Part shown: piece after piece, positions 1 to 64,000 of the stretch
Layout of the letters: each line of letters starts with the position of its first letter
Position numbering within the stretch: position 1 is the first letter of the stretch
Assembly: GCF_025742995.1 (NCBI RefSeq)
Contig: NZ_JAOVQM010000007.1
Span: forward strand, 1 to 64,000
Direction: 5' to 3'
DNA length: 64,000 nucleotides
DNA from: Paracholeplasma manati
Lineage (GTDB): Bacteria > Bacillota_I > Bacilli_A > Acholeplasmatales > UBA5453
Notes under the pieces: model-generated
The model's database searches: none
What the model saw: the letters and a program-made list of their open reading frames with translations, nothing else
What the model was told of the DNA's origin: nothing
Position numbers and translations under genes: made by a program

Positions 1-16
1 TCTAGTTTTGAGAGAT

Positions 17-125
17 GTCTGGTGACGATGGCGAAGTGGACACACCTGTTCCCATCCCGAACACAGAAGTTAAGCACTTCAGCGCCGAAAATAGTACAAT
101 GTGCGAAGATAGGACGTTGCCAGGC
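17..125 (+). rRNA. rrf: 5S ribosomal RNA
   Basis: The ends pair to form helix I over 11 positions (17-27 with 115-125, including G-U pairs). Internal blocks such as CCCATCCCGAACACAGAAG and GTTAAGCAC are typical 5S sequence. At about 109 nt it is short, as in Mollicutes. It is the last gene of an rRNA operon that starts left of the window; tRNA-Asn follows 14 nt later, so the two are probably co-transcribed. Confidence 0.95.
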
Positions 126-139
126 AAATCTTAATAACC

Positions 140-216
140 GCCTAAATAGCTCAGTTGGTTAGAGCACCTGACTGTTAATCAGGGGGTCCTAGGTTCGAGT
201 CCTAGTTTGGGCGCCA
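140..216 (+). tRNA. tRNA-Asn (GTT), copy 1
   Basis: A full cloverleaf is visible: acceptor arm 140-146 pairs with 206-212, anticodon GTT is at 174-176, the GGTTCGAGTCC T-arm is present and CCA is encoded at 214-216. It lies just behind the 5S gene and is followed by a terminator hairpin. Confidence 0.97.
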
Positions 217-229
217 CTATTTAACAGTT

Positions 230-255
230 AAACAGCTTTTAGGCTGTTTTTTTTT
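230..255 (+). terminator. Rho-independent terminator of the rRNA/tRNA-Asn operon
   Basis: AAACAGC and GCTGTTT form a 7-bp stem with a short loop, followed by a long T run. Confidence 0.85.
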
Positions 256-293
256 ATTTTTTTCTTGTCCCCTCTTTTCAAATACTTTTATTA

Positions 294-302
294 TGTTATA
301 AT
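294..302 (+). promoter_or_regulatory. extended -10 promoter of tRNA-Asn copy 2
   Basis: TGTTATAAT lies 22 nt before the second tRNA-Asn. No good -35 is visible. The box sits between short inverted arms (ATGTT 293-297, AACAT 304-308). Confidence 0.6.
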
Positions 303-323
303 AAACATGCGAGAATAGAATTT

Positions 324-400
324 GCCTAAATAGCTCAGTTGGTTAGAGCACCTGACTGTTAATCAGGGGGTCCTAGGTTCGAGTCCTAGTTTGGGCGCCA
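324..400 (+). tRNA. tRNA-Asn (GTT), copy 2
   Basis: This copy is identical in all 77 positions to the one at 140-216, including the encoded CCA. It has its own promoter and its own terminator, so it is an independent transcription unit rather than part of the rRNA operon. Confidence 0.97.
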
Positions 401-412
401 TTTGCCCATTTG

Positions 413-436
413 ACGACCTTTAATGGTCGTTTTATT
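413..436 (+). terminator. terminator after tRNA-Asn copy 2
   Basis: ACGACC and GGTCGT pair around a 6-nt loop and are followed by a T-rich tail. Confidence 0.75.
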
Positions 437-509
437 TTGACCATTTTAAATTGTATGAATTCAGTAATACAATTGAAATAAATATGTTATAAAAAAAGGA
501 TGTGCCTAT

Positions 510-1385
510 ATGCAATACATAGACCCAACACTCAAAAAAATCATTGAAGAAATTACCTCATACGATGAAATGTATGATCTGATTCGAATGGTTGATCCCA
601 TTCAAAAGAAAGTCCTTTCCTTCGAAAATAACGCTTGGCATATGGAACCAGGTTTTTGTTATGATGTGTATGAAGAAGGCCACATTTGTAAGAACTGTGT
701 ATCCATCAGAGCACTTAATACCGATCGTACCAGCATTAAAACCCAATTTGTTAAAGATAAATTGCACATGGTAACGGCTGTTCCAGTCGATATTAACGGA
801 CGAAGAGTTGTTTTCGAATTGTTTAAAGATATCGCCGACTCTCAGGACTTAATACAAGAACAGCTAAAGGAGATGCAAAACCTCATCATCAAAACCAATG
901 AGTTACTGGTCACAGATGTTTTGACGAATATTTACAATAGACGTTTCATTGAAGAACGTTTACCAGTGGATTTTGCTACCCATCAGGCATTAGGTATCCC
1001 AGCACAAATCGTGATGATTGACATAGATTTCTTCAAACGTGTGAATGATCAATATGGGCACTTAATGGGCGATAAAGTGTTGAAAGAAATCGCGAAGCTC
1101 ATGAAACAAACATTTGTTGAAACCGAAGTGATTGCGAGATATGGTGGAGAAGAGTTTCTAATTTATGATCCAAGAAGTATAACAGAAACCTTACAATCCA
1201 CTGAAGAATTAAGAAAAAAAGTTGAAAATCACCCGTTTGTTTTTGAGGATAGAATCATCTACATCACCATTTCAGCAGGGATTTATACAATCCAAAATGA
1301 AACACCGAAAAGTGCCATCGACAAAGCGGATGAACGCTTATACGAAGCGAAAAATACGGGTCGAAACAAAATCATTAATTACTAG
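510..1385 (+). CDS. diguanylate cyclase (GGDEF) with N-terminal sensor-like domain
   Basis: This 291-aa soluble protein probably makes cyclic di-GMP from two GTP. The C-terminal half is a GGDEF domain with an intact active-site motif GGEEF at residues 212-216 and the upstream DIDFFKRVND metal/substrate segment. No RxxD inhibitory site lies five residues before GGEEF, so product inhibition may be weak. Residues 1-125 have no membrane segment and carry a C-x-x-C pair (HICKNC), resembling a PAS-like sensor that could bind a metal or sense redox; that part is inference. The start is the ATG after AAGGATGTG. It is a single-gene unit closed by a terminator. Three other c-di-GMP proteins lie in the window. 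Confidence 0.9.
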   Translation: MQYIDPTLKKIIEEITSYDEMYDLIRMVDPIQKKVLSFENNAWHMEPGFCYDVYEEGHICKNCVSIRALNTDRTSIKTQFVKDKLHMVTAVPVDINGRRVVFELFKDIADSQDLIQEQLKEMQNLIIKTNELLVTDVLTNIYNRRFIEERLPVDFATHQALGIPAQIVMIDIDFFKRVNDQYGHLMGDKVLKEIAKLMKQTFVETEVIARYGGEEFLIYDPRSITETLQSTEELRKKVENHPFVFEDRIIYITISAGIYTIQNETPKSAIDKADERLYEAKNTGRNKIINY

Positions 1386-1391
1386 CAACAG

Positions 1392-1430
1392 AGCGATTGA
1401 AAGTACTATTAATCGCTTTTTATTTTTTTA
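1392..1430 (+). terminator. terminator after diguanylate cyclase gene
   Basis: AGCGATT pairs with AATCGCT around a 12-nt loop, followed by a T-rich run. Confidence 0.75.
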
Positions 1431-1470
1431 TGCGCTGTTTTAGTTTATAATTGTATTTAGGAGTGAGTCT

Positions 1471-2481
1471 ATGAGAAAAAATATCGTCACGGTTGCGAAA
1501 GAATTGAATCTAGCACCTTCGACCGTTTCAAAAGTCTTGAATAATAACGGTAAGGTCAGTCAAAAAACACGTGATCGTGTCATGGCCTACGTCAAAGAAG
1601 TAGGCTATTTTCAAGATGCTTCAGCACGCATTTTAAAAAGTAAAAGAAGTTATACTTTGGGTATTTTATTCTCCGATATCTCATTGGTTGGGTTAGAACA
1701 CCCTTTCTTTTCGAGTATTTTACAGTCCTTCAAAAATTATGTTGAAAAAGAAGCTTATGAAATCATTTTCGTCGTCAGTAAAGTTGGCGAGCGTGAGATG
1801 AGTTACTTAGAATGGTGCCTAACCAAAAAAGTAGATGGTGTATTACTGGTATCCGGTAACTTAAACAACCCTTATATCAAAGAATTGGTTGCGAGCGATA
1901 TCCCTTGTGTGTCTACAGACTTTATTATGCCCAACCTAACGACCATCATTTCTGATAACGAACTAGGTATTGAGCTTTCCATTGATTTCGCAAAAAAACT
2001 CAATCGCGCGTATATCGATATGATTGCCGGACCATCGACATCCATCGCATTCCAGTTCCGTATGGATCATTTCCATAAAGTAATGAACAAACCCGTGGAA
2101 CCTTATTTCGTCATAGAAGCCAAAGGATTTGGATTTCAATCTGGATTTGACGCAGCTGTACGTTTGTTAGAACAAGCAACACGAGTACCCGACTATGTCA
2201 TCGTTGGTTCAGATGATTTAGCATTCGGCGCGATTCGAGGGTTTGAATCCAAGGGATATAAAGTACCAGAAGATATTTCCGTTATTGGATTTGATGACAT
2301 TAATTTTGCGAGAATCTATTCCCCTGCGTTAACCACCATTCGACAAGATAAAAAAGCGATTGGTGAGATGGCTGCACTCAAACTCATTCAAATGATTCAA
2401 GACAAAGAACCAAAAAGAACAGAACTCATCAAAATTCCTGTGATCTTGATCGAAAGAGCATCTACAAAAATAAAAATGTAG
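1471..2481 (+). CDS. LacI/GalR family transcriptional regulator
   Basis: This 336-aa protein starts with the LacI helix-turn-helix (residues about 5-30, with APSTVSKVLNN as recognition helix) and continues into a periplasmic-binding-protein-like effector domain with the usual GSDDLAFGAIRGFESKGYKVP and VIGFDD segments. Such proteins bind sugars or nucleosides. Two palindromes of LacI-operator type lie 95-170 bp downstream, before a secreted phosphodiesterase and a carbohydrate-binding-type lipoprotein, so it most likely represses that operon. The effector is unknown, but a sugar or glycerophosphodiester product fits. A GAGTGAG ribosome site supports the ATG start. Confidence 0.93.
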   Translation: MRKNIVTVAKELNLAPSTVSKVLNNNGKVSQKTRDRVMAYVKEVGYFQDASARILKSKRSYTLGILFSDISLVGLEHPFFSSILQSFKNYVEKEAYEIIFVVSKVGEREMSYLEWCLTKKVDGVLLVSGNLNNPYIKELVASDIPCVSTDFIMPNLTTIISDNELGIELSIDFAKKLNRAYIDMIAGPSTSIAFQFRMDHFHKVMNKPVEPYFVIEAKGFGFQSGFDAAVRLLEQATRVPDYVIVGSDDLAFGAIRGFESKGYKVPEDISVIGFDDINFARIYSPALTTIRQDKKAIGEMAALKLIQMIQDKEPKRTELIKIPVILIERASTKIKM

Positions 2482-2489
2482 CATGGGTG

Positions 2490-2518
2490 TTGACAACCAT
2501 CCAAATACCCTATATAAT
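2490..2518 (+). promoter_or_regulatory. sigma-A promoter of the phosphodiesterase operon
   Basis: TTGACA at 2490-2495 and TATAAT at 2513-2518 are separated by 17 bp, a perfect consensus. Transcription would start near 2525, about 148 nt before the first gene, with both LacI-type operators downstream of the start. Confidence 0.9.
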
Positions 2519-2576
2519 GTAAGCGTATTCTAATAGGTAACCGATTTCATATCAGTTACTTATATTTTAGTTAAAA

Positions 2577-2594
2577 AAGGAAATCGTTTTCCTT
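2577..2594 (+). promoter_or_regulatory. LacI-type operator 1
   Basis: AAGGAAATCGTTTTCCTT is a near-perfect palindrome centred on CG, as in operators of the LacI/CcpA family. It lies about 50 bp after the predicted transcription start. Confidence 0.8.
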
Positions 2595-2631
2595 ATAGTA
2601 AAATAAGTAGAATGCGTCTTTTTTTAGCAAA

Positions 2632-2653
2632 AAAGGGAAATCGTTTTCCCTTT
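2632..2653 (+). promoter_or_regulatory. LacI-type operator 2
   Basis: The same core GGAAATCGTTTTCC is extended by one further pair on each side, giving 10 matched pairs of 11. Its centre is 57 bp from that of operator 1. Both operators have their single mismatch at the same position, next to the central CG. Confidence 0.8.
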
Positions 2654-2672
2654 ATATAAATGGAGGAAAAAC

Positions 2673-5369
2673 ATGAAAAAAATCTTCATCATTTTGGCCT
2701 TTGCTGGCTTAGTCTTAGGCTTGCAAAAAGAAGTTAAAGCAGCAGATGATCGACCAATCATTAGTGCTTCTCAAAACGCTATTTTAGCGAATGTTGGTGA
2801 CACCATTGATTTAGCAGATTATGTCTTTCAACACAACGCAACCACATTTGTTGAGTTTGATCAGGTGGTTTTGACTGGATTCTCTGCAGGCATTACCCTC
2901 AATGGAACAGTCATTACAGTGAATCAAAAGGGTCAACACCCATTTTTACTTCAATACCAAAGCGCGAATATTTATGTATACGTCGTAGCGAAAGAAACCA
3001 ATGAAACCGAATATGTATTATTTGAAACGGGTTTTGATGGGGTTCCAAATGGTAAATTACCGAACGGATACAGCACAGTTGCAGGTAGTTCAGGAATTCA
3101 GAATGAACAGTTACTGGTTGCTGGTCGTGGTGGTAGCTCGATGGTGACCTTACCGAATTATTTGAGAAGTTTTATGAATTATATCATTGAAGTCGATATG
3201 ACCATCGTTGAAGTCGATAATGATTCGCGTTGGGCGAGCGTCATGTTTAGATATAGTACAGAAAACTACTATCAAATGGCCATTCGTAAAGATGCGACAG
3301 CTGCCAATGGGGTTGAGTTTGCGAAGAGAACCAATGGGGCGTGGAATGTGACCAATACGACTGCTTATTCTGAACAAATATCACCTGTGAAAATGTATAA
3401 TTTAAAAATCGATGTGCTTGACGCAACCATCAAAGAATACATCAATGATGAACTGCTCATCACCCATGAACAAGCACTTGAATACAAACGTGGTTTGATC
3501 GGGGTTCAAGCGAGTGGGGCCAACGCACTATTCGACAACTTCAAGATTACCTTACCAGAAAGCTACATTAGAACTGAGACGTTTGAATTTACGCGAATTC
3601 CAACCATTTATGAACCCAATACAAAAATTGTCAATCCAGCAACCATTCTCACACCATTTGAATCGATGGCGCAATTAGAAGGTTACGCAACAAGACGTCC
3701 AGCAACGCTTCTATTAAACGTGAATAACGATTTAGATGTAATGAACGCAGACAATGTTAAGATTGACTCTTTATACAATGTTTTAATCGAACTTGATGGC
3801 AAATACATTCCAGCATTTAAAGTAGAAGACGCAACCTTAGCGGTGAAAATAGCGGAAAGAATCAAACTATGGGGCATTTTGGATGTTTTCTTCATCTCCA
3901 CTGAAAAAGACGTGATTCTCGCGGCTCGTGGTGAGTATGAAATGATTCGTGGGGTCTTAGATTTATCCCAAAGAGCTTTTTCAACTAAGGCAGACTTAGA
4001 TCAAATTCGAAAAGATACCAACAGCGCACAAAGTGTCGCCGTGATTCTAAATCCAGACTTCTTAGAAAAAGTCCATGTGAATTATCTACAACAACGTCTA
4101 GTTACTGTCTGGTCAATGGTTGAAAACAATGATGAAAGTCGTTTGAATGTGCTATTGTCAGGAGCGAATGGTATCATCACAAATAACCCAATGGCATTAT
4201 TAGATTTGTATGAAACTTTCACAACAACAACCCATTTAAGAGAAGTGTTCATCATTGCTCACCGTGGGTTACATAACGGTTATACAGAATCCGCTGGTCC
4301 TGAAAACTCCATTGAAGTGGCATTACAAGCGATTGAAAATGGGGCGAAGATTTTAGAAACCGACGTCCATCTTACTTTTGATGAACAAGTGGTTGTCATG
4401 CATGATGCAACCACAGGTAGAACCGCCTCACAAAACTTTACAGTCTCTGCACAACTTTTAGGTGCATTAGAGAATGTGACATTACTCGATGTTTCGAATA
4501 CAGGTAATACATTCTATATTCCTTCATTTGATACTTACCTTGATACTTTTAAAGACAAAGATGTCGTATTATTTATAGAAATAAAACCAACAAATCAACT
4601 TTTACTAGAAAAAGTTAGAGATATGGTTTTAGAGAAAGACATGGAAAACCAAGTGGTATTGATCATGTTTGGCGCACAAAATATCGTCAACATGAAAACA
4701 GTTATGCCAACGATGGTTAATGGATATTTAACAGGTGCATTGTTGAACTCGAATAGTATTGAAAACTCGATGTTGAGCGTACTAACTTCCATCGTTCCGA
4801 TGAAATCGACCTTAAACCCATCTTATGGTCAATTGACCCCTGAATTCACCAAAGCATTGACCCACCGTGGGATTACAGTATGGCCATGGACCATCGATGA
4901 TGGCACCAGCTTAAGCTATTATTACAACGCTGGTGTTGGTGGGATTACAACCAACGTATCCGACTACTTTAAAGATATGTACATGTATCTGAATTACGAA
5001 ACTACTGAATTCAAAGTGGTCAAAGGTGAACCATTCATTTTAAGTGGTGAATTGAAAACAAAAGGTGGATCAGTGTATCCATATCGTACTGAACTAGTCA
5101 TTGTTAGAAATGATGCGAAAGCCACCTTTGATGGTTCAGGCAAATTGATCAGTGCTGAAGACTTGGGCGAAGTGGTATTTTATACCAAAGCCATCAGTAC
5201 ATTACCCAATGGCAATGTCATTGAAATCTATAGTGATTTAATGACCATCACATTGGTTGAACCAAGCGCTACTTTATGGAGTAACCCTTGGATATACGTC
5301 GGATTCTCTGGCGTATCTGCATTAGCCGTAGGCATTTGGCTTACCCTTAAAAAGGTAACTAAAAAATAA
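2673..5369 (+). CDS. secreted, membrane-anchored glycerophosphodiester phosphodiesterase
   Basis: This 898-aa surface enzyme has an N-terminal signal peptide (residues 1-23), an all-beta region, a LamG/DUF1080-like jelly-roll domain (about 115-300), a GDPD TIM barrel (about 525-760) and a single C-terminal membrane helix with a KKVTKK tail. The GDPD catalytic set is visible: H530-R531, N545, E562 and D564, and H577. Such enzymes release glycerol-3-phosphate from glycerophosphodiesters or teichoic-acid-like polymers. The sugar-binding-type jelly roll suggests a polymer or glycolipid substrate. It is the first gene of a LacI-controlled operon, with GGAGG before the ATG; the lipoprotein gene follows after 14 bp. 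Confidence 0.88.
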   Translation: MKKIFIILAFAGLVLGLQKEVKAADDRPIISASQNAILANVGDTIDLADYVFQHNATTFVEFDQVVLTGFSAGITLNGTVITVNQKGQHPFLLQYQSANIYVYVVAKETNETEYVLFETGFDGVPNGKLPNGYSTVAGSSGIQNEQLLVAGRGGSSMVTLPNYLRSFMNYIIEVDMTIVEVDNDSRWASVMFRYSTENYYQMAIRKDATAANGVEFAKRTNGAWNVTNTTAYSEQISPVKMYNLKIDVLDATIKEYINDELLITHEQALEYKRGLIGVQASGANALFDNFKITLPESYIRTETFEFTRIPTIYEPNTKIVNPATILTPFESMAQLEGYATRRPATLLLNVNNDLDVMNADNVKIDSLYNVLIELDGKYIPAFKVEDATLAVKIAERIKLWGILDVFFISTEKDVILAARGEYEMIRGVLDLSQRAFSTKADLDQIRKDTNSAQSVAVILNPDFLEKVHVNYLQQRLVTVWSMVENNDESRLNVLLSGANGIITNNPMALLDLYETFTTTTHLREVFIIAHRGLHNGYTESAGPENSIEVALQAIENGAKILETDVHLTFDEQVVVMHDATTGRTASQNFTVSAQLLGALENVTLLDVSNTGNTFYIPSFDTYLDTFKDKDVVLFIEIKPTNQLLLEKVRDMVLEKDMENQVVLIMFGAQNIVNMKTVMPTMVNGYLTGALLNSNSIENSMLSVLTSIVPMKSTLNPSYGQLTPEFTKALTHRGITVWPWTIDDGTSLSYYYNAGVGGITTNVSDYFKDMYMYLNYETTEFKVVKGEPFILSGELKTKGGSVYPYRTELVIVRNDAKATFDGSGKLISAEDLGEVVFYTKAISTLPNGNVIEIYSDLMTITLVEPSATLWSNPWIYVGFSGVSALAVGIWLTLKKVTKK

Positions 5370-5383
5370 AAAAGGAGAACAAT

Positions 5384-7888
5384 ATGAAAAAATGGTTTGT
5401 TGTTTTATTCATCATGCTGTTTGGCTTTGTCCTAGCTGCATGTAATACCACACCACCCGTGGAAGAAGAAAAGGATACCATCGCACCGATACTCATTGGT
5501 GTTGGAAATGTATCCATTCAAAAAGGGGAAACTTTTGACCCACGTGCTGGCGTTTCAGCAACCGATAACGTGGATGGCAATCTAACGTCTTCGATTGTGG
5601 TTACTGGTACAGTGGATCTCGATCAAACAGGTACTTATGTGCTTACATATACGGTGACTGACGCTGCTGGTAACAAGACAGAACTAGAACGTAGTGTAAC
5701 CATCACAGAAGTATTCTTATCTGATTTGAGAATATTGAATGGTGATTTTGGTCAACAACTCGCAGGCACTTGGACCCACTGGGCAGGTGAAGGTGGAGCG
5801 TCTACGGTTTCGATCGTGAATGGCGAAGCGGTTATTGACATCACTGCCAATGGTAATCAATGGTATTCCACTCAATTTAATCAGGGCGGATTAACCATTA
5901 CCCAAGGTAAGATGTATCGTATCGAATTCGAAGGTCGTGCTGACCAAGCCAGAGGTATCGTTGTCAAAATTGAAAACGCTGCTTATCAAGGTTATATCGA
6001 TGAAACGGTCAGCTTAACCACTGCAATGACTAAGTATACATTCGAATTCTTTGTTACTAGTCCAACCATTACGAACGGAAAATTGGTCATTGGGGCTGGT
6101 ACTATGGCTGGTCGTGGTTTAGATGCCGGTGCTTTAACCAAAGTATACCTAGATAATTTTGTTGTCACAGAAGTAGATCCAGGTGTCGATGATGTATTAC
6201 CAATCATCAATGGCGCTACCTCAAAAATTATTGAAGTTAACCAAGCATTTGATCCACTTGAAGGCATTACAGTGTCTGATAACAGAGACTTTAATTTGAC
6301 TCCTGCGGACATTGTTATTACAGGTACATTAGACATCACCACCCCTGGTGATTATGTCTTGACTTATAGTTTAACTGACGCGTCTGACAATACAGTTACC
6401 GTAGATAGAACCATCACCGTCTTGGCTGGATTGGTGCCGTCGACTTGGTTGGTTGTTAATGGTGACTTCGAAACAGAACAACTCACACCACTACCACAAC
6501 CAGCAGAAACTGGTTGGGGCTGGCATGGTGCTGGTGCATTTACTGCTAAGATTGAAGGCGGTATGGCAGTCATCAACATTACAAACCCAGGTACAGTTGT
6601 CCATGGTGTACAATTCTATCAACAAAATAGAGTCATCGAACAAGGTCAAATCTACAAGATTACATTTGATGCGAAATCAGATATTCCAAGACCAATCATG
6701 GTAGCCTTAGAACAAGGCACAACCCGTCGTTATGATGAAATTGTGTTCTTAACTTCTGAATGGCAAACATTCGAAATTCAAATCGAATTCGTACTCACTG
6801 GTTTCACCAATGGTAAGTTCGCGTTCTTTATGGGTGACATCGGTTCTACTTCAGTACCAACCACGGTTTACTTAGACAACATCGAAGTTGAAACTGTACG
6901 TAACTTAGTAGATACCACTGCACCACAACTCTTTGGATTAGATGATTATTATGTCTTAAAAGACTCTGCATTTAACCCACTACAAGGCGTAACCATCCGC
7001 GACAACTATGACAAGACTTTAACCAATGATAACATCGTGGTTACTGGTTCAGTGAATACAGCCGTTGCTGGTGAATATACCTTAACTTATAGTATTAAAG
7101 ACGCTGCTAACAATGAATCCACTTACACACGTAAAGTAGAAGTCATCGAAAGCGCTGAAATGTTATCCAATACCTTTGTTTTAGTCAATAATGATTTCGC
7201 GATTGATCAATTGACACCAATGGCACAACCAGCAACCACAGGTTGGGGTTGGCATGGTGCAGGTACATTCACGATTGCGATTCAAAATGGCATTGCAACC
7301 ATCAACGTCGTCAACCCAGGTACTGTACCTCATGGCGTTCAATTCTACATGCAAAACCGTGTGATTGAAACGGGTGCAACCTATCGTCTAACCTTCAAGG
7401 CTAAAGTTGATATCGCAAGAAGCTTTAGATTGTCACTAGAGGCTGGTACTGATGTTCGTTTCTTCCAAATCATTGATGTTACGACTGAATGGGCAACCTA
7501 TGAAGTATTCATGACCCCAAGTGGTGGTGGATTCTCCAATGGTAAGCTTGGCTTCTTCATGGGTTATGTCGATGAAACTTCAGTAGCAACTACTTTCTAC
7601 CTAGATGATATCAACGTCGAATTGGTCGGTTATCGTCAAGATACCGTTAAACCATTCATATTTGGTGCGACTGCTAAAGAAGTTGTCAAAGGCACTGCTT
7701 TCGATCCAATCGCGGGCGTAACTGTGTTTGATAACCAAGATAAGACCTTAGTTCCAGCTAGCATCGTCGTGAATGGTACTGTGGATGTTGAAACCGTAGG
7801 TACCTATACACTGACTTATACACTTACCGACCGTCAAGGTAACCAAACGGTGGTTGAACGCGTCATCACAGTCATTAATAACGTTTAA
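5384..7888 (+). CDS. multidomain lipoprotein with Ig-like (DUF5011) and CBM4/9-like modules
   Basis: This 834-aa exported lipoprotein (signal ending LAAC, Cys19) alternates four DUF5011/HYR-type Ig-like domains with three jelly-roll modules resembling CBM_4_9. Each Ig domain starts with a D-T-x-A-P-like segment and ends with a GxYxLTYxxxDxxxN motif; the jelly rolls start with LVNGDF and end with VYLDNIEVE. Modules two and three are close copies sharing GWGWHGAG and PHGVQFY segments, so they arose by a recent internal duplication. No enzyme domain is seen, so it is probably a surface glycan-binding partner of the phosphodiesterase encoded 14 bp upstream. The ligand is unknown. A perfect-palindrome terminator follows. 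Confidence 0.85.
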   Translation: MKKWFVVLFIMLFGFVLAACNTTPPVEEEKDTIAPILIGVGNVSIQKGETFDPRAGVSATDNVDGNLTSSIVVTGTVDLDQTGTYVLTYTVTDAAGNKTELERSVTITEVFLSDLRILNGDFGQQLAGTWTHWAGEGGASTVSIVNGEAVIDITANGNQWYSTQFNQGGLTITQGKMYRIEFEGRADQARGIVVKIENAAYQGYIDETVSLTTAMTKYTFEFFVTSPTITNGKLVIGAGTMAGRGLDAGALTKVYLDNFVVTEVDPGVDDVLPIINGATSKIIEVNQAFDPLEGITVSDNRDFNLTPADIVITGTLDITTPGDYVLTYSLTDASDNTVTVDRTITVLAGLVPSTWLVVNGDFETEQLTPLPQPAETGWGWHGAGAFTAKIEGGMAVINITNPGTVVHGVQFYQQNRVIEQGQIYKITFDAKSDIPRPIMVALEQGTTRRYDEIVFLTSEWQTFEIQIEFVLTGFTNGKFAFFMGDIGSTSVPTTVYLDNIEVETVRNLVDTTAPQLFGLDDYYVLKDSAFNPLQGVTIRDNYDKTLTNDNIVVTGSVNTAVAGEYTLTYSIKDAANNESTYTRKVEVIESAEMLSNTFVLVNNDFAIDQLTPMAQPATTGWGWHGAGTFTIAIQNGIATINVVNPGTVPHGVQFYMQNRVIETGATYRLTFKAKVDIARSFRLSLEAGTDVRFFQIIDVTTEWATYEVFMTPSGGGFSNGKLGFFMGYVDETSVATTFYLDDINVELVGYRQDTVKPFIFGATAKEVVKGTAFDPIAGVTVFDNQDKTLVPASIVVNGTVDVETVGTYTLTYTLTDRQGNQTVVERVITVINNV

Positions 7889-7916
7889 TCGTCATTAGAA
7901 ACATACTTCCTCTCTA

Positions 7917-7948
7917 GAAAAGGTGTGAATATTCACACCTTTTCTTTT
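7917..7948 (+). terminator. terminator of the phosphodiesterase/lipoprotein operon
   Basis: A perfect 14-bp inverted repeat (AAAAGGTGTGAAT core) with no spare loop is followed by a T-rich tract. Confidence 0.85.
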
Positions 7949-8021
7949 GGTTAGCACTTTCATTCGTACATAATTTGGTGGATATTGTCTTGTAGTATAT
8001 AATGGAATCAGAGGCGATCAT

Positions 8022-8474
8022 ATGAAATATATTCAAAAGTTCATCCACATTACCATCACCTTCTTCAAAGCCATCATTCGATTGATTTTAGGCTTGAGAA
8101 CACCCAAAGGGTTATTAGCCCTCTTTTTAGCATTGCTTATTTATTATGGATGGGCCATCGCATTTATTGTCTATGGATCCATCGTTAAAAATCCTTGGTT
8201 TATCTCCATTGGTACGTCAGTCATGGTCTTCTGGATGGCCCCGTTAACCCCGTTTTGGGCACTCACGATCTTTACGACTTTATTCATTCAAAGGGTTATT
8301 TTGAGAGACCAAAAAACCCAATCCTTTCGTAAAATTTATCAAATGTATTTAGGCGATTCTAAGTCTAAATCGGACGATAAACTCATCGCTTTGGTCGAAG
8401 ATAAAACGGATTTTGCAGACCCGACGCCCGAAGAACTAGAAGCATCTAATCATCAAGAATCCAAGGATTTATGA
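8022..8474 (+). CDS. small membrane protein of unknown function
   Basis: I do not recognise this 150-aa protein. It has an amphipathic start, two or three hydrophobic helices (about residues 31-53 and 58-90) and a charged, acidic C-terminal tail (about 105-150) rich in D, E and K that is probably cytoplasmic. TATAAT at 7998-8003 with a weak TTGGTG -35 and a GAGGCGAT ribosome site precede the ATG. It is followed after 27 bp by the first GNAT-like gene and could be co-transcribed with it. Confidence 0.75.
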   Translation: MKYIQKFIHITITFFKAIIRLILGLRTPKGLLALFLALLIYYGWAIAFIVYGSIVKNPWFISIGTSVMVFWMAPLTPFWALTIFTTLFIQRVILRDQKTQSFRKIYQMYLGDSKSKSDDKLIALVEDKTDFADPTPEELEASNHQESKDL

Positions 8475-8501
8475 TAGAATACCACTAGGGAGGCGAATCT
8501 C

Positions 8502-8828
8502 ATGAACTATATCAAACAAAATCATCACATTTACGCATTAAACGAAGCAGGTCAATTATTGGCCGAAGTCAAATTTCCAATAACATCTGGCAATATCGTT
8601 GAAATCAACCGTACGTTTGTTGACCCATCGTTACGCGGTCAAGGGGTTGCGAATGAACTCTTGGTGATGGCTTATGAATCGATTAAAGCTCAAAGCTTTA
8701 AAGCCATACCAACCTGTAGTTACGCTGTGACTTGGTTTAAACGAAACAAGGATAAACACGATGTTTTGGTTGAAGGCATCGATTTGGACAATCCAGAATT
8801 GTTATACAACGAAGTTTGTAGCCGCTAA
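8502..8828 (+). CDS. mini GNAT-family N-acetyltransferase (YjdJ/NATD1-like), copy 1
   Basis: This 108-aa protein matches the short GNAT family (COG2388). It has the acetyl-CoA-binding signature in DPSLRGQGVANELL (about residues 42-55) and the following helix, but only a minimal fold. The family is thought to acetylate small molecules or protein tails; the substrate here is unknown. Strong GGAGGCGAATCTC upstream supports the ATG. A paralogue follows after 10 bp. Copy 1 has an extra C-terminal tail of about 20 residues that copy 2 lacks. Confidence 0.82.
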   Translation: MNYIKQNHHIYALNEAGQLLAEVKFPITSGNIVEINRTFVDPSLRGQGVANELLVMAYESIKAQSFKAIPTCSYAVTWFKRNKDKHDVLVEGIDLDNPELLYNEVCSR

Positions 8829-8838
8829 GGAGGTCACC

Positions 8839-9108
8839 ATGGATTTTATTACGGAACGCAATATGATCTACGTTTGTAGCGATGAAAAAATCGTCGCCGA
8901 AGTGACTTTTCCGAATATTGATGACACAACAGTCGATATCAATCATACCTTTGTGGATCCATCACTAAGAGGACAAGGCATAGCACAAAAACTCCTCATC
9001 CTAGCATATGAAACCATCAAACAACAAGGGTATAAAGCAGTCGCAACCTGTCCATATGCAGTCAAGTTTTTTAATGAAAACAAAGTTTACCAAGACATCC
9101 TAAAATGA
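8839..9108 (+). CDS. mini GNAT-family N-acetyltransferase (YjdJ/NATD1-like), copy 2
   Basis: This 89-aa paralogue of the upstream gene shares FVDPSLRGQGIAQKLL and the YETIKQQGYKAVATCPYAV stretch. The start is placed at 8839 because a perfect AAGGAGGT lies 5 nt upstream; an earlier in-frame ATG at 8761 lies inside the preceding gene and has no ribosome site. The pair is a tandem duplication, probably one operon. The stop codon is inside the left arm of the terminator hairpin. Confidence 0.82.
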   Translation: MDFITERNMIYVCSDEKIVAEVTFPNIDDTTVDINHTFVDPSLRGQGIAQKLLILAYETIKQQGYKAVATCPYAVKFFNENKVYQDILK

Positions 9109-9132
9109 GAACTTAACCGTTCTCATTTTTTA
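9102..9132 (+). terminator. terminator overlapping the end of the second GNAT gene
   Basis: AAAATGAGAAC pairs with GTTCTCATTTT around TTAACC, then T run. The TGA stop codon of the gene is within the stem. Confidence 0.85.
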
Positions 9133-9198
9133 CGGATACAGGGGCGCATTTACCATGGGTTATGTTATAATACCTAATGGATTAATTAGAGGTTACCT

Positions 9199-10557
9199 AT
9201 GACACAAAAACTCCAAAAAAACATCTTAATCCTCACATTCCCTATCTTTATAGAACTCCTGTTCTTCATTCTCATGGGGTCTGTGGATACCTTCATGATC
9301 TCAGGATATGAGAAGGCCAATGCTTTCGCAGCTGGCAGTGTCGCTGCAGTTGGGAATGCCTCTACAGTCATCAATTTATTTGGTGTATTGATCAACATCG
9401 TCTCCGCTGGGATTTCGGTGGTCGTTTCTCAATATTTAGGTGCGAAAAACGAATCAGGGGCTAAAAAAGCCATTTTAACAGGGATTTTGATGCAAGTATT
9501 CATTGGGTTAATCATCGCGACCACACTGCTTGTTTTTGGTAACTTATTGTTTAGATTGATTGAAACACCGATTGAAATCCAACAATTATCTTATGATTAC
9601 TTATTTTATACAGCCATTTCATTATGCTTTGTTGCGATATCAAACGCGATATCATCAGCACTGAGAAGTTATGGTCATACGCATCAAGTGATGATCACCG
9701 TCATCATCGCGAACGTCTTTAACATCGTTTTTAATTTCATCTTTATCTATGGTTATCTAGGCGCACCTGAGATGGGTGTTGCTGGTGCAGCCGTGTCTAC
9801 CATGCTCATGCGTTTCCTAACCATGTTGGTCACTTTTGTGCTTTTAAAGAAAATGATTGGATTATCTATTACCAAAATACGATATGATAGAAGTAGCATG
9901 CAAAAGATCTTAAAAGTGGGGGTACCCTCCGCTTTAGAGAACATGACCTATAACCTCATGCAGTTTGTGATTTTATCGTTTGTCAATAAACTGGGTACAG
10001 AGATGATCACAACCAGAACTTATGTCAATACAGTATTATCCTATATCTTCTTATTTTCAGCCTCATTCGCCGCTGGTAACGCCATTATTACGGGTTATTA
10101 CATCGGTGAAGAAGATTATGAAGGGGCTTATAAGAACACCTTAAAAACCACAATCATGACCATAGGGGTCGTCACCATCGCCACCATTACCGTCAACTTA
10201 TTTTTACCAGTGATTGCGAAAGCACTCACCGATGATCCTGTGGTGATTAAAACCATGCATCAAATTTTCTTGTTTGTCATATTATTGGAAATTGGCCGCA
10301 GTTTGAACTTAGTCATCATCCAAGCACTACGTGCAGCTGGGGATACCACATTCCCACTCGTGATGGCGATTATATCGATGTTGGGTATCGGAATTTCAGC
10401 TTCCTTTCTTTTATCCAACACCTTACAATTGGGATTATTAGGGATTTATTTAGGCATCACTTGTGATGAATTCTTCCGCGGTATGACGATGCTCATCCGC
10501 TGGTTAAAAAAAGTATGGATGCACAAATCATTAGTCAAGGAGACCACACAATCATGA
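9199..10557 (+). CDS. MATE family multidrug/Na+ antiporter
   Basis: This 452-aa integral membrane protein has about 12 hydrophobic helices in two similar halves, the normal size and layout of the MATE/MatE (NorM/DinF-like) family. Such proteins export cationic drugs or metabolites in exchange for Na+ or H+. Typical family segments are the early SVDTFMISGY region and later GAPEMGVAGAAVST. An extended -10 box TGTTATAAT at 9163-9171 precedes it, with GAGGT before the ATG. Its stop overlaps the ATG of the uridine kinase gene (ATGA), so the two are translationally coupled. The substrate cannot be read from sequence. Confidence 0.92.
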   Translation: MTQKLQKNILILTFPIFIELLFFILMGSVDTFMISGYEKANAFAAGSVAAVGNASTVINLFGVLINIVSAGISVVVSQYLGAKNESGAKKAILTGILMQVFIGLIIATTLLVFGNLLFRLIETPIEIQQLSYDYLFYTAISLCFVAISNAISSALRSYGHTHQVMITVIIANVFNIVFNFIFIYGYLGAPEMGVAGAAVSTMLMRFLTMLVTFVLLKKMIGLSITKIRYDRSSMQKILKVGVPSALENMTYNLMQFVILSFVNKLGTEMITTRTYVNTVLSYIFLFSASFAAGNAIITGYYIGEEDYEGAYKNTLKTTIMTIGVVTIATITVNLFLPVIAKALTDDPVVIKTMHQIFLFVILLEIGRSLNLVIIQALRAAGDTTFPLVMAIISMLGIGISASFLLSNTLQLGLLGIYLGITCDEFFRGMTMLIRWLKKVWMHKSLVKETTQS

Positions 10558-11174
10558 AACCAGTCATCATGGCAGTAGCGGGCGGATCCGCTTCCGGCAA
10601 AACCACAGTCGTCAATGAAATCTTAGCGAAACTCGATTTAAAGAGTGTCGCCATCATCAAACACGATGACTATTACAAGGCACAACATGACATGAGTCTC
10701 GAAGAACGTTACCGTGTCAACTATGACCATCCAAGTTCGTTAGACAACGATCTATTGGTTTCACACATTGAAGCGTTACTCAGGGGGGAATCCATCTCTA
10801 AACCCATCTATGATTTTGAAACTTATGACCGCAGTCTTCAAACTGAAATCGTTGAACCTAAAAAAGTCATCATCCTAGAAGGCATTTTGATATTAACCGA
10901 TGAACGCATCCGTCAACTATCAGACATCAAATTATTCGTTGAACTCGATGACGATACGAGGTTCATCAGACGTCTCCAAAGAGACATCAAAGAACGTGGC
11001 AGAACCGTCGACTCTGTCATCAAACAATATTTAAACACCGTTAAGCCGATGCATCATAAGTATGTTAAACCAACCAAACGTCACGCCGATGTCATCATAC
11101 CAAATGATTATAACCATGGGGTAGCGGTAGACATCATCGTCTCAAGAATTCAAAAAATATTGGAGGAAAACTAA
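10554..11174 (+). CDS. udk: uridine kinase
   Basis: This 206-aa P-loop kinase phosphorylates uridine or cytidine in pyrimidine salvage. Walker A is GGSASGKTT at residues 10-18, followed by the DDYY and NYDHPSSLDND substrate segments and the lid region RRLQRDIKERGR, all diagnostic of Udk. The start at 10554 is chosen because AAGGAG lies 8 nt upstream and the protein then begins directly with the first beta strand; a longer frame from 10515 would lie inside the MATE gene. It overlaps both neighbours (ATGA upstream, TAATG downstream), forming a four-gene operon with mtnN and a DJ-1-like gene. Confidence 0.95.
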   Translation: MKPVIMAVAGGSASGKTTVVNEILAKLDLKSVAIIKHDDYYKAQHDMSLEERYRVNYDHPSSLDNDLLVSHIEALLRGESISKPIYDFETYDRSLQTEIVEPKKVIILEGILILTDERIRQLSDIKLFVELDDDTRFIRRLQRDIKERGRTVDSVIKQYLNTVKPMHHKYVKPTKRHADVIIPNDYNHGVAVDIIVSRIQKILEEN

Positions 11175-11812
11175 TGATTTTAATCATTGGTGCGATGGCC
11201 TCAGAAACGGACGCCATTAGCCATTTAGTAACCAACCCTGACAACTTCACCTTAAACGGTAAAAACGTGGTTACAGGCGAAATAAACGGGCATTCAGTGA
11301 TGATTATGACAACAGGTGTTGGTAAAGTCAACGCTGCGTTTGGACTCACTTCCGTATTATCGACCTATAAAGTCGATTATATTATCAACGTTGGATTGGT
11401 CGGGGGTTTTAAACCACTGAATCCTGGGGATATGGTGTTCATCCAATCGGCAACCTATCACGATTTTGATTTATCTATTTTTGGTTATGATAAAGGTCAA
11501 GTACCCCAATTACCTACAAATTATTTACCAGATCATAACATCACCAAACAAGTCCAATCCAAATTGAATTTAACTGAAACAAAACTCTATACAGGGGATA
11601 CCTTTTTAACAGAAGTCATTGAACCCAACAGTGTATGTGATATGGAAGGGGCAGCCTATTTCCAAGTCGCACATCTATTGAATACGCCGATGATTTCGGT
11701 TAAAATCATCTCAGACATCGTAGGCGAACCTTCACAGTTAGAAGACTACAGTGTCTTTGAAGCACAATGCAGCATCCGTTTTAAATCTTTGATTGAACAA
11801 ATACTCTTTTAG
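11174..11812 (+). CDS. mtnN: 5'-methylthioadenosine/S-adenosylhomocysteine nucleosidase
   Basis: This 212-aa nucleosidase cleaves adenine from MTA and SAH, recycling by-products of polyamine synthesis and methylation. The catalytic layout is visible: the early Glu in GAMASETD (E11), the phosphorylase-fold strand TGVGKVNAA, the ribose-binding CDMEGAA (E158) and the late ISDIVGE Asp. It is slightly shorter than the E. coli enzyme (232 aa). The ATG overlaps the stop of udk. A potABCD polyamine importer lies 9 kb away. Confidence 0.93.
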   Translation: MILIIGAMASETDAISHLVTNPDNFTLNGKNVVTGEINGHSVMIMTTGVGKVNAAFGLTSVLSTYKVDYIINVGLVGGFKPLNPGDMVFIQSATYHDFDLSIFGYDKGQVPQLPTNYLPDHNITKQVQSKLNLTETKLYTGDTFLTEVIEPNSVCDMEGAAYFQVAHLLNTPMISVKIISDIVGEPSQLEDYSVFEAQCSIRFKSLIEQILF

Positions 11813-11821
11813 GAGGTTCCT

Positions 11822-12367
11822 ATGAAAGGTTTACTCATCTTATCCGATTTTTGTGAAGACACCGAAGCACTATCGACCAGAGCTTTATTAAAAAGAGCTC
11901 AAATCGCAGTGGATACCGTAACCATTAACCCTTCAAAAATGATTACTACAGGTTATGGTTTACAAGTGATGGTAGATTATCACTCGGATGAAATTGACTT
12001 CGAAGATTATGATTTCTTGATTGTCCCTGGTGGTAAATATGTTGCTCAAATCATCGACCAAGATACCTTCATTAAGTCGACCGTGAAAACATTTGAGAAG
12101 GATCAAAAACTCATTTGTGCGATTTGTGCAGGTCCACGCTTTTTAGGGGAAATGGGTGTCTTAAAAAACAAGCAATATACCATCTATCCAGGCAATCAAA
12201 ATGACGCTTTTGAAGGGGTCTATCATCCAGAGTTAAAAGCAGTCACGGACGGCCTTGTTATCACAGCAAGAGGTGCTGGTGCAACCCTCGATTTTGCCTA
12301 TGAAATCATCCGCTATATTCAAGGCGAAGCAGCAGCCAAAAAGATCCTCCAAAACATCGCATATTAA
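11822..12367 (+). CDS. DJ-1/PfpI family protein
   Basis: This 181-aa protein has the DJ-1/PfpI class-I amidotransferase-like fold with the nucleophile-elbow Cys in CAICAGPR (Cys102) and the FLIVPGG strand before it. Family members act as glyoxalases/deglycases, chaperones or proteases; DJ-1-like 4-methyl-5-thiazole enzymes (ThiJ/YajL) are the nearest by size. It ends the MATE-udk-mtnN operon with a GGAGG ribosome site 9 bp after mtnN. The precise role is open. Confidence 0.9.
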   Translation: MKGLLILSDFCEDTEALSTRALLKRAQIAVDTVTINPSKMITTGYGLQVMVDYHSDEIDFEDYDFLIVPGGKYVAQIIDQDTFIKSTVKTFEKDQKLICAICAGPRFLGEMGVLKNKQYTIYPGNQNDAFEGVYHPELKAVTDGLVITARGAGATLDFAYEIIRYIQGEAAAKKILQNIAY

Positions 12368-12392
12368 TTTGAATTAATATGTATAAATTATA

Positions 12393-12430
12393 TTGACAAA
12401 CGCATTTTTATTGGTATAATAGTAAATGCG
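12393..12430 (+). promoter_or_regulatory. tRNA operon promoter inside an inverted repeat
   Basis: TTGACA (12393-12398) and TATAAT (12415-12420) are 16 bp apart. CGCATTT (12401-12407) and AAATGCG (12424-12430) flank the -10 box, the same design as at the tRNA-Cys promoter. Confidence 0.88.
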
Positions 12431-12443
12431 CTTGTTTAAATGT

Positions 12444-12519
12444 GGCCCGTTGGAGAAACGGTTAACTCACATGCCTTTCACGCATGCATTCACGGGTTCG
12501 AATCCCGTACGGGTCACCA
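12444..12519 (+). tRNA. tRNA-Glu (TTC)
   Basis: Acceptor GGCCCGT pairs with ACGGGTC; anticodon TTC at 12477-12479 lies in the CTTTCAC loop; CCA is encoded. First gene of a four-tRNA operon. Confidence 0.96.
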
Positions 12520-12526
12520 AAAAGTT

Positions 12527-12603
12527 GTACTCATAGCTCAATTGGATAGAGCGCTTGACTACGGATCAAGAGGTTGGGGGTTCAAGTCCTCCTGGGTACG
12601 CCA
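12527..12603 (+). tRNA. tRNA-Arg (ACG)
   Basis: Acceptor GTACTCA pairs with TGGGTAC; anticodon ACG at 12561-12563 (read as ICG after deamination); CCA is encoded. Second gene of the operon. Confidence 0.96.
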
Positions 12604-12611
12604 TATTTTAT

Positions 12612-12688
12612 CGGGAAGTAGCTTAGCTTGGTAGAGCGCCTGGCTTGGGACCAGGAGGTCGCAGGTTCAAATCCTGTCTTCCCGACCA
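12612..12688 (+). tRNA. tRNA-Pro (TGG)
   Basis: Acceptor CGGGAAG pairs with CTTCCCG; anticodon TGG at 12646-12648 in the CTTGGGA loop; CCA is encoded. Third gene of the operon. Confidence 0.96.
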
Positions 12689-12693
12689 TTTTT

Positions 12694-12767
12694 GCGGGTG
12701 TAGTTCAATGGTAGAACCCCAGCCTTCCAAGCTGATGACGTCGGTTCGATCCCGATCACCCGCTCCA
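12694..12767 (+). tRNA. tRNA-Gly (TCC)
   Basis: Acceptor GCGGGTG pairs with CACCCGC; anticodon TCC at 12726-12728; CCA is encoded. Last gene of the operon; a terminator follows 11 bp later. Confidence 0.96.
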
Positions 12768-12778
12768 ATGTACATATC

Positions 12779-12808
12779 AAATCACCAATATTTGGTGATT
12801 TTTTTTCT
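12779..12808 (+). terminator. terminator of the four-tRNA operon
   Basis: AAATCACCAA pairs with TTGGTGATTT around a short loop, then a run of T. Confidence 0.88.
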
Positions 12809-12848
12809 GTTTTAGATGTTATAATATCTCATGTTAAGGGGATTTCCT

Positions 12849-13688
12849 ATGAAAGTTATTAATAATCAATCACGCATTCAAACCACATATCTTTGGTGGC
12901 TTGTTTTTATCAATATCATTGTTTTAACCGTAGGATGGCTTCATCAAGACTGGTTGGGATTTGGGGCTGCCATCCTCATCAATATGCCCATCAACTTATG
13001 CATCTTGAAACGATATCGAAAAAAACTCAAAACCCATCGCGATTACATCAGTATCAATATGGGGGCTTTTCGCCATACCAAACCCAAAAGTTATTATGAA
13101 ATTCCACTCGTGGATATCGAACACTTCTATGTGAAGCCACATCCGAAAAACAAACGTTATCAACGGGTCATCCAAGTCGTATTTGATCGAACAAAGTCTT
13201 ATGAGTTTGTGATCGACAGAAGTCAGTTATTACCACTAGAAACCTTGGTTAGAAGACCCCTTAATCACTCACTCATGCAAAAGAGAACTCATTATAAACA
13301 ACCAAAACAACCTCGTTTTATTTGGTTTCAGTTGATGGGTTCAGTGTTGGGTGTAGGCTTGTCTGCTTTAGGTATTTTGTTGTACACACAACAAACCAAT
13401 GCGTGGGTCAATAACCTCATGATTGGACTCATTGTTTTATACGCATTAGGTCATTTTTATTCTTTCTTAGACCATACCGATCCATGGTATGTCAAACTTG
13501 CACAAAGCTTTTTTGGGATGATCATATACATTTTGATTGTGACTTCTGTCATAACGTTATTTTCTAATTTCATTTTAGAAGCCCCATTTTCCATGATTTA
13601 TTTGACCTATGCCACCTATGCATTATCTGCCTTTGTGGTGGTGGTTTTGATATTTATGGCGTCACTTTACGCACTCGCCCATGCTTAG
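12849..13688 (+). CDS. membrane protein of unknown function
   Basis: I do not recognise this 279-aa protein. It has two N-terminal hydrophobic helices (about residues 13-50), a soluble basic middle part of about 100 residues that looks like a small beta domain (PH-like, as in YdbT-type proteins; inference only), and four C-terminal helices (about 155-275). The start at 12849 is chosen because the -10 box TATAAT at 12820-12825 puts the transcript start near 12832, after the upstream in-frame ATG at 12831; AAGGGGAT lies 7 nt before the chosen ATG. The next gene follows after 12 bp. Confidence 0.78.
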   Translation: MKVINNQSRIQTTYLWWLVFINIIVLTVGWLHQDWLGFGAAILINMPINLCILKRYRKKLKTHRDYISINMGAFRHTKPKSYYEIPLVDIEHFYVKPHPKNKRYQRVIQVVFDRTKSYEFVIDRSQLLPLETLVRRPLNHSLMQKRTHYKQPKQPRFIWFQLMGSVLGVGLSALGILLYTQQTNAWVNNLMIGLIVLYALGHFYSFLDHTDPWYVKLAQSFFGMIIYILIVTSVITLFSNFILEAPFSMIYLTYATYALSAFVVVVLIFMASLYALAHA

Positions 13689-13700
13689 GAGGGAAAACCC

Positions 13701-14447
13701 ATGCCTTACCCCATTTTAGAATTTGATGATCACGATGATGTGTTCATCAAACCCTATTTTAATGTCCTAGACTTACCAAAAGTAGAAAATTTGATCATTA
13801 CTTTCTTCAAAGAAGTTGTCAATGAATTGCTCGAAAACAAAGCCATCGACGTCTATATGCATCTTAAAGGTGAGAATGACTATACGTTCTATAAGTTTGT
13901 CAACGATGACACCTTGATATTTCATGGGGGTATCGGCGGACCGCTTTGTGGTGGGATGATGGAAGAAGCCATCGCGATGGGTATAAAGCGCATCCTCTTT
14001 TGTGGCGGTGGTGGCATCCTCAAACAAATGCCTGTAGGACATTGTATCGTTATTGATAGTGCCATTCGCGATGAAGGCACGAGTTATCATTATGCGAAGC
14101 CATCCCGAGAAATGGTGGTAGACCCAAACATCGTGAACATATTAGATCAAGGTTTGAACCGCTTGAATGTACCACATGTGGTGGGGAAAACATGGACGAC
14201 CGATGCTTTTTACCGTGAAACGAAAGATCGTGTCCAAAGAAGACGTGAAGAAGGCGCGATTTTGGTTGAAATGGAACAAGCCTCTTTAATTGCTATAGCA
14301 CAATTTCGAAAAGTCAAATACGGTGCCATCTGTTACGCGGGTGATGACTTAACATCGGACGTTTGGGATTCTAGACAATGGAAGTCCCGTCAAAGCGTAC
14401 GCAGTTTACTCGTATCGGTTTGTCAAGAACTTGTGAAAACCATCTAG
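13701..14447 (+). CDS. nucleoside phosphorylase (PNP/UDP family)
   Basis: This 248-aa protein is a trimeric-type purine/uridine phosphorylase homologue that would split nucleosides with phosphate into base and ribose-1-phosphate. The family pattern is visible: GGIGGPLCGGMMEEAIAMG (phosphate/ribose region, about residues 75-93), the central CGGGGIL strand and VEMEQASLIAIA, matching the M-E ribose-binding motif. The late Asp in AGDD fits the base-binding residue. It may be specific for uridine or for purines; this cannot be read directly. Strong AGGAGGG precedes the ATG. It fits the nucleoside-salvage theme with udk and the surface 5'-nucleotidase. Confidence 0.87.
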   Translation: MPYPILEFDDHDDVFIKPYFNVLDLPKVENLIITFFKEVVNELLENKAIDVYMHLKGENDYTFYKFVNDDTLIFHGGIGGPLCGGMMEEAIAMGIKRILFCGGGGILKQMPVGHCIVIDSAIRDEGTSYHYAKPSREMVVDPNIVNILDQGLNRLNVPHVVGKTWTTDAFYRETKDRVQRRREEGAILVEMEQASLIAIAQFRKVKYGAICYAGDDLTSDVWDSRQWKSRQSVRSLLVSVCQELVKTI

Positions 14448-14464
14448 GCTAATGACGCTAGATT

Positions 14465-14473
14465 TGTTATAAT
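14465..14473 (+). promoter_or_regulatory. extended -10 promoter of the Nudix gene
   Basis: TGTTATAAT with no clear -35; one of eight copies of this 9-mer found upstream of genes in the window. Confidence 0.6.
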
Positions 14474-14499
14474 GAGTTGGGTTATAAGGGGTTGAAAAG

Positions 14500-15033
14500 A
14501 TGGCACTAAATGAAGTACACAAGTTTGAGCTGTTCGATGCGTATGACATCGATGAAAACAAACTCAATATCGATATGGTCAGAGGTGAGTCTCATCCAGA
14601 GGGTCAATACCACATTGTGGTAGAAATCATCACGATGAATGAGAAAGGTGAAATCTTATTGACCAAACGTCACCCACGTAAAATCTTTGGTGAATATTGG
14701 GAGATTACGGGCGGGTCGGTTTTAAAGGGCGAAGATGTCTTAACCGGCGCTGCTCGAGAACTAGAAGAAGAAACCGGATTAAAAGCCAATCCGAAAGATT
14801 TTATACCGATTTTTAGAGAAATCTTTTATGATGGGATATTTAGAGGATTTTTCCATCAAATCGATACCTCAAACCAAACATTTAAAATCCAAGATGAAGA
14901 AGTGATCGATTATCGCTGGATTTCGAAATGTGATTTTATCGAAACCATTTGTAACGACCATTTTGTCCCACACTCGAAAAATCGGATTTTACGCGCATGG
15001 GCTAATTTAGAACCATTGATATTTTGTGAATAG
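14500..15033 (+). CDS. Nudix hydrolase
   Basis: This 177-aa protein carries a complete Nudix box: G72-x5-E78-x7-REL-E-EE-x-GL (residues 72-94), the Mg-binding helix that hydrolyses nucleoside diphosphates linked to another moiety. The layout with an N-terminal leader of about 35 residues and an FFYDG-type strand resembles the YfcD/isopentenyl-diphosphate-isomerase-like subgroup of Nudix proteins, but substrate prediction is unsafe. AAGGGG precedes the ATG and a terminator follows directly, so it is a single-gene unit. Confidence 0.9.
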   Translation: MALNEVHKFELFDAYDIDENKLNIDMVRGESHPEGQYHIVVEIITMNEKGEILLTKRHPRKIFGEYWEITGGSVLKGEDVLTGAARELEEETGLKANPKDFIPIFREIFYDGIFRGFFHQIDTSNQTFKIQDEEVIDYRWISKCDFIETICNDHFVPHSKNRILRAWANLEPLIFCE

Positions 15034-15037
15034 CATT

Positions 15038-15068
15038 TGGCACACTTAGTGTGCCATTTATTTTTTTG
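15038..15068 (+). terminator. terminator after Nudix gene
   Basis: TGGCACAC pairs with GTGTGCCA around a 3-nt loop, then T run. Confidence 0.85.
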
Positions 15069-15151
15069 AGACACATACTCAAAAAAACACCATAATTATT
15101 TGATTTATAGACGATTTTGTGACAAAATTAATATAAACAGGAGGTCTAGAT

Positions 15152-15838
15152 ATGCAAGATTTTATCATTGAAAACGGCATTTATATTCTCATTGGATTGG
15201 TTCTTATTTTTGTGGTTGTTACATTTTTGTTATCCCGTAAACCAGAAAAACAAGATAAACCAGTAGTACCAGTGAATAAGGAAAGTGAGCCAGTTGAGCC
15301 TGAAAAAGTAGAAGAACAACCGGCAGTTGTAGAAAATGTAGTTGTTGAAGCACCTGTCACAGAAAGTGTGCCTGAGGTCATTGAAACACCGGTAAAACAA
15401 GTGGAAGAACCGATTGTAGAACCAACCCCTGAAGTTAAACCTACGGTTGTTGAAGAACCTAAACCAGAGGCAGTAAAACCAAAAGCGAAACCAGCGTCTG
15501 AACCTAAACCGAAGGTAGCTAAATCCAAATCAGAACCCGTTAAAGCACCGGCTGCACCAGCATCAGAACCCGTTGATGAAGATGATGATGAAGAAGCCGC
15601 CCTTAAACGTGTGGTTAAAAACCCTAAATATCACATTTCGATGAACAAAGATGATCAAAGCCCTTACTTCAAGAAATGGCGCGTACGTAAAGAAGGTTCA
15701 ACCAAGACCATCAAGTATTTTGACACCCAAAAAGAAGCGATTGCTTACGCGACTGATTTGGCTGAAAAAGCCAATACCAGTGTGGTCATACACAAAGTGG
15801 ATGGATCCATCCGTAAACAGGATTACTCTAAGAAATAA
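15152..15838 (+). CDS. membrane-anchored DUF2188 protein with Pro/Glu/Lys-rich linker
   Basis: This 228-aa protein has one N-terminal membrane helix (residues about 9-28), a low-complexity linker of about 115 residues built from repeated P, V, E and K (about 32-150), and a C-terminal DUF2188 domain (about 157-225, with YHISMNKDDQSPYFKKWRVR and QKEAIAYA). DUF2188 is a small DRBM-like fold of unknown role found in many Bacilli. The basic domain could bind nucleic acid or anionic polymers near the membrane; that is inference. GGAGGTC precedes the ATG. Confidence 0.85.
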   Translation: MQDFIIENGIYILIGLVLIFVVVTFLLSRKPEKQDKPVVPVNKESEPVEPEKVEEQPAVVENVVVEAPVTESVPEVIETPVKQVEEPIVEPTPEVKPTVVEEPKPEAVKPKAKPASEPKPKVAKSKSEPVKAPAAPASEPVDEDDDEEAALKRVVKNPKYHISMNKDDQSPYFKKWRVRKEGSTKTIKYFDTQKEAIAYATDLAEKANTSVVIHKVDGSIRKQDYSKK

Positions 15839-15849
15839 CACACAATCAT

Positions 15850-15878
15850 TACCAGTCCGAGTGACTGGTATTTTTTTT
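15850..15878 (+). terminator. terminator after DUF2188 gene
   Basis: TACCAGTC pairs with GACTGGTA around a 5-nt loop, then eight T. Confidence 0.87.
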
Positions 15879-15894
15879 GAGCAAATCCCATGAT

Positions 15895-15917
15895 ATTTCG
15901 AAATCGAAATGATATCA
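15895..15917 (+). promoter_or_regulatory. palindrome before the flavin monooxygenase gene
   Basis: ATTTCG and CGAAAT (15895-15910) form a dyad with an AAAT centre, just before a possible -10 box TATCAT (15912-15917). It has the size of a regulator-binding site. No regulator gene is adjacent. Confidence 0.35.
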
Positions 15918-15939
15918 TAAGAATGAGGTGAATAAACAT

Positions 15940-16998
15940 ATGTCTAAATTTGAACTTGGTATCACAACCTTCGCTGAAGTGATGCCAGATTTACATACCG
16001 GAAAAACCATATCTTATGATGAAAGAATCAACCAACTGATCGATGAAATCGTCTTAGCAGACCAAGTCGGTCTCGATTACTACGGGATTGGTGAACACCA
16101 CCGAAAAGATTTCGCTGCTTCAGCCCCACACACCATCTTAGCGGCTGCTTCCAGATTGACTAAAAACATTAAGTTGGGTTCCGCAGTTACGGTACTATCC
16201 TCAGAAGATCCTGTCCGTGTATACCAAAATTTCGCGACATTGAATGCCTTATCTAAGGGTCGTGCAGAAATCATGGCAGGGCGTGGATCATTCATCGAAT
16301 CATTTCCATTATTTGGCTATGATCTCAATCAATACGACCGCTTGTTTTCGGAAAAACTCGATTTACTCTTACAAATTCGGGACCATGAAATTGTTCATTT
16401 TGATGGAAAAACACGTGCACCCATCGATGGGTTAGGGGTGTATCCGAGAACCGACTACCCACTGCCAATTCAAGTCGCTGTGGGTGGTACACCAGCGTCT
16501 GTAGTGCGTGCAGCGAATTATGGATTACCGCTATTCTTAGCCATCATCGGTGGCTATCCAAGGATGTTTTCACCACTGGTTGATCTGTACAAGAAAACCT
16601 ATAAAGAACGTGGATATGGTGTCAATCAAATGCATATATCGGTGCATTCTCATGGATACATCGCTGAGGATATGACAGAAGCTACAGAAACGTATTTTCC
16701 ATCCATCAAACAAGCGATGGACATCATTGGTAAAGAACGTGGGTGGTCTACGTATACCAGAAGTACTTATGACGCTGCACGTTCCTTAGAAGGTGCGCTG
16801 TTTGTCGGTGATCCAGCATGGGTTGCGAAAAAGATATTACACTTAAGAAAAACCTTAGGTATTAACCGGTTTGCACTCCATGTACCGGTTGGTCAACTCG
16901 ATCATGATAAAGTCATGAAAACCATCGAACTCTTGGGCACCAAAGTGAAACCAATCATTGACCAAGCGATTGCTTTAGAAAAAAGTGAACTAAAATAA
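15940..16998 (+). CDS. luciferase-like flavin-dependent monooxygenase (LLM class)
   Basis: This 352-aa protein has the bacterial-luciferase TIM-barrel fold: the early GITTFAE strand, YYGIGEHHRKDF, the LGSAVTVLSSEDPVRVYQNFATLNALSKGRAEIMAGRGS block typical of this family, and a late GDPAWVAKKI segment. Members use reduced FMN and oxygen, or F420. Substrate unknown; the group with EHH is common in Bacilli and often annotated as alkanal or FMN-dependent oxidoreductase. The start is 15940, because GAGGTG at 15925-15930 fits as its ribosome site, whereas an in-frame GTG at 15928 lies inside it. Confidence 0.9.
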   Translation: MSKFELGITTFAEVMPDLHTGKTISYDERINQLIDEIVLADQVGLDYYGIGEHHRKDFAASAPHTILAAASRLTKNIKLGSAVTVLSSEDPVRVYQNFATLNALSKGRAEIMAGRGSFIESFPLFGYDLNQYDRLFSEKLDLLLQIRDHEIVHFDGKTRAPIDGLGVYPRTDYPLPIQVAVGGTPASVVRAANYGLPLFLAIIGGYPRMFSPLVDLYKKTYKERGYGVNQMHISVHSHGYIAEDMTEATETYFPSIKQAMDIIGKERGWSTYTRSTYDAARSLEGALFVGDPAWVAKKILHLRKTLGINRFALHVPVGQLDHDKVMKTIELLGTKVKPIIDQAIALEKSELK

Positions 16999-17033
16999 AC
17001 CAATCTATCGTATAATAACCTTGAGGTGATTTT

Positions 17034-17624
17034 GTGAAATCTTATGACCATATCCCTGAAGGGTATCAATTGACTTATGATTTGCATTTGCTTAAAAACA
17101 CGAAGGTATTTGCGCTTTTAAATATCTTACAAGTGGTATTGATTTTACCATTTATACCAGGCTTCTTGTTTTTAAACTGGTTGGATTTATTTTCATATGA
17201 ACGTATTGTGTCTGGTGTCATTTTGTTATTGATTCCAGCGATGATTGTCATGATTGTAATTCACGAACTGATTCACGGCTTCTTTTTCAAAAAATTCAGT
17301 GGAAAGAGAGTCAAATACCAATTTCATGGATGGGCTGCTAGCGCATCCACCCCAGGCATTTATTATCGAAAAAAATATTATCTAATCATCGGATTAGCCC
17401 CAGCAGTGTTATTGAATACCCTATTCTTGATAGGAACCTTCCTATTACCCAACCCACTAAACACCTTAAGTTACTTTTTACTCGCTATACATGTTTCATC
17501 GTGCGTAGGTGATTTCTATGTATCTTGGATACTCAGAAAGTATCCCGAAGATGCTTATATAGAAGATACAGGTGTGGGCTTGAAAATCTATGAATATCAC
17601 GAAGCAGATATTCAATTTGAGTAA
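17034..17624 (+). CDS. DUF3267 family membrane protein (putative zincin peptidase)
   Basis: This 196-aa protein has four membrane helices and an HELIH motif (about residue 80) in the second, matching DUF3267, a family of predicted membrane metalloproteases in Firmicutes. The HExxH would bind zinc; a third ligand is probably in the later CVGDFY segment. The start is GTG, supported by GAGGTGA 5 nt upstream and TATAAT at 17011-17016; no ATG fits. Its substrate is unknown. It is not obviously in an operon. Confidence 0.85.
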   Translation: MKSYDHIPEGYQLTYDLHLLKNTKVFALLNILQVVLILPFIPGFLFLNWLDLFSYERIVSGVILLLIPAMIVMIVIHELIHGFFFKKFSGKRVKYQFHGWAASASTPGIYYRKKYYLIIGLAPAVLLNTLFLIGTFLLPNPLNTLSYFLLAIHVSSCVGDFYVSWILRKYPEDAYIEDTGVGLKIYEYHEADIQFE

Positions 17625-17659
17625 TCTATTCATAATTTTTGGAGATTAAGGGATATCAT

Positions 17660-17687
17660 TTGAATTGTGCGTTTGATACATGTAAAA
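17660..17687 (+). promoter_or_regulatory. predicted promoter of the AhpD-like gene
   Basis: TTGAAT and TAAAAT are 16 bp apart, with TG before the -10. It would give a leader of about 95 nt before the AhpD-like gene. Confidence 0.5.
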
Positions 17688-17740
17688 TGAAATCAATCCG
17701 ATGATAGATAGCCTGCAAACTTTTGTCATCAAATCACAAA

Positions 17741-17772
17741 GATACCATGACGCAGACATGGTATTCTTTTTT
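17741..17772 (+). terminator. terminator hairpin in the leader of the AhpD-like gene
   Basis: GATACCATG pairs with CATGGTATT around a 7-nt loop, then CTTTTTTC; the ribosome site AAGGAGG starts one base later. It could end upstream transcripts or act as an attenuator. Confidence 0.7.
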
Positions 17773-17789
17773 CAAGGAGGATTATATTC

Positions 17790-18389
17790 ATGAGTTTTAA
17801 AGAAAAACGCAAGTTCAGATTGTTTGAACATTTGCCCATCATTGTGAGGGCAGCCCGTTCATTCCTATATTTAAGATTATTTAAAAAGAAGAATGGAATG
17901 AACTTTAAATTTAAAGAACGCATCATGCTCGCCGTTACAGAAGTCAATGGGTGCCAAATGTGTTCATACGTACATACCAAACTCGCATTGAGTGCAGGTT
18001 TATCGATGGACGATATCCAAGAGTTATTGTCAGGTGAATTGGTTGGGGTTCCAAAAGACGAATCTTTAGGCGTATTGTTTGCGAAAGACTACGCGTTTAA
18101 TAAAGAGAAGATCGATGCGGATTTCTACCAAAAGTTAGTGGATACTTATGATGTACGTAAAGCCAGAGCGATTTTAGGGGTGGTTGAAATGATTACCATG
18201 ACCAATGCGATGGGCCTAGGTTTAGGCTATTTGAAACGTACACTTTCGTTTAAACACGTCAAAGGTTCGAATATCCTAAATGAAGTCTTAATACCGCTAT
18301 CTACCATGGTCTTATTTCCTTTATCCTTACTGTTATTTTTACCTTATATCCCTTTTTACAGTGCTCGTTTTAAAAATATTAAAAAATAA
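17790..18389 (+). CDS. AhpD/carboxymuconolactone decarboxylase-like protein with C-terminal membrane segment
   Basis: This 199-aa protein has the AhpD active-site pattern E51-x3-C55-x2-C58-x3-H62 (VNGCQMCSYVH), known to act as a thiol peroxidase relay. After the alpha-helical CMD domain (about 30-150) a hydrophobic hairpin of about 30 residues (about 165-190) suggests membrane anchoring, which is not usual for AhpD. It is therefore probably a membrane-associated redox protein. AAGGAGG precedes the ATG directly after a terminator-like hairpin. Confidence 0.85.
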   Translation: MSFKEKRKFRLFEHLPIIVRAARSFLYLRLFKKKNGMNFKFKERIMLAVTEVNGCQMCSYVHTKLALSAGLSMDDIQELLSGELVGVPKDESLGVLFAKDYAFNKEKIDADFYQKLVDTYDVRKARAILGVVEMITMTNAMGLGLGYLKRTLSFKHVKGSNILNEVLIPLSTMVLFPLSLLLFLPYIPFYSARFKNIKK

Positions 18390-18397
18390 TTTTTCAA

Positions 18398-18424
18398 AAA
18401 AGCGGACAAAATCCGTTTTTTTTT
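18398..18424 (+). terminator. terminator overlapping an ECF-type promoter element
   Basis: AAGCGGA and TCCGTTT pair around CAAAA, then nine T. The T run is followed directly by CGTTTTATTA, so a terminator and a promoter-like element overlap. Confidence 0.7.
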
Positions 18425-18434
18425 CGTTTTATTA
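18404..18434 (+). promoter_or_regulatory. ECF-type promoter element, copy 1
   Basis: GGACAAAA is followed 21 bp later (start to start) by CGTTTTATTA after a T-run spacer. The same elements at the same spacing precede the ECF sigma gene at 28552. GGAC/CGT resembles ECF -35/-10 boxes. Confidence 0.5.
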
Positions 18435-18462
18435 GGTAGAAAAGCATATGGGGGTATGACAC

Positions 18463-18702
18463 ATGAGATTGATTAAAGTAGACCAAGAAAATATTTTTAT
18501 TGATGGTGACTTCATCGAAATTGAGGATGTAACTGCGGAATTATTAGAAGAGATTGTGGATCACGCCATGCACGATAAGTTGGTGTTTGATATCCATCCA
18601 AACAATCGTCACCCGCTAGCAACCTTCTTGAGAATTGTTGAAAAAGACGCACAACCGGACTCACCTTTTAGAAAAAATTATTTTCAAACAAGCCAAAAGT
18701 AA
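18463..18702 (+). CDS. small acidic protein of unknown function
   Basis: I do not recognise this 79-aa protein. It is soluble, acidic, with no signal peptide or Cys. It begins with a beta-like VDQENIFIDGDFIEI stretch, then a helix (ELLEEIVDHAMHDK). The ATG has GGGGGT 7 nt upstream. Its upstream region shares a long element with that of the ECF sigma gene at 28.5 kb, which suggests that it belongs to the regulon of that sigma factor. A terminator follows. Confidence 0.7.
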   Translation: MRLIKVDQENIFIDGDFIEIEDVTAELLEEIVDHAMHDKLVFDIHPNNRHPLATFLRIVEKDAQPDSPFRKNYFQTSQK

Positions 18703-18726
18703 TTACCTAACACATACCTATGTGAT

Positions 18727-18760
18727 AGGCTAAAGGCCTCCCTCCCTTTAGCCTTTTATT
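18727..18760 (+). terminator. terminator after the small acidic protein gene
   Basis: AGGCTAAAGG pairs perfectly with CCTTTAGCCT, then TTTATTTT. Confidence 0.87.
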
Positions 18761-18803
18761 TTGTGAAAAAACGTGTTAAACTAAAAGAAGAGGTAACTAA
18801 TTT

Positions 18804-19406
18804 ATGAGACTATTATTTCAAGGCGATTCCATTACGGATTGTAACCGTAATCGAGAAAACCCATTCGATTTAGGACATGGTTATGTCAAAAAAATACAAG
18901 CAGCTTTACCCAATCACGAGGTTTTGAATCGTGGGATTTCTGGCAATAGAACCATCGATTTATTGATGCGTTGGCAAAAAGATACGTTGGATTTAAAACC
19001 CGATGTATTGTCTATTTTTGTCGGTATCAATGAAGTCTGGCATTACCATTATGATCAAAAAGTATTGACACCGATGATGTATGAAGATTATTATAAGAAC
19101 CTCATCAAACAAGTGAAATACTTATTGCCAAATACCAAAATCCTATTAATTGAACCTTTCGTTTTTCCAATCGGGGTATATCAAAAGAGTTGGGACGTGG
19201 AACTCATCGAAGAACAAGCCATCGTACGTAAATTGGCTCAATTATATGACACTGCATTTTTACCTTTACAAGAAATACTAAATCAAAAACTCAACGAACA
19301 TACCATGGCTGACATCGCCGATGATGGTGTCCACCCAACCGATTTGGGTCACGAAATCATCAAAGATGCCATCTTAGATACCATCAAACCTTGGATAGGA
19401 GCATAA
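18804..19406 (+). CDS. SGNH/GDSL hydrolase (esterase or deacylase)
   Basis: This 200-aa enzyme has the four SGNH blocks: GDSIT (Ser9), GISGN (44-48), GINE (74-77; Asn76) and DGVHP (Asp174, His177). It lacks a signal peptide and so acts in the cytoplasm, probably on acetylated sugars or lipids, as rhamnogalacturonan-acetylesterase-like or lysophospholipase-like members do. GAGGT precedes the ATG. A 66-aa membrane protein gene follows after 4 bp. Confidence 0.93.
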   Translation: MRLLFQGDSITDCNRNRENPFDLGHGYVKKIQAALPNHEVLNRGISGNRTIDLLMRWQKDTLDLKPDVLSIFVGINEVWHYHYDQKVLTPMMYEDYYKNLIKQVKYLLPNTKILLIEPFVFPIGVYQKSWDVELIEEQAIVRKLAQLYDTAFLPLQEILNQKLNEHTMADIADDGVHPTDLGHEIIKDAILDTIKPWIGA

Positions 19407-19410
19407 TCAT

Positions 19411-19611
19411 ATGAGAAAAGAATTACGCATTTTATTTTTTGGGATTGTGGGTTCCATTTTAGTCGCTGGAGGCACCATCGCCATTGCGATTGGCACGTTA
19501 AGGGATGATTATAGTTATTATCCAATCTTGGTGTTCTTTGGTGGCGTTATGCTCATTTACGCCGTATTTGCATCCCTTGTGGATGTGCCAGTAACGTCTA
19601 AAAGTCAGTAA
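19411..19611 (+). CDS. small two-helix membrane protein
   Basis: This 66-aa protein has two hydrophobic helices (about residues 7-27 and 35-58) separated by a short DDYSYY loop. It is not a recognised family. It lies 4 bp after the SGNH hydrolase gene with a GGAGC-type ribosome site inside that gene's end, so it belongs to the same operon. A strong terminator overlaps its last codons. Confidence 0.72.
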   Translation: MRKELRILFFGIVGSILVAGGTIAIAIGTLRDDYSYYPILVFFGGVMLIYAVFASLVDVPVTSKSQ

Positions 19612-19632
19612 AAAAAACTGACTTTTTTTCTT
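19600..19632 (+). terminator. terminator of the SGNH hydrolase operon
   Basis: AAAAGTCAGT pairs with ACTGACTTTT, then T run; the left arm covers the last codons of the small membrane protein. Confidence 0.85.
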
Positions 19633-19674
19633 TTATAATCTTGCAAAAATAACGTGGTATTTATCGGTCTTTGG

Positions 19675-19683
19675 TGTTATAAT
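19675..19683 (+). promoter_or_regulatory. extended -10 promoter
   Basis: TGTTATAAT, 33 nt before the ATG of the next gene; no clear -35. Confidence 0.6.
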
Positions 19684-19716
19684 ACCTATAGACTACACGT
19701 TACAGGAGGTTTTATC

Positions 19717-21114
19717 ATGGCTATATTAAATCAAATTCCCACCAAAACAATTCCGTTATCTAAAGCGAAATATACCAAGTTAGATCGCTATCAAGTGGGT
19801 TCACCCGTACAATTGGTAGGGTATTTCGTATATAAAGAAACCGATACAAATAATGTCATCACCGTGAAGCGTATGAGTTTTGGCTTTAAAAACGAATCTG
19901 AGAAAAACATCATCGCGATTCGTGGGTCATTTACTCAAAAAGATGCTTTTGGTGATGATTTAGGTGAACTTAAATACAGCTTGGTTGAAATGGATAATTA
20001 TCAACCAGGGGCGATTCAAGGTGAACACCTATTTATGGACATCAACCTCGGTACGATCGACATCGAGTTTTCAATCGAACAAGTGGTTTTCGCTGATGGT
20101 TCTAAATGGATGGCTGAAACCGTAGAATTTATCCGTTTCGACATCCAAACCAAACCGATTGAGGAAGCCCATTTTAATGCCATGAAATACGCTTGGTTCT
20201 TAGAATCCAAAGGTTTCCCAATAAAAAATCATTATGTTGAAAACAATCACTTCTATCAATGCCCGTGTGGAAACATCAATGGCATCGAAAAAGAAGTCTG
20301 CAGTTTATGCCATACCCCAAAAACAATCGCTAAACCTTTCGCTGATATGAGTATCGCTTCGGTAGCCATCGAGCAATCCGTGAATAAAATCATGGACGAC
20401 TTCAATCAATTATTCCCAGACGGTGCGGTTAAAGATTCATTCAATCGGTATCGTTTTAATGAAAATGCCATTCTATTCGACTCAACTCCGCTCAAGAAAT
20501 TAAGAGAATTCGCGACACAGTGGAAAGGCGTCAATCCGATTGTTAAAGAAGAGATTAAGAAGACCACAGAATTCGTTACCTTCATTGAAACCTTAAAAAA
20601 CAAACTGCTTAAGGAAGAAAATGATAAAAAGCAAAAAGCATTGGCTGAACAAAAAGCCAAAACCAAAAAACAACGAGTGAAAATTTTATCGATTACACTC
20701 GCTACACTGCTCGGTTTAGCGTTGATTGGATTTGGTGCTTATTACGCTATTTTCGGTAAACTTGCATTTGAAACTCGCAATACGTATGAAGCCTTTGTGA
20801 CGTTGAGAAGAGTCAATGCAACCACGACCAGCGTTGAAGTTCGCATAGATGATATTAATTTTACAGGCTCAAACTTTGAGTTCTATGGCATTGTATTTGA
20901 TGATTGGTGTACCGTTCAATTTTGTTATGATGAAGTCATTTTAAATCCAGATGAATGGGTTTTAAACATCACAGATAGCCAATTTACCGCCACAGCCATG
21001 GTTAATTTGTCCATCAATGGGATGCAATCCACCATCAAGTATTTAGAGTTTAACAGTCGACTCTTTAATAAAAATATATACGTTCCTAATGAAAATGTGG
21101 TCCGTTACTACTAA
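19717..21114 (+). CDS. zinc-ribbon membrane protein of unknown function
   Basis: This 465-aa protein is not a known family to me. It begins with a soluble beta-rich domain of about 165 residues, then a zinc ribbon (CPCGN...CSLCHTP, about residues 183-207), a helical charged region with a K/E-rich coiled coil (about 285-325), one membrane helix (about 328-350) and an extracellular C-terminal domain of about 110 residues. The start is 19717, with CAGGAGG 8 nt upstream; an in-frame ATG at 19654 precedes the predicted -10 box and is rejected. A second protein with a zinc ribbon plus one membrane helix is encoded at 46.1-46.6 kb. Confidence 0.75.
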   Translation: MAILNQIPTKTIPLSKAKYTKLDRYQVGSPVQLVGYFVYKETDTNNVITVKRMSFGFKNESEKNIIAIRGSFTQKDAFGDDLGELKYSLVEMDNYQPGAIQGEHLFMDINLGTIDIEFSIEQVVFADGSKWMAETVEFIRFDIQTKPIEEAHFNAMKYAWFLESKGFPIKNHYVENNHFYQCPCGNINGIEKEVCSLCHTPKTIAKPFADMSIASVAIEQSVNKIMDDFNQLFPDGAVKDSFNRYRFNENAILFDSTPLKKLREFATQWKGVNPIVKEEIKKTTEFVTFIETLKNKLLKEENDKKQKALAEQKAKTKKQRVKILSITLATLLGLALIGFGAYYAIFGKLAFETRNTYEAFVTLRRVNATTTSVEVRIDDINFTGSNFEFYGIVFDDWCTVQFCYDEVILNPDEWVLNITDSQFTATAMVNLSINGMQSTIKYLEFNSRLFNKNIYVPNENVVRYY

Positions 21115-21120
21115 TAAAAC

Positions 21121-21155
21121 AAAAATGCTTAAGCCACTGGCCTAAGCATTTTTTT
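21121..21155. terminator. bidirectional terminator between convergent genes
   Basis: AAAATGCTTA pairs with TAAGCATTTT; A run on the left and T run on the right make it work for both the zinc-ribbon gene and potD. Confidence 0.82.
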
Positions 21156-21167
21156 GTCGTTATTAAG

Positions 21168-22316
21168 TTAGCTTCTAACGTTGTCGATCATGGTATTGAT
21201 CTTATCGATGTCAGATGGGTTTAACGCTGTGAGAGGTGCAACACTCAATACAGCATTCTTATTGTAATAAGTTTGGTTTGCTAAAGCCCAGTTTTTGTAC
21301 CATTCATCATCAGAAGTTAAGTTTTCCATGATGAGGTCATACGCTTCAACCAAGGCAGCTGCGTAACCAACCACTTCCGCATTCAGTGCGACATTTTCTG
21401 GGTCCAACATGAAATTGATGAATTCATGAGCTCTATCGACATTTTTAGATGTGTTAGGGATAACCATCATGTCTGCGAATACGAATGTATCTTCAGGGAC
21501 ATAAATGTTGAATTCAGCTTGAACTTCAGATAAGGTCTTACCTTCATCCAATTGGATGTATAAACGGTCTAGATAGTCACCAGTATAGACTAAAGCCATA
21601 TCGAGGTTACCTGCTTCAACATTACGTTTCAAGGAGTCATCGCCCCATTCGACGAAGTTTGCTTGGTCGATGGCGTCTTCAGCTTGGTCTAATAATGATT
21701 GTGAGAACGCATTGACGTTTTGATCTAAGTACAACATAGCTGCTGCATAAGCGAATTGTGGGACATCATACATACCACGTCTAACCCCTGCAGGTGCTTT
21801 TGATGGGTCGAAATATGCGCCCCATCCATGGGTTTCTAATGCAGTTTCTAAGCCTGCAATACGGTTGTTATAGATGATACCAAAGGTACCCCAGAAATAA
21901 GGCACCGCGTATTTTGTGAAATCAACGGTTTCAGATGTTCTAGTTAAAGTGGTTGCAGTCATCGAATCAAAGATTTGATCGACACCTGACATATAAGTGA
22001 CGTTGTCACGGTTTGGTAATAAAGAATAGTCTAATTCAATGAGCATGTTTTCTTCTTGCATCTTCTCGATCATATAATCGGATGGGATGACAATATCGTA
22101 AGCGGTTGTTCCACTCTTGATTTTACTATAGAAGGCTTCATTGGAGTCAGCCACGTCAACGATGACACGGTAACCAAATTCTTCCTCAAAACGATCGACG
22201 ACGGCGTCGTTGATGTATTCGCCCCAGTTCAGGATGCGAAGCACAGGACGGGAATCGCAAGCTGCGAGTACAACGGCTGCAGTAAGCATTAAAGCAAATG
22301 CTAAGATTTTTTTCAT
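21168..22316 (-). CDS. potD: spermidine/putrescine ABC transporter, substrate-binding lipoprotein
   Basis: This 382-aa lipoprotein (lipobox VLAAC, Cys19) is a PotD-type binding protein. The mature part starts with LRILNWGEYI, the hallmark of polyamine-binding proteins, and has the later YDIVIPSDYMIEKM and the VPYFWGTFGIIYN segments. It delivers spermidine or putrescine to PotBC. It is the last gene of the potABCD operon; its ATG overlaps the potC stop. Confidence 0.95.
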   Translation of the reverse strand: MKKILAFALMLTAAVVLAACDSRPVLRILNWGEYINDAVVDRFEEEFGYRVIVDVADSNEAFYSKIKSGTTAYDIVIPSDYMIEKMQEENMLIELDYSLLPNRDNVTYMSGVDQIFDSMTATTLTRTSETVDFTKYAVPYFWGTFGIIYNNRIAGLETALETHGWGAYFDPSKAPAGVRRGMYDVPQFAYAAAMLYLDQNVNAFSQSLLDQAEDAIDQANFVEWGDDSLKRNVEAGNLDMALVYTGDYLDRLYIQLDEGKTLSEVQAEFNIYVPEDTFVFADMMVIPNTSKNVDRAHEFINFMLDPENVALNAEVVGYAAALVEAYDLIMENLTSDDEWYKNWALANQTYYNKNAVLSVAPLTALNPSDIDKINTMIDNVRS

Positions 22317-23206
22317 TTGTTTGTTTTTCCTTTCTTGTTCATAAATTGAGAACCAATGAGTCCGACCATGGTTAAGATGGTCAATAAGGTAGAAAACGCG
22401 TATACGGATGGGGTCAAATTACGTCTACCTAAAACCCCATAAATCCAAATGGACAGATTGTCATAACCAGCACCGGTATTGAAGAAGCTGATGACGAAGT
22501 CGTCAACGCTCATGGTAAGGGCTAGCAACATCCCACTGAAAATGCCCGCCTTAATGGCTGGGACCACAACATAGATGAGTGCTTTCATCGGTTTTAACCC
22601 TAAGTCAGCAGCCGCGTCCACCAAGTTCGCATCGAGTTCCTTTAATTTAGGCACGACACTGAGTACCACATATGGGAAGGTGAAGAAGAGGTGAGCTAAG
22701 ACCAAGGTTGGTAAACCGAAGATGCTGATTGAAGCACTCGGATTAAAGAGTTGAACAACCATATTGATCAGAACCATGACGAATCTGAACATGATCATCA
22801 ACGAGAACCCTGTGACGATATCGGCATTTAAAATCGGCACATTGTTCAAGAACATCAAACCACTGCGTTTGTTTTTCGGCAAGTGGAAAATCCCAATGGC
22901 GAAGAATGTACCGAGTACAGTTGCCAAAGTGGTGGCGATGGCAGAAACCATTAAGGTATTCTTGATCGCATTCAATAACTCATCCTCATTGAAGATATTG
23001 GTATACCATTCGAGGGTGAAGGTAGAAAAGCGTGTGGTAACAACCGAGCTGTTGACCGATTGGATAGCGATGATGATGATGGGTAAATATAACATGAACA
23101 TCATCAAGACGAAGAAGAGGATACCGACCCACTTTAATAATGGGGCCAACCATTCTCTGTTTTTAAAGCCGTAGTCTTCAATACGGGCTTTCGGGAAGTT
23201 TGTCAT
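22313..23206 (-). CDS. potC: spermidine/putrescine ABC transporter permease
   Basis: This 297-aa inner-membrane permease has six predicted helices and the EAA loop ELDANLVDAAADLGLKPMKA that contacts the ATPase. It pairs with PotB. The N-terminus is about 30 residues longer than E. coli PotC. Stop and start codons overlap by 4 bp with potD and potB respectively. AAGGAG precedes its ATG. Confidence 0.95.
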   Translation of the reverse strand: MTNFPKARIEDYGFKNREWLAPLLKWVGILFFVLMMFMLYLPIIIIAIQSVNSSVVTTRFSTFTLEWYTNIFNEDELLNAIKNTLMVSAIATTLATVLGTFFAIGIFHLPKNKRSGLMFLNNVPILNADIVTGFSLMIMFRFVMVLINMVVQLFNPSASISIFGLPTLVLAHLFFTFPYVVLSVVPKLKELDANLVDAAADLGLKPMKALIYVVVPAIKAGIFSGMLLALTMSVDDFVISFFNTGAGYDNLSIWIYGVLGRRNLTPSVYAFSTLLTILTMVGLIGSQFMNKKGKTNK

Positions 23207-24030
23207 AGTAAGGTTTCTCCTTCCTTGTCAAATCTTCTTAGAAGCAGAATCGCACCGAAGATGAGCAATAAGATGGTTGAGGCTAATAGGGCACCATCGT
23301 TGAAGATGGTGTAGTTAAATTTGGTTTCAATGATGTTACCAATAAAGACGATTTGTCCTTTGGATAAGATTTTTGGAATAGCGAACCCAGAGAAGGTCGG
23401 TAAGAACACCATGATTGAACCCGTAACCACGCCTTTAATTGACAGTGGTAATACCACATGTAAGAAGGTTTGGAATGGGGTTTTACCCAAATCGGCAGAC
23501 GCTTCAATTAAAGAGTTGTCGATTTTTTCTAACGCCGTATAAATCGGTAAAATCATGAATGGTACATAGGTGAAGACCATCCCAATGATGACCGCGAGTG
23601 GCGTACCATTGATGTTTGAGAATGGGCTAAATCCAATCAAGGAAGTCAAAATGTTGTTTTTTGACATGATGTTTGCTAAAGCGTCAATTCTTAAGATGAG
23701 GTTACTCCACATCGGTAAAATGACGAGGGTCATGATGGCGAACTTGTTGGCGAAATTGGAACGATAGACCAAATACGCGGTTAAGTACCCAATGATGACA
23801 GAAATGATGGTGGTGGTGGCTGCGAAACTGAAACTGTTTCTAAAACCAACCAATACCGACTTTTCACCAAATAAATCGAAGTTTTCTAAGGTGAAACTCA
23901 AACTATTAAAACTGATACTCGAGGTTAGATTTGTAAATCCTAAAGCAACCAACCCCAACATGGGTATGAATACGAGGACGTACAACCATATGCGATATGG
24001 TTTGGCTAACTTTGCGTACGTACTATTCAT
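23203..24030 (-). CDS. potB: spermidine/putrescine ABC transporter permease
   Basis: This 275-aa permease has six predicted helices and the EAA loop KIDNSLIEASADLGKTPFQT followed by FLHVVLPLSIKG. It forms the channel with PotC. It overlaps potA by 8 bp, so translation is coupled. Confidence 0.95.
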   Translation of the reverse strand: MNSTYAKLAKPYRIWLYVLVFIPMLGLVALGFTNLTSSISFNSLSFTLENFDLFGEKSVLVGFRNSFSFAATTTIISVIIGYLTAYLVYRSNFANKFAIMTLVILPMWSNLILRIDALANIMSKNNILTSLIGFSPFSNINGTPLAVIIGMVFTYVPFMILPIYTALEKIDNSLIEASADLGKTPFQTFLHVVLPLSIKGVVTGSIMVFLPTFSGFAIPKILSKGQIVFIGNIIETKFNYTIFNDGALLASTILLLIFGAILLLRRFDKEGETLL

Positions 24031-25162
24031 TTTCCTTACCCATTAAATGGATTTCGTATGGGTCTACCTTAAGTCCAATCTTAGAACCCACTTCAAAGAA
24101 TTCATAGTCGTTGACCAAAATATCATGGTCTTCAGCACGTACCACCAGTTCGTTGTGGACACCTTTGAATAAACTAAAGGTCACTTGGCCTTCAATCGAT
24201 GCTTTTTCAGCAGGGACAACATCCCAGTCTTCAGGACGAATGACAACATCGACTTTAGAACCCACCTTAAAGTTTTCATAACCGATGTATTTGAACTTCG
24301 TATTTAAGAAAGTGACTTCTTGTTTGCCAGTGATTTCACCATCAAAGATGTTGGTTTCACCGATGAAGTGTGCGACGTATTGGTTGATTGGTTCATTATA
24401 AATGGATTTTGGTGTACCGAGTTGTTCAATATTACCATTGCGCATGACCACGATACGGTCTGACATCGTCATCGCCTCTTCCTGGTCATGGGTGACGAAG
24501 ATGAAGGTGATTCCAAGGTTTCGTTGCATTTCCTTCAATTCATATTGCATGTTTTGACGTAACTTCAAGTCTAAAGCGGCTAGCGGTTCGTCAAGCAGTA
24601 GAATCTTTGGACGATTGATTAATGCGCGTGCAAGAGCGACACGTTGTTGTTGACCACCAGAGAGTTGATCAATCTTGCGGGTGTCATACCCAGACAATTT
24701 GACCAAAGCCAACATCTCTTTCGCATCTTTCATGATGAAGTCATCAATGGTCTTTTTGAGTAAACCTTTGTTCTTTAATAGAGACCCATCTGGACTGACT
24801 TTTTCGATACGACGTTTGTAAAACTCAGTTAAGAACGATAGTGGTCTATGGTGTAGACCAAATGCGACGTTATTGATAACGTTCAAATGCGGGAATAACG
24901 CATAGCGTTGAAACACGGTGTTGATTGGTCTCGCAAACGCAGGGATTTCGCTGAAGTCTTTACCTTCAATTGCGATAACACCACTGTCAGGTTTAACGAA
25001 CCCACCGAGCATTCTGAGTGTTGTGGTCTTCCCACAACCGGATGGACCTAACAATGTCACGAACTCATTTTCATAAATGGTCAAATTAATGCCATTCACG
25101 ACGTTTTCATTGTCATAGGTTTTTACAAGATCAACTAATTGAATTAAAGGTTTCTTTTCCAA
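24023..25162 (-). CDS. potA: spermidine/putrescine ABC transporter ATPase
   Basis: This 379-aa ATPase has Walker A GPSGCGKTT (39-47), Q-loop FQRYALFPH, signature LSGGQQQRVALARAL, Walker B ILLLDEP and the H-loop VTHDQEEA, then a TOBE-type C-terminal domain. Between the Q-loop and the signature there are about 67 residues against about 33 in E. coli, an insertion of basic, helical sequence; mycoplasma PotA proteins also carry insertions. The start is TTG, with AGGAG 7 nt upstream and no nearby ATG. It is the first gene of the operon. Confidence 0.95.
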   Translation of the reverse strand: MEKKPLIQLVDLVKTYDNENVVNGINLTIYENEFVTLLGPSGCGKTTTLRMLGGFVKPDSGVIAIEGKDFSEIPAFARPINTVFQRYALFPHLNVINNVAFGLHHRPLSFLTEFYKRRIEKVSPDGSLLKNKGLLKKTIDDFIMKDAKEMLALVKLSGYDTRKIDQLSGGQQQRVALARALINRPKILLLDEPLAALDLKLRQNMQYELKEMQRNLGITFIFVTHDQEEAMTMSDRIVVMRNGNIEQLGTPKSIYNEPINQYVAHFIGETNIFDGEITGKQEVTFLNTKFKYIGYENFKVGSKVDVVIRPEDWDVVPAEKASIEGQVTFSLFKGVHNELVVRAEDHDILVNDYEFFEVGSKIGLKVDPYEIHLMGKENE

Positions 25163-25204
25163 CTTCGGGCTCCTAGGTATAATAATATTTTTTTACTGAT
25201 AGTT

Positions 25205-25232
25205 ATTATATACTTATTTTCTAGGATTTCAA
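25205..25232 (-). promoter_or_regulatory. promoter of the potABCD operon
   Basis: On the minus strand TTGAAA and TATAAT are 16 bp apart, about 40 bp before the potA start. Confidence 0.65.
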
Positions 25233-25590
25233 GCGTTTTAGATGAAAAAAAAACAGTTTTTTTTTGATAGTGCTTTCATAGAATGAAAACATCGCTTAAA
25301 ATCGCGTCGTGACGCTATCAATTCAGGGTTCATCATTTTTTGAAATTTTGATAAAAAAGACCCTGTTTTCCCAGGTTTTCGAGTGTCTTTTCAACGGCTG
25401 TCTCTGAATGAATTTTCAGACTAAAAAATGACCGTTTTTATATATTCAAATTTGTGTATAAATAATACAATGAGAAATGTTTCGTTTAAAGCCATGAATC
25501 GGCATTTCAAACTCAAAAATAAGGCTTATTTTCAGGTTAAAAAAACATACATAAATTTGATTAAATGTATACAATTATTTCAAGCTATGT
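25233..25590. other. AT-rich intergenic region without a supported gene
   Basis: Between the potA promoter and the next plus-strand promoter I see no convincing gene. It holds A/T tracts around 25245-25265 and 25345-25375, and a 42-codon frame (25470-25598) without a ribosome site. It is the longest non-coding stretch of the window. Confidence 0.6.
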
Positions 25591-25618
25591 TACAATGATT
25601 TTAAGAGGAGAATGGACC

Positions 25619-26074
25619 ATGAAATTAACACAGACAAGTCGTAAAACCAATCGAGTTTATGTACTCGATTATGATGTTTGGTTTGGCAAAACGGCTGTTT
25701 CAGTCAATAATCAAACATCGACCAAAGTAAAACGGTTGGTATTCAATTATACCGATGAGGATTTACAAGCAAGAACCATCACGGTTAGAGGTAATATCCT
25801 CACGGGATTTAAGCTGTTTGATAACGGTGAAGAGATTGTCATGCAACGCCCATTGTTATGGTATGAGTGGATTTTAGTGATCTTCCCAGTAGCGATAGGT
25901 ATTCTAGGTGGTGCACTTGGTGGGGGTCTTGGTGCTGTGGTAGGGATTACCAATGGTTTAATGATCCGTCAAACCAACAGTGTCATCCTAAAAGTGGTGG
26001 TATCTCTCATTTTTGCTGGATTGGGATTTTTGATCTACAGCGTACTCGCTGCAGCGATTCCAGGACTGTTATAA
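25619..26074 (+). CDS. membrane protein with glycine-zipper hairpin, unknown function
   Basis: This 151-aa protein has a soluble beta-rich N-terminal half (about residues 1-75) and a glycine-rich hydrophobic region (about 82-150) with GILGGALGGGLGAVVGITNG, like a glycine zipper, in two or three helices. The family is not recognised. The start at 25619 has AGAGGAG upstream and follows a TACAAT -10 box (25591-25596); an earlier in-frame ATG at 25565 precedes that promoter. A terminator follows. Confidence 0.75.
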   Translation: MKLTQTSRKTNRVYVLDYDVWFGKTAVSVNNQTSTKVKRLVFNYTDEDLQARTITVRGNILTGFKLFDNGEEIVMQRPLLWYEWILVIFPVAIGILGGALGGGLGAVVGITNGLMIRQTNSVILKVVVSLIFAGLGFLIYSVLAAAIPGLL

Positions 26075-26082
26075 ACATGGAT

Positions 26083-26117
26083 AAAGGTCAATCACAGATG
26101 GGCCTTTTCTTTTTTTT
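26083..26117 (+). terminator. terminator
   Basis: AAAGGTC pairs with GGCCTTT (one G-U) around an 11-nt loop, then a T run. Confidence 0.75.
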
Positions 26118-26215
26118 AAATAATTTCTTAATTCAAATATTTTTTGTTATAATAGTATGGAAATCGAGATAAATCAACTCTTTTAATCATAATTATTATA
26201 TTTAAAAAATATTTC

Positions 26216-26242
26216 TCGCAAAATTTCACGATTTTTTACGTC
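26216..26242 (+). promoter_or_regulatory. possible ECF-type promoter of the first sigma gene
   Basis: TCGCAA and CGTC are 17 bp apart with a T-rich spacer. CGTC is a common ECF -10 core. It could be an autoregulatory promoter. Confidence 0.4.
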
Positions 26243-26263
26243 TATATAAAGGGGGAAACAAAT

Positions 26264-26782
26264 GTGCACATTTCCGGTAAACTCATACGGGATATGAAAC
26301 ATGGTAGTGAAAAAGCCTTCACCACCATTTATGAACACTATCATAAATTGATTTACTACATCGTTTTCCAATACGTTAAAGACGTTGAGGTTGCGAAAGA
26401 TTTAACCCAAGATGCATTCATCAAAATGTACAATGAAGTGAGAAAAAACGACGAACCTATCCATTTTCACCCTTGGTTTATCGCTTTAACGAAAAACATC
26501 GTTTTTGATTATTTTCGTCAAAACAAACTAAATCGAGTGGACAAAAACAGTGAGAAAACTTTAGCAGAATTCCCCGATCCTAGCTATCAAGCCTCCCCCG
26601 GCTCCATATCTTTTCAATCTCTAACACCCTTAGAGAAACAGGTCATCGATTACAAAATCATCTTCAAACAAACATTTAAAGAGATTGCAGACACCATGGG
26701 TTTATCCTTAAGTGTAGTCACAAAAATTTATTATGAAGCGCTCAACAAACTCAGACTTGACATGGAGGATAAGTCGATATGA
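26264..26782 (+). CDS. ECF-type RNA polymerase sigma factor
   Basis: This 172-aa sigma-70 family protein has region 2 (about residues 15-80, with DLTQDAFIKMYNEV) and region 4 (about 118-165, with the helix-turn-helix TFKEIADTMGLSLSVVTKIYYEAL). A short linker joins them, as in extracytoplasmic-function factors. The start is GTG at 26264, with AAGGGGGA 7 nt upstream; the ATG two bases earlier is in another frame. It overlaps the following membrane protein gene by 4 bp, the usual arrangement for a sigma factor and its inhibitor. Confidence 0.92.
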   Translation: MHISGKLIRDMKHGSEKAFTTIYEHYHKLIYYIVFQYVKDVEVAKDLTQDAFIKMYNEVRKNDEPIHFHPWFIALTKNIVFDYFRQNKLNRVDKNSEKTLAEFPDPSYQASPGSISFQSLTPLEKQVIDYKIIFKQTFKEIADTMGLSLSVVTKIYYEALNKLRLDMEDKSI

Positions 26783-27114
26783 TGAAAAAAGACAAATTAA
26801 TCCGATCTTATCAACAAGACTTCAATGAAGCATTCAACGTACCCCCGATGTTGGATGATATCAAAGCTGAGCTCACATTTACCCCCCCTATAATCTTTAA
26901 AGGCATTGTTAAGTTTCGTCTACTCACAGAACTGTTGATTAGCTTCAACGTGATGTATAAAGTCTACAATGACTATCGTAATGATAACATGAGTTTTAGT
27001 GAAACACCCGAAGAACGTAATATCACGATGTTGTTAATCATCGCTGGCACATCCTTCTTACTTTTCCTAATCGATCTTTCTCATAAATCTATCAAACTTC
27101 GTAAAAAGAGATAA
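26779..27114 (+). CDS. small membrane protein, candidate anti-sigma factor
   Basis: This 111-aa protein has a soluble N-terminal part of about 45 residues and two hydrophobic helices (about 47-63 and 83-102). No known anti-sigma domain is recognisable. It is proposed as the anti-sigma partner only from its coupled position (ATGA overlap with the sigma gene) and the cytoplasmic-head/membrane layout. A second ATG is at 26782. Confidence 0.65.
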   Translation: MMKKDKLIRSYQQDFNEAFNVPPMLDDIKAELTFTPPIIFKGIVKFRLLTELLISFNVMYKVYNDYRNDNMSFSETPEERNITMLLIIAGTSFLLFLIDLSHKSIKLRKKR

Positions 27115-27128
27115 AGAAATGAATATCC

Positions 27129-27197
27129 AGTCCCCGTTAAGAAAACACAACAAATCATTCAAATTGTTGAGTTTTCGATAAAAGGGGTCTTTTTTCT
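27129..27197 (+). terminator. composite terminator
   Basis: CAACAA pairs with TTGTTG, flanked by AAAAC/GTTTT, and enclosed by CCCC (27132-27135) with GGGG; then TCTTTTTTC. Confidence 0.65.
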
Positions 27198-27297
27198 TTA
27201 ATAATGCGTTTTCTATGTATGAAGTTTTATAACTTTTCAAAAGCGTTTGAATCCACTTCATAAAGACTGTATACTGATAATAAGGCAGGTGATTTTT

Positions 27298-28308
27298 ATG
27301 AAATTTAAAGACTATTTCACCCCAAAGTCGATGATTTATACGGGTGAACATACCAATATTCAAACCACCATCAAACATTATCAATACAATTCAAAAGAAC
27401 TGATTATTACCAATGATTTTACTAAATTAGATGGATTCAAACATTATATCCAAGTCATCGGTTTAACTGAAGTGGATCGAATCATGGCTTTAAAAGAGTT
27501 ATTCCCCATTGAACCGCTCATTTTGGAAGACGTATTCAATGTAACTCAAAGAATTAAAATCGATGATCGTAAGGAATACATCTTCGCTGTATTTCATGTG
27601 AACTATTATAAAGAAACGATTAAAGAAGAATACATGAGCTTATTGTTCTTTAAAGATACCATCATCACGTTCCATGAAAGAGAACCTGAATGCCTAGAAG
27701 CACTTTATCCACTATTTGAGAGTTATTCTGAACTCAGAGAACGTGGAACAGATTTCCTATTTTATCAAATACTAGACATCATTACCGATAGACACATCGA
27801 TTTGATGGAGTACAATCAACTCCTCACAGAACAAATCGAAGAAGAAATCCTTGAATATAAGTCAGTTGACCAAGAAGAGTTCTATCAGATGCGAAAGTCG
27901 TTACTTAAACTCAAGAGTAATGTCACCCCAATCCTAAACCAAATTGATAAGATATTATCTAGTCAAAAAGGGTATATATCTGCTGAGCAACTACCCTACT
28001 TTGATGACTTGAAAGACCACTTATCTCGCTTGGATGAACGCCTCAATGAAGCCAGAGAACTCATGCGTCACTTATTGGATTTACACATCAACAACCAATC
28101 AAACAAGATGAATGAAATCATGAAGACACTGACCTTGTTTTCAGCCATCTTTATCCCGTTATCCTTTCTAACAGGATTCTTCGGGATGAACTTTGTCCAT
28201 TTCGATGTCCTTAGTTATGAGCATGCAGTACTGATTTTTGTCCTGGCTTGTTTCTTGTTAGCGGCTGGCATGATCTATTTATTCAAACGAATGAACTGGT
28301 TCAAATAA
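27298..28308 (+). CDS. corA: CorA-family divalent cation transporter
   Basis: This 336-aa protein has the CorA plan: a large cytoplasmic alpha/beta domain and long stalk helix (about 1-275), then two membrane helices near the C-terminus with the GMNF pore-entry signature between them (FFGMNF, about residue 300) and a basic end. It forms homopentamers that import Mg2+ or Co2+/Ni2+. The start at 27298 follows GGCAGGTGAT; an in-frame ATG at 27247 lacks a ribosome site. It stands alone between the two ECF sigma operons. Confidence 0.93.
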   Translation: MKFKDYFTPKSMIYTGEHTNIQTTIKHYQYNSKELIITNDFTKLDGFKHYIQVIGLTEVDRIMALKELFPIEPLILEDVFNVTQRIKIDDRKEYIFAVFHVNYYKETIKEEYMSLLFFKDTIITFHEREPECLEALYPLFESYSELRERGTDFLFYQILDIITDRHIDLMEYNQLLTEQIEEEILEYKSVDQEEFYQMRKSLLKLKSNVTPILNQIDKILSSQKGYISAEQLPYFDDLKDHLSRLDERLNEARELMRHLLDLHINNQSNKMNEIMKTLTLFSAIFIPLSFLTGFFGMNFVHFDVLSYEHAVLIFVLACFLLAAGMIYLFKRMNWFK

Positions 28309-28332
28309 CCCTCCATTATGGAGGGCTTTTTC
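28309..28332 (+). terminator. terminator after corA
   Basis: CCCTCCA pairs with TGGAGGG around a 3-nt loop, then CTTTTTC. Confidence 0.87.
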
Positions 28333-28385
28333 TTTCATACAGATTTCAAATAATCGAATCTACATAAAAAAATCTTAAAATGTGG

Positions 28386-28443
28386 TGTTATAATCAACAT
28401 ATGATGTGTATCTGTTAAGCCGTTTTTTAAGCAAAAACAGATA
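28386..28443 (+). promoter_or_regulatory. extended -10 promoter and leader hairpin before the second ECF sigma gene
   Basis: TGTTATAAT (28386-28394) would start a transcript near 28400. TATCTGTT (28409-28416) pairs with AACAGATA (28436-28443) in the leader. This second promoter lies upstream of the ECF-type element. Confidence 0.5.
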
Positions 28444-28478
28444 TAAAAAAATATTTTTCAAAAAAATTTTAAAAAAGT

Positions 28479-28509
28479 GGACAAAAATGACTTTTTTTTC
28501 GTTTTATTA
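28479..28509 (+). promoter_or_regulatory. ECF-type promoter element, copy 2
   Basis: GGACAAAA and CGTTTTATTA have the same 21-bp start-to-start distance and T-run spacer as the element at 18404-18434. It lies about 45 bp before the sigma factor ATG, fitting autoregulation. Confidence 0.55.
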
Positions 28510-28551
28510 AGTGAGAAGAGAATTATTTGTCCATTAATAGGGGGAAGATTA

Positions 28552-29082
28552 ATGGAAACAATCAGACTGGTTGAGGGAATCCGTAGAAGGAGCGAGTCTG
28601 CATTTAGAGAGGTTTACGACAATTACTTTAAGTTATTGAAACACATCATCTACAAAATGGTTAGAAACCATGAGATTGCAGATGATCTGGTACAAGAAAC
28701 ATTCATGAAAATGTACGAGCGTATACACACGTACACAGTGGACACCAACTTTAAGTTTTGGTTAATTCAAATTGCAAGAAACACGACTTTAGATTACCTC
28801 AGAAAAGAACAAAAACAACTCAACATCACGGTGAATGAAGAAGCTGTCGGGGATTACATCGACGATCATCAACCCGATAACTACGAACATCTTTATAAAA
28901 AGATAGAGAACATCGTGACCAAAGACGAATATGAAATCGTCATTTTAAGAATCTTTCATGGATTGAAGTTTCACGAAATCGCGTCCATGTTGGATATAAC
29001 CACTGCGGTGGCAACAAACAAGTACTCAAGAGCAATAAAGAAGTTAAAGAAAGAACTTCGTGAGGAGGATTTACATGAGTAA
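28552..29082 (+). CDS. ECF-type RNA polymerase sigma factor
   Basis: This 176-aa protein has sigma region 2 (about residues 12-80, with IADDLVQETFMKMYERI) and region 4 (about 120-165, with LKFHEIASMLDITTAVATNKYSRAIKKL). The start at 28552 follows AGGGGGA; an in-frame GTG at 28477 would lie inside the promoter element and is rejected. It overlaps the next gene, a single-pass membrane protein, by 8 bp. The operon continues with a lipoprotein and a subtilisin-like protease, so this sigma factor probably governs an envelope response. Confidence 0.93.
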   Translation: METIRLVEGIRRRSESAFREVYDNYFKLLKHIIYKMVRNHEIADDLVQETFMKMYERIHTYTVDTNFKFWLIQIARNTTLDYLRKEQKQLNITVNEEAVGDYIDDHQPDNYEHLYKKIENIVTKDEYEIVILRIFHGLKFHEIASMLDITTAVATNKYSRAIKKLKKELREEDLHE

Positions 29083-29668
29083 GAAAATTAAAGCTTTAGT
29101 CCAAAAGTATGAAAAGGACATGCAATTTGAAAATCGATTTGATGATCTAAAACACAAACTCGATTTAATTCCTGATGCAGAAGTGAAAAGCGAAGTATTT
29201 ACAATTAAAAGAAAAGTAATGCCTGCGTATGTAATGATGGTTGTATTACTTATGTTAGTTACCGGTATTATTGGGCTACAATTCGGCCTCAATGGGGATT
29301 TAAATGAAAATCAACCTAGTTTAAATCCAGTTGATATTCAGTTGATGGAGGAATTTGATATTTATAATAGAGAATCCGTTAAGTCTATTGTTATTAACTC
29401 CAATATCATCATTTATTTATACGTTGGATATAAGGGCGTTGATAAGAAACTTATGGTTAGAGTAGAAGCAAAAGGATTTTACATTACAATGCAAGGCACA
29501 GCCAATAATAATGAATTTTACCAAGCTACTAATAGTTCTTTTGTGGTCGCAAGTATTGAAGATGAAATTGTTGAGATTGACTTAAGCTTTTATGACAATA
29601 GTGTTTATGTGACTACCATAAATCAAACAGTGGATTTCTCATCACACTTTGACTGGTTAATGGACTAA
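29075..29668 (+). CDS. single-pass membrane protein, probable anti-sigma factor
   Basis: This 197-aa protein has a charged cytoplasmic head (about residues 1-45), one membrane helix (about 48-70) and an extracytoplasmic domain of about 125 residues. The layout and the 8-bp overlap with the ECF sigma gene are those of RsiW/RsiV-type anti-sigma factors, but no zinc-binding HxxxCxxC motif is present. The outer domain is similar in size to a DUF4179/DUF3298-type sensor; identity uncertain. GAGGAGG precedes the ATG at 29075. Confidence 0.78.
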   Translation: MSKKIKALVQKYEKDMQFENRFDDLKHKLDLIPDAEVKSEVFTIKRKVMPAYVMMVVLLMLVTGIIGLQFGLNGDLNENQPSLNPVDIQLMEEFDIYNRESVKSIVINSNIIIYLYVGYKGVDKKLMVRVEAKGFYITMQGTANNNEFYQATNSSFVVASIEDEIVEIDLSFYDNSVYVTTINQTVDFSSHFDWLMD

Positions 29669-29672
29669 TCCA

Positions 29673-30155
29673 ATGAAAAAATACTACATATCAGCGATTC
29701 TACTATTATTCATGGTTCTATCCGGATGTACATCACAAAAGGTAGAACAAAAGGTGCTTTATAAGATTGATAAACAAACCTCATTCTCAAATGTGGAAAT
29801 GTTAGATCATTTAGATGACTATAAGGATGGTTTGGTTATTAGTATCGTTATTCAATCAGAGTATGTTACGGATGAATATAAAACCAAAATTCAACCAGGC
29901 ATGTCTGCTGAAGAAATCGATCTAATCATCAAACAAATGAGAGAAGTTTCTAAAAGTTATTTCTCAACATTGAATCAAACCTTTATTCAAAAATACAATC
30001 TTGAAGAGCTAGGTGTTGTAGAGTTTGCGACATATAGCCCAGATATCACCATTTATTTAGGTAAAACAGAACTTACATTGGAACAAATAGATAAATTAAT
30101 CTTACTATCCAAACAAGAGGAAGTTTTATTTGTAGAAGTCAAACGCTTTAACTAG
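29673..30155 (+). CDS. lipoprotein resembling the propeptide of the adjacent subtilisin-like protease
   Basis: This 160-aa protein has a signal peptide with lipobox LSGC (Cys19). Its mature part lines up along its whole length with residues about 60-170 of the protease encoded 14 bp downstream: a beta strand ending in Q-x-x-Y, a helix with IDL-x-I and R-x-x, N-x-x-I/L-I-Q, L-E and a late Y-x-P strand are shared in the same order. That part of the protease is its propeptide. This lipoprotein therefore looks like a free-standing propeptide, which in known I9-type cases acts as inhibitor or folding helper. No other family is recognised. It is the third gene of the sigma operon. Confidence 0.75.
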   Translation: MKKYYISAILLLFMVLSGCTSQKVEQKVLYKIDKQTSFSNVEMLDHLDDYKDGLVISIVIQSEYVTDEYKTKIQPGMSAEEIDLIIKQMREVSKSYFSTLNQTFIQKYNLEELGVVEFATYSPDITIYLGKTELTLEQIDKLILLSKQEEVLFVEVKRFN

Positions 30156-30169
30156 GGGGACATATTTTG

Positions 30170-31858
30170 ATGAAAAAATTATTATTAACAACCATAATTG
30201 TGCTAGGTATGACCTTCTCGTTAATGGTGAATATGAAGAATTCTGTGGTTGTTCTTGGGTCTAACAACCAAGAAGAACCAAAAGATAAAATCGTGTTTGA
30301 AGGCTTTAATTTAAACCAATCTGCTTCAACCGATGAGATTCAAGAAGAAGTATCCGAAAATGGTAGCGACATCGTTACTGTTCAAGTTCAATTTGACTAT
30401 GAATTCGCTAGTGATATTAGAAATAGAATCAGCAGACGTACAAATATCGACTTATTCATTGCTGAACAAAGAAAACAAATGAAAGATTTTCATTTGAAGA
30501 TGAATAGTTATTTAATCCAAGAACTTGGATTAGAAGGATATGAAAATGTATACCCATCATCATACGCACCTTTTGTTGATTTCTATTTTGAAAAGGATGT
30601 CTTTATTCAAAATTCTGAAGAAATTGTTGGTGAAATTATTGATGATGAAAATGTTTCTTTAGCTTATATACAAAATTCAGAAGAGTATACTGATACAAAT
30701 ATTTATACGGCTATTAACACTATTGGTGCATATGAAGCACTTGTTTCAAATGAAGTTAGTGGTGATGGTGTTACTATTGGTGTACTCGAAAATTCAGGTA
30801 TCGTTGAAAGAAAACATCCTAATCTTGTTGGGTCGAATTTAACCGTTAGAGACGAATGGTGGTTTAGTGAAACCATTTCATCTCACGCAACGATGGTTGC
30901 TTCAGTGATTGGTGGCAATACAGGAATTGCAAGAGATTCAAGATTATTGAGCGTTCAACTAGTTTCTAGCCCAAAAGAGGAAATTGATTGGATGTTGGAT
31001 CGTGGTGTAAATATTATAAACTTAAGCTGGGGAGATTTAGATTCAACTGGCGTATATTCAAGCCAATCAGCCTACATGGATTATATTGTTAGAACTACAT
31101 TTGTTACTATAGTTGCAGCTGCAGGTAATAATGGCACTACATCTAAATTTATTACAAATCCAGGTCTAGGATATAACGTCATAACTGTAGGTGCAAGTAA
31201 TTCAACAGGTAATTACCGTGATGATTACTCATCGTATTTAAAACAAATCGGACCCTCAAAACCGAACATTGTTGCACCATCAGGATTCACCGTACCCAAT
31301 ATAACGACTATTCTTTCTGGAACCAGTTTTGCTGCTCCAATTGTAACAGGATCGATTGCACTTATAATGGAATCAAATCCTGAATTAAAAGTATATCCAG
31401 AAAAGGTTATGGCATTAGTCGCATCTTCGGCGAAAATGATGTCAATGCATCCTACGATTGGTATTGAGGGATACAACGAAGAAGTAGGTGCAGGGTTATT
31501 TGATTATAAGAAAACTGTAGAAAACATACCTACAACATTTGGTTACATTAATTCTACAGGTGTGTCTGGCATTTATAAACAAGTTTACCTATACGTAGAA
31601 TATGGACAAAGTGTAAAAGCATCAGTAGCTTGGTTACTTAATTCCAATAATACTACAACCATTAAATTAACCGACTATGATCTAAGATTATTTGATCCAA
31701 CCGGTAGACCTGTTGCATCCGCAACCTCAAGTCATAACAACATTGAAGTCGTACAATATACCGCGCATATGCCTGGTTATTACAGATTACAAATCATCCA
31801 AAACGGTGCGCTAGCGAACGGTTCCGATTGGGTATCCTTATCATACAGTATTCGATAA
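30170..31858 (+). CDS. secreted subtilisin-like serine protease (S8 family)
   Basis: This 562-aa protein has a signal peptide, a propeptide (about 45-175), a subtilase domain (about 190-440) and a C-terminal beta domain of about 100 residues like a pre-peptidase or P-type domain. Catalytic His239 (SHATMVAS) and Ser386 (GTSFAAPIV) and the oxyanion Asn in AAAGNNG are present. At the usual Asp position the sequence reads VLENSG (Glu207), so the acid is Glu instead of Asp. The ATG at 30170 is chosen; a TTG immediately before it also follows AGGGGGA. Last gene of the ECF sigma operon, so possibly the effector or the activating protease of the response. Confidence 0.9.
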   Translation: MKKLLLTTIIVLGMTFSLMVNMKNSVVVLGSNNQEEPKDKIVFEGFNLNQSASTDEIQEEVSENGSDIVTVQVQFDYEFASDIRNRISRRTNIDLFIAEQRKQMKDFHLKMNSYLIQELGLEGYENVYPSSYAPFVDFYFEKDVFIQNSEEIVGEIIDDENVSLAYIQNSEEYTDTNIYTAINTIGAYEALVSNEVSGDGVTIGVLENSGIVERKHPNLVGSNLTVRDEWWFSETISSHATMVASVIGGNTGIARDSRLLSVQLVSSPKEEIDWMLDRGVNIINLSWGDLDSTGVYSSQSAYMDYIVRTTFVTIVAAAGNNGTTSKFITNPGLGYNVITVGASNSTGNYRDDYSSYLKQIGPSKPNIVAPSGFTVPNITTILSGTSFAAPIVTGSIALIMESNPELKVYPEKVMALVASSAKMMSMHPTIGIEGYNEEVGAGLFDYKKTVENIPTTFGYINSTGVSGIYKQVYLYVEYGQSVKASVAWLLNSNNTTTIKLTDYDLRLFDPTGRPVASATSSHNNIEVVQYTAHMPGYYRLQIIQNGALANGSDWVSLSYSIR

Positions 31859-31892
31859 TTGATTCACTAAAACGAAAGGGGGGATCATCTTG

Positions 31893-32879
31893 ATGAAGGT
31901 ATTAGTTGCTGAAAGTAATCAGAAACATAGAGACTTACTCGTTCAGTATTTAGAAGAAGAACAAATCCAAGTATTAACAGCAGCCGATGGCCAAAAAGCC
32001 CTCGAAGTATGGTCCAATGAAGATCCAAAGATCATCATTATGGACATCAACATGCCCGATATGGATGGTTTCTCTATCATCGAAGAAATTCGTAGACGTG
32101 AATTAGACCATACCTATATCATTGTTGCAACCGAACATGAAGAAGTCATTTTAGGTAGAAGTTTTGATGTCGGTGCCGATGATTTCATCTCTGTACCGAT
32201 TCGTAAGACCGAACTCATCTATCGTATCAAAGCGAGTGAAAAAGTCATCTCTAATCAAGAAAATCAAACCGTGATTTATGCGCTTGCACAACTCACGGAA
32301 ACCAGAGACATTGAAACTGGTAGACACCTCGAACGCATTGGTATGTATACCAAGGTTATCGCAACCGAACTTAAGAATCATCCGATTTATAAGGAACATG
32401 TCACCTCGCAATTCATCAACCATTTAACGTTATCCTCGGTATTGCATGATATTGGTAAAGTCGGTATTGAAGATGCTGTATTACGTAAAAAAGGTATTTA
32501 TACCGATGAAGAACGTAAAACCATGCAAGCCCATACCATCATTGGTGCGAGCACCATCGATAAAGTGGCGGATAAATACCCATTCATGGGCTTCCTTAAA
32601 ATGGCCTCAGAAATTGCGCGCTATCACCATGAAAAATGGGACGGCACTGGTTATCCAGAAGGTTTAAAAGGCGAAGATATCCCATTATCCGCTAGAATCG
32701 TTGCGATTGCTGACGTGTTCGATGCGTTGATTTCTGAACGTTATTACAAACCAAAATACAGTTTTGAAGAATCTAAACGCATCATCCTAGAATCCTCAGG
32801 TAAGCACTTCGACCCAGTGATTGTCGAAGCCTTCCTCAAACATGAAGCAGAATTTTATGCGATTGCTCATTTGGATTAA
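31893..32879 (+). CDS. response regulator with REC and HD-GYP domains
   Basis: This 328-aa protein joins a receiver domain (about residues 1-120; acidic pair near the start, phospho-acceptor Asp in MDINMPDMDG) to an HD-GYP domain (about 150-325; HDIGK, then HHEKWDGTGYP). HD-GYP enzymes break down cyclic di-GMP to pGpG or GMP. A sensor kinase is not adjacent. The ATG follows AAAGGGGGGA; a TTG just before it is possible. It lies 35 bp after the protease gene and could be part of that transcript, since no terminator separates them. Confidence 0.93.
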   Translation: MKVLVAESNQKHRDLLVQYLEEEQIQVLTAADGQKALEVWSNEDPKIIIMDINMPDMDGFSIIEEIRRRELDHTYIIVATEHEEVILGRSFDVGADDFISVPIRKTELIYRIKASEKVISNQENQTVIYALAQLTETRDIETGRHLERIGMYTKVIATELKNHPIYKEHVTSQFINHLTLSSVLHDIGKVGIEDAVLRKKGIYTDEERKTMQAHTIIGASTIDKVADKYPFMGFLKMASEIARYHHEKWDGTGYPEGLKGEDIPLSARIVAIADVFDALISERYYKPKYSFEESKRIILESSGKHFDPVIVEAFLKHEAEFYAIAHLD

Positions 32880-32896
32880 AACCGAAAAACACATTC

Positions 32897-32923
32897 AAAA
32901 CGCCTGACTAAGGCGTTTTTAAT
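32897..32923 (+). terminator. terminator after the HD-GYP response regulator gene
   Basis: AAAACGCCT pairs with AGGCGTTTT around a 5-nt loop, then T-rich tail. Confidence 0.87.
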
Positions 32924-33007
32924 ATATAAAGGGTGCGTTTTTCTGGAAAATCGTTATAATAGAAGTAGAATATCTTTCATAATTCTTTTATTTTAGGGGG
33001 AAAGCGT

Positions 33008-34993
33008 ATGGCTTACCGCGAAGTATTTGACATTTTAATTGACCTATTAAACAACGGTCTGATCCTGCTTGGGCTCGTATTTTTATACGCAGCCACCAAT
33101 TTTGATCCACAAACGAATACAATGAAGAAAAAGATTACCGCTGGTATAGTCTTAGGAATATCCTCTCTCTTTATCATGACGAACCCTTGGCTATTAGAGA
33201 CCGGCATTATTTTTGATACCCGTTCGGTATTGTTCGGGATCACCGGTTATTTCTTTGGTGGGATTCCAACCCTGATCGCGATGTCATTCGGTATCGTCTA
33301 TCGTACATGGCTTGGTGGTGTAGGGATTTATGCTGGTGTGATGACCATCATCGTGACTTCATCGATTGGTTATTTATGGAAAAAGTATCGTAGACCTGAA
33401 TGGTTTAAAAATGTATGGATGGAATTTTATACGTTGGGTGTGATTTTACACATCGCGACTCTATTGTGTTTCTTACTGCTACCCAATGGGCTAGAAATCA
33501 TCCGTGATTTATTGATACCTTATTTGGGGATGTTCCCTGTGTTGGTCATGCTGATTGGTGTGGTCATACTAAATCAACAAAGCAGATTGCATTTTAATCA
33601 AGAATTTAGAATTCAAACCAAACTTTTACAAGCCTCGATGGACGCGACCAGACATATGGAAATTTACGCGCTCGATCGAAATTTTGGATATTTAACGTTC
33701 AATCGTTTTCACGCCATCGCGATGAAAAATTATTACGGTGTTAACATCCATAAAGGCGATGACTTTATCGATTTCATCGAAAATGACGCGATGAAACACC
33801 GCTTGATGAAAAACATTCAAAAAGCGTTGAATGGGGTTTCTCATATCGATGTGGTTAAACTAGAAATTGAAAGTGAAAAATATTTAGAAGAGCACTACGC
33901 ACCCATCGTTGAAGGTGGAGAAGTCATCGGTGCGACCATATTCTCCTATGAAATCACCGACCGTAAAAAATACGAAGCCTCCATATTATACTTATCTTAT
34001 AATGACGCCCTAACTGGTTTATACAATAGAAGAATGTATTCAGAAAAATTAAACGAGTTGAAAGACCTTAAATTCAACCCAGTTTCGATCATTTTGTGTG
34101 ATATCAATGGCTTAAAAATCATGAACGACGCTTTTGGCCACAACGCTGGCGATGAGCTGCTCATCGAAGTATCGATGATGTTGAAACAAACCTTCTCTGA
34201 TAAAGGCTACGTCTGTCGAATTGGTGGCGATGAGTTCATGGTATTGATGCCCAATACACCGCTCAACTCAGCCCAATATTATCTTGAAAAAATGAAACGT
34301 ATGTTAGAAACCAAATACTTACACGGGATGAGTGTATCGGTATCCTTTGGGGTATCGGCACGTCAACAGGATGAAGATTTGGAAGAAGTCATTCGAATCG
34401 TTGAAGAACAAATGTATAAGAACAAACTATTTGAAGTGACATCTCATCGCAGTGAATCGATTAAAACGATTCTTAATACCTTACATGAGAAAAACCCAAG
34501 AGAAGAACGTCACTCCAAACGGGTATCGGAAATTTGTATCGAAATTGGTAAGAAACTCAACATGAAGAGTGAAGACTTACAACTCTTAAAAGCCATTTCG
34601 AATTTACATGATATCGGTAAAATCGCGATTGATGAAGCCATTTTGAATAAACCGGGTAAACTGACAGATGCAGAATGGGAAGTCATCAAGCGTCACCCTG
34701 AAATTGGATATCGTATCATTTCGACCTCACCTGAATACGCAGAAATCGCGTATGATATTCTATCACACCATGAAAAATGGGATGGATCCGGTTACCCTCG
34801 TGGGATTGCTGGAGAAAACATCCCAATACGGGCGAGAATCATTTCCATCGCCGATGCGTATGACGCGATGATTTCTGAACGTCCTTATCGAAAACCGCTC
34901 AGCCATGAAGAAGCAATCGCAGAGATCAAGAAACATACGGGTAAGCAGTTCGATCCAAATTTGGTCAAAGTCTTCTTATCCCTATACGAATAA
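33008..34993 (+). CDS. membrane sensor with PAS, GGDEF and HD-GYP domains
   Basis: This 661-aa protein has a membrane module of about six helices (residues 1-200; the LytS/5TM-like core with TGYFFGGIPTLIAM), a PAS-like domain (about 210-325), a GGDEF domain with intact GGDEF (about 408-412) and an HD-GYP domain with HDIGK and HHEKWDGSGYP (about 480-655). It can in principle both make and degrade c-di-GMP; in such hybrids one activity usually dominates. The lack of an RxxD site before GGDEF is noted. GGGGGAAAG precedes the ATG. A sensor for a ligand in or outside the membrane is inferred. Confidence 0.93.
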   Translation: MAYREVFDILIDLLNNGLILLGLVFLYAATNFDPQTNTMKKKITAGIVLGISSLFIMTNPWLLETGIIFDTRSVLFGITGYFFGGIPTLIAMSFGIVYRTWLGGVGIYAGVMTIIVTSSIGYLWKKYRRPEWFKNVWMEFYTLGVILHIATLLCFLLLPNGLEIIRDLLIPYLGMFPVLVMLIGVVILNQQSRLHFNQEFRIQTKLLQASMDATRHMEIYALDRNFGYLTFNRFHAIAMKNYYGVNIHKGDDFIDFIENDAMKHRLMKNIQKALNGVSHIDVVKLEIESEKYLEEHYAPIVEGGEVIGATIFSYEITDRKKYEASILYLSYNDALTGLYNRRMYSEKLNELKDLKFNPVSIILCDINGLKIMNDAFGHNAGDELLIEVSMMLKQTFSDKGYVCRIGGDEFMVLMPNTPLNSAQYYLEKMKRMLETKYLHGMSVSVSFGVSARQQDEDLEEVIRIVEEQMYKNKLFEVTSHRSESIKTILNTLHEKNPREERHSKRVSEICIEIGKKLNMKSEDLQLLKAISNLHDIGKIAIDEAILNKPGKLTDAEWEVIKRHPEIGYRIISTSPEYAEIAYDILSHHEKWDGSGYPRGIAGENIPIRARIISIADAYDAMISERPYRKPLSHEEAIAEIKKHTGKQFDPNLVKVFLSLYE

Positions 34994-34996
34994 AAA

Positions 34997-35032
34997 AAAT
35001 GTAGTTCTGATTAAATCAGGGCTGCATTTTTA
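34997..35032. terminator. bidirectional terminator between convergent genes
   Basis: A 14-bp stem (with G-U pairs) from AAATGTAGTTCTGA and TCAGGGCTGCATTT, with A run left and T run right. Serves the sensor gene and the minus-strand ABC exporter. Confidence 0.82.
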
Positions 35033-36637
35033 TTTAAGGTCGATGATTTTGGTTGGTTTGATGTCTTTAAGATCACGATGTGAAACCATGACGATGGTTT
35101 TTTGTTTTAAAGCTTTGAGATTGGATAAAACCTTTTTCTCAGTATCGCTATCGAGGGAAGCGGTAATTTCATCTAGTAATAAAATAGGTGCGTCTTTTAA
35201 CAAGGCTCTCGCAATCGATAGTCTTTCCAATTGTCCAATCGATAACCCCGCTCCCATTTCTTTAAGCTTTGTATCAAATCCTTCTGGGGTTTTGAGAATA
35301 TCGTCATAGATCACTGCGATTTGACACGCTTCAATGACTTTTTCCATCGGTATCGACTTACCTAAGGTGAGGTTATCTAAAATCGAGTTCGATAATAAGT
35401 AATAAGATTGAGGTACATAAGAGAAGAACTGTCTGGTGCTTTCCGATAAAGCATAGGAGGCTTCATCGATTTTCAGTTCAATCGAACCTGTCGTTGGTGA
35501 CATGAGCCCCAACAACAATTTGATTAACGTGGTTTTACCTTTTCCTGACTCCCCTTTAATCCAAACCAATTCGCCAGGTTTGAGTTCGAAGGATAGATTA
35601 TCTAAAACCAGTTTTTGTTCATATTTAAAGGATACTTTTTTGAAATCAATTTTCTTAAATGGTTGAAGGGGTATTTTCGTGGTTGATTCTTTTTCTAACC
35701 CATCCATCATGCGTACACGATCGAGAGAAGCTTGCCACTGATGGTATTTGATGACGATATTGGAGAGCCCAGAAAATGGGCTTTGAATATTTTGGACGAG
35801 TTGTATGATGGCGACCAAACTACCAAATACGATGGAACCTTGGCTTAAACGATAGGTACCAAATAGAATGGCGAATAAATACCCAAAGGCGAAAAACCCA
35901 TGTAATCCCAAACCAGTTAACGCGGAGACCCATTGTTTCTTCATGCGTTTTTGATAGAAGTGAAAAGAGGCGTTTTCAAGGTTTTTTACTTGAATGCTTT
36001 CTGCTTCAAACGCTTTAATGACTTCAATATGGGTTAGACTTTCCTGCAACGACTGATAGAGTTGATCTTCAGCGTTCAGTGCCTCTTTTTGAATCTGCTT
36101 GATTTGTTTGGATAATAGCCTTGATAAGACAAATAGCAGTAATCCCAACGTTAAGAATAATACAGCGAATAACCAGTCCAAAATGAATAAAACAACAAAG
36201 GCACCTAAGAATCTAAACACATAAAATACCAGTTTCGGGAATAAATCATACACGCCATCGGAAATCATCGTGATATCCGATTTAAAGTGGTTGATATAGA
36301 TGGCGGAATGATTCTCAGCGGTATCTTGGATCTTCGCTTTTAAGAGTTTTTGAAAGAGATGTTGTCGTAATTCACCTTCAAGTTGGTAGGATGCTTTCGC
36401 TTTGTAGTATTGGTTATAAGCAGTTAATCCAACCTGGATGATCATGATGAAGATCAATAGACCACCATACAAGAATAATTTAGATTGATTCGTATAGGTA
36501 TCAATCGCTAATTTGGATAGGTAAGCGAACAAAATCGCCGTGAATGACAACACCAAAGAAAACACCGATAAAATCGATAAGGGTGTTCTAATTTTGGATT
36601 GATAAGGTTTTAGTAAAGGGTTGATTTTAAATTTCAT
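35030..36637 (-). CDS. ABC exporter (fused permease and ATPase) of the peptide locus
   Basis: This 535-aa half-transporter has six membrane helices (about 15-300) and a nucleotide-binding domain (about 320-535) with Walker A GESGKGKTT, signature LSIGQ instead of LSGGQ, Walker B ILLLDE and the H-loop SHRD. No C39 peptidase domain is present, so it does not itself cut leaders. It is divergent from the kinase/PqqD operon and probably exports its product. The start at 36637 (MKFKINPLL) is chosen; upstream codons to 36763 overlap the divergent gene and promoters. Confidence 0.88.
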   Translation of the reverse strand: MKFKINPLLKPYQSKIRTPLSILSVFSLVLSFTAILFAYLSKLAIDTYTNQSKLFLYGGLLIFIMIIQVGLTAYNQYYKAKASYQLEGELRQHLFQKLLKAKIQDTAENHSAIYINHFKSDITMISDGVYDLFPKLVFYVFRFLGAFVVLFILDWLFAVLFLTLGLLLFVLSRLLSKQIKQIQKEALNAEDQLYQSLQESLTHIEVIKAFEAESIQVKNLENASFHFYQKRMKKQWVSALTGLGLHGFFAFGYLFAILFGTYRLSQGSIVFGSLVAIIQLVQNIQSPFSGLSNIVIKYHQWQASLDRVRMMDGLEKESTTKIPLQPFKKIDFKKVSFKYEQKLVLDNLSFELKPGELVWIKGESGKGKTTLIKLLLGLMSPTTGSIELKIDEASYALSESTRQFFSYVPQSYYLLSNSILDNLTLGKSIPMEKVIEACQIAVIYDDILKTPEGFDTKLKEMGAGLSIGQLERLSIARALLKDAPILLLDEITASLDSDTEKKVLSNLKALKQKTIVMVSHRDLKDIKPTKIIDLK

Positions 36638-36710
36638 ATAGAGAACCTCTATCCGTATTGTATCACAGTAAAACCCAATATCACACTGTATTTCATCTAC
36701 CAAACAAGGT

Positions 36711-36716
36711 ATAATG
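36711..36716 (+). promoter_or_regulatory. -10 box of the kinase/peptidase/nucleotidyltransferase operon
   Basis: TATAAT 22 nt before the ATG; the about 100 bp between the two start codons also hold the divergent exporter promoter (minus-strand TACAAT, at about 36656-36661). Confidence 0.55.
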
Positions 36717-36737
36717 AGGATAAGTGTGAGGTAAACC

Positions 36738-37829
36738 ATGCAGAGGTATGAAATCGCAGGCATCCCAATTTCAATTGAATATCATTACGATGATTATTTG
36801 AAAAACAACATCGAAGCGTATGTGAAAAAGGTGAACCCTAGTTATGTCATTAAAACCATTTTGACCGACCACATTTCACCTTTATTCAACCCTTTTATGC
36901 AAGATACCTATCGTCGTTTTTATCAAGATGACAAGCATCATACCGTTCAAGTGGTGGATGTGAATAACCAAGTCAAATATGAGATCAAACGAACCCATGA
37001 CTACAAAGAAGTCTATATCTCGATGGTCGAAAGGTTATCTAAAAAACCAGCTGAAATGGAATACATCTTTTTATCGATGGTGTTTCTAGATATCGCAACC
37101 CTAGAAGGATTTGTCCCATTACACGCATCATGTGTTATCAAACAAAATGAAGCCTATCTATTTAGTGCCCCATCGGGCACAGGTAAAAGTACCCACGCCG
37201 CATTCTATCAAACTGAACTCAATGGTTTGATCCTAAACGACGATAAACCCATCATAAAAAATCAACACGTTTATGGTACCCCATTTTCCGGCAAAACCGC
37301 TTTAAATCAAAACCAGGTTTACCCATTAAAAGCCATTTATTTTATAGAACAAGGCAGCATCAATTCAATATCTAAACTACCCATCGATGACGCTTCCAAA
37401 CGATTACTCAAAAATATCGCTAGACCGACCACGAAAGATACATGGGAAGCATTATTACCCCATATCAATCAACTTTTAAATGAAACACCGATATATCTGG
37501 CTTATCTCACATTAAACCCGAACAGTGTTTATATGACCTACTATGAACCCAATAAGGAGAACCCTATGAAAATCAAACCAGGCTTCATCATCAAAACCAT
37601 TGGTTTACGTTATATGGTGTTACCTATCGACGCACAAGCACTCCATTTCAATGGCATCATGACTTTGAATAAATCTGGCAAGCGCTTGTTTGAAGCGCTT
37701 GAAACAGAACAAACTTTAGAATCTTTAACTCAACTGCTCATGGACCACTATGAAGTATCCTTTGAAGATGCGAGAAAAGACGTCATTAAGTTTGTTGAAA
37801 CCTTGAAAGAAAAAGACCTGTTATGTTAA
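36738..37829 (+). CDS. HPr-kinase-like protein fused to a C-terminal PqqD domain
   Basis: This 363-aa protein has an HprK-like kinase fold: Walker A SAPSGTGKST (143-152) and the following LNDDKP strand, with LHASC before it. Residues about 276-363 form a PqqD-type domain (MKIKPGFIIK to the end), the RRE fold that binds RiPP leader peptides. HprK-like kinases and PqqD proteins occur together in lasso and related peptide clusters, for instance paeninodin, where the kinase phosphorylates the peptide. A fusion of the two would bring kinase and leader recognition together. It overlaps the next gene by 7 bp. Confidence 0.85.
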   Translation: MQRYEIAGIPISIEYHYDDYLKNNIEAYVKKVNPSYVIKTILTDHISPLFNPFMQDTYRRFYQDDKHHTVQVVDVNNQVKYEIKRTHDYKEVYISMVERLSKKPAEMEYIFLSMVFLDIATLEGFVPLHASCVIKQNEAYLFSAPSGTGKSTHAAFYQTELNGLILNDDKPIIKNQHVYGTPFSGKTALNQNQVYPLKAIYFIEQGSINSISKLPIDDASKRLLKNIARPTTKDTWEALLPHINQLLNETPIYLAYLTLNPNSVYMTYYEPNKENPMKIKPGFIIKTIGLRYMVLPIDAQALHFNGIMTLNKSGKRLFEALETEQTLESLTQLLMDHYEVSFEDARKDVIKFVETLKEKDLLC

Positions 37830-38248
37830 AAACGATCATCGACAACGATACTTTTTTTGAAGTGGTTAAAACTGAACTAGCGCATAACAAAACCGTGAGT
37901 TTCAAAGTGAAGGGCCAATCGATGTGGCCTTTTTACCATGACGGACTAACCACGGTTTTGGTATCATCCGCTACATCTCTCAAAAAATATGATGTTGTTT
38001 TAGCCAATTATCAAGGGAAAGTCATTTTACACAGAATCATTCAAATACAAGGTGATTCAATCACCCTTCGTGGAGACGCCACCTTTCGAAAAGAAGTGGT
38101 GTCTGTTAAAGAGGTGTTTGCGAAAGTGGTTGAACATCAAACCAAAAAAACCATCCCATCGAATCAAATAAGATATCGATTTAAAGTATGGCTTTGGGTC
38201 CATAACCCACTTAGAAAACCATTCATCCGTTTGAGGTCAATTAAATGA
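37823..38248 (+). CDS. SipW/ER-type S26 (S24-like) signal peptidase homologue
   Basis: This 141-aa protein has the S26 serine motif GQSMWP (Ser33), then the strand VILHRI with His70 where bacterial signal peptidase I has Lys, and the GDA motif (84-86). That is the Ser-His arrangement of SipW/ER-type enzymes. There is no clear N-terminal membrane helix, so it may be cytosolic or peripheral. Short proteins like this sit beside PqqD and nucleotidyltransferase genes in peptide clusters, where it may cut the leader. Its ends overlap both neighbours (7 and 4 bp). Confidence 0.85.
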   Translation: MLKTIIDNDTFFEVVKTELAHNKTVSFKVKGQSMWPFYHDGLTTVLVSSATSLKKYDVVLANYQGKVILHRIIQIQGDSITLRGDATFRKEVVSVKEVFAKVVEHQTKKTIPSNQIRYRFKVWLWVHNPLRKPFIRLRSIK

Positions 38249-39414
38249 ATACGAATGAAGCCTTATTCAAAGCGACAGCGCTCGCATTGAAACAACAAAA
38301 GATTGATTTTGACATTGCTGATGAACCCGGTTTTTTCAAACTGATGTTGAATAGTGGCTTATCTGGGATCATCATACCTTATCTAGACACCAGCAAGTAT
38401 TCAAACACATTCATTCAAAAAACCAATTCAACCCTATATGCATTCATCCATCAAGACCAAAAACAAAAAGTTTTAATCAACCAGATTAAAACAACCTTTC
38501 AACAACATAATATTGATCATATCTTTTTAAAAGGCACCAAACTCAAACAACTCTATCCCGACACCTACATGCGTGGGATGGGGGATATCGATGTATTGGT
38601 TCGCTCGGACTTAGATGTCATTAAAAACCACTTTAAGACCTTAGGTATTACCTTAGAATCCAGAACCCTTCAACACGATCAATACATCACCAAAGACGAT
38701 TTATTGATTGAAATCCATCCCAGCATTCATAAAGACTTTAACCCTAAGTATCAAACCTACTTTAAATCTGCTTGGGAACACACAGTGTTAGTCACAGGGT
38801 GTGAGTATACATTGACCCCGACCTTTGAAGTCATCTATCTGGTGTATCATTTGGCCAAGCATGTAGAATCCTCTGGCATAGGCTTACGCAGTCTATTGGA
38901 TATCGCTGTTTATATTGAGAAGAACTATGATCAAATCGATGTGAAAGCATTGAACGATACATTAACATCATTACAAATGACAAAGTTCTTTCAAACCATT
39001 TTATACTTGAACAAAGTCTATTTTGGGTTAGAAGTGCCATTACTGGATTCATCTTTTACCATGAATGATGCATTGATAGAACAAGTAACTACCTATTTCT
39101 TAACCTCTGGTATTCATGGTAAAGGCAGTGATTTCAACGCCATGGCACCTAGACTCGCCGCTTCTGAAAATAAAGGTAAATCGAAGTTTAAAGTCTTGTT
39201 AAGGATCGCACTCCCTAAGATGGTGGATGCGAGAGGAATGTATCCTGTACTCAATAAACACCATTATCTTTATCCATTCATGATGTTTCATCGTATCATC
39301 AAACTTATTTTCTTTAAACGACAATCTTCATTGAAGAAAATCAGAAATTTAAATGAAAGCAACTCGAAACGAAGTGAGATAGAACAACTCTTTGAGGACA
39401 TCGGTATTTACTGA
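38245..39414 (+). CDS. nucleotidyltransferase family protein (NTP_transf_5-like)
   Basis: This 389-aa protein has the NTase core FLKGTKLKQLYPDTYMRGMGDIDVLVR (about residues 92-118): the G-x-x-L helix and the D-x-D metal pair, as in PF14907. A helical C-terminal region of about 200 residues follows. These proteins recur beside HprK/PqqD/S26 genes in Firmicute peptide loci; a role in AMP/NMP transfer to the peptide is suspected but not proven. It closes the three-gene operon, with a terminator after it. Confidence 0.87.
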   Translation: MNTNEALFKATALALKQQKIDFDIADEPGFFKLMLNSGLSGIIIPYLDTSKYSNTFIQKTNSTLYAFIHQDQKQKVLINQIKTTFQQHNIDHIFLKGTKLKQLYPDTYMRGMGDIDVLVRSDLDVIKNHFKTLGITLESRTLQHDQYITKDDLLIEIHPSIHKDFNPKYQTYFKSAWEHTVLVTGCEYTLTPTFEVIYLVYHLAKHVESSGIGLRSLLDIAVYIEKNYDQIDVKALNDTLTSLQMTKFFQTILYLNKVYFGLEVPLLDSSFTMNDALIEQVTTYFLTSGIHGKGSDFNAMAPRLAASENKGKSKFKVLLRIALPKMVDARGMYPVLNKHHYLYPFMMFHRIIKLIFFKRQSSLKKIRNLNESNSKRSEIEQLFEDIGIY

Positions 39415-39425
39415 TGTCTTTTTTA
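39397..39425 (+). terminator. terminator of the kinase/peptidase/nucleotidyltransferase operon
   Basis: GACATC pairs with GATGTC around a 10-nt loop, then TTTTTT. The left arm is in the last codons of the gene. Confidence 0.75.
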
Positions 39426-39457
39426 CATAATAATTACTTAAAAATGTCTAGTTTGAA

Positions 39458-39486
39458 TTGCTTAGTATTTATACTAGTGCTATAAT
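39458..39486 (+). promoter_or_regulatory. promoter of the precursor-like peptide gene with spacer dyad
   Basis: TTGCTT and TATAAT are 17 bp apart. In the spacer TAGTAT (39463-39468) and ATACTA (39471-39476) form a dyad that could bind a regulator. Confidence 0.65.
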
Positions 39487-39520
39487 AAACCCAAACGCAA
39501 GTACTGTGGGAGGTATTTTA

Positions 39521-39649
39521 ATGTTTGAAAAAGAAGTGTACGAAGCCCCAGTGATTGAAGTAACTGAGTTCGAACTCAGTGAATCAATTGCTGAAAGTGC
39601 GAATTCAGGCATGGGCAGTTTAGGTTTTGATGAGATTTGGGGGAACTAA
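39521..39649 (+). CDS. 42-aa precursor-like peptide (RiPP candidate)
   Basis: This short gene has its own promoter and GGGAGG 8 nt before the ATG. The peptide begins with an acidic leader containing Y7-x2-P10-x-I12-x4-F17, which fits the Y-x-x-P-x-L-x-x-x-x-F motif bound by PqqD/RRE domains of lasso-type clusters. The C-terminal part, from about residue 29, is small and Gly/Ser-rich (SGMGSLGFDEIWGN). If cut before G30, Asp37 and Glu38 would be ring positions 8 and 9 as in lasso peptides. No lasso cyclase or B2 protease is visible, so the chemistry is unknown. It overlaps the following secreted-protein gene (TAATG). Confidence 0.75.
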   Translation: MFEKEVYEAPVIEVTEFELSESIAESANSGMGSLGFDEIWGN

Positions 39650-42237
39650 TGATGAGAAAATTATTCATTCTTTTATCATTTGTGGTTCTATTCGCCATTT
39701 CAGGTACTGTGGTTGCGGCAGCACGCCCAGCAAACGTAAATGTTACCATTACATCATCCTTTGATAATGATAACAAAAATCTTAGTCACTCAATTACTTC
39801 ATTGCCAGTAGGTAATGTCTTTCAATTGAACGCTAGCAACATCCAAGCTTCTTACACATTCGCTTTTTGGGTAATCAATGGCGTTGTCAGAGATGATTTG
39901 GCTGCTACGGATTCAATTAGACTTCAAACAAGTATGAACATACAAGCAGTTTTCCACAAAGCTGGAGAATATGCTGTTTTATTTGTGGACTCTAATGGTA
40001 AACTAATTTCCACTCAATATGTATTGGAAAACGGATCTGTTACTCCACCAAGTTATGCTGGATTTACAAAACCTGGGTTACAAGTTAATTCGAGTGAACC
40101 TTGGAAATCATTGGAAGGCGCAACTACTTTTGATAATATCCAATCCTCAAGAGTATACGTTTTACAATATACCGCAGGAACGCCTGTTTCAGTAACACTT
40201 TCAATTACTGGTGGTGTTGCTACACCATCAAATCCAAATAGAAATGATTTAGTTACATTGGTTGCAAGTGATATTCCAAACTTCAAGTATTGGAAAGATG
40301 GCAATGGACAAGTTCTTTCTTATCAATCAACATTTGTATTTACAGCAGTCAAAGATGTCACAATTATTGCTGAAACCAGTGATGTTAAAACACCTGAAAC
40401 ATTGGTAACGATGTCATCTGATTTAGCAATTCGTGAAAACTATGAAACTTATGTTGGTCGTTTTGAATTAGAAGCTGGACATGAGCTTGTTGAATGGGGT
40501 TTCTTACTATCTGACGAAACATTAGGTTTATTAAGTTTTGAAACACCTAATGTTATTATTGCAAAATCAAATACATACAACCTTGAAACAAATGAGTTCG
40601 TAATGAGTTTTTCTGAAGTAACCTTCTCAAGTATTAGAGCATACGTTCTAATTAACAATGGGACATCTGTTGAAGAAATATTAAGTGCTCCAGCAGCAAT
40701 CACCTCAGATCTAATTATTTCTGAGTACCTAGAAGGAAGTTCAAGCAATAAGGCAATAGAAATATTCAATGGTACTGGTTCATCAATTGATTTAAGCAAT
40801 TATAGCATCAAACTATACACTAATGGTTCACCAACTGCAGGAACTACACTTGTTTTAAGTGGGACACTCTTAAACGGTGAAACCTATGTAATTTCTAATT
40901 CTGGTTCCAATGCAACAATACTTGCCATTGCAGATATAACTAATGGAGTAGCTAATTTTAACGGTGATGATGCAATAGAACTATTAAAAAACGATATCGT
41001 AATTGATACTTTTGGTGTTGTTGGAGAGGATCCTGGTACATCTTGGGCTGTTGGATCTGGTGCAACTGCTGAATATACATTAGTTAGAAAGACAAGTGTT
41101 ACTAGTCCTAATGTAAGTTGGAATGTTAATGAGTGGGAAGTATACCCTCAAGATTCAACTTCGTTCTTAGGTAGTCATTCACTTCAAACAGCAACAGATT
41201 CACAAAAAGTAGTTATTGACGCAAATGGATTGAATTTAGTTAGTGAAGTTAAACAAAACACAACTTTATCGTTGCCTTCTTCTGGCGCAAATGGATCCAC
41301 AATATCTTGGACCTCAGATACTACTGAAGTTATAACAAATGCAGGTGTGGTAACATTACCTTCTGGACAACCAGTCGTAGTTATAATGACTGCAACAGTT
41401 TCATTGAATGGTACTGAAAAACAAGTTGCATTTGAAGTTACAGTAGGTTTGACTGATTTAGAAAAAGCTACAGCTGACAGGGATGCAATTTCTCTAACTT
41501 TAAATTATACAGAAGCAACTACTATTACCCTTTCTAATAGTGGTCTAAATGGATCAACCATATCATGGGCTAGTGATAACGCATTAATTAATGCATCATC
41601 GGGTAGTGTGACTATGCCAGGATCAGGACAGGTTGAAGTTACTCTAACTGCAACTATAGCAAATGGCACTGCCGAGTTAACAAAGGATTTCATAATAACA
41701 GTTGGATCAAGTACTCAAACTGAGGAACTATTATTTTCTTATAATTTCTTAGATGGTGGTTCTAGTAATAATAGTGCATATGCAAGTACAAATATAAGTA
41801 CAAATGTTTCATATGCTGGGGATAATCCAGGAGGAACATCAGGAACAACTGCTTGGGTAGCTAATTATGCAAACTTAAGTTTATCAACAGGTACTAGATT
41901 AGGTGGTAAATTGGTATCAGTCGTATCAAATGACAATACTAATTCAGCTAATTTGAAAACTGCTTTTACATATTCAAATATATTAACTAAAGTAGAATTG
42001 TTAGGTTTAACCACATTTGGTACTGCAGGAAATGTAGGAAATATTTATTTACAAGTTTCTACAGATGGAGTATCTTGGACAACGGTGAGTACTCAAACAT
42101 TTGCATCAACTATAACTTTTGGAAGTTTAAATGTATCTTCTGGTAATTATATTAGAGTCTTAGTACAAATTACTGCATCAACCACAATCTCAGGTATTCA
42201 ATTTACAGGATTAAAGGTATACGGATACCCGATTTAA
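39649..42237 (+). CDS. secreted LTD-domain protein, N-terminal part of a frameshifted nuclease
   Basis: This 862-aa exported protein has a signal peptide (ending about residue 26), repeat-like beta domains, a lamin-tail domain (about 355-510, starting LIISEYLEGSSSNKAIEIFN), two bacterial Ig-like domains (about 520-680) and a jelly-roll domain that runs to the stop. The reading frame ends at TAA 42235, and the following sequence continues in another frame with an Ig-like domain and an endonuclease I domain. The whole would be an extracellular LTD nuclease of about 1170 aa. It starts at the ATG overlapping the peptide stop (ATGATG; the second ATG is also possible), with GGGGGAA inside the peptide gene. 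It is more AT-rich than its neighbours. Confidence 0.85.
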   Translation: MMRKLFILLSFVVLFAISGTVVAAARPANVNVTITSSFDNDNKNLSHSITSLPVGNVFQLNASNIQASYTFAFWVINGVVRDDLAATDSIRLQTSMNIQAVFHKAGEYAVLFVDSNGKLISTQYVLENGSVTPPSYAGFTKPGLQVNSSEPWKSLEGATTFDNIQSSRVYVLQYTAGTPVSVTLSITGGVATPSNPNRNDLVTLVASDIPNFKYWKDGNGQVLSYQSTFVFTAVKDVTIIAETSDVKTPETLVTMSSDLAIRENYETYVGRFELEAGHELVEWGFLLSDETLGLLSFETPNVIIAKSNTYNLETNEFVMSFSEVTFSSIRAYVLINNGTSVEEILSAPAAITSDLIISEYLEGSSSNKAIEIFNGTGSSIDLSNYSIKLYTNGSPTAGTTLVLSGTLLNGETYVISNSGSNATILAIADITNGVANFNGDDAIELLKNDIVIDTFGVVGEDPGTSWAVGSGATAEYTLVRKTSVTSPNVSWNVNEWEVYPQDSTSFLGSHSLQTATDSQKVVIDANGLNLVSEVKQNTTLSLPSSGANGSTISWTSDTTEVITNAGVVTLPSGQPVVVIMTATVSLNGTEKQVAFEVTVGLTDLEKATADRDAISLTLNYTEATTITLSNSGLNGSTISWASDNALINASSGSVTMPGSGQVEVTLTATIANGTAELTKDFIITVGSSTQTEELLFSYNFLDGGSSNNSAYASTNISTNVSYAGDNPGGTSGTTAWVANYANLSLSTGTRLGGKLVSVVSNDNTNSANLKTAFTYSNILTKVELLGLTTFGTAGNVGNIYLQVSTDGVSWTTVSTQTFASTITFGSLNVSSGNYIRVLVQITASTTISGIQFTGLKVYGYPI

Positions 42238-42356
42238 CCCCTACAGACACTACAGCTCCTGTTATAACCATCTCTAATGATGCTGTTTATAACTATACTG
42301 TAGGGGATACCTGGAGTACTTCAACTGCACTGTCATGGTGTAGTGCAAACGACAAT

Positions 42357-43160
42357 GTGGATGGTGCAGTCTTCTGTGAACTCAATGATACACAAGTCGA
42401 CACCTCACAAGCGGGAACATATACAATTACATACACAGCAGAAGATAGTAGTAACAACTTAGCTACACTCCAGAAAACCATTACTGTTTCAGCAGAATCT
42501 AGCAGCGGTTTAACCTTAACTGGATATTATTCATCTGCTAACGGATTAACAGACAGTGCTTTGATTCAACAATTAAGAAGTATATTGAATAGCACCTATG
42601 CCGGTAAAAACTATGATTATGCCGGTAGTGGTGAAGCTTTATGGGATACCGATGAAGACCCAAATAACCCAAATAATCTCATTGAGTTCTATACAGGACA
42701 ATCAAGAGCTGGGGCTTGGGATGCAGGTGTTACCTATAATCGTGAACACATATTTCCCCAATCCTTATTGGGTGTCAGTGCAAGTGGCGTGAATGCTGCT
42801 TCAGATTTACACAATCTTAAGCCCGCAGACGCTTCCATTAACTCTTCAAGAGGAAATAAGTTTTATGATTTGGTAACAAACTCAAATTCTTATTATCCCG
42901 AAAGAACCGAAATCCATGGCGATATCGCGAGAATGTTATTCTATATGGTGATTATGTATGACGAATACACATTGGTTAGTACAGTTCCAGTAGTCTATCA
43001 AATGGCGAATTTAACGACACTTTTGCAGTGGCACTTAGCTGACCCAGTGGATGCGTTTGAAATGAGAAGAAATGACCGTATTCAATACCATCAAGGAAAC
43101 CGTAACCCATTCATCGATTACCCAGAGCTGATCAATTATATGAATATTGGTTCAGCTTAA
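42357..43160 (+). CDS. endonuclease I domain, C-terminal part of the frameshifted secreted nuclease
   Basis: This 267-aa frame has the end of a DUF5011 Ig-like domain and then a full endonuclease I (EndA/NucM-type, PF04231) domain: NREHIFPQSLLG, DLHNLKPADASINSSRGNKFYD and GNRNPFIDYPEL are its hallmark motifs. It lacks a signal peptide, ribosome site and complete first domain. In frame, the Ig domain begins upstream (PTDTTAPVITI, from about 42240), directly after the stop of the LTD protein. So it is the C-terminal half of one gene broken by a one-base change, and probably not translated alone. Confidence 0.8.
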   Translation: MDGAVFCELNDTQVDTSQAGTYTITYTAEDSSNNLATLQKTITVSAESSSGLTLTGYYSSANGLTDSALIQQLRSILNSTYAGKNYDYAGSGEALWDTDEDPNNPNNLIEFYTGQSRAGAWDAGVTYNREHIFPQSLLGVSASGVNAASDLHNLKPADASINSSRGNKFYDLVTNSNSYYPERTEIHGDIARMLFYMVIMYDEYTLVSTVPVVYQMANLTTLLQWHLADPVDAFEMRRNDRIQYHQGNRNPFIDYPELINYMNIGSA

Positions 43161-43184
43161 TTCACCAATCATTAAATAAAATTT

Positions 43185-43222
43185 AAGAGGCACATTCCAA
43201 ATCGGATTGTGCCTTCTTATTT
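43185..43222 (+). terminator. terminator after the nuclease gene
   Basis: AAGAGGCACA pairs imperfectly with TGTGCCTTCTT around a 13-nt loop, then TATTTA. Confidence 0.65.
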
Positions 43223-43258
43223 AGTTATGATATGATTGTTATCAAAGGAGTGATTTAT

Positions 43259-44290
43259 ATTAGAAAACTCTTATTAATCATCCCCCTATTATTAATTATA
43301 TTGGTGGGATGTACAACTTCATCCGATTTAGAACCGCCATCTGACTTTAGATTTGATGATGGATTTTTATATTGGACTGAGGTTAAAGGTGCTGAACATT
43401 ACGTCATTGAAATCAATGGCTCCAATAAGTTAGCCTATAATAATAAACTAGATTTGAAGGATTACAATACCGGCAATTACACTGCCCGTATCGCAACCTT
43501 CTCTAAAGGGAAACTTTCCCCATTTACCAACCTCATTCAATTTAAACTCATTCAAGATGAAGAACTATCCAATTTAACCATCACAGATACCGAGATTTCA
43601 TGGGATGCAATGGAAGGTTTAACCTATCAAATATCGATAAAAAATGTCGAGACGAACGAAACATCAGTTCAAAATCTCTTACAAAACATGTATAACTATG
43701 AAAGCTTAGAAGATGGTCTATACGACATTGAAATCAAAGTATTGTTAGATGAAATTGTCGTCACTTCCAAATCTATACGCTTTGAAATTGGTACCTTTGA
43801 CTATGTAAGTGAAGCTGGTATGGTCTTAGACATTGAAACACCAGATACCTTATTCGCGGGCGAAATTCCATTGGTTTTAGATGAAGACTACACAGTGGAT
43901 GAATTTGGACTCATCATCGATTCTGAAAAGATCGATGCGTTGACGAATCACTTTGTTTTAACAACTACGAAAGACGATATTACTGTATATCGATTTGTGA
44001 AATTGGTTGTTATCGCTATTCCTGAAATAATCTCCTCTGGTTCTGTGAATTATGAGGGTGTGGACTTGGTATTTACCTTTAATTTAAAAGGGGGTTCTTT
44101 CCAAGGTTTAGGCGGTAATGATATTTCATTTGATGACTATACGTTCTCAAATGATACCTTAACCATTCACGCTTCATACATTGATGAAATCATCGAAGCG
44201 GATGCGAATAGAACCATGCTCATCCTAACGTATGTCCTACAAAATGACCCACATGTGGTCATTGGATATTTATTTATCACACTACCTTAA
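43259..44290 (+). CDS. lipoprotein with fibronectin-III-like domains, possible ATT start
   Basis: This protein of about 343 aa has a lipoprotein signal (lipobox ILVGC) and two to three beta-sandwich repeats of fibronectin III style (SDFRFDDGFLYWTEVKGAEHYVIEI and later ISWDAMEGLTYQISI), then a C-terminal beta domain. No enzyme motif is seen. The only good ribosome site, AAAGGAG at 43244-43250, is 8 nt before an ATT codon (43259); an in-frame ATG at 43232 and a GTG at 43250 lie before or inside that site, and -10-like TATGAT boxes lie at 43226-43236. ATT initiation is therefore likely but unproven; the alternative is ATG at 43232. Confidence 0.78.
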   Translation: MRKLLLIIPLLLIILVGCTTSSDLEPPSDFRFDDGFLYWTEVKGAEHYVIEINGSNKLAYNNKLDLKDYNTGNYTARIATFSKGKLSPFTNLIQFKLIQDEELSNLTITDTEISWDAMEGLTYQISIKNVETNETSVQNLLQNMYNYESLEDGLYDIEIKVLLDEIVVTSKSIRFEIGTFDYVSEAGMVLDIETPDTLFAGEIPLVLDEDYTVDEFGLIIDSEKIDALTNHFVLTTTKDDITVYRFVKLVVIAIPEIISSGSVNYEGVDLVFTFNLKGGSFQGLGGNDISFDDYTFSNDTLTIHASYIDEIIEADANRTMLILTYVLQNDPHVVIGYLFITLP

Positions 44291-44320
44291 TCAGTCCTTT
44301 TTCGGGCTGATTTTTCTTTT
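44288..44320 (+). terminator. terminator overlapping the lipoprotein stop codon
   Basis: AATCAGTCC pairs with GGGCTGATT (one G-U), then T run. Confidence 0.82.
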
Positions 44321-44405
44321 ATATACCATTTATGACAAAAAAGTAATCAATTTAGTCTATTATTTCTTCATAATAGGTATAATATAGTTATAAGGTGGCG
44401 CTCTC

Positions 44406-46046
44406 ATGGAAAAAGAAAAAGAGATGAAAACTAAATTAACACCCTATGAACAAGCCTTCAAAGCGAATCCATTACGAAACGCTTTAGAAGTCAGTGGCTT
44501 TTACATCATCTTGGGTGTCTTGTGGATTTTCTTTTCAGATATGGCCCTTAAATTTCTCGTTCAAGACCCTGCAAGGGTAGAAGAACTACAATTGGCTAAA
44601 GGGTTATTTTACGTTGCCTTCACCGGGTATGTCTTTTATATCATCATCAAAAAACGCATGGACACCTACTACAACATCATGAATCATCTGAATGAAGCGT
44701 TGGTAGAACTCAAGAAAACCAACCAAAACATGCAAGAATTGGAACATGAGTTGGAACAAATCGCTTATTATGATTCTTTAACGGGTTTATATACGAGAAA
44801 CATGGTTATTAAAAAGATCGATGAACACATCGAACAACACCCCAATGAGTTATTAGGGTTGGTGTATGTCGATATCGATGATTTCTCCAATATCAATGAA
44901 ATTAAAGGCCATACCATTGGGGATGAACTCATCTTGCTCATCTCAAAAGAACTCAAAGTCAGTGCCAATTTACCACACGTTGTGGGACGAATTGGTGGCG
45001 ATGGGTTTATCGTACTATTGAAAAAGTTCGCGAATAAAGAAAAGATGTTGGAGATTGTCAGAAACAATTTCAACCGCTTAAAACGTTCGTTTATTCTCGA
45101 TCATGAAGAATTCTTTATCACCGTATCGGTGGGGGTATGTACTTACCCTGAAGATGGTAATACCACCCAAATGTTGTTATCGAATGTGGATTTGGCTTTA
45201 GGTAAAGCGAAAGCCATGGGGAAAAACCAATTGGTGATTTATGATGAACGTTATCACCATGACATGAAGAAACAAATTGAAATTTCCAATATGTTATACC
45301 ACGCTGTAAGAAACAAGGAATTCAAAGTGTTTTATCAACCAATCGTTCAATCGAGTACGGGTATCGCTTCGAAAGTAGAAGCCCTGATTCGTTGGCATCA
45401 CCCAGTTAAAGGAAACATCCCACCGCTCGATTTTATTGAGATTTCTGAAAAAACAGGCCACATCAAAGAAATCACCTATTTCGTCATTAAGGAATCGATT
45501 CAACAGTTGAAGATTTGGGAAGAACAAGGCATCGATATGATGGTTTCAATCAATCTTTCTGCGAGGGTTTTAAATGACCCAAATTTCTTGAATGATATTA
45601 AAGTGTTACTAGATAAGTTTGATGGTGACCCAAAACGATTGATTCTCGAAATCACGGAGTCTGCCGTATTGACACACATTGATGAATCGATTACCACACT
45701 GTTGGCTTTAAAAGCGATGGGCTTCGCCATCGCCTTAGATGATTTCGGCACAGGGTATTCATCGTTAACCTACTTACAACGTCTACCGATTGATATCATT
45801 AAGATTGATCGCAGCTTCATTCGCAATATTCAATCCAAAGACCACCGTGTACCATTATTGAAGTTCATGATTGATGTCGCACACGAACTTAAACTCAAGG
45901 TCGTTTGTGAAGGCATTGAAGAAGATTATGAACGCCACGCGACGATTTCACATGGATCCGATTACTTACAAGGCTATTTTTATGCAAGACCCAATACAGC
46001 CGATTTACTCGATACAACCTTACTCAAGAAAAAAGCACACCACTAG
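44406..46046 (+). CDS. c-di-GMP phosphodiesterase (EAL) with degenerate GGDEF
   Basis: This 546-aa membrane protein has two N-terminal helices (about residues 28-50 and 63-85), a coiled-coil linker, a GGDEF-like domain and a C-terminal EAL domain. The EAL set is intact: EALIRW, ITESA, DDFGTGYSSL and KIDRSFI. The GGDEF motif reads GGDGF, losing the Glu, so synthesis is unlikely; it may bind GTP as an activator. It therefore most likely hydrolyses c-di-GMP. AAGGTGG precedes the ATG. It is a single-gene unit. Confidence 0.93.
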   Translation: MEKEKEMKTKLTPYEQAFKANPLRNALEVSGFYIILGVLWIFFSDMALKFLVQDPARVEELQLAKGLFYVAFTGYVFYIIIKKRMDTYYNIMNHLNEALVELKKTNQNMQELEHELEQIAYYDSLTGLYTRNMVIKKIDEHIEQHPNELLGLVYVDIDDFSNINEIKGHTIGDELILLISKELKVSANLPHVVGRIGGDGFIVLLKKFANKEKMLEIVRNNFNRLKRSFILDHEEFFITVSVGVCTYPEDGNTTQMLLSNVDLALGKAKAMGKNQLVIYDERYHHDMKKQIEISNMLYHAVRNKEFKVFYQPIVQSSTGIASKVEALIRWHHPVKGNIPPLDFIEISEKTGHIKEITYFVIKESIQQLKIWEEQGIDMMVSINLSARVLNDPNFLNDIKVLLDKFDGDPKRLILEITESAVLTHIDESITTLLALKAMGFAIALDDFGTGYSSLTYLQRLPIDIIKIDRSFIRNIQSKDHRVPLLKFMIDVAHELKLKVVCEGIEEDYERHATISHGSDYLQGYFYARPNTADLLDTTLLKKKAHH

Positions 46047-46062
46047 GATGTGCTTTTATTAT
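46031..46062. terminator. bidirectional terminator between convergent genes
   Basis: AAAAGCACA pairs with TGTGCTTTT around a 9-nt loop; A run and T run on either side. Overlaps the ends of both genes. Confidence 0.82.
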
Positions 46063-46643
46063 GGGGTAATGATGAAATTTTGGTTTGGAACACTTAAATT
46101 GGTTTGAAATAGCATATAGCCAAATTTGATTTGTACACGGTTATAATCGGTAAACTCAGAAACAGGCGTAGCGATGACTAAACGAGCACGGAAGATACCA
46201 TAAGCGTATTCTGTTTCCCATAAGTGGTCTTTGTTGCTAGAGACTTCTAAGGTGCTATCTTCATTGCTTAAAATGATGGATTGGATTTTCAGTTTGGTTT
46301 GCATCATATTGATGCCTTCGACTTGAACATCAATATAGGTTTGTCCCTCAACGTCATATATTTCAACTGAAGATAAATAGGCATCTTCGGGTACAGCCCG
46401 TAGAGATCCATAGATACTGTTGATCATAACAAATCCGAAAGTAATCAGAATGATGATTGCTGTGAATATCCAAAACCGACGAACACGTCGTTTATGTAAC
46501 ACCTCATGGCGGTATTTGATTTCTTCATGGATGGCTTCTTTGGGGGTCAATTTGGGTTGGATATCGGACCCACATGACCAACAAACCGCTGCGTCTGCTC
46601 GGTTAAGTTTGCCACATTTTTTACATTCAATGGGTTTACTCAT
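46059..46643 (-). CDS. zinc-ribbon membrane protein of unknown function
   Basis: This 194-aa protein starts with a zinc ribbon (CKKCG at 7-11, CWSCG at 21-25), then a basic helix, one membrane helix (about 56-75) and an extracytoplasmic beta-rich domain of about 115 residues. It is like the larger zinc-ribbon protein at 19.7-21.1 kb in layout but not visibly homologous beyond the ribbon. GGGGTGAG precedes the ATG. Function unknown. Confidence 0.75.
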   Translation of the reverse strand: MSKPIECKKCGKLNRADAAVCWSCGSDIQPKLTPKEAIHEEIKYRHEVLHKRRVRRFWIFTAIIILITFGFVMINSIYGSLRAVPEDAYLSSVEIYDVEGQTYIDVQVEGINMMQTKLKIQSIILSNEDSTLEVSSNKDHLWETEYAYGIFRARLVIATPVSEFTDYNRVQIKFGYMLFQTNLSVPNQNFIITP

Positions 46644-46693
46644 GCTTTACTCACCCCAACTTATTTTACCATAAGAACTTATGATATAAACCA

Positions 46694-46722
46694 AAAAAAT
46701 CCATCATCGGATGGATTTTTTC
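46694..46722 (-). terminator. terminator of the merR gene
   Basis: AAATCCATC pairs with GATGGATTT around ATCG, overlapping the stop codon of the minus-strand gene, with T run on that strand. Confidence 0.75.
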
Positions 46723-47459
46723 ACAGAATCAAACAACAGTTGTGCAAAACCAGGCTTAACGTCGTCATAGTGCTTTTTAAAGCGTTCGTCGTCTAAATAC
46801 ATTTGACAAATATTGAGGTGGGCTTCTTCATGGTAATAGCCCCAGGCCATGGTCAACCATTCCTTATGGTAGTTATATGCTTCCTTCATGTATAATGATT
46901 GAACATCACCGGTGGTCGTTGATGCCTTCTCTAAAGCTTCAAATAGTTTCCTTTCAAGTCCACCAAAACGTTCGAAGTCCGCTTCGCTCATGTGGCTAAA
47001 AGCTTTACGACTCTTTTGATAGGCTTCCTCACCATACTTTTCAATGACTTCTTTTTTATATAACTTGTCATTGTTGTCAATGAGGTTTTGTTTAAATCCT
47101 TTGAATTTGTCTGAATCTTTCATCGGTTCATCCCTCCTTTTCGCGTCGATGGTTAAAGATAAATTGGAGATGATCAAATCGAGTTGGGCTCTTTTTTCAT
47201 ACAGTGCCCCCAAATGGGTTTCATATAACGATAACAAATCCACCTTTGGGTCGTCTAGAATGCCCTTGATGGTTTGTAAATCGATATCGAACGCTGTTAA
47301 GAATAAAATGGTCTGAATACGATCTAAATCAGCAGAGTCATAGAAGCGATAATTCGCCTCATTTCGTTTCGCGAAAACGAGTCCTTTTTCTTCATAGAAC
47401 CGTAACGCCCGTTTCGAGAGTCCAGTCAGTTTTGAAACATCATCGATTGTATATCTCAT
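46704..47459 (-). CDS. MerR-family regulator with TipAS-like antibiotic-binding domain
   Basis: This 251-aa protein has the MerR winged-helix (about residues 1-70, YTIDDVSKLTGLSKRALRFYEEKGL) with a coiled-coil dimer helix (about 75-110), then a TipAS domain (about 130-251), which in TipAL binds thiopeptide antibiotics and other multidrug ligands. GAGGTG precedes the ATG. Its own promoter has a 19-bp spacer with an internal dyad, so it most likely activates itself when a drug is bound. No obvious drug exporter is adjacent. Confidence 0.93.
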   Translation of the reverse strand: MRYTIDDVSKLTGLSKRALRFYEEKGLVFAKRNEANYRFYDSADLDRIQTILFLTAFDIDLQTIKGILDDPKVDLLSLYETHLGALYEKRAQLDLIISNLSLTIDAKRRDEPMKDSDKFKGFKQNLIDNNDKLYKKEVIEKYGEEAYQKSRKAFSHMSEADFERFGGLERKLFEALEKASTTTGDVQSLYMKEAYNYHKEWLTMAWGYYHEEAHLNICQMYLDDERFKKHYDDVKPGFAQLLFDSVKKSIR

Positions 47460-47477
47460 CTTTTCACCTCTAATAAG

Positions 47478-47508
47478 AGTATAAACCTTAACGTAACGTT
47501 AATGTCAA
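47478..47508 (-). promoter_or_regulatory. MerR-type promoter with 19-bp spacer
   Basis: On the minus strand TTGACA and TATACT are 19 bp apart. The spacer holds TTAACG-N3-CGTTAA, the dyad where MerR proteins bind and distort DNA. Confidence 0.88.
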
Positions 47509-47577
47509 ATATATTTTAACATATTATTTCATTTTGTGTAAACTGTGTTATAATTAGCAACAAGGAGAGATTAAAAT

Positions 47578-48813
47578 ATGCCAAAATTATCGTTATTAGA
47601 AAAATATGCAAAACTGGCTTGTCGTGTCGGTGTGAATGTTCAAAAAGACCAATTGGTCGTCGTTCGCGCTACCACTGAAACCAAAGAACTCACCCGTTTG
47701 ATCGTTAAAGAAGCGTACGAATGTGGTGCGAAGAAAGTCATCGTCCAATGGTCGGATGAACAAATCACCCGCTATGCGTATGATTATCAAAGTGTGGAAA
47801 CCTTAGAAGAAGTGCCTAACTACGTGATTGAAACCAATCAATACTATGTAGACAATGGCGCATGTTTCTTAAATGTCATTTCCCCAGTGATTGGTGTCAA
47901 CGAAGGCGTTGACGCAACCAAGATGGCGAAAGCCCTCACCAGCACCCAAAAAGCCTTACCATTCTTAAGAGAATACACCATGGGCAACAAAGGTCAATGG
48001 ACCATTGTCGCTGCATCCAACCCAATCTGGGCTGAAGCGGTATTCCCTAGCCTTAAAGGTGAAGAAGCCTCTGAAGCATTATGGGACGCGATATTTAATG
48101 CGTGCCGCGTGTACGAAGACTCAGACCCAATTGAAAACTGGAACGTACACAACGATGTATTACACAAACACAACAAAGTCTTAAATGACTTAAACTTCAA
48201 AGAACTACGTTTTAAAAACAGTTTAGGTACTGACCTAGTGGTAGGTTTGGTTGAAAACCACGTTTGGTCAGGTGGCGGCGAACACGCTACTACTGGCGTT
48301 TACTTTAACCCAAACATCCCAACCGAAGAAACCTTCACCATGCCTTTGAAATGGGCAACCTCTGGTAAAGTGGTCGCGACCAAACCACTCAACTATCAAG
48401 GCACTTTGATTGAAGATTTCTACCTCATTTTCAAAGACGGTAAAGTCGTTGAATTTGATGCGAAAAAGGAAAAGAAAGCGTTAGAAGAATTGCTGAACAC
48501 CGATGAGAATTCCAGATACATCGGTGAAATCGCACTCATTAGCCACGATTCCCCAATCTCTAACACCAATTTATTATTCTTAAATACTTTATACGATGAA
48601 AATGCCTCCTGCCATATGGCGCTAGGTAGAGCGTATCCAATGAACATCCAAGGTGGTTTAAATACCCCAATTGAAGAACTTGAAAAGAAAGGCTATAACA
48701 AGTCTTTAATTCATGTCGACTTCATGTTTGGATCAAGCGATATGTCGATTGTCGGTGTCAAACACGATGGACAAGAAGTCGTCGTATTCAAAAACGGAAA
48801 CTTTGTGATTTAG
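47578..48813 (+). CDS. M29-family aminopeptidase
   Basis: This 411-aa enzyme belongs to the M29 (AmpS/PepS/aminopeptidase II) family of dimetal aminopeptidases that act on short peptides. Typical segments are the late GGEHATTGVYFNPNIPTEE region (with E and H ligands), LIEDFYLIF and the C-terminal GRAYPMNI and HVDFMFGSSDM. Length fits the family. Strong AAGGAGAG is before the ATG. It is a cytoplasmic enzyme of peptide use. Confidence 0.93.
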   Translation: MPKLSLLEKYAKLACRVGVNVQKDQLVVVRATTETKELTRLIVKEAYECGAKKVIVQWSDEQITRYAYDYQSVETLEEVPNYVIETNQYYVDNGACFLNVISPVIGVNEGVDATKMAKALTSTQKALPFLREYTMGNKGQWTIVAASNPIWAEAVFPSLKGEEASEALWDAIFNACRVYEDSDPIENWNVHNDVLHKHNKVLNDLNFKELRFKNSLGTDLVVGLVENHVWSGGGEHATTGVYFNPNIPTEETFTMPLKWATSGKVVATKPLNYQGTLIEDFYLIFKDGKVVEFDAKKEKKALEELLNTDENSRYIGEIALISHDSPISNTNLLFLNTLYDENASCHMALGRAYPMNIQGGLNTPIEELEKKGYNKSLIHVDFMFGSSDMSIVGVKHDGQEVVVFKNGNFVI

Positions 48814-48816
48814 TGA

Positions 48817-48842
48817 GAAACCCTTCGGGGTTTTTCTTTTTT
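48817..48842 (+). terminator. terminator after the aminopeptidase gene
   Basis: AAACCC pairs with GGGTTT around a TTCG tetraloop region, then TT-rich run. Confidence 0.85.
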
Positions 48843-48873
48843 GATATATAATGAAAACAGGAGTTGATTATGT

Positions 48874-49269
48874 ATGCTAGCTTATAAAAGAATGAATATC
48901 GTTATATCTAAATTAGACCTTGTCAACAAAAACGTCAGTGGCACCTACCAGTTAAACCACCATATCACCCGCAATACGGGTAAAATGGCGGATCATGTCT
49001 TTTTCACCGAACTCATCTTTTTGGTTAAGGATACGTTAGATGTCCAATACCCACTCAACATGACCATCGCTTTAAGGGGTGTTTTTGAGTTTGAACCGAA
49101 AGAAGCAGAAGCCGATATCATTGAGTTTTTAAAGAAAGATGCCGTTCATATTTTATACCCCTATTTAAGATCAACCGTGACCAATTTAACCACTGCAGCG
49201 ATGTTACCCCCATTATTCATCCCATTTGTCGATGCGTATCATCTGTTTAAAGAGGACCAAGCCAACTAA
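48874..49269 (+). CDS. SecB-like protein
   Basis: This 131-aa protein resembles the SecB-fold family: an N-terminal beta sheet (ISKLDLVNKNVSGTYQL, then LIFLVKDTLDV...LNMTIALRGVFEFE) and the ending with LRSTVTNLTTAAMLPPLFIPFVDAY, comparable to the SecB region T-x-x-x-P-P-L-x-L-P-x-N-F. Such proteins help export of unfolded proteins or act as toxin-antitoxin chaperones. Identity is by motif only. CAGGAG lies 10 nt before the ATG at 48874; a second ATG at 48892 is possible. Confidence 0.65.
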   Translation: MLAYKRMNIVISKLDLVNKNVSGTYQLNHHITRNTGKMADHVFFTELIFLVKDTLDVQYPLNMTIALRGVFEFEPKEAEADIIEFLKKDAVHILYPYLRSTVTNLTTAAMLPPLFIPFVDAYHLFKEDQAN

Positions 49270-49291
49270 GAAGCGAATCGCTTCTTTTTTT
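49268..49291 (+). terminator. terminator
   Basis: AAGAAGCGA pairs with TCGCTTCTT, then T run, right after the SecB-like gene. Confidence 0.85.
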
Positions 49292-49338
49292 GATAAAACA
49301 TAGATAAAAGCGTATAATAGATTTCGAGGTATTTTTTT

Positions 49339-49893
49339 ATGAATAAATTCAAAACATATGCCGATATCTTTTTCACTTTCTTCAAGATTGGCTTATTCAC
49401 CTTTGGTGGTGGGTACGCGATGATTGGGGTTATGCAAAAGGACATCGTTGAAAAAAAGAAGTGGATCGATGAAGATACCATGTTAGAACTCATCACCATC
49501 AGTGAAGCTACCCCAGGACCATTCGCTATTAATGGCGCAACCTATATTGGTTACCATAAAGCCAAATTTCTTGGGTCTTTGTTCGCGACTTTAGGGGTTG
49601 TTTTACCCAGTTTCATCGTGATTTTATTGGTATCCTTATTCTTACAAGCATTCTCAGACAATGTCACCCTTCAAAATGCTTTAGCAGGGATTGGTGCGGG
49701 TGTACCGGTACTCATTTTTCATGCACTATTTAAACTCTCTAAAAAGGTGAAAATCAATATCATCAATGGGTTGTTGTTACTCACTGCGTTTTTGGTATCC
49801 TTCTTCACCAACTTTAGTGTGGTTTTATTACTGATATTAACGGCTATCTTCGCACTCTTCTATACGACAGTTGAAAGGAGATTCAAGGCATGA
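49339..49893 (+). CDS. chromate transporter, short-chain subunit 1
   Basis: This 184-aa membrane protein has the ChrA half-length layout: TFGGGYAMI near residue 20, ISEATPGPFAINGATYIGY and GVVLPSFIVIL. In short-chain CHR systems two such proteins of opposite orientation form the transporter. It is coupled with the next gene by an ATGA overlap. In many bacteria the true role is unclear; chromate efflux is the family's experimental function. Confidence 0.9.
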   Translation: MNKFKTYADIFFTFFKIGLFTFGGGYAMIGVMQKDIVEKKKWIDEDTMLELITISEATPGPFAINGATYIGYHKAKFLGSLFATLGVVLPSFIVILLVSLFLQAFSDNVTLQNALAGIGAGVPVLIFHALFKLSKKVKINIINGLLLLTAFLVSFFTNFSVVLLLILTAIFALFYTTVERRFKA

Positions 49894-50441
49894 TTGAACT
49901 ATTTGAACTCTTTTTAATCTTTTTCAAGATTGGTTTGTTCACCTTTGGTGGTGGATACGCGATGATTCCCCTCATTCGCCAGGAAATGGTCAATGGTGGC
50001 TTTTTAACGATTGATCAAGTCAATCAATTCATTGGCATCGCCGAATCGACCCCAGGACCATTCGCGGTCAATATGGCGACATTCGCCGGTTATCATACCT
50101 ATGGGGTTTGGGGGTCTGTTTTCGCAACCCTCGGGGTGGTTTTACCCAGCTTCATCATCATTTTACTGATTGCGTATTTTTCCGATAAGTTCATCAAAAC
50201 CAAACCCGTTCAAACCATCTTATCCTTCTTAAAACCAGTCATTTTAGGGTTGATCCTCTCGGCTGGATTATCGGTATTGTTACACAGTGTTTTGGGCGAC
50301 TATTTTGTCGATATCGAATTTGATTTAACCGCTTTAGCCATTTTCATCACGGTTTTAGGGCTCTCTTTTTTAAAACGATTAACCCCGATTCATCTGGTTT
50401 TAATCAGTGCGATTTTAGGAATGACACTGTATTTATTATAG
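49890..50441 (+). CDS. chromate transporter, short-chain subunit 2
   Basis: This 183-aa partner shares TFGGGYAMIPL, IAESTPGPFAVNMATFAGY and GVVLPSFIIILL with the first subunit, so the pair arose by duplication. AAAGGAG precedes the ATG. The two genes form one operon with a TATAAT box at 49315-49320 upstream. Confidence 0.9.
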   Translation: MIELFELFLIFFKIGLFTFGGGYAMIPLIRQEMVNGGFLTIDQVNQFIGIAESTPGPFAVNMATFAGYHTYGVWGSVFATLGVVLPSFIIILLIAYFSDKFIKTKPVQTILSFLKPVILGLILSAGLSVLLHSVLGDYFVDIEFDLTALAIFITVLGLSFLKRLTPIHLVLISAILGMTLYLL

Positions 50442-50477
50442 AATATAAATATGAATAATGTTTCAGGTTATTTTTGA

Positions 50478-50506
50478 TTGACTATAGTCGATGTGTAAGG
50501 TATAAT
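50478..50506 (+). promoter_or_regulatory. promoter of satP
   Basis: TTGACT and TATAAT are 17 bp apart. The transcript would carry a leader of about 60 nt with a perfect 9-bp hairpin (AAAGACTTT/AAAGTCTTT, 50522-50545). Confidence 0.8.
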
Positions 50507-50572
50507 GAAACTGACAAAAACAAAGACTTTTTTCGGAAAGTCTTTTATCATGTCTATTATAAGGAGAACAAT

Positions 50573-51124
50573 ATGAAAACAGAATTGAAATTGGCCAATC
50601 CAGGACCGTTGGGCTTACTTGGATTTGGGATGACGACGATTTTATTGAACCTTCACAACGCGGGGTTGATTCCGTTATCGATGGTCATCATTGGGATGGG
50701 TTTCGCTTTGGGTGGTTTGGCACAAATCATCGCTGGGATTTTTGAATTAAAACAAGGCAACACCTTTGGTGGTACAGCTTTTACCGCGTATGGATTCTTT
50801 TGGATCAGTTTGGTCGGTATTTGGTATTTTCCAAAAGCAGGTTTTGAAGCGGATAAAGTATCGATGGGTTATTATCTATTGGTCTGGGGCTTATTCACCA
50901 GCTTTATGTTCATTGGTACGTTGAAACACTCCAAAACCACTCAAGTGATTTTTGGTTCATTGGCTGTACTATTCTTTTTACTCGCTTTAGGGGATTTCAC
51001 TTTGAATGAAACCATCACCACTATTGCAGGCTATGTCGGTATTTTCTGTGGTCTTTCTGCATTCTATGGTGCAGTTGCACAAGTGGTCAATGGTGAGTTT
51101 AACAAAACCATTTTCCCATTATAA
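50573..51124 (+). CDS. acetate/succinate transporter (SatP/GPR1/FUN34/YaaH family)
   Basis: This 183-aa protein has six membrane helices and the family signature NPGPLGLLGFGMTTILLN at its start (the NPAPLGL motif). It carries acetate or succinate with protons, or acts as an acetate channel. The start at 50573 follows AAGGAGAAC; upstream in-frame codons from 50474 overlap the promoter and leader and are rejected. Closed by a terminator. Confidence 0.92.
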   Translation: MKTELKLANPGPLGLLGFGMTTILLNLHNAGLIPLSMVIIGMGFALGGLAQIIAGIFELKQGNTFGGTAFTAYGFFWISLVGIWYFPKAGFEADKVSMGYYLLVWGLFTSFMFIGTLKHSKTTQVIFGSLAVLFFLLALGDFTLNETITTIAGYVGIFCGLSAFYGAVAQVVNGEFNKTIFPL

Positions 51125-51138
51125 CTAAACATAAAAAT

Positions 51139-51190
51139 CAAAACCCAAGTATGCATCTTTTCAAACGGATGCGTCTGGGTTTTATTTTTT
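51139..51190 (+). terminator. terminator after satP
   Basis: AAAACCCA pairs with TGGGTTTT; an inner stem from ATGCATC with GGATGCG adds to it; then T-rich tail. Confidence 0.75.
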
Positions 51191-51381
51191 ATTTACTAGG
51201 AAAGTTCGTCTTTTTTTGTTCTATCCTCCAACAATCATTTGTGACTTTTATATAATATCCTAGAATACCCCGTTTAAAACACCCTCTTTCACTACTTTAT
51301 ATATAATTAAATATACGTATAAAATATATATTTTATCGACTATTTATGGTATAATTTAAGTAGGAAAGGAGGACATCAATA

Positions 51382-52653
51382 ATGCCTTATAAAGCCCTAA
51401 AAACAAGACTCTATCTTAATCCAAATCAACATCAGTTTCTATTATCTTTAATGCGTGCTTCAAGAAGTCTTTACAATCAAGCGCTCTATAATGTGAGACA
51501 ACATTTTATCAAAACCAATGGCTACTTATCCTATAACGAAAACTATCAATTACTGAAAGATAGTGAACATTATCGTTACTTGAATACTATTCAGAGTCAA
51601 ATGGTCATTCGTAAGGTAGATGAAGCGATGAAAGGATTCTTTGGATCTTTGAAGTCTAAGGTTAAACAAACCATTAGATTACCTAGATACTTAAAGAAAG
51701 ATACCTATTATCCCATCTACGACAGAATGGTCTATAAACCTAATAATGAAATCTATACATTACCCAGAAGTAACTTCATTAAGAAAGTATCGAAAGAACT
51801 AGAAAAGGATTCAAAACAGATTCATAAACATACATATGAGTTAAATGAAGTAGACGCTTTATCTCTAGACATCCAAACACCAGAATGTATCCAAAACAAA
51901 GAAATCAAAGAAATCACCATCAAGTCCTACTATGATGGCAAATACATTGAAGTGATTTATGTCTATCTAGATGAAACTCCTAAAATAGAAACCAAAGATT
52001 ATACAGAAACCATGGGGATTGATTTTGGGTATAACAACCTAGCCTTTTGTTCAGTAACCAATAATGTGCATTTATTGTTAGATGGGAAACGATTAAAGAG
52101 TATGAATCAGTTTTATCATAAACGAATCGCGAAACTAGCGAGTATTAGACCAAACCAAAACACACTAACCAAACAAATGATTCGTCTAATGGATAAACGT
52201 AACCATCAAATGGATTATGGGATCTATAAAGCAGCTAAACTCATTATCCATCACGCAATAGAAAATAAAGTGAAACAAATCATCATTGGTTATAATGATA
52301 CCTTCAAAGATGAAAGACTATCTGATACCTATAATCAATGGACAAAGAGTATTCCAATCGCGAGACTTAGAGATCGAATCATCTATCTAGCAGAACAGCT
52401 AGGTATTGAGACTAAAGTGATCAATGAAGCATACACGTCAAAAGCTTCATATCTCGACCAAGATGATTTCGTGAATGGTGATTTCTCTGGTGTTAGAATC
52501 AAAAGAGGTTTATATAAGAATCAAAAAGGCACTTTGATTAACGCGGACCAAAATGCCTCATTAAATATGATTCGAAAAGGTAATCCCGATGCCTTATGGA
52601 TAGGGAATAGAGGTGTGAACACACCTCAGCGTACATACCTATTTGGTGTGTAG
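51382..52653 (+). CDS. tnpB: TnpB RNA-guided nuclease-like protein of an IS605/IS1341 element
   Basis: This 423-aa protein has the N-terminal OrfB helix-turn-helix region and the RuvC-like nuclease core: GIDFG (first Asp, about residue 213), INEAYTSKAS (Glu, about 352) and NADQNASLNM (Asp, about 394). The usual zinc-finger Cys pairs between the Glu and last Asp are absent; the segment with SGVRIKRGLYKNQKG belongs to the known zinc-free subgroup. Catalytic residues are intact, so it may be active. TATAAT and AAAGGAGG precede the ATG. A hairpin GAGGTGTG/CACACCTC covers its last codons, where the guide RNA scaffold usually lies. Confidence 0.9.
   Translation: MPYKALKTRLYLNPNQHQFLLSLMRASRSLYNQALYNVRQHFIKTNGYLSYNENYQLLKDSEHYRYLNTIQSQMVIRKVDEAMKGFFGSLKSKVKQTIRLPRYLKKDTYYPIYDRMVYKPNNEIYTLPRSNFIKKVSKELEKDSKQIHKHTYELNEVDALSLDIQTPECIQNKEIKEITIKSYYDGKYIEVIYVYLDETPKIETKDYTETMGIDFGYNNLAFCSVTNNVHLLLDGKRLKSMNQFYHKRIAKLASIRPNQNTLTKQMIRLMDKRNHQMDYGIYKAAKLIIHHAIENKVKQIIIGYNDTFKDERLSDTYNQWTKSIPIARLRDRIIYLAEQLGIETKVINEAYTSKASYLDQDDFVNGDFSGVRIKRGLYKNQKGTLINADQNASLNMIRKGNPDALWIGNRGVNTPQRTYLFGV
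52610..52627 (+). ncRNA. possible omega-RNA hairpin at the tnpB 3' end
   Basis: A perfect 8-bp hairpin with AA loop (GAGGTGTG, CACACCTC) lies within the final tnpB codons. In IS605-family elements the guide RNA overlaps this place. No expression evidence. Confidence 0.4.
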
Positions 52654-52768
52654 TCGCTTTAAATAAGACGAGTTAAATCGTTAAGAGGTATCAATATAAA
52701 TCATTTTTTTATTAAAAAGTGATTTATTACCCCTTTGTTCTTGTATAATGAATTCAGAGGTATCTACC

Positions 52769-53380
52769 ATGTTAAAACCCTATTTTATCTATTCCATTAA
52801 ATTTGTTCTATTGATGTTTACCTTTGGCTTTTCGATGTATGGCACATTTTACAGTTATGTTGAATTTGGGTTATGGAACATCCATTATTTCACCAATCAA
52901 AGTAACTTACTCGTCTTCATCGTCACCTTTTTAATGGTGTTTGGTTGGGATAAACACCGTTTTTTCAAAACCATCGCCCTGATTGCGTTGTTAGACATTA
53001 TCTTAACCGGTGGGGTTTATAACTTGTTACTCAAAAATTTGGTGGTGGGTTTTTCTGAAACCAAACTGTTCATCATGTTGGTTACCCATACGATTGTTCC
53101 GATTTTATATACGATATTGTATCTGGTTTATGTTCAAGATAAACCAGCGATTAAATCGCTTAAATTATTATTGATTCATCCCTTTTTATATTTCGTGGTA
53201 TTTCAAATCACGGGGCTTTTTACGAACTATTATCCTTATCCATTTATGGATCCAAATGGTGGGTTGATTAAGATGCTCATCACGGTATTTCTCGTCATGA
53301 CACCCTTATTGATCCTCACAGGGTATGGTTTAATCCGATTGAAAAGATATCTTTATGATACCCTAAAATTAGAAGCTTAA
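52769..53380 (+). CDS. Pr6Pr/FAR-17a-like multi-pass membrane protein
   Basis: This 203-aa protein has six hydrophobic helices. FTNQSNLLVFIVTF after FGLWNIHY and the later THTIVPILYTILYL match the FAR-17a/AIG1-like (Pr6Pr) group, whose bacterial role is unknown; animal members hydrolyse fatty-acid esters of hydroxy fatty acids through conserved Thr and His, which here fit T near residue 37 and H near 113. The start at 52769 is chosen since TATAAT at 52744-52749 precedes it and an upstream in-frame ATG lies within that promoter. Confidence 0.8.
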   Translation: MLKPYFIYSIKFVLLMFTFGFSMYGTFYSYVEFGLWNIHYFTNQSNLLVFIVTFLMVFGWDKHRFFKTIALIALLDIILTGGVYNLLLKNLVVGFSETKLFIMLVTHTIVPILYTILYLVYVQDKPAIKSLKLLLIHPFLYFVVFQITGLFTNYYPYPFMDPNGGLIKMLITVFLVMTPLLILTGYGLIRLKRYLYDTLKLEA

Positions 53381-53434
53381 CAGGCCACATGTATCGGGTT
53401 TTAGACAAGAAAATCCAATCAAGGGGTCAATCCA

Positions 53435-53443
53435 TGTTATAAT
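53435..53443 (+). promoter_or_regulatory. extended -10 promoter of the GH13 gene
   Basis: TGTTATAAT 24 nt before the ATG; no -35. Confidence 0.6.
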
Positions 53444-53466
53444 AAACAACCGAAAGAAGGTGCTTT

Positions 53467-54957
53467 ATGAGAAAACCTTGGCTATACGATGAAAGACTTA
53501 AAAACCCAAACATGGGGCGAATTGTCTATCAAGTCATCGTCGACCGATTTGTGCCAGCAGAAAACCTGGCCGACAAACAATCACTTTATGCATACCCGCG
53601 GTCATTAAAACAATGGCACGAACAACCCAAAGGTGGGTCGTTTATGGCGGATGCGAAATACTGGAGTCATGAACTCGAGTTTTGGGGTGGAGATTTAAAG
53701 AGTTTGATGACAAAATTGGATTATTTGAAAGAACTCGATATCGATATGCTCTATCTAAATCCAATCTTTGATTCCTTATCCAACCACAAATACGACGCTT
53801 CCGATTATTTAAAAATATCCCCTGAATATGGTGATATACAAGATTTAAAAGCGTTGGCGGATGCGTTACACCAACAAAATCAACGCTTGATTTTGGATGG
53901 TGTATTCAATCACATGGGCGTAAATTCACCTTACTTCCAAAGCGCTTTGGATGAGTCTTCGCCTTACCGTCAGTGGTTTTATTTCGGACAATCTTATCCT
54001 GAAGGGGTTAGACTTTGGGCGGATGCGAAAAGCCTACCAGAACTCAATTTGGAAAATGAAGCGGTGAAGGACTATATTTATAAAAAAGAATCCTCAGTCA
54101 TTCGCAGCTATTTAAAACAAGGTGTGGATGGCTTCCGTTTAGATGTGGCTTTTGACATTGGTTATGATATCTTAAAAGACTTAACCAACCATGCCCACCA
54201 AGAAAAAGATAGCGCTCTGATTGTCGGTGAAACTTGGAACTACCCAAAGCGTTGGTTAAACGCGATGGATGGGGTCATGAATTTCACGCTAAGAGAAATC
54301 ATATTCCATACCGTAGAACAAACCTTTTCACCGAAGAAAACCAATACCCTATTAGAAAAAATGGTGACCGATTGTGGCGTGGATGCGTTACTCAAATCCT
54401 GGAACATCTTGGATAACCACGATACCGTTAGACTCAACCATCGTTTAAAACAACCAGACCAAATTTTGGCAGAAGTGATGCAGTTTACATTCCCAGGCTC
54501 GCCAAATCTGTATTATGGTTCTGAACTCGGTATGACCGGTGGGAACGACCCTGAAAACAGAGCGCCAATGGCGTGGGACTTATACGATGAAACCTCTGAA
54601 AGACTTGCTTGGGTTAAACGCTTGATTCAAGTCCATAAACAAGAAAAAGCCCTCATGGTCGGGGATTACTTACCATTATTATCAGAATCATTCATTGCTT
54701 ATGAAAGACATACCGATGATGTTTCGGATACAGTCTTAGTCATCATCAACCCATCCGAAAAAGCTCAAGAAGAACACATCTTGGTGCCGGATTCCTCTTT
54801 AATGAACTTCTCCAAGTTTGATATTTTATTGGGTGATACCAAAGAAGTATCGATGGTTGCGGGATTATTAAAAGTCAAACTCGAACCCAAATCGTTTGTA
54901 TTGTTAAAACCAAGCACACAACCAGAAAAGAGTTATACCCCATATAAACGCGTTTGA
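53467..54957 (+). CDS. alpha-amylase family glycosyl hydrolase (GH13)
   Basis: This 496-aa enzyme has the GH13 barrel with its conserved regions: DGVFNHMG (144-151), GFRLDVAFD with nucleophile D226, GETW with acid E255 and DNHDT with D319. The WGGDLKSL segment and lack of a signal peptide resemble cytoplasmic neopullulanase/cyclomaltodextrinase-type enzymes, but a starch-binding N-domain is missing. It would degrade maltodextrin or glycogen-like chains inside the cell. GAAGGTG precedes the ATG. No sugar transporter is adjacent. Confidence 0.93.
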   Translation: MRKPWLYDERLKNPNMGRIVYQVIVDRFVPAENLADKQSLYAYPRSLKQWHEQPKGGSFMADAKYWSHELEFWGGDLKSLMTKLDYLKELDIDMLYLNPIFDSLSNHKYDASDYLKISPEYGDIQDLKALADALHQQNQRLILDGVFNHMGVNSPYFQSALDESSPYRQWFYFGQSYPEGVRLWADAKSLPELNLENEAVKDYIYKKESSVIRSYLKQGVDGFRLDVAFDIGYDILKDLTNHAHQEKDSALIVGETWNYPKRWLNAMDGVMNFTLREIIFHTVEQTFSPKKTNTLLEKMVTDCGVDALLKSWNILDNHDTVRLNHRLKQPDQILAEVMQFTFPGSPNLYYGSELGMTGGNDPENRAPMAWDLYDETSERLAWVKRLIQVHKQEKALMVGDYLPLLSESFIAYERHTDDVSDTVLVIINPSEKAQEEHILVPDSSLMNFSKFDILLGDTKEVSMVAGLLKVKLEPKSFVLLKPSTQPEKSYTPYKRV

Positions 54958-54963
54958 TTCAAG

Positions 54964-54992
54964 AAAAAACACTGTCGCCAGTGTTTTTTTTG
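54964..54992. terminator. bidirectional terminator between GH13 gene and clpB
   Basis: AAAACACTG pairs with CAGTGTTTT around TCGC; A run and T run at either side, serving both convergent genes. Confidence 0.87.
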
Positions 54993-54994
54993 AT

Positions 54995-57106
54995 TTATTG
55001 AATGGTCAATTGATCCTGTTCAACCGATACCATATATGATTGATGTGGCTGGATGAAACCTTCGATGATACGGGTCGCGATGAACGTTTCTAATTCTTTT
55101 TGAATGAAACGTTTGATCGGTCTCGCCCCATATTCTAAGGAATACCCATTTTTCAAAATGTATTTTTTAATCTCTTCATCGAATAAAACTTTGATGTCAC
55201 GTTCCATCAAACGACGTTGTAAGTCCTTTAACATTTTTTCAACAATTTGAATTTGAACTTGGAAACCCAGTGGATTGAAGATGATGATTTCATCGATACG
55301 GTTTAAGAATTCAGGTTTAAAGGTATCTTTCACTAAGTTCATGACTTCTTGTCTACCCTTTTCCAAGTCCTTTAACAGGAATTCACTACCCAAGTTAGAG
55401 GTCATGATGATGATGGTATTCTTAAAGTCGATGGTTCGACCTTGGTTATCGGTCAAACGACCATCATCGAGGATCTGTAAAAGGATATTAAAGACTTCTG
55501 GGTGGGCTTTTTCAATTTCATCGAATAAGACGATAGAATACGGTTTACGTCTCACCGCTTCGGTGAGTTGTCCACCTTCATCGTACCCGATATACCCTGG
55601 GGGTGCCCCCACCAAACGCGAGACACTGTGTCTTTCCATGTATTCGGACATATCGATTCGCACGATGTGAGATTCATCGTCAAATAGGTTTTCTGCGAGG
55701 CTTCTCGCAACTTCGGTTTTACCAACGCCAGTAGGCCCTAAAAACATGAATGAACCAATCGGTTTGTTCGCGTCCTTAATCCCTGCACGTTGACGAATGA
55801 TGGCGTCACTGATGAGTTTAAGTGCGTGGTCTTGGCCAATGACTCGAAGCGACATTTGTTCTTTGAGGTGTAATAATTTATCTCTGTCTGCTTGAACGAG
55901 TTTTTCCACTGGAATGTGGGTCCATTTAGAGATGATTTCCGCGATGTTGTCTTCAGTAACTACCTCAGAAATCATCCGTTCTTGGGTAGTATTGGTTTTT
56001 TCTTCAATCTGTTTTTCCAGTTTTGGAATCTTCGAATATTGTAGTTCAGCGGCTTTGCTATAATCGGATTGATTGAATGCATTTTGAAGTTGGTTCTTGA
56101 GGTTTTCTAAATCCTGTTTGAGTTGTTTGACCTCTTGAAGTTCGGCTTTTTCTTTTTCCCATTGGGATTTGTATTGTTGTTCAATGGTGCGTTGTTCTTT
56201 GAGTTCATCTTCAATCTTTTTCAATCGTTCTTTGGATAACGCATCCGATTCTTTCGATAACGCGCTCTTTTCAATTTCTAGCTGCATGATCTTACGCATC
56301 ACACTGTCGAGTTCTACCGGCATCGAGTCGATTTCCATACGAATCGAAGCGCACGCTTCATCGATCAAGTCAATCGCCTTATCCGGTAAGAAGCGGTCGG
56401 TGATGTAGCGGTTGGATAAGGTCGCGGCTGAAACGATGGCGTTATCTGAAATGTGCACACCATGGTGGGCTTCAAAACGGTCTTTAAGCCCTCTTAAAAT
56501 AGAGATCGTATCTAATACGGTAGGTTCTTCAATTTGAATTTTTTGGAAACGACGTTCTAAGGCTGTATCTTTCTCGATATACTTACGATACTCATTGAGG
56601 GTGGTCGCCCCAATACAGTGTAGTTCTCCACGCGCCAGCATCGGTTTTAACATATTTGACGCGTCCATCGCGCCATCGGCACGACCCGCACCAACAATCG
56701 TATGGATTTCATCGATGAATAAGATGATATCGCCATCAGACGACTTGATCTTATTCAAAACAGCTTTAAGTCGTTCTTCAAACTCACCTCGGAATTTCGC
56801 CCCAGCAACGAGCGCTGCTAAGTCGAGTTCATAGATGGTTTTGTTTTGTAAACCAAGGGGAACGTCCTTATCAACAATACGTCTGGCTAAGCCTTCCACG
56901 ATGGCGGTTTTACCCACCCCGGGTTCACCTATCAACACGGGGTTATTTTTGGTTTTTCTGGATAATATTTTGATCATTCGACGGATTTCATCTTCACGCC
57001 CTATGACCGGATCTATTTTGCCTTTTTTGACTTCTTCAACGATGTTTCGACCGAATTTCTCCAAAACATTCGGGTCTTTTTCATAGTTTTCCATTTGTGG
57101 CATCAT
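54995..57106 (-). CDS. clpB: ClpB-type disaggregase lacking the N-domain
   Basis: This 703-aa AAA+ chaperone has two ATPase modules (Walker A GEPGVGKT near residue 60, GPTGVGKT in the second half) and the middle coiled-coil region (about residues 270-400) that binds DnaK. The substrate pore loop and [25 protein letters not shown] block are standard. It starts about 145 residues later than E. coli ClpB, so the N-domain is missing, as in mycoplasmas. ATG at 57106 has AGGAG 9 nt upstream; a TTG at 57115 is in frame but closer to that site. Controlled by CIRCE/HrcA. Confidence 0.95.
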
Positions 57107-57124
57107 CGGTATCAACTCCTCATA

Positions 57125-57151
57125 TTGGCACTCAATTGTATAGAGTGCTAA
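57125..57151 (-). promoter_or_regulatory. CIRCE operator (HrcA binding site)
   Basis: TTGGCACTC-N9-GAGTGCTAA, one base from the consensus TTAGCACTC-N9-GAGTGCTAA, lying between the promoter and the clpB start. It indicates repression by HrcA and heat induction. Confidence 0.95.
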
Positions 57152-57160
57152 TTCAAGTTT

Positions 57161-57189
57161 ATTATAATCCTTACCATGAAGGTTGTCAA
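57161..57189 (-). promoter_or_regulatory. clpB promoter
   Basis: Minus-strand TTGACA and TATAAT with a 17-bp spacer, consensus sigma-A, just upstream of the CIRCE element. Confidence 0.9.
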
Positions 57190-57234
57190 CCCAGAACGCT
57201 CAAAAGAATTTCACTTTTTTTGTGTGCGTTTTCA

Positions 57235-57243
57235 TGTTATAAT
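57235..57243 (+). promoter_or_regulatory. extended -10 promoter of the 5'-nucleotidase gene
   Basis: TGTTATAAT 32 nt before the ATG; no -35. Confidence 0.6.
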
Positions 57244-57274
57244 AAAATGCTAAATGTATAAGGAGTTTTGTCAT

Positions 57275-59230
57275 ATGAAAAAAGTTTTAGTGCTTGTGTT
57301 TACCGTTTTACTTGGCTTGGTTTTAACCGCTTGTGTGGAAAATAAACCAGAACCCTTTGATTATAACGCGTTCTTATTAGAAGCCGCTGGGTCATTATCA
57401 CTACCCAACGAAACCGATACGCATTTAACCTTACCCGTTTCATTAGATTATCAAGAAAAGACCATCGAACTGACCTGGTATACCAATAAACCCAATGTGA
57501 TTTCCACTTTAGGTGCGGTTGTTAGACCCGTGTTTGAAGCAGGTGATACAGTCGTCACCCTCACTGTGGTTTTAAATTTAGATGGCAATCAATTTTCAAG
57601 AAACTTCAATGTTAAAGTCTTAAAATTGGCAGAAGTCATTTATTATACTGTGACATTTGATACCCAAGGGGGCACCACTGTGAACCCTTCACAAGTCGAA
57701 GCCAATCAAAAAGTATCGACACCAACCAACCCAACCCGTGTTGGACATACGTTTGTTGCGTGGCGTGTGGATAACTTAAATGGCGCTGTATTCGATTTTA
57801 ACACCCCAATCACACAAGACATCACTTTATACGCTGAATGGTCTAAAGATGTGGTAGAAGTGAATTATTTGGATATTCTTTATTTGAATGACTTTCATGG
57901 TTCAATCGAAAAAGGTACCGATGAACTCGGGCTCGCTTATATCGCGAACTATGTGAATTATTACCGTGATAATAACCCGGATGGCGTGGTCTTACTCGCT
58001 GGTGGGGATATGTTCCAAGGGTCTGCCTTATCGAATTATTATTTAGGACGTTCAACCCTAGAGATGATGAATGTCATGGGATTTGACGCGATGGTTTTAG
58101 GTAACCACGAGTTTGACTGGGGTATTGATGTGGTCACAAGCTATTTTGATGGTAACGCCGAAAATGGGGAGGCTACCTTTCCGCTCTTAGGCGCGAATGT
58201 CTACTACGAATCCACTCAAAATATCGTAGAGCACATCGAACCTTATACCATCATTGAACGTGGTGACATCAAGATAGGTGTCATCGGTACGATGGGCTAT
58301 GGCTTAGAATCTTCCATCGCACAAAGTCGAATTACAGGGTATGTCTTCGCATCACCTGTCGATATCATCGAATATTACGCAGAATACTTAAGAACAGAAG
58401 CCGATGTGGATTATGTCTTCGCCTTGGCACATGACTCCGGCAATATCAATACACAAGTCTCACAATTTACAGGCAACAAAAAAGTCGATATCATCTTCAA
58501 TGCACACTCGCATTCTAGATATGTTCAAACCATCGGATCGACAACCATCATCCAAAGCAGTTCGAATGGTAAATATGTCGGTAATATCCGAATCGACTTA
58601 AGTACTCAAACCATTTCCGCGAATAACGTCAAAACACATTCGTCCTTAAATACACCTGACCCGACAGTCAAAGCTTTAATCGATGGGTATAAAGCAGAAA
58701 CCGATGTGTTATTTAATACCCCAATCCTGACAGCTGAAAGATACATTCCAAGTTCAACCTTATCGGATTGGTTGGCAGACTTGATGAGAATCGTTACCGA
58801 TTCAGACATCGCCTTCCATAATTATGGTGGAACCAGAGACTCCATGGCGAGTGGTGAATCCATTACCTTGGGTAAACTTTATAAAATCTTCCCATTTGAT
58901 AACACCATTAAAACGGTTTATCTCGATGGCGCAGTCATTCAAAACTTCTTGAACCGTTCGAGTGACGCTTACAGCACCACCGTAACCAACTTCGTCCCAG
59001 GCACGCTTTATAAAGTCGCAACCAACGATTATATCTTTGATAAGACCGATAACCCATTCATTTACGGGTCCAATCCAAACTTTGATGGTACCTTATTGAG
59101 AGACATGGTCTTATCAGAACTACAACTTCAAAAGAACGTCTATTCAACCTTTGATACCACCAATACGATTTTATCTGGTCAAGTACCAAACGCTCGAAAT
59201 CGTTTTACTGAATTAACCCTAAACACCTAA
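57275..59230 (+). CDS. surface 5'-nucleotidase lipoprotein (UshA-like)
   Basis: This 651-aa lipoprotein (lipobox VLTAC) has a bacterial Ig-like domain (about 30-120), a Listeria-Bacteroides type repeat (about 125-190, VTFDTQGGTTVNPS to LYAEW), a metallophosphoesterase domain (about 200-440; LNDFHG, GGD, GNHEFDW and later AHSHS) and a 5'-nucleotidase C-terminal domain (about 475-640, with the GGTRDSM and FPFDNT segments). It would dephosphorylate external nucleotides to nucleosides for uptake, feeding udk, the nucleoside phosphorylase and mtnN. AAGGAG lies before the ATG at 57275. Confidence 0.93.
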   Translation: MKKVLVLVFTVLLGLVLTACVENKPEPFDYNAFLLEAAGSLSLPNETDTHLTLPVSLDYQEKTIELTWYTNKPNVISTLGAVVRPVFEAGDTVVTLTVVLNLDGNQFSRNFNVKVLKLAEVIYYTVTFDTQGGTTVNPSQVEANQKVSTPTNPTRVGHTFVAWRVDNLNGAVFDFNTPITQDITLYAEWSKDVVEVNYLDILYLNDFHGSIEKGTDELGLAYIANYVNYYRDNNPDGVVLLAGGDMFQGSALSNYYLGRSTLEMMNVMGFDAMVLGNHEFDWGIDVVTSYFDGNAENGEATFPLLGANVYYESTQNIVEHIEPYTIIERGDIKIGVIGTMGYGLESSIAQSRITGYVFASPVDIIEYYAEYLRTEADVDYVFALAHDSGNINTQVSQFTGNKKVDIIFNAHSHSRYVQTIGSTTIIQSSSNGKYVGNIRIDLSTQTISANNVKTHSSLNTPDPTVKALIDGYKAETDVLFNTPILTAERYIPSSTLSDWLADLMRIVTDSDIAFHNYGGTRDSMASGESITLGKLYKIFPFDNTIKTVYLDGAVIQNFLNRSSDAYSTTVTNFVPGTLYKVATNDYIFDKTDNPFIYGSNPNFDGTLLRDMVLSELQLQKNVYSTFDTTNTILSGQVPNARNRFTELTLNT

Positions 59231-59273
59231 TTGACAAACGTGCTATTTACCGTTTATAATGTAATAGCACGTT
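59231..59273 (+). promoter_or_regulatory. tRNA-Cys promoter inside a perfect inverted repeat
   Basis: TTGACA (59231-59236) and TATAAT (59255-59260) are 18 bp apart. AACGTGCTATT (59237-59247) and AATAGCACGTT (59263-59273) are a perfect 11-bp inverted repeat around the -10 box. Confidence 0.85.
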
Positions 59274-59279
59274 TTAAAT

Positions 59280-59353
59280 GGCCCTGTAGCCAAGTGGTAA
59301 GGCACGGCACTGCAACTGCCTGATCGTCGGTTCAAATCCGGTCGGGGCCTCCA
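59280..59353 (+). tRNA. tRNA-Cys (GCA)
   Basis: Acceptor GGCCCTG pairs with CGGGGCC; anticodon GCA at 59312-59314 in the CTGCAAC loop; CCA is encoded. A single-gene unit, preceded by GTTTTAAAT as in the tRNA-Glu operon. Confidence 0.96.
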
Positions 59354-59398
59354 AAATTATCCATAATCAGTTCTAAAACTTGAACAGATTAACAAAAT

Positions 59399-59423
59399 AA
59401 TGCTCATGAAGGGCATTTTTTGT
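59399..59423 (+). terminator. terminator of tRNA-Cys
   Basis: AATGCTC pairs with GGGCATT (one G-U), then TTTTTT. A perfect 10-bp pair, GTTCTAAAAC (59370-59379) with GTTTTAGAAC (59422-59431), encloses the hairpin. Confidence 0.75.
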
Positions 59424-59461
59424 TTTAGAACCTGTGATCTTCTTGAATAAACCGAATAAAG

Positions 59462-59488
59462 AAAAAAATAGAGTGCATGGCACCCTAT
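59462..59488 (-). terminator. terminator of the quinone oxidoreductase gene
   Basis: On the minus strand AGGGTGC pairs with GCACTCT (one G-U) around CAT, then a T run. Confidence 0.7.
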
Positions 59489-59502
59489 TGATAAATAAAA
59501 AA

Positions 59503-60474
59503 CTATTTTTGGACATCGATTAAATACTTACCGGTATATTTGTGTTCATAGAAATCTTTATAGGCCAGATTCACTTGAGATAATGTATATATTTGACTGA
59601 TTTGAACATCGATTTTGGTTTGATTGGCGAGGTTTGTGATGGATTGGAGGGTTTCATGTCCAGTACTCGCAATCACACTCGAAAACCTTTTATGCTTAAA
59701 TAACCCATAGAATGGCCCTAGCGCCATCGCACCAAAGATTTGTTTTCCACTGCCACCGATGACGATACATTTTCCACCACGAACCAATGCTTTCGCATAC
59801 GACTTCAGCGGTTGATACCCATTGACTGCGAAAATCACATCATAGGCATTTTGCGGGAGAAGAAAGTCTGGCTTAGTATAATCTAACAAATCAAACACAC
59901 CCAACTGTTTTAAATCATCAAAGTGTTTTGAACTAGAAACGACCGTCACTTTCGCACCAAAATAGATCAATGCTTGAACCAAGAAACGGCCAACCCCACC
60001 GCTACCGCCATAAACCAATACCTTTTTATCTTTTATATCGGATATTTTTTGAATCGCCGTCATGGCTGTACCAAATGCCATCGGCATCGCCGCAGCTTCT
60101 AAGTAGCTATATCCTTTTGGCATAAACCAAATTTTGGATTCTGGCGCGATAAGATACTCAGCGAAAGCACCAAACCCAGCCCCGGACAAATCACCAAATA
60201 CGGCATCACCCGGTTTAAAATGAGTGACTTTAGAACCTACCGATACAACTTCGCCAGCGAAATCAGACCCTGGATAGATTTTCTTCGGTTGTTTCAAACC
60301 ATACATGAGTTTGATCATAAACGGCTTCCCCATGGCTAAGAGAAGATCGGCTTTATTCAAAGCTGCTCCGTGGACTTTGACCAAAACGTCGTTATCTTTC
60401 AAATCATTGAGTGTTCTTTCTTCGATGTGGATGTTGTTTAGTTGATGATAATGACGATTAACAACGGTATGCAT
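59503..60474 (-). CDS. medium-chain dehydrogenase, quinone-oxidoreductase-like (NAD(P)H)
   Basis: This 323-aa MDR protein has the N-terminal GroES-like domain (VKVHGAALNKADLLLAMG and PGSDFAGEVVSVGSKVTHFKPGDAVFG) and a Rossmann fold with GGSGGVG (about residue 155). Zinc ligands are missing (no catalytic Cys/His set), so it belongs to the zinc-independent quinone reductase/enoyl reductase group and reduces quinones or enals with NADPH. AAGGAGGG lies 7 nt before the ATG. It has its own terminator. Confidence 0.9.
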   Translation of the reverse strand: MHTVVNRHYHQLNNIHIEERTLNDLKDNDVLVKVHGAALNKADLLLAMGKPFMIKLMYGLKQPKKIYPGSDFAGEVVSVGSKVTHFKPGDAVFGDLSGAGFGAFAEYLIAPESKIWFMPKGYSYLEAAAMPMAFGTAMTAIQKISDIKDKKVLVYGGSGGVGRFLVQALIYFGAKVTVVSSSKHFDDLKQLGVFDLLDYTKPDFLLPQNAYDVIFAVNGYQPLKSYAKALVRGGKCIVIGGSGKQIFGAMALGPFYGLFKHKRFSSVIASTGHETLQSITNLANQTKIDVQISQIYTLSQVNLAYKDFYEHKYTGKYLIDVQK

Positions 60475-60627
60475 AGAGCCCTCCTTGAGAAATAAAATGG
60501 TAAAACCATGTCATAAATCTTACAATCATTTTATCGGATATCCAGGGAAATAACAAATCCTTTGAACATCAGCGTTACACTTTATCTTCATTTTAGGTAT
60601 ACTATACATAGTATAGGAGGACTATTC

Positions 60628-61056
60628 ATGTCTAACGAAATATTAAAACTAGAAGCCTTTCCTCATCAAACCCACGATAAAGTGCGTTATGGGGATACCG
60701 ACCGTCAAGGTCATGTCAACAACATCCACTTTTCAGAGTTTTTAGAAACTGGTCGTGTGGAGGTATTATATCACCCCGAACAACCACTACATGGTGAACA
60801 ATGTTCATTTGTCATCGTCCAAAATAACTTATCTCTATTGAATGAGATTCATTGGCCAGGGGTCGTATATATCGGTACAGGTGTGGTGAAATTAGGTAAA
60901 TCATCCATCACATTTTATCAACAGCTCTTTCAAAACGATGTCGTGGTTGCTGCTGCTGAAACGGTGATTGTGCATGTCGATAACATAACACACCAATCCA
61001 CCCCGTTATTGGCGCATGCCAGAGCGGTTTTAGACAAGTTGATAATTAAACATTAA
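60628..61056 (+). CDS. acyl-CoA thioesterase (hotdog fold, 4HBT)
   Basis: This 142-aa protein has the 4HBT active-site motif YGDTDRQGHVNN (about residues 20-31), with the catalytic Asp in D-x-x-G-H-V-N-N. Such homotetramers hydrolyse acyl-CoA or acyl-ACP thioesters. The start at 60628 follows ATAGGAGG; earlier in-frame codons lack a ribosome site. It is a single-gene unit. Confidence 0.9.
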   Translation: MSNEILKLEAFPHQTHDKVRYGDTDRQGHVNNIHFSEFLETGRVEVLYHPEQPLHGEQCSFVIVQNNLSLLNEIHWPGVVYIGTGVVKLGKSSITFYQQLFQNDVVVAAAETVIVHVDNITHQSTPLLAHARAVLDKLIIKH

Positions 61057-61059
61057 ACG

Positions 61060-61090
61060 AACACCACACCCAAGTGGTGTTTTAAATTTA
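61060..61090 (+). terminator. terminator after the thioesterase gene
   Basis: AACACCAC pairs with GTGGTGTT around ACCCAA, then TTTAAATTT. Confidence 0.8.
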
Positions 61091-61173
61091 TTGTATACAA
61101 GTAGGTAACTTTATGATATATTCTAATTGTTGAGACGATTCTAAAAATACGACAATAGAAAGTGGTGTTGTAT

Positions 61174-61800
61174 ATGAAAAAATTATTGATGGCTGTATTC
61201 GTTTTATTGTTTTTAACAGCGTGCCAAAGCAAGACCGAACCGAGTTATCGATTATTGGATAACCACCAATACATTCAAGTCGAAGACAATCGTTTCGAAT
61301 TTGAAGACCAGTGGATGGTGACGAGTGACATCGATGGGGGCTATCAAATCACCTATTCGGTATCCGATGTTGTTGTTGAAGTAAAAGACACTGTGGTTAC
61401 CGTGGTTGGTGATACTTGTACGTTTACGAGACAACCTTCAGGACTATTTCAAACGGATTGTGACGACACCAATAAAACAGCGTTGATCAAGTATCTAGAT
61501 TCAGTGACTTTGGTCGAAGGTGAAACCATCCAAACCTCATTATTTGGTAACGGCATCATCGGTTATATCGCTGCCTTAATCATTCTTTTGGCCTTAATCA
61601 TATTCACAGGGTTCATCGGATTTAACCCAGCTGCTTTAGATGCTTATTTTGAATTCAAAGCCATGTTTAAACTCAGATATAAAGACCGTCCTGAATACGC
61701 TGATTGGTATAAAAAACAACAAATGTTGATGTATCGTGCCTTTTTTGTCATCACCATCATTTTATTTGTCTTGGTCTTGATCTTCATGTTCAATCGTTAA
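61174..61800 (+). CDS. lipoprotein with two C-terminal membrane helices, unknown function
   Basis: This 208-aa protein has a lipoprotein signal (lipobox LTAC, Cys17), an outer domain of about 100 residues containing two further Cys (in GDTCTF and TDCDD, possibly a disulphide), then two membrane helices (about 131-152 and 184-206) with a basic loop between them. It is not a recognised family. Having both a lipid anchor and two helices is unusual. The start at 61174 (MKKLLMAV) is preferred to a GTG at 61162; the ribosome site is weak. Confidence 0.78.
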   Translation: MKKLLMAVFVLLFLTACQSKTEPSYRLLDNHQYIQVEDNRFEFEDQWMVTSDIDGGYQITYSVSDVVVEVKDTVVTVVGDTCTFTRQPSGLFQTDCDDTNKTALIKYLDSVTLVEGETIQTSLFGNGIIGYIAALIILLALIIFTGFIGFNPAALDAYFEFKAMFKLRYKDRPEYADWYKKQQMLMYRAFFVITIILFVLVLIFMFNR

Positions 61801-61805
61801 TACGG

Positions 61806-61836
61806 AATAACCGCCTTTATGGTGGTTATTTTTTCT
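61806..61836 (+). terminator. terminator
   Basis: AATAACCGCC pairs with GGTGGTTATT (one G-U), then TTTTTTCT. Confidence 0.85.
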
Positions 61837-61910
61837 CTTTATAAAGCGATTGTATCTTGTATTATTCAGTCATCAGCACTATACTAAAGGTGTAAAGTAC
61901 GGTGATGACA

Positions 61911-62372
61911 ATGAGAATAGCGCTAATAATCCATTCCTACACAGGGAATACCATGAGTATCGCTGACAAAATCGGAGCGGCTTTGGTTCGTAAAGGTCAC
62001 GAAGTGTCCTTGTTTCCCATCAAAGCTAAAAACGAAAATCCCAACCAAATCAAAGGGGTCGAATTGGAAAGCATCCCAAACATCAAAGATTTTGACCATG
62101 TGATTTTTGGTGCGCCAACGCGAGGGATGGACTTATCCATAGTGATGCAGCTATATTTAGCATCGTTACCTGAAGGACATCAAGAAGCCTCGGTATATGT
62201 GACACACTTTTTCCCATTCAAATGGATGGGCGGCACCCAAGCCATCAAGAAGTTCATGTCATTATCGGAACATAAATTAGATGTTAAGAAATCCGGCATC
62301 ATCAACTGGAAAAATAAAAACCGAGACAAAGATATTCAATGTCTCGTGTATCAATTATCTGACTTAGACTAA
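61911..62372 (+). CDS. flavodoxin-family protein
   Basis: This 153-aa protein has the flavodoxin fold: the first strand and FMN-phosphate loop IHSYTGNT (about residues 6-13), and FGAPTRGMDLS as the second flavin loop. It would be an FMN-containing electron carrier or a quinone reductase-like protein. ATG at 61911 has GGTGAT 4-6 nt upstream; ATG at 61905 or GTG at 61902 are alternatives. It converges with the patatin gene: their last 4 bp overlap and no terminator lies between. Confidence 0.88.
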   Translation: MRIALIIHSYTGNTMSIADKIGAALVRKGHEVSLFPIKAKNENPNQIKGVELESIPNIKDFDHVIFGAPTRGMDLSIVMQLYLASLPEGHQEASVYVTHFFPFKWMGGTQAIKKFMSLSEHKLDVKKSGIINWKNKNRDKDIQCLVYQLSDLD

Positions 62373-63448
62373 ATATAGTCGAAATGTCTTTTCTTGCAGT
62401 AAGGACAGCCCGGTTTTTGAAATAACCAAAAATATAACGCGTATAATAACCCCAGACCAAACCACCAGGTGGATCCAAAGAAGATCCATCTAAAGTGTTT
62501 CTTTGGGGTCATTTTTTTATTACAGTCATGACAAAACCCATGATACTCCGGTTTTGGGTTGTCTTTATACTGGTTTTCTAAGGTTGTAATAACAGAAGTC
62601 TTATGTCGGTATTTGGTCAACAGTCGATTGAACTTCGATGGAATCGTATCGAGGGCTTTGTATTTAGAACGCTCCGCTTGTTCCGATTTCATGATTTGAT
62701 TCACGGTTTTTCGCAGTTGATCAGCGGTTTTACAGTTTAATAAAATGTCGGATAATTGTAACCCATATTGATACCCACTATCATACATTTGGGTGAGTGT
62801 ACCATGTCTAAAATCAAAACTTTTCTTCATATAAGCGTTACATACCGACAAATCGATTTCAAGGATGGTTTTGTCGGACAATTGAAGCCGTTTTTCTAAA
62901 GTGTATTTTGGGTCAAAATGCAGAACAATGATCAAATCCACATCGTGGGTGGTGAGTGGGTACACTGGGATGTTATCGATGATGCCGCCATCTGTGTGGA
63001 GTCTTTTTTTATAAATGGTTTGAGGACCTGTTAGAATCGGGAACCCAACCGCACCCTTCATAAATTTACGAACATCTTCGGTGTAAGAACCCTCAATTTT
63101 AACATAATGGAAATCGAGTTTAGGAAAGGTAGAAACCGATGAAACATAAATCGGTATATCGAGCACATCTTGGTCATCAAACAATTGGTTAAAGGTTTTA
63201 TCGATGTGGTTTTGGAATACAATCCCCTTCCAAATCGAAAAAAGATTTGGATAGTCGAAAGTATGCCAAATCGTTTTGAGTCGATTGAATTGATTGGCTG
63301 CGATGGCGTAGGCATTACAAGCCCCGACAGAAGCCCCAGATAAACAAGCAATCGATTCTCTGCCCATTTTTTCAATAAAAGCTTCCATAAAACCGGTTTG
63401 ATAAGCCCCTTTAGACAACGCACCCGATAAACATATACCAAATTTCAT
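62369..63448 (-). CDS. patatin-like phospholipase with C-terminal zinc ribbon and membrane helix
   Basis: This 359-aa protein has the patatin Ser/Asp dyad: GASVGA (Ser40) and DGG (Asp near 152), with the glycine-rich oxyanion region LSGALSKGAYQTG near the start. It hydrolyses acyl chains of lipids. The last about 55 residues form a zinc ribbon with CHDC, one membrane helix, then CPYCKKRHFD, so the ribbon is split by a helix that anchors the enzyme at the membrane. The ribosome site is weak (no clear GGAG). Overlaps the flavodoxin stop by 4 bp. Confidence 0.88.
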   Translation of the reverse strand: MKFGICLSGALSKGAYQTGFMEAFIEKMGRESIACLSGASVGACNAYAIAANQFNRLKTIWHTFDYPNLFSIWKGIVFQNHIDKTFNQLFDDQDVLDIPIYVSSVSTFPKLDFHYVKIEGSYTEDVRKFMKGAVGFPILTGPQTIYKKRLHTDGGIIDNIPVYPLTTHDVDLIIVLHFDPKYTLEKRLQLSDKTILEIDLSVCNAYMKKSFDFRHGTLTQMYDSGYQYGLQLSDILLNCKTADQLRKTVNQIMKSEQAERSKYKALDTIPSKFNRLLTKYRHKTSVITTLENQYKDNPKPEYHGFCHDCNKKMTPKKHFRWIFFGSTWWFGLGLLYALYFWLFQKPGCPYCKKRHFDYI

Positions 63449-63619
63449 CGTGTATTATCCCACAATCTTACAATAGTATTGTAATGATATTTTGATTTTT
63501 ATGCAAGTATCTCTATAAAATCCCTTATTTTTCGGATAAACTTAAAAAAAACCATGGCTCATAGATGACAAATTAAAAAAATATGATATAGTAAAGGTGA
63601 AATTAGGAGGTATCCTTAG

Positions 63620-64000
63620 ATGAAAAAAATGTTTTTACTCGGATTGATGTTCTTCTCAATCTTATTCATAACTGGGTGTCAAAGCACCCCAAAAACCATG
63701 GGTTTGAATGCTGTAGGTAGCCTTGAACAACTGAAGTCGATTGTCAAATCGGCTGGTAATCAATGGTATTACGGCCCTGTGGCTGGCGTGGATATGGAAA
63801 ATGGTGCTGAAGGCGATGTCAGAAGCGAAACCAAGACATCAAAAACCAATGTCCAAGTCGAAGGTATCGATGAAGGCGATATCGTCAAAGTCGATCAAAA
63901 CCGTATTTACCAAATCTTTGGGAACCGCTTGGTGGTTACCTCGATTGATGGCGCGATGACCACTTTATTAAATGAAACGTTAGAAGACGAAAAAGACCGT
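63620..64000 (+). CDS. beta-propeller domain lipoprotein (partial, cut by window end)
   Basis: Only the first 127 residues are in the window. They show a lipoprotein signal (lipobox ITGC, Cys20) and the start of a beta-propeller (PF09826-like): TNVQVEGIDEGDIVKVDQNRIYQIFGNRLVV matches the family hallmark TNVQVEGVDEADIVKTDG. These secreted proteins, common in Archaea and Bacilli, have no known function. AGGAGG lies 8 nt before the ATG. The reading frame is open to the end of the window. Confidence 0.87.
   Translation, partial: MKKMFLLGLMFFSILFITGCQSTPKTMGLNAVGSLEQLKSIVKSAGNQWYYGPVAGVDMENGAEGDVRSETKTSKTNVQVEGIDEGDIVKVDQNRIYQIFGNRLVVTSIDGAMTTLLNETLEDEKDR

Follow-up and report, generated by a model that had tools for sequence, protein, structure and literature searches.

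Which kind of peptide is made at a locus that encodes a kinase, a leader-recognition domain, a peptidase and a short precursor and lacks a recognized cyclase, and with what does the product act? We addressed this question in a 64,000-nt stretch of Paracholeplasma manati DNA (contig NZ_JAOVQM010000007.1, positions 1 to 64,000), referred to below as the window. The original prediction described a locus at 35030-43160 with an ABC exporter, an HprK-PqqD fusion, an S26 peptidase, an NTP_transf_5 protein, a 42-aa precursor and a secreted LTD/nuclease; sequence and Pfam confirmed these genes in place, the first five of them within 35030-39649. Lpp and PsmN names denote equivalents in the known systems compared below.

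35030..36637, minus strand: MsbA-like ABC exporter, LppD equivalent, divergent (Pfam ABC_membrane/ABC_tran)
36738-37829, plus strand: whole gene of the HprK-like kinase fused to PqqD
36738..37562, plus strand: HprK-like kinase domain, LppK equivalent, with His129/Lys150/Asp168-Asp169 (alignments, Foldseek, order-wide search)
37614..37823, plus strand: PqqD/RRE domain, LppB equivalent, fused to the kinase (PF05402, 1.9e-13)
37823..38248, plus strand: S26/SpI-like leader peptidase, LppS equivalent, with Ser33-His70-Asp85 (PF00717/PF10502, S24/S26)
38245..39414, plus strand: NTP_transf_5 nucleotidyltransferase-fold protein, LppN/PsmN equivalent, with a GDID motif (PF14907, 1.8e-42)
39508..39513, plus strand: precursor ribosome-binding site GGGAGG (sequence; kept in Paracholeplasma relatives)
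39521..39649, plus strand: 42-aa precursor with leader YEAPVI..., predicted acceptor Ser26 and core end EIWGN (profile searches and alignment)

The exporter ORF as listed extends to 36763, and its likely start is the ATG at 36637; the exporter is likewise divergent in the related loci L049, L050, L053, L054, L059, L060 and L065. The kinase and S26 genes overlap by 7 nt, and the S26 and NTase genes by 4 nt. Foldseek assigned the PEPCK/HprK fold to the kinase domain, and the columns of the peptidase residues S33, H70 and D85 were invariant in the family alignment. The RRE domain has a candidate Asn and Asp at a spacing that fits N33/D70 of LppB, an equivalence of spacing only, as LppB itself gave no sequence match. 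Close sequence relatives in the PDB were found neither for the kinase-RRE protein, the S26 peptidase and the NTase nor for the RRE alone. Assignment of the kinase to HPr-rel-A (TIGR04352) was rejected, since this HprK-related kinase A model gave 17.4 bits, far below its cut-off of 200. The NTP_transf_5 gene is present as a single copy in its own genome. Lone NTP_transf_5 genes, away from kinase, RRE and precursor genes, were observed in the f4-g12 genomes (L046, L047, L048, L051, L052), and some of these adjoin polysaccharide-type genes. Elsewhere in the window, an ORF at 51382-52653 resembles, by eye only, an IS200/IS605-type TnpB protein.

A profile built from relatives detected 31 precursor copies in 24 of the 160 genomes of the order (E <= 1e-4). 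Given this recurrence and the conserved residues, a chance ORF was rejected as the origin of the precursor. The family alignment (n=23) reads YExPx[IV]E[VI]xEFxxx[ED][STA]IAxS, and the core behind this block is variable, with EEIWG as a frequent end; the Tyr is invariant, and the Pro, Glu, Ile, Ala and Ser are near-invariant. The Y-x2-P-x-I-x4-F motif previously reported in the leader of the window peptide is indeed present. When Tyr is numbered 1, 22 of 23 sequences have Ser at position 20, and 4 of these have no further Ser or Thr downstream. This conservation makes the Ser, numbered 26 in the window peptide (Ser26), the predicted phosphate acceptor. Only S, A or T occur at positions 16 and 18 (n=23), and the leader would be cut after one of these positions: the -3/-1 preference of signal peptidase favors 18, and the LPP register favors 16. 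The promoter that had been ascribed to the precursor is unproven, as a promoter scan gave only shuffle-level matches, though the region upstream of the precursor is conserved among relatives.

Precursor-like genes were also seen in other settings. A second LPP-like locus type (L142, L143, L145) has a Trp-rich precursor core end (SWW, SWF, EWW) and a later kinase gene, and in L142 and L143 a secreted partner of a different kind (GASIR..GLRFYA) lies between these two genes. Family f3 contains divergent clusters (L069-L083) with precursors of the form YxKPx[IL]..EDI.A.S; two of them, L071 and L075, border capsule-type genes (Wzz/CpsB-like, by eye), as noted for LPP in Bacilli. In L137 and L139 of the same family, precursor-like ORFs lie directly 5' of tandem in-frame secreted Endonuclease I proteins of 678-694 aa.

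The precursor and the enzymes occurred together. PqqD was detected in 22 of 24 precursor-positive genomes versus 35 of 136 precursor-free genomes (Fisher 9e-10, a value inflated by kinship), and the kinase was found in 22 of the 24 in an order-wide search. Neither PqqD nor kinase was detected in G010 and G111, where the precursor is present. The precursor family recurs with the same enzymes, as the original prediction had proposed to check. The RRE is fused to the kinase in Paracholeplasma and is a separate gene in most other relatives. In loci of the Acholeplasma laidlawii type, the interval from the RRE gene to the precursor contains no open S26 frame (L252, 4480-5120; L132, 4200-4800), and in G031 the kinase lies ~7 kb upstream. 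The main text of a published A. laidlawii vesicle/cell proteome paper does not mention the gene. A named genome collection was searched with the NTase as query, and the order of precursor and module (described below), together with the enzymes, was also found in Izemoplasmatales (L222) and in an unclassified MAG (L228). Judged from these sequences, the locus represents a divergent, LPP-like branch that spans Acholeplasmatales and Izemoplasmatales and in which Paracholeplasma has its RRE and kinase fused. LPP has been reported as restricted to Bacillota (PMC13381572). Of note, a Synergistaceae MAG (L243, 5133-9615) carries LPP-like kinase, RRE, S26 and NTase genes and a precursor-like ORF, with a radical SAM-like enzyme (by eye) among them.

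The gene set had been thought to define a pathway that differs from described classes. This is not so, as both the gene set and the leader type match the Linear Polyphosphorylated Peptides (LPP), which were described by Popov et al. in May 2026 from the lpp cluster of Paenibacillus alginolyticus DSM5050 (PMC13381572). That cluster comprises LppA, K, B, S, D and N. LppK adds 1-4 phosphates to Ser3 of the core, the SipW-like LppS removes the leader after F-E-T with the aid of the RRE, and LppN could be deleted without visible effect (PMC13381572). As in LPP, the kinase of the window has the H-K-D-D residues (H129, K150, D168, D169) and the HprK/PEPCK fold, the peptidase is SpI-like with Ser/His/Asp, and an NTP transferase and an MsbA-like exporter belong to the cluster. 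The RRE of LPP stands alone, and that of Paracholeplasma is fused to the kinase; of the LPP leader YxxPxVLxHQxIxFETxxS, the YxxPx[IV] part is kept, with E-[STA]-I-A-x-S at the cleavage region instead of the rest. Given the fused RRE and a leader that has no HQxIxFET, we call the locus LPP-like and claim no strict LPP membership. In an ungapped register with LPP, its E15-T16 correspond to [ED]15-[STA]16, and Ser3 of LPP corresponds to position 19. Part of the original proposal for the product was retained: the product is probably a linear, phosphorylated peptide on which the S26 enzyme makes the cut. Its other part, nucleotidylation with AMP (+329), appears less likely than a hexose on the phosphate, because PsmN of pseudomycoidin provides a precedent for the latter (review PMC9266682).

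No asparagine-synthase-type cyclase (PF00733) was matched in the window's own genome (G000; 1.87 Mb, 99.45% complete), and nothing exceeded the PF00733 cut-off in 12 family genomes. The lasso B2 domain (PF13471) was likewise not found over cut-off in 100 genomes of relatives. A cyclase elsewhere in the genome, which would have spoken against the original prediction, is thus not seen at PF00733 sensitivity, and we rejected a lasso cluster with a distant cyclase.

The gene directly downstream of the precursor was not recognized in the original prediction as a partner of the peptide. The precursor stop overlaps the start codon of this gene (TAATG), which encodes a secreted protein with a conserved N-terminal module.

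39649..42237, plus strand: secreted modular partner with signal peptide, N-terminal module, LTD, atrophied Ig and F5/8-like regions (Pfam LTD, 2.1e-15)
39727..40686, plus strand: ~320-aa N-terminal module of the partner, predicted to be a string of small beta domains (profile E 1.2e-128)

No Pfam family matched the module over cut-off. AlphaFold2 with 13 sequences predicted a chain of small beta domains (pLDDT 86, pTM 0.77). A fold search of this model gave partial matches, Ig/FN3-like for the last domain and InlB B-repeat-like for the middle, and no whole-chain match; partial matches of this kind give no function. Such a predicted fold would suit a surface protein but is uninformative as to what the module does. 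A signal-peptide protein with this module directly follows 28 of the 31 precursors, also where the enzymes lie elsewhere. The three exceptions are G010:C26, where the module gene is upstream, G033:C49, where the contig ends, and G069, where the precursor is degenerate; this last copy (L253 / G069:C14:61355) has an internal stop and no module gene after it. Conversely, of the 34 module genes that are full-length or nearly so (E <= 1e-40), 27 lie directly behind a precursor; the other seven are in G011, G006 (two), G010:C26, G021 (one), G100 and G051:C2 (contig end), and about six of the 34 have no recognized precursor upstream. Past the module the partners diverge into LTD, Ig, EndoI or other regions. 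By this arrangement, the downstream secreted gene is a conserved, hypervariable partner of the precursor and not a chance neighbor. The pairing looks new, and the cassette is undescribed as far as we searched.

Next, close relatives were compared over the locus.

39574..42227, plus strand: segment replaced in the conspecific UBA6235, comprising the precursor core and the whole partner gene

UBA6235 (a MAG, L209, labeled as the same species) was 92.8% identical to the window over 35790-39574, i.e., from the enzymes into the precursor leader. Over 39574-42227 identity fell to ~31-58% per 150-nt bin, and it returned to 90.5% at 42227-42300, where the UBA6235 contig ends. The precursor of UBA6235 is intact, and its partner is an 895-aa protein with the module. 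At the protein level, the NTases of the two strains were 91% identical and the modules 36-38%; with UBA6150, a different species, the values were 70% for the NTase and 74% for the module. A second pair, the A. laidlawii-type G031/G029, was 92.4% identical to just past the precursor and ~50% in the partner. In both within-species pairs, which lie on draft contigs, the biosynthetic genes are ~92-93% identical and the replacing partner ~45-55%. The precursor core was swapped along with the partner in the window/UBA6235 pair, and the precursor was kept in G031/G029. The pattern, seen in two pairs only, is a sign of exchange by recombination, and such partner replacement within a species looks new.

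The distal end of the replaced segment coincides with the place where the partner ends and a nuclease frame begins.

42156..43160, plus strand: Ig-like linker and Endonuclease I in the -1 frame relative to the partner, without a signal peptide (PF04231, 3.5e-34)
42220..42245, plus strand: junction of partner stop and -1 register (TAC CCG ATT TAA CCCC)

The LTD protein and the nuclease had been read as one secreted gene product. They are separate frames: the LTD frame ends at 42237, and the Endonuclease I frame, open over 42156-43160 in the -1 register, begins 79 nt 5' of the LTD stop. No EndoI start codon lies near the junction, and none was found at a constant place beside the stop. The nuclease was in the -1 register in the first 12 of 12 precursor-linked LTD/EndoI loci and in four later ones (three, and one from the named collection), giving 16 of 16 phylogenetically non-independent loci (window 42156-42245, L053, L054, L056, L059, L060, L064, L065, L126, L128, L129, L131, L175, L176, L177, L216); among EndoI genes without a precursor, 0 of 22 were split this way. 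The binomial value of 1.5e-5 for the register is not a true probability, as a single inherited event is possible. Sequencing error was rejected as the cause of the split, since all 16 loci show this register although their assemblies are separate. We also asked whether the two parts were ancestrally fused in frame; LTD/EndoI relatives without a precursor do have both parts in frame, but with other linkers, and the lost base could not be placed. Downstream of EndoI, a lipoprotein-like gene at 43232-44290 may be part of the operon, and such genes occupy the same position in most relatives (L053, L054, L056, L059, L064, L065, L175-L177).

Because identity between the strains resumes at the junction, the latter is, by these alignments, also a recombination boundary. 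The split could then simply reflect this boundary, with each partner bringing its own stop and the EndoI segment being an untranslated or independently started remnant. We regard this as a real possibility while leaning somewhat away from it. It accounts for the resumed conspecific identity and is consistent with the 4 of 16 junctions that have no good slip site (L065, L126, L177, L131). At most junctions, however, the stop is closely preceded by a slip-prone run (C CCG, G GGG, A AAA), and the EndoI frames are open and recognizable over many genomes, with neither a start codon at a constant distance nor a signal peptide. The -1 register is a candidate programmed frameshift, and the -1 placement of EndoI behind precursor-linked partners looks new.

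From the gene content, the conserved residues, the genome-wide lack of lasso enzymes, the pairing, the replacement within species and the -1 register, we infer that an LPP-like RiPP pathway is joined to a strain-variable secreted partner, a reading that we consider fairly probable. The kinase-fused RRE domain would bind the YxxPx[IV] leader, as established for LPP, and the HprK-like domain would phosphorylate the conserved Ser26, perhaps repeatedly. The NTP_transf_5 enzyme may cap the phosphate, most likely with a hexose as PsmN does; this step is weak because LppN had no activity in the published system. The S26 enzyme would cut off the leader near Ser22-Ala24, leaving a linear acidic peptide of 18-20 aa that the ABC exporter would release. 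Given the pairing and the joint exchange, the peptide most likely acts with the secreted partner outside the cell, which the EndoI tail would reach only if some ribosomes shift frame. As strains have swapped core and partner, or the partner alone, as a cassette, diversifying selection probably acts on the system, for strain-specific recognition, competition or surface variation. We hold a fuller version only tentatively and think it rather doubtful: a polymorphic two-part system in which the phosphorylated RiPP recognizes, arms or decorates the partner through the common module, core and partner are swapped as cassettes, and programmed -1 frameshifting at the cassette boundary places the nuclease tail on a fraction of the protein.

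The pathway might instead be a plain LPP pathway that makes a free peptide with its own job, the secreted protein being only a co-regulated neighbor. Such clusters have been published from Bacilli without a partner and often in capsule loci (PMC13381572), and some f3 relatives also border capsule-type genes, which keeps this reading in contention as a minority view. It leaves unexplained why the module adjoins 28 of 31 precursors even with the enzymes elsewhere, why precursor and partner overlap at stop and start, and why core and partner were replaced together in one pair. The same TAATG overlap, with its constant spacing, could mark the small ORF as a translational leader that tunes a variable surface protein while the enzymes act on another substrate, and the A. 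laidlawii-type pair, in which the precursor was kept and the partner replaced, would agree with such a role. We find this improbable, as conservation of the Y-P-I/V RRE motif and of the E-[STA]-I-A-x-S block is at the level of amino acids and the precursor strongly co-occurs with the RRE and kinase genes. Least probable is a lasso cluster that has lost its cyclase and B2 protease or has their genes at another place. The RRE, kinase and NTase are common to paeninodin-type clusters, and weak matches to lasso PqqD models were obtained, but two Pfam searches of the genome turned up neither a cyclase-type gene nor one for B2, an S26 peptidase takes the place of B2, and the leader has YxxP, not the WxxP of paeninodin.

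The reading that we favor, an LPP-like pathway joined to a secreted partner, concerns a real, conserved system whose biosynthesis is of a known, LPP-like class and whose partner cassette is undescribed to the extent of our searches. A fixed, hypervariable protein partner is a concrete lead on the role of LPP, which was left open in PMC13381572. The locus extends kinase-tailored RiPPs to the wall-less Mollicutes, without any lasso pathway, and defines a ~320-aa secreted module that has no Pfam family. Exchange of cassettes between strains, to which the locus points, commonly goes with competition, self-recognition or surface variation. Frameshifting, if this is what the -1 register reflects, would put the nuclease onto only a fraction of the secreted protein.

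Compared with known systems, the locus is closest to LPP, with which it shares the RRE, the HprK-like kinase, the SpI/SipW-like Ser-His-Asp peptidase, the NTP transferase, the MsbA-like exporter, the YxxPx[V/I] leader and the lack of a cyclase. It differs from LPP in that the leader is without HQxIxFET, the conserved Ser lies at +4 and not at +3 on the LPP register, the genome has no lasso system, and the precursor is paired with a variable secreted protein. Paeninodin and pseudomycoidin (PadeK, PsmK, PsmN) resemble it in the HprK-like kinase and NTase acting on Ser and in leader recognition by the RRE. In contrast to these, the window has neither a macrolactam cyclase nor a B2 protease, the leader has Tyr (YxxP) in place of Trp (WxxP), and the predicted kinase site is near the N-terminus of the core instead of the C-terminus. 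The partner is similar to the extracellular LTD/EndoI nucleases of Izemoplasmatales and to Shewanella ExeM, which are also secreted and combine LTD and nuclease domains, and such proteins have been linked to the use of environmental DNA (PMC8289736, PMC6085458). Since LTD nucleases of Izemoplasmatales serve DNA degradation (PMC8289736), DNA use is by analogy a plausible setting here, but some partners have no nuclease, which points to a broader role. Unlike those nucleases, the partner described here is preceded by a RiPP precursor, has a common N-terminal module and is followed by its nuclease in the -1 frame.
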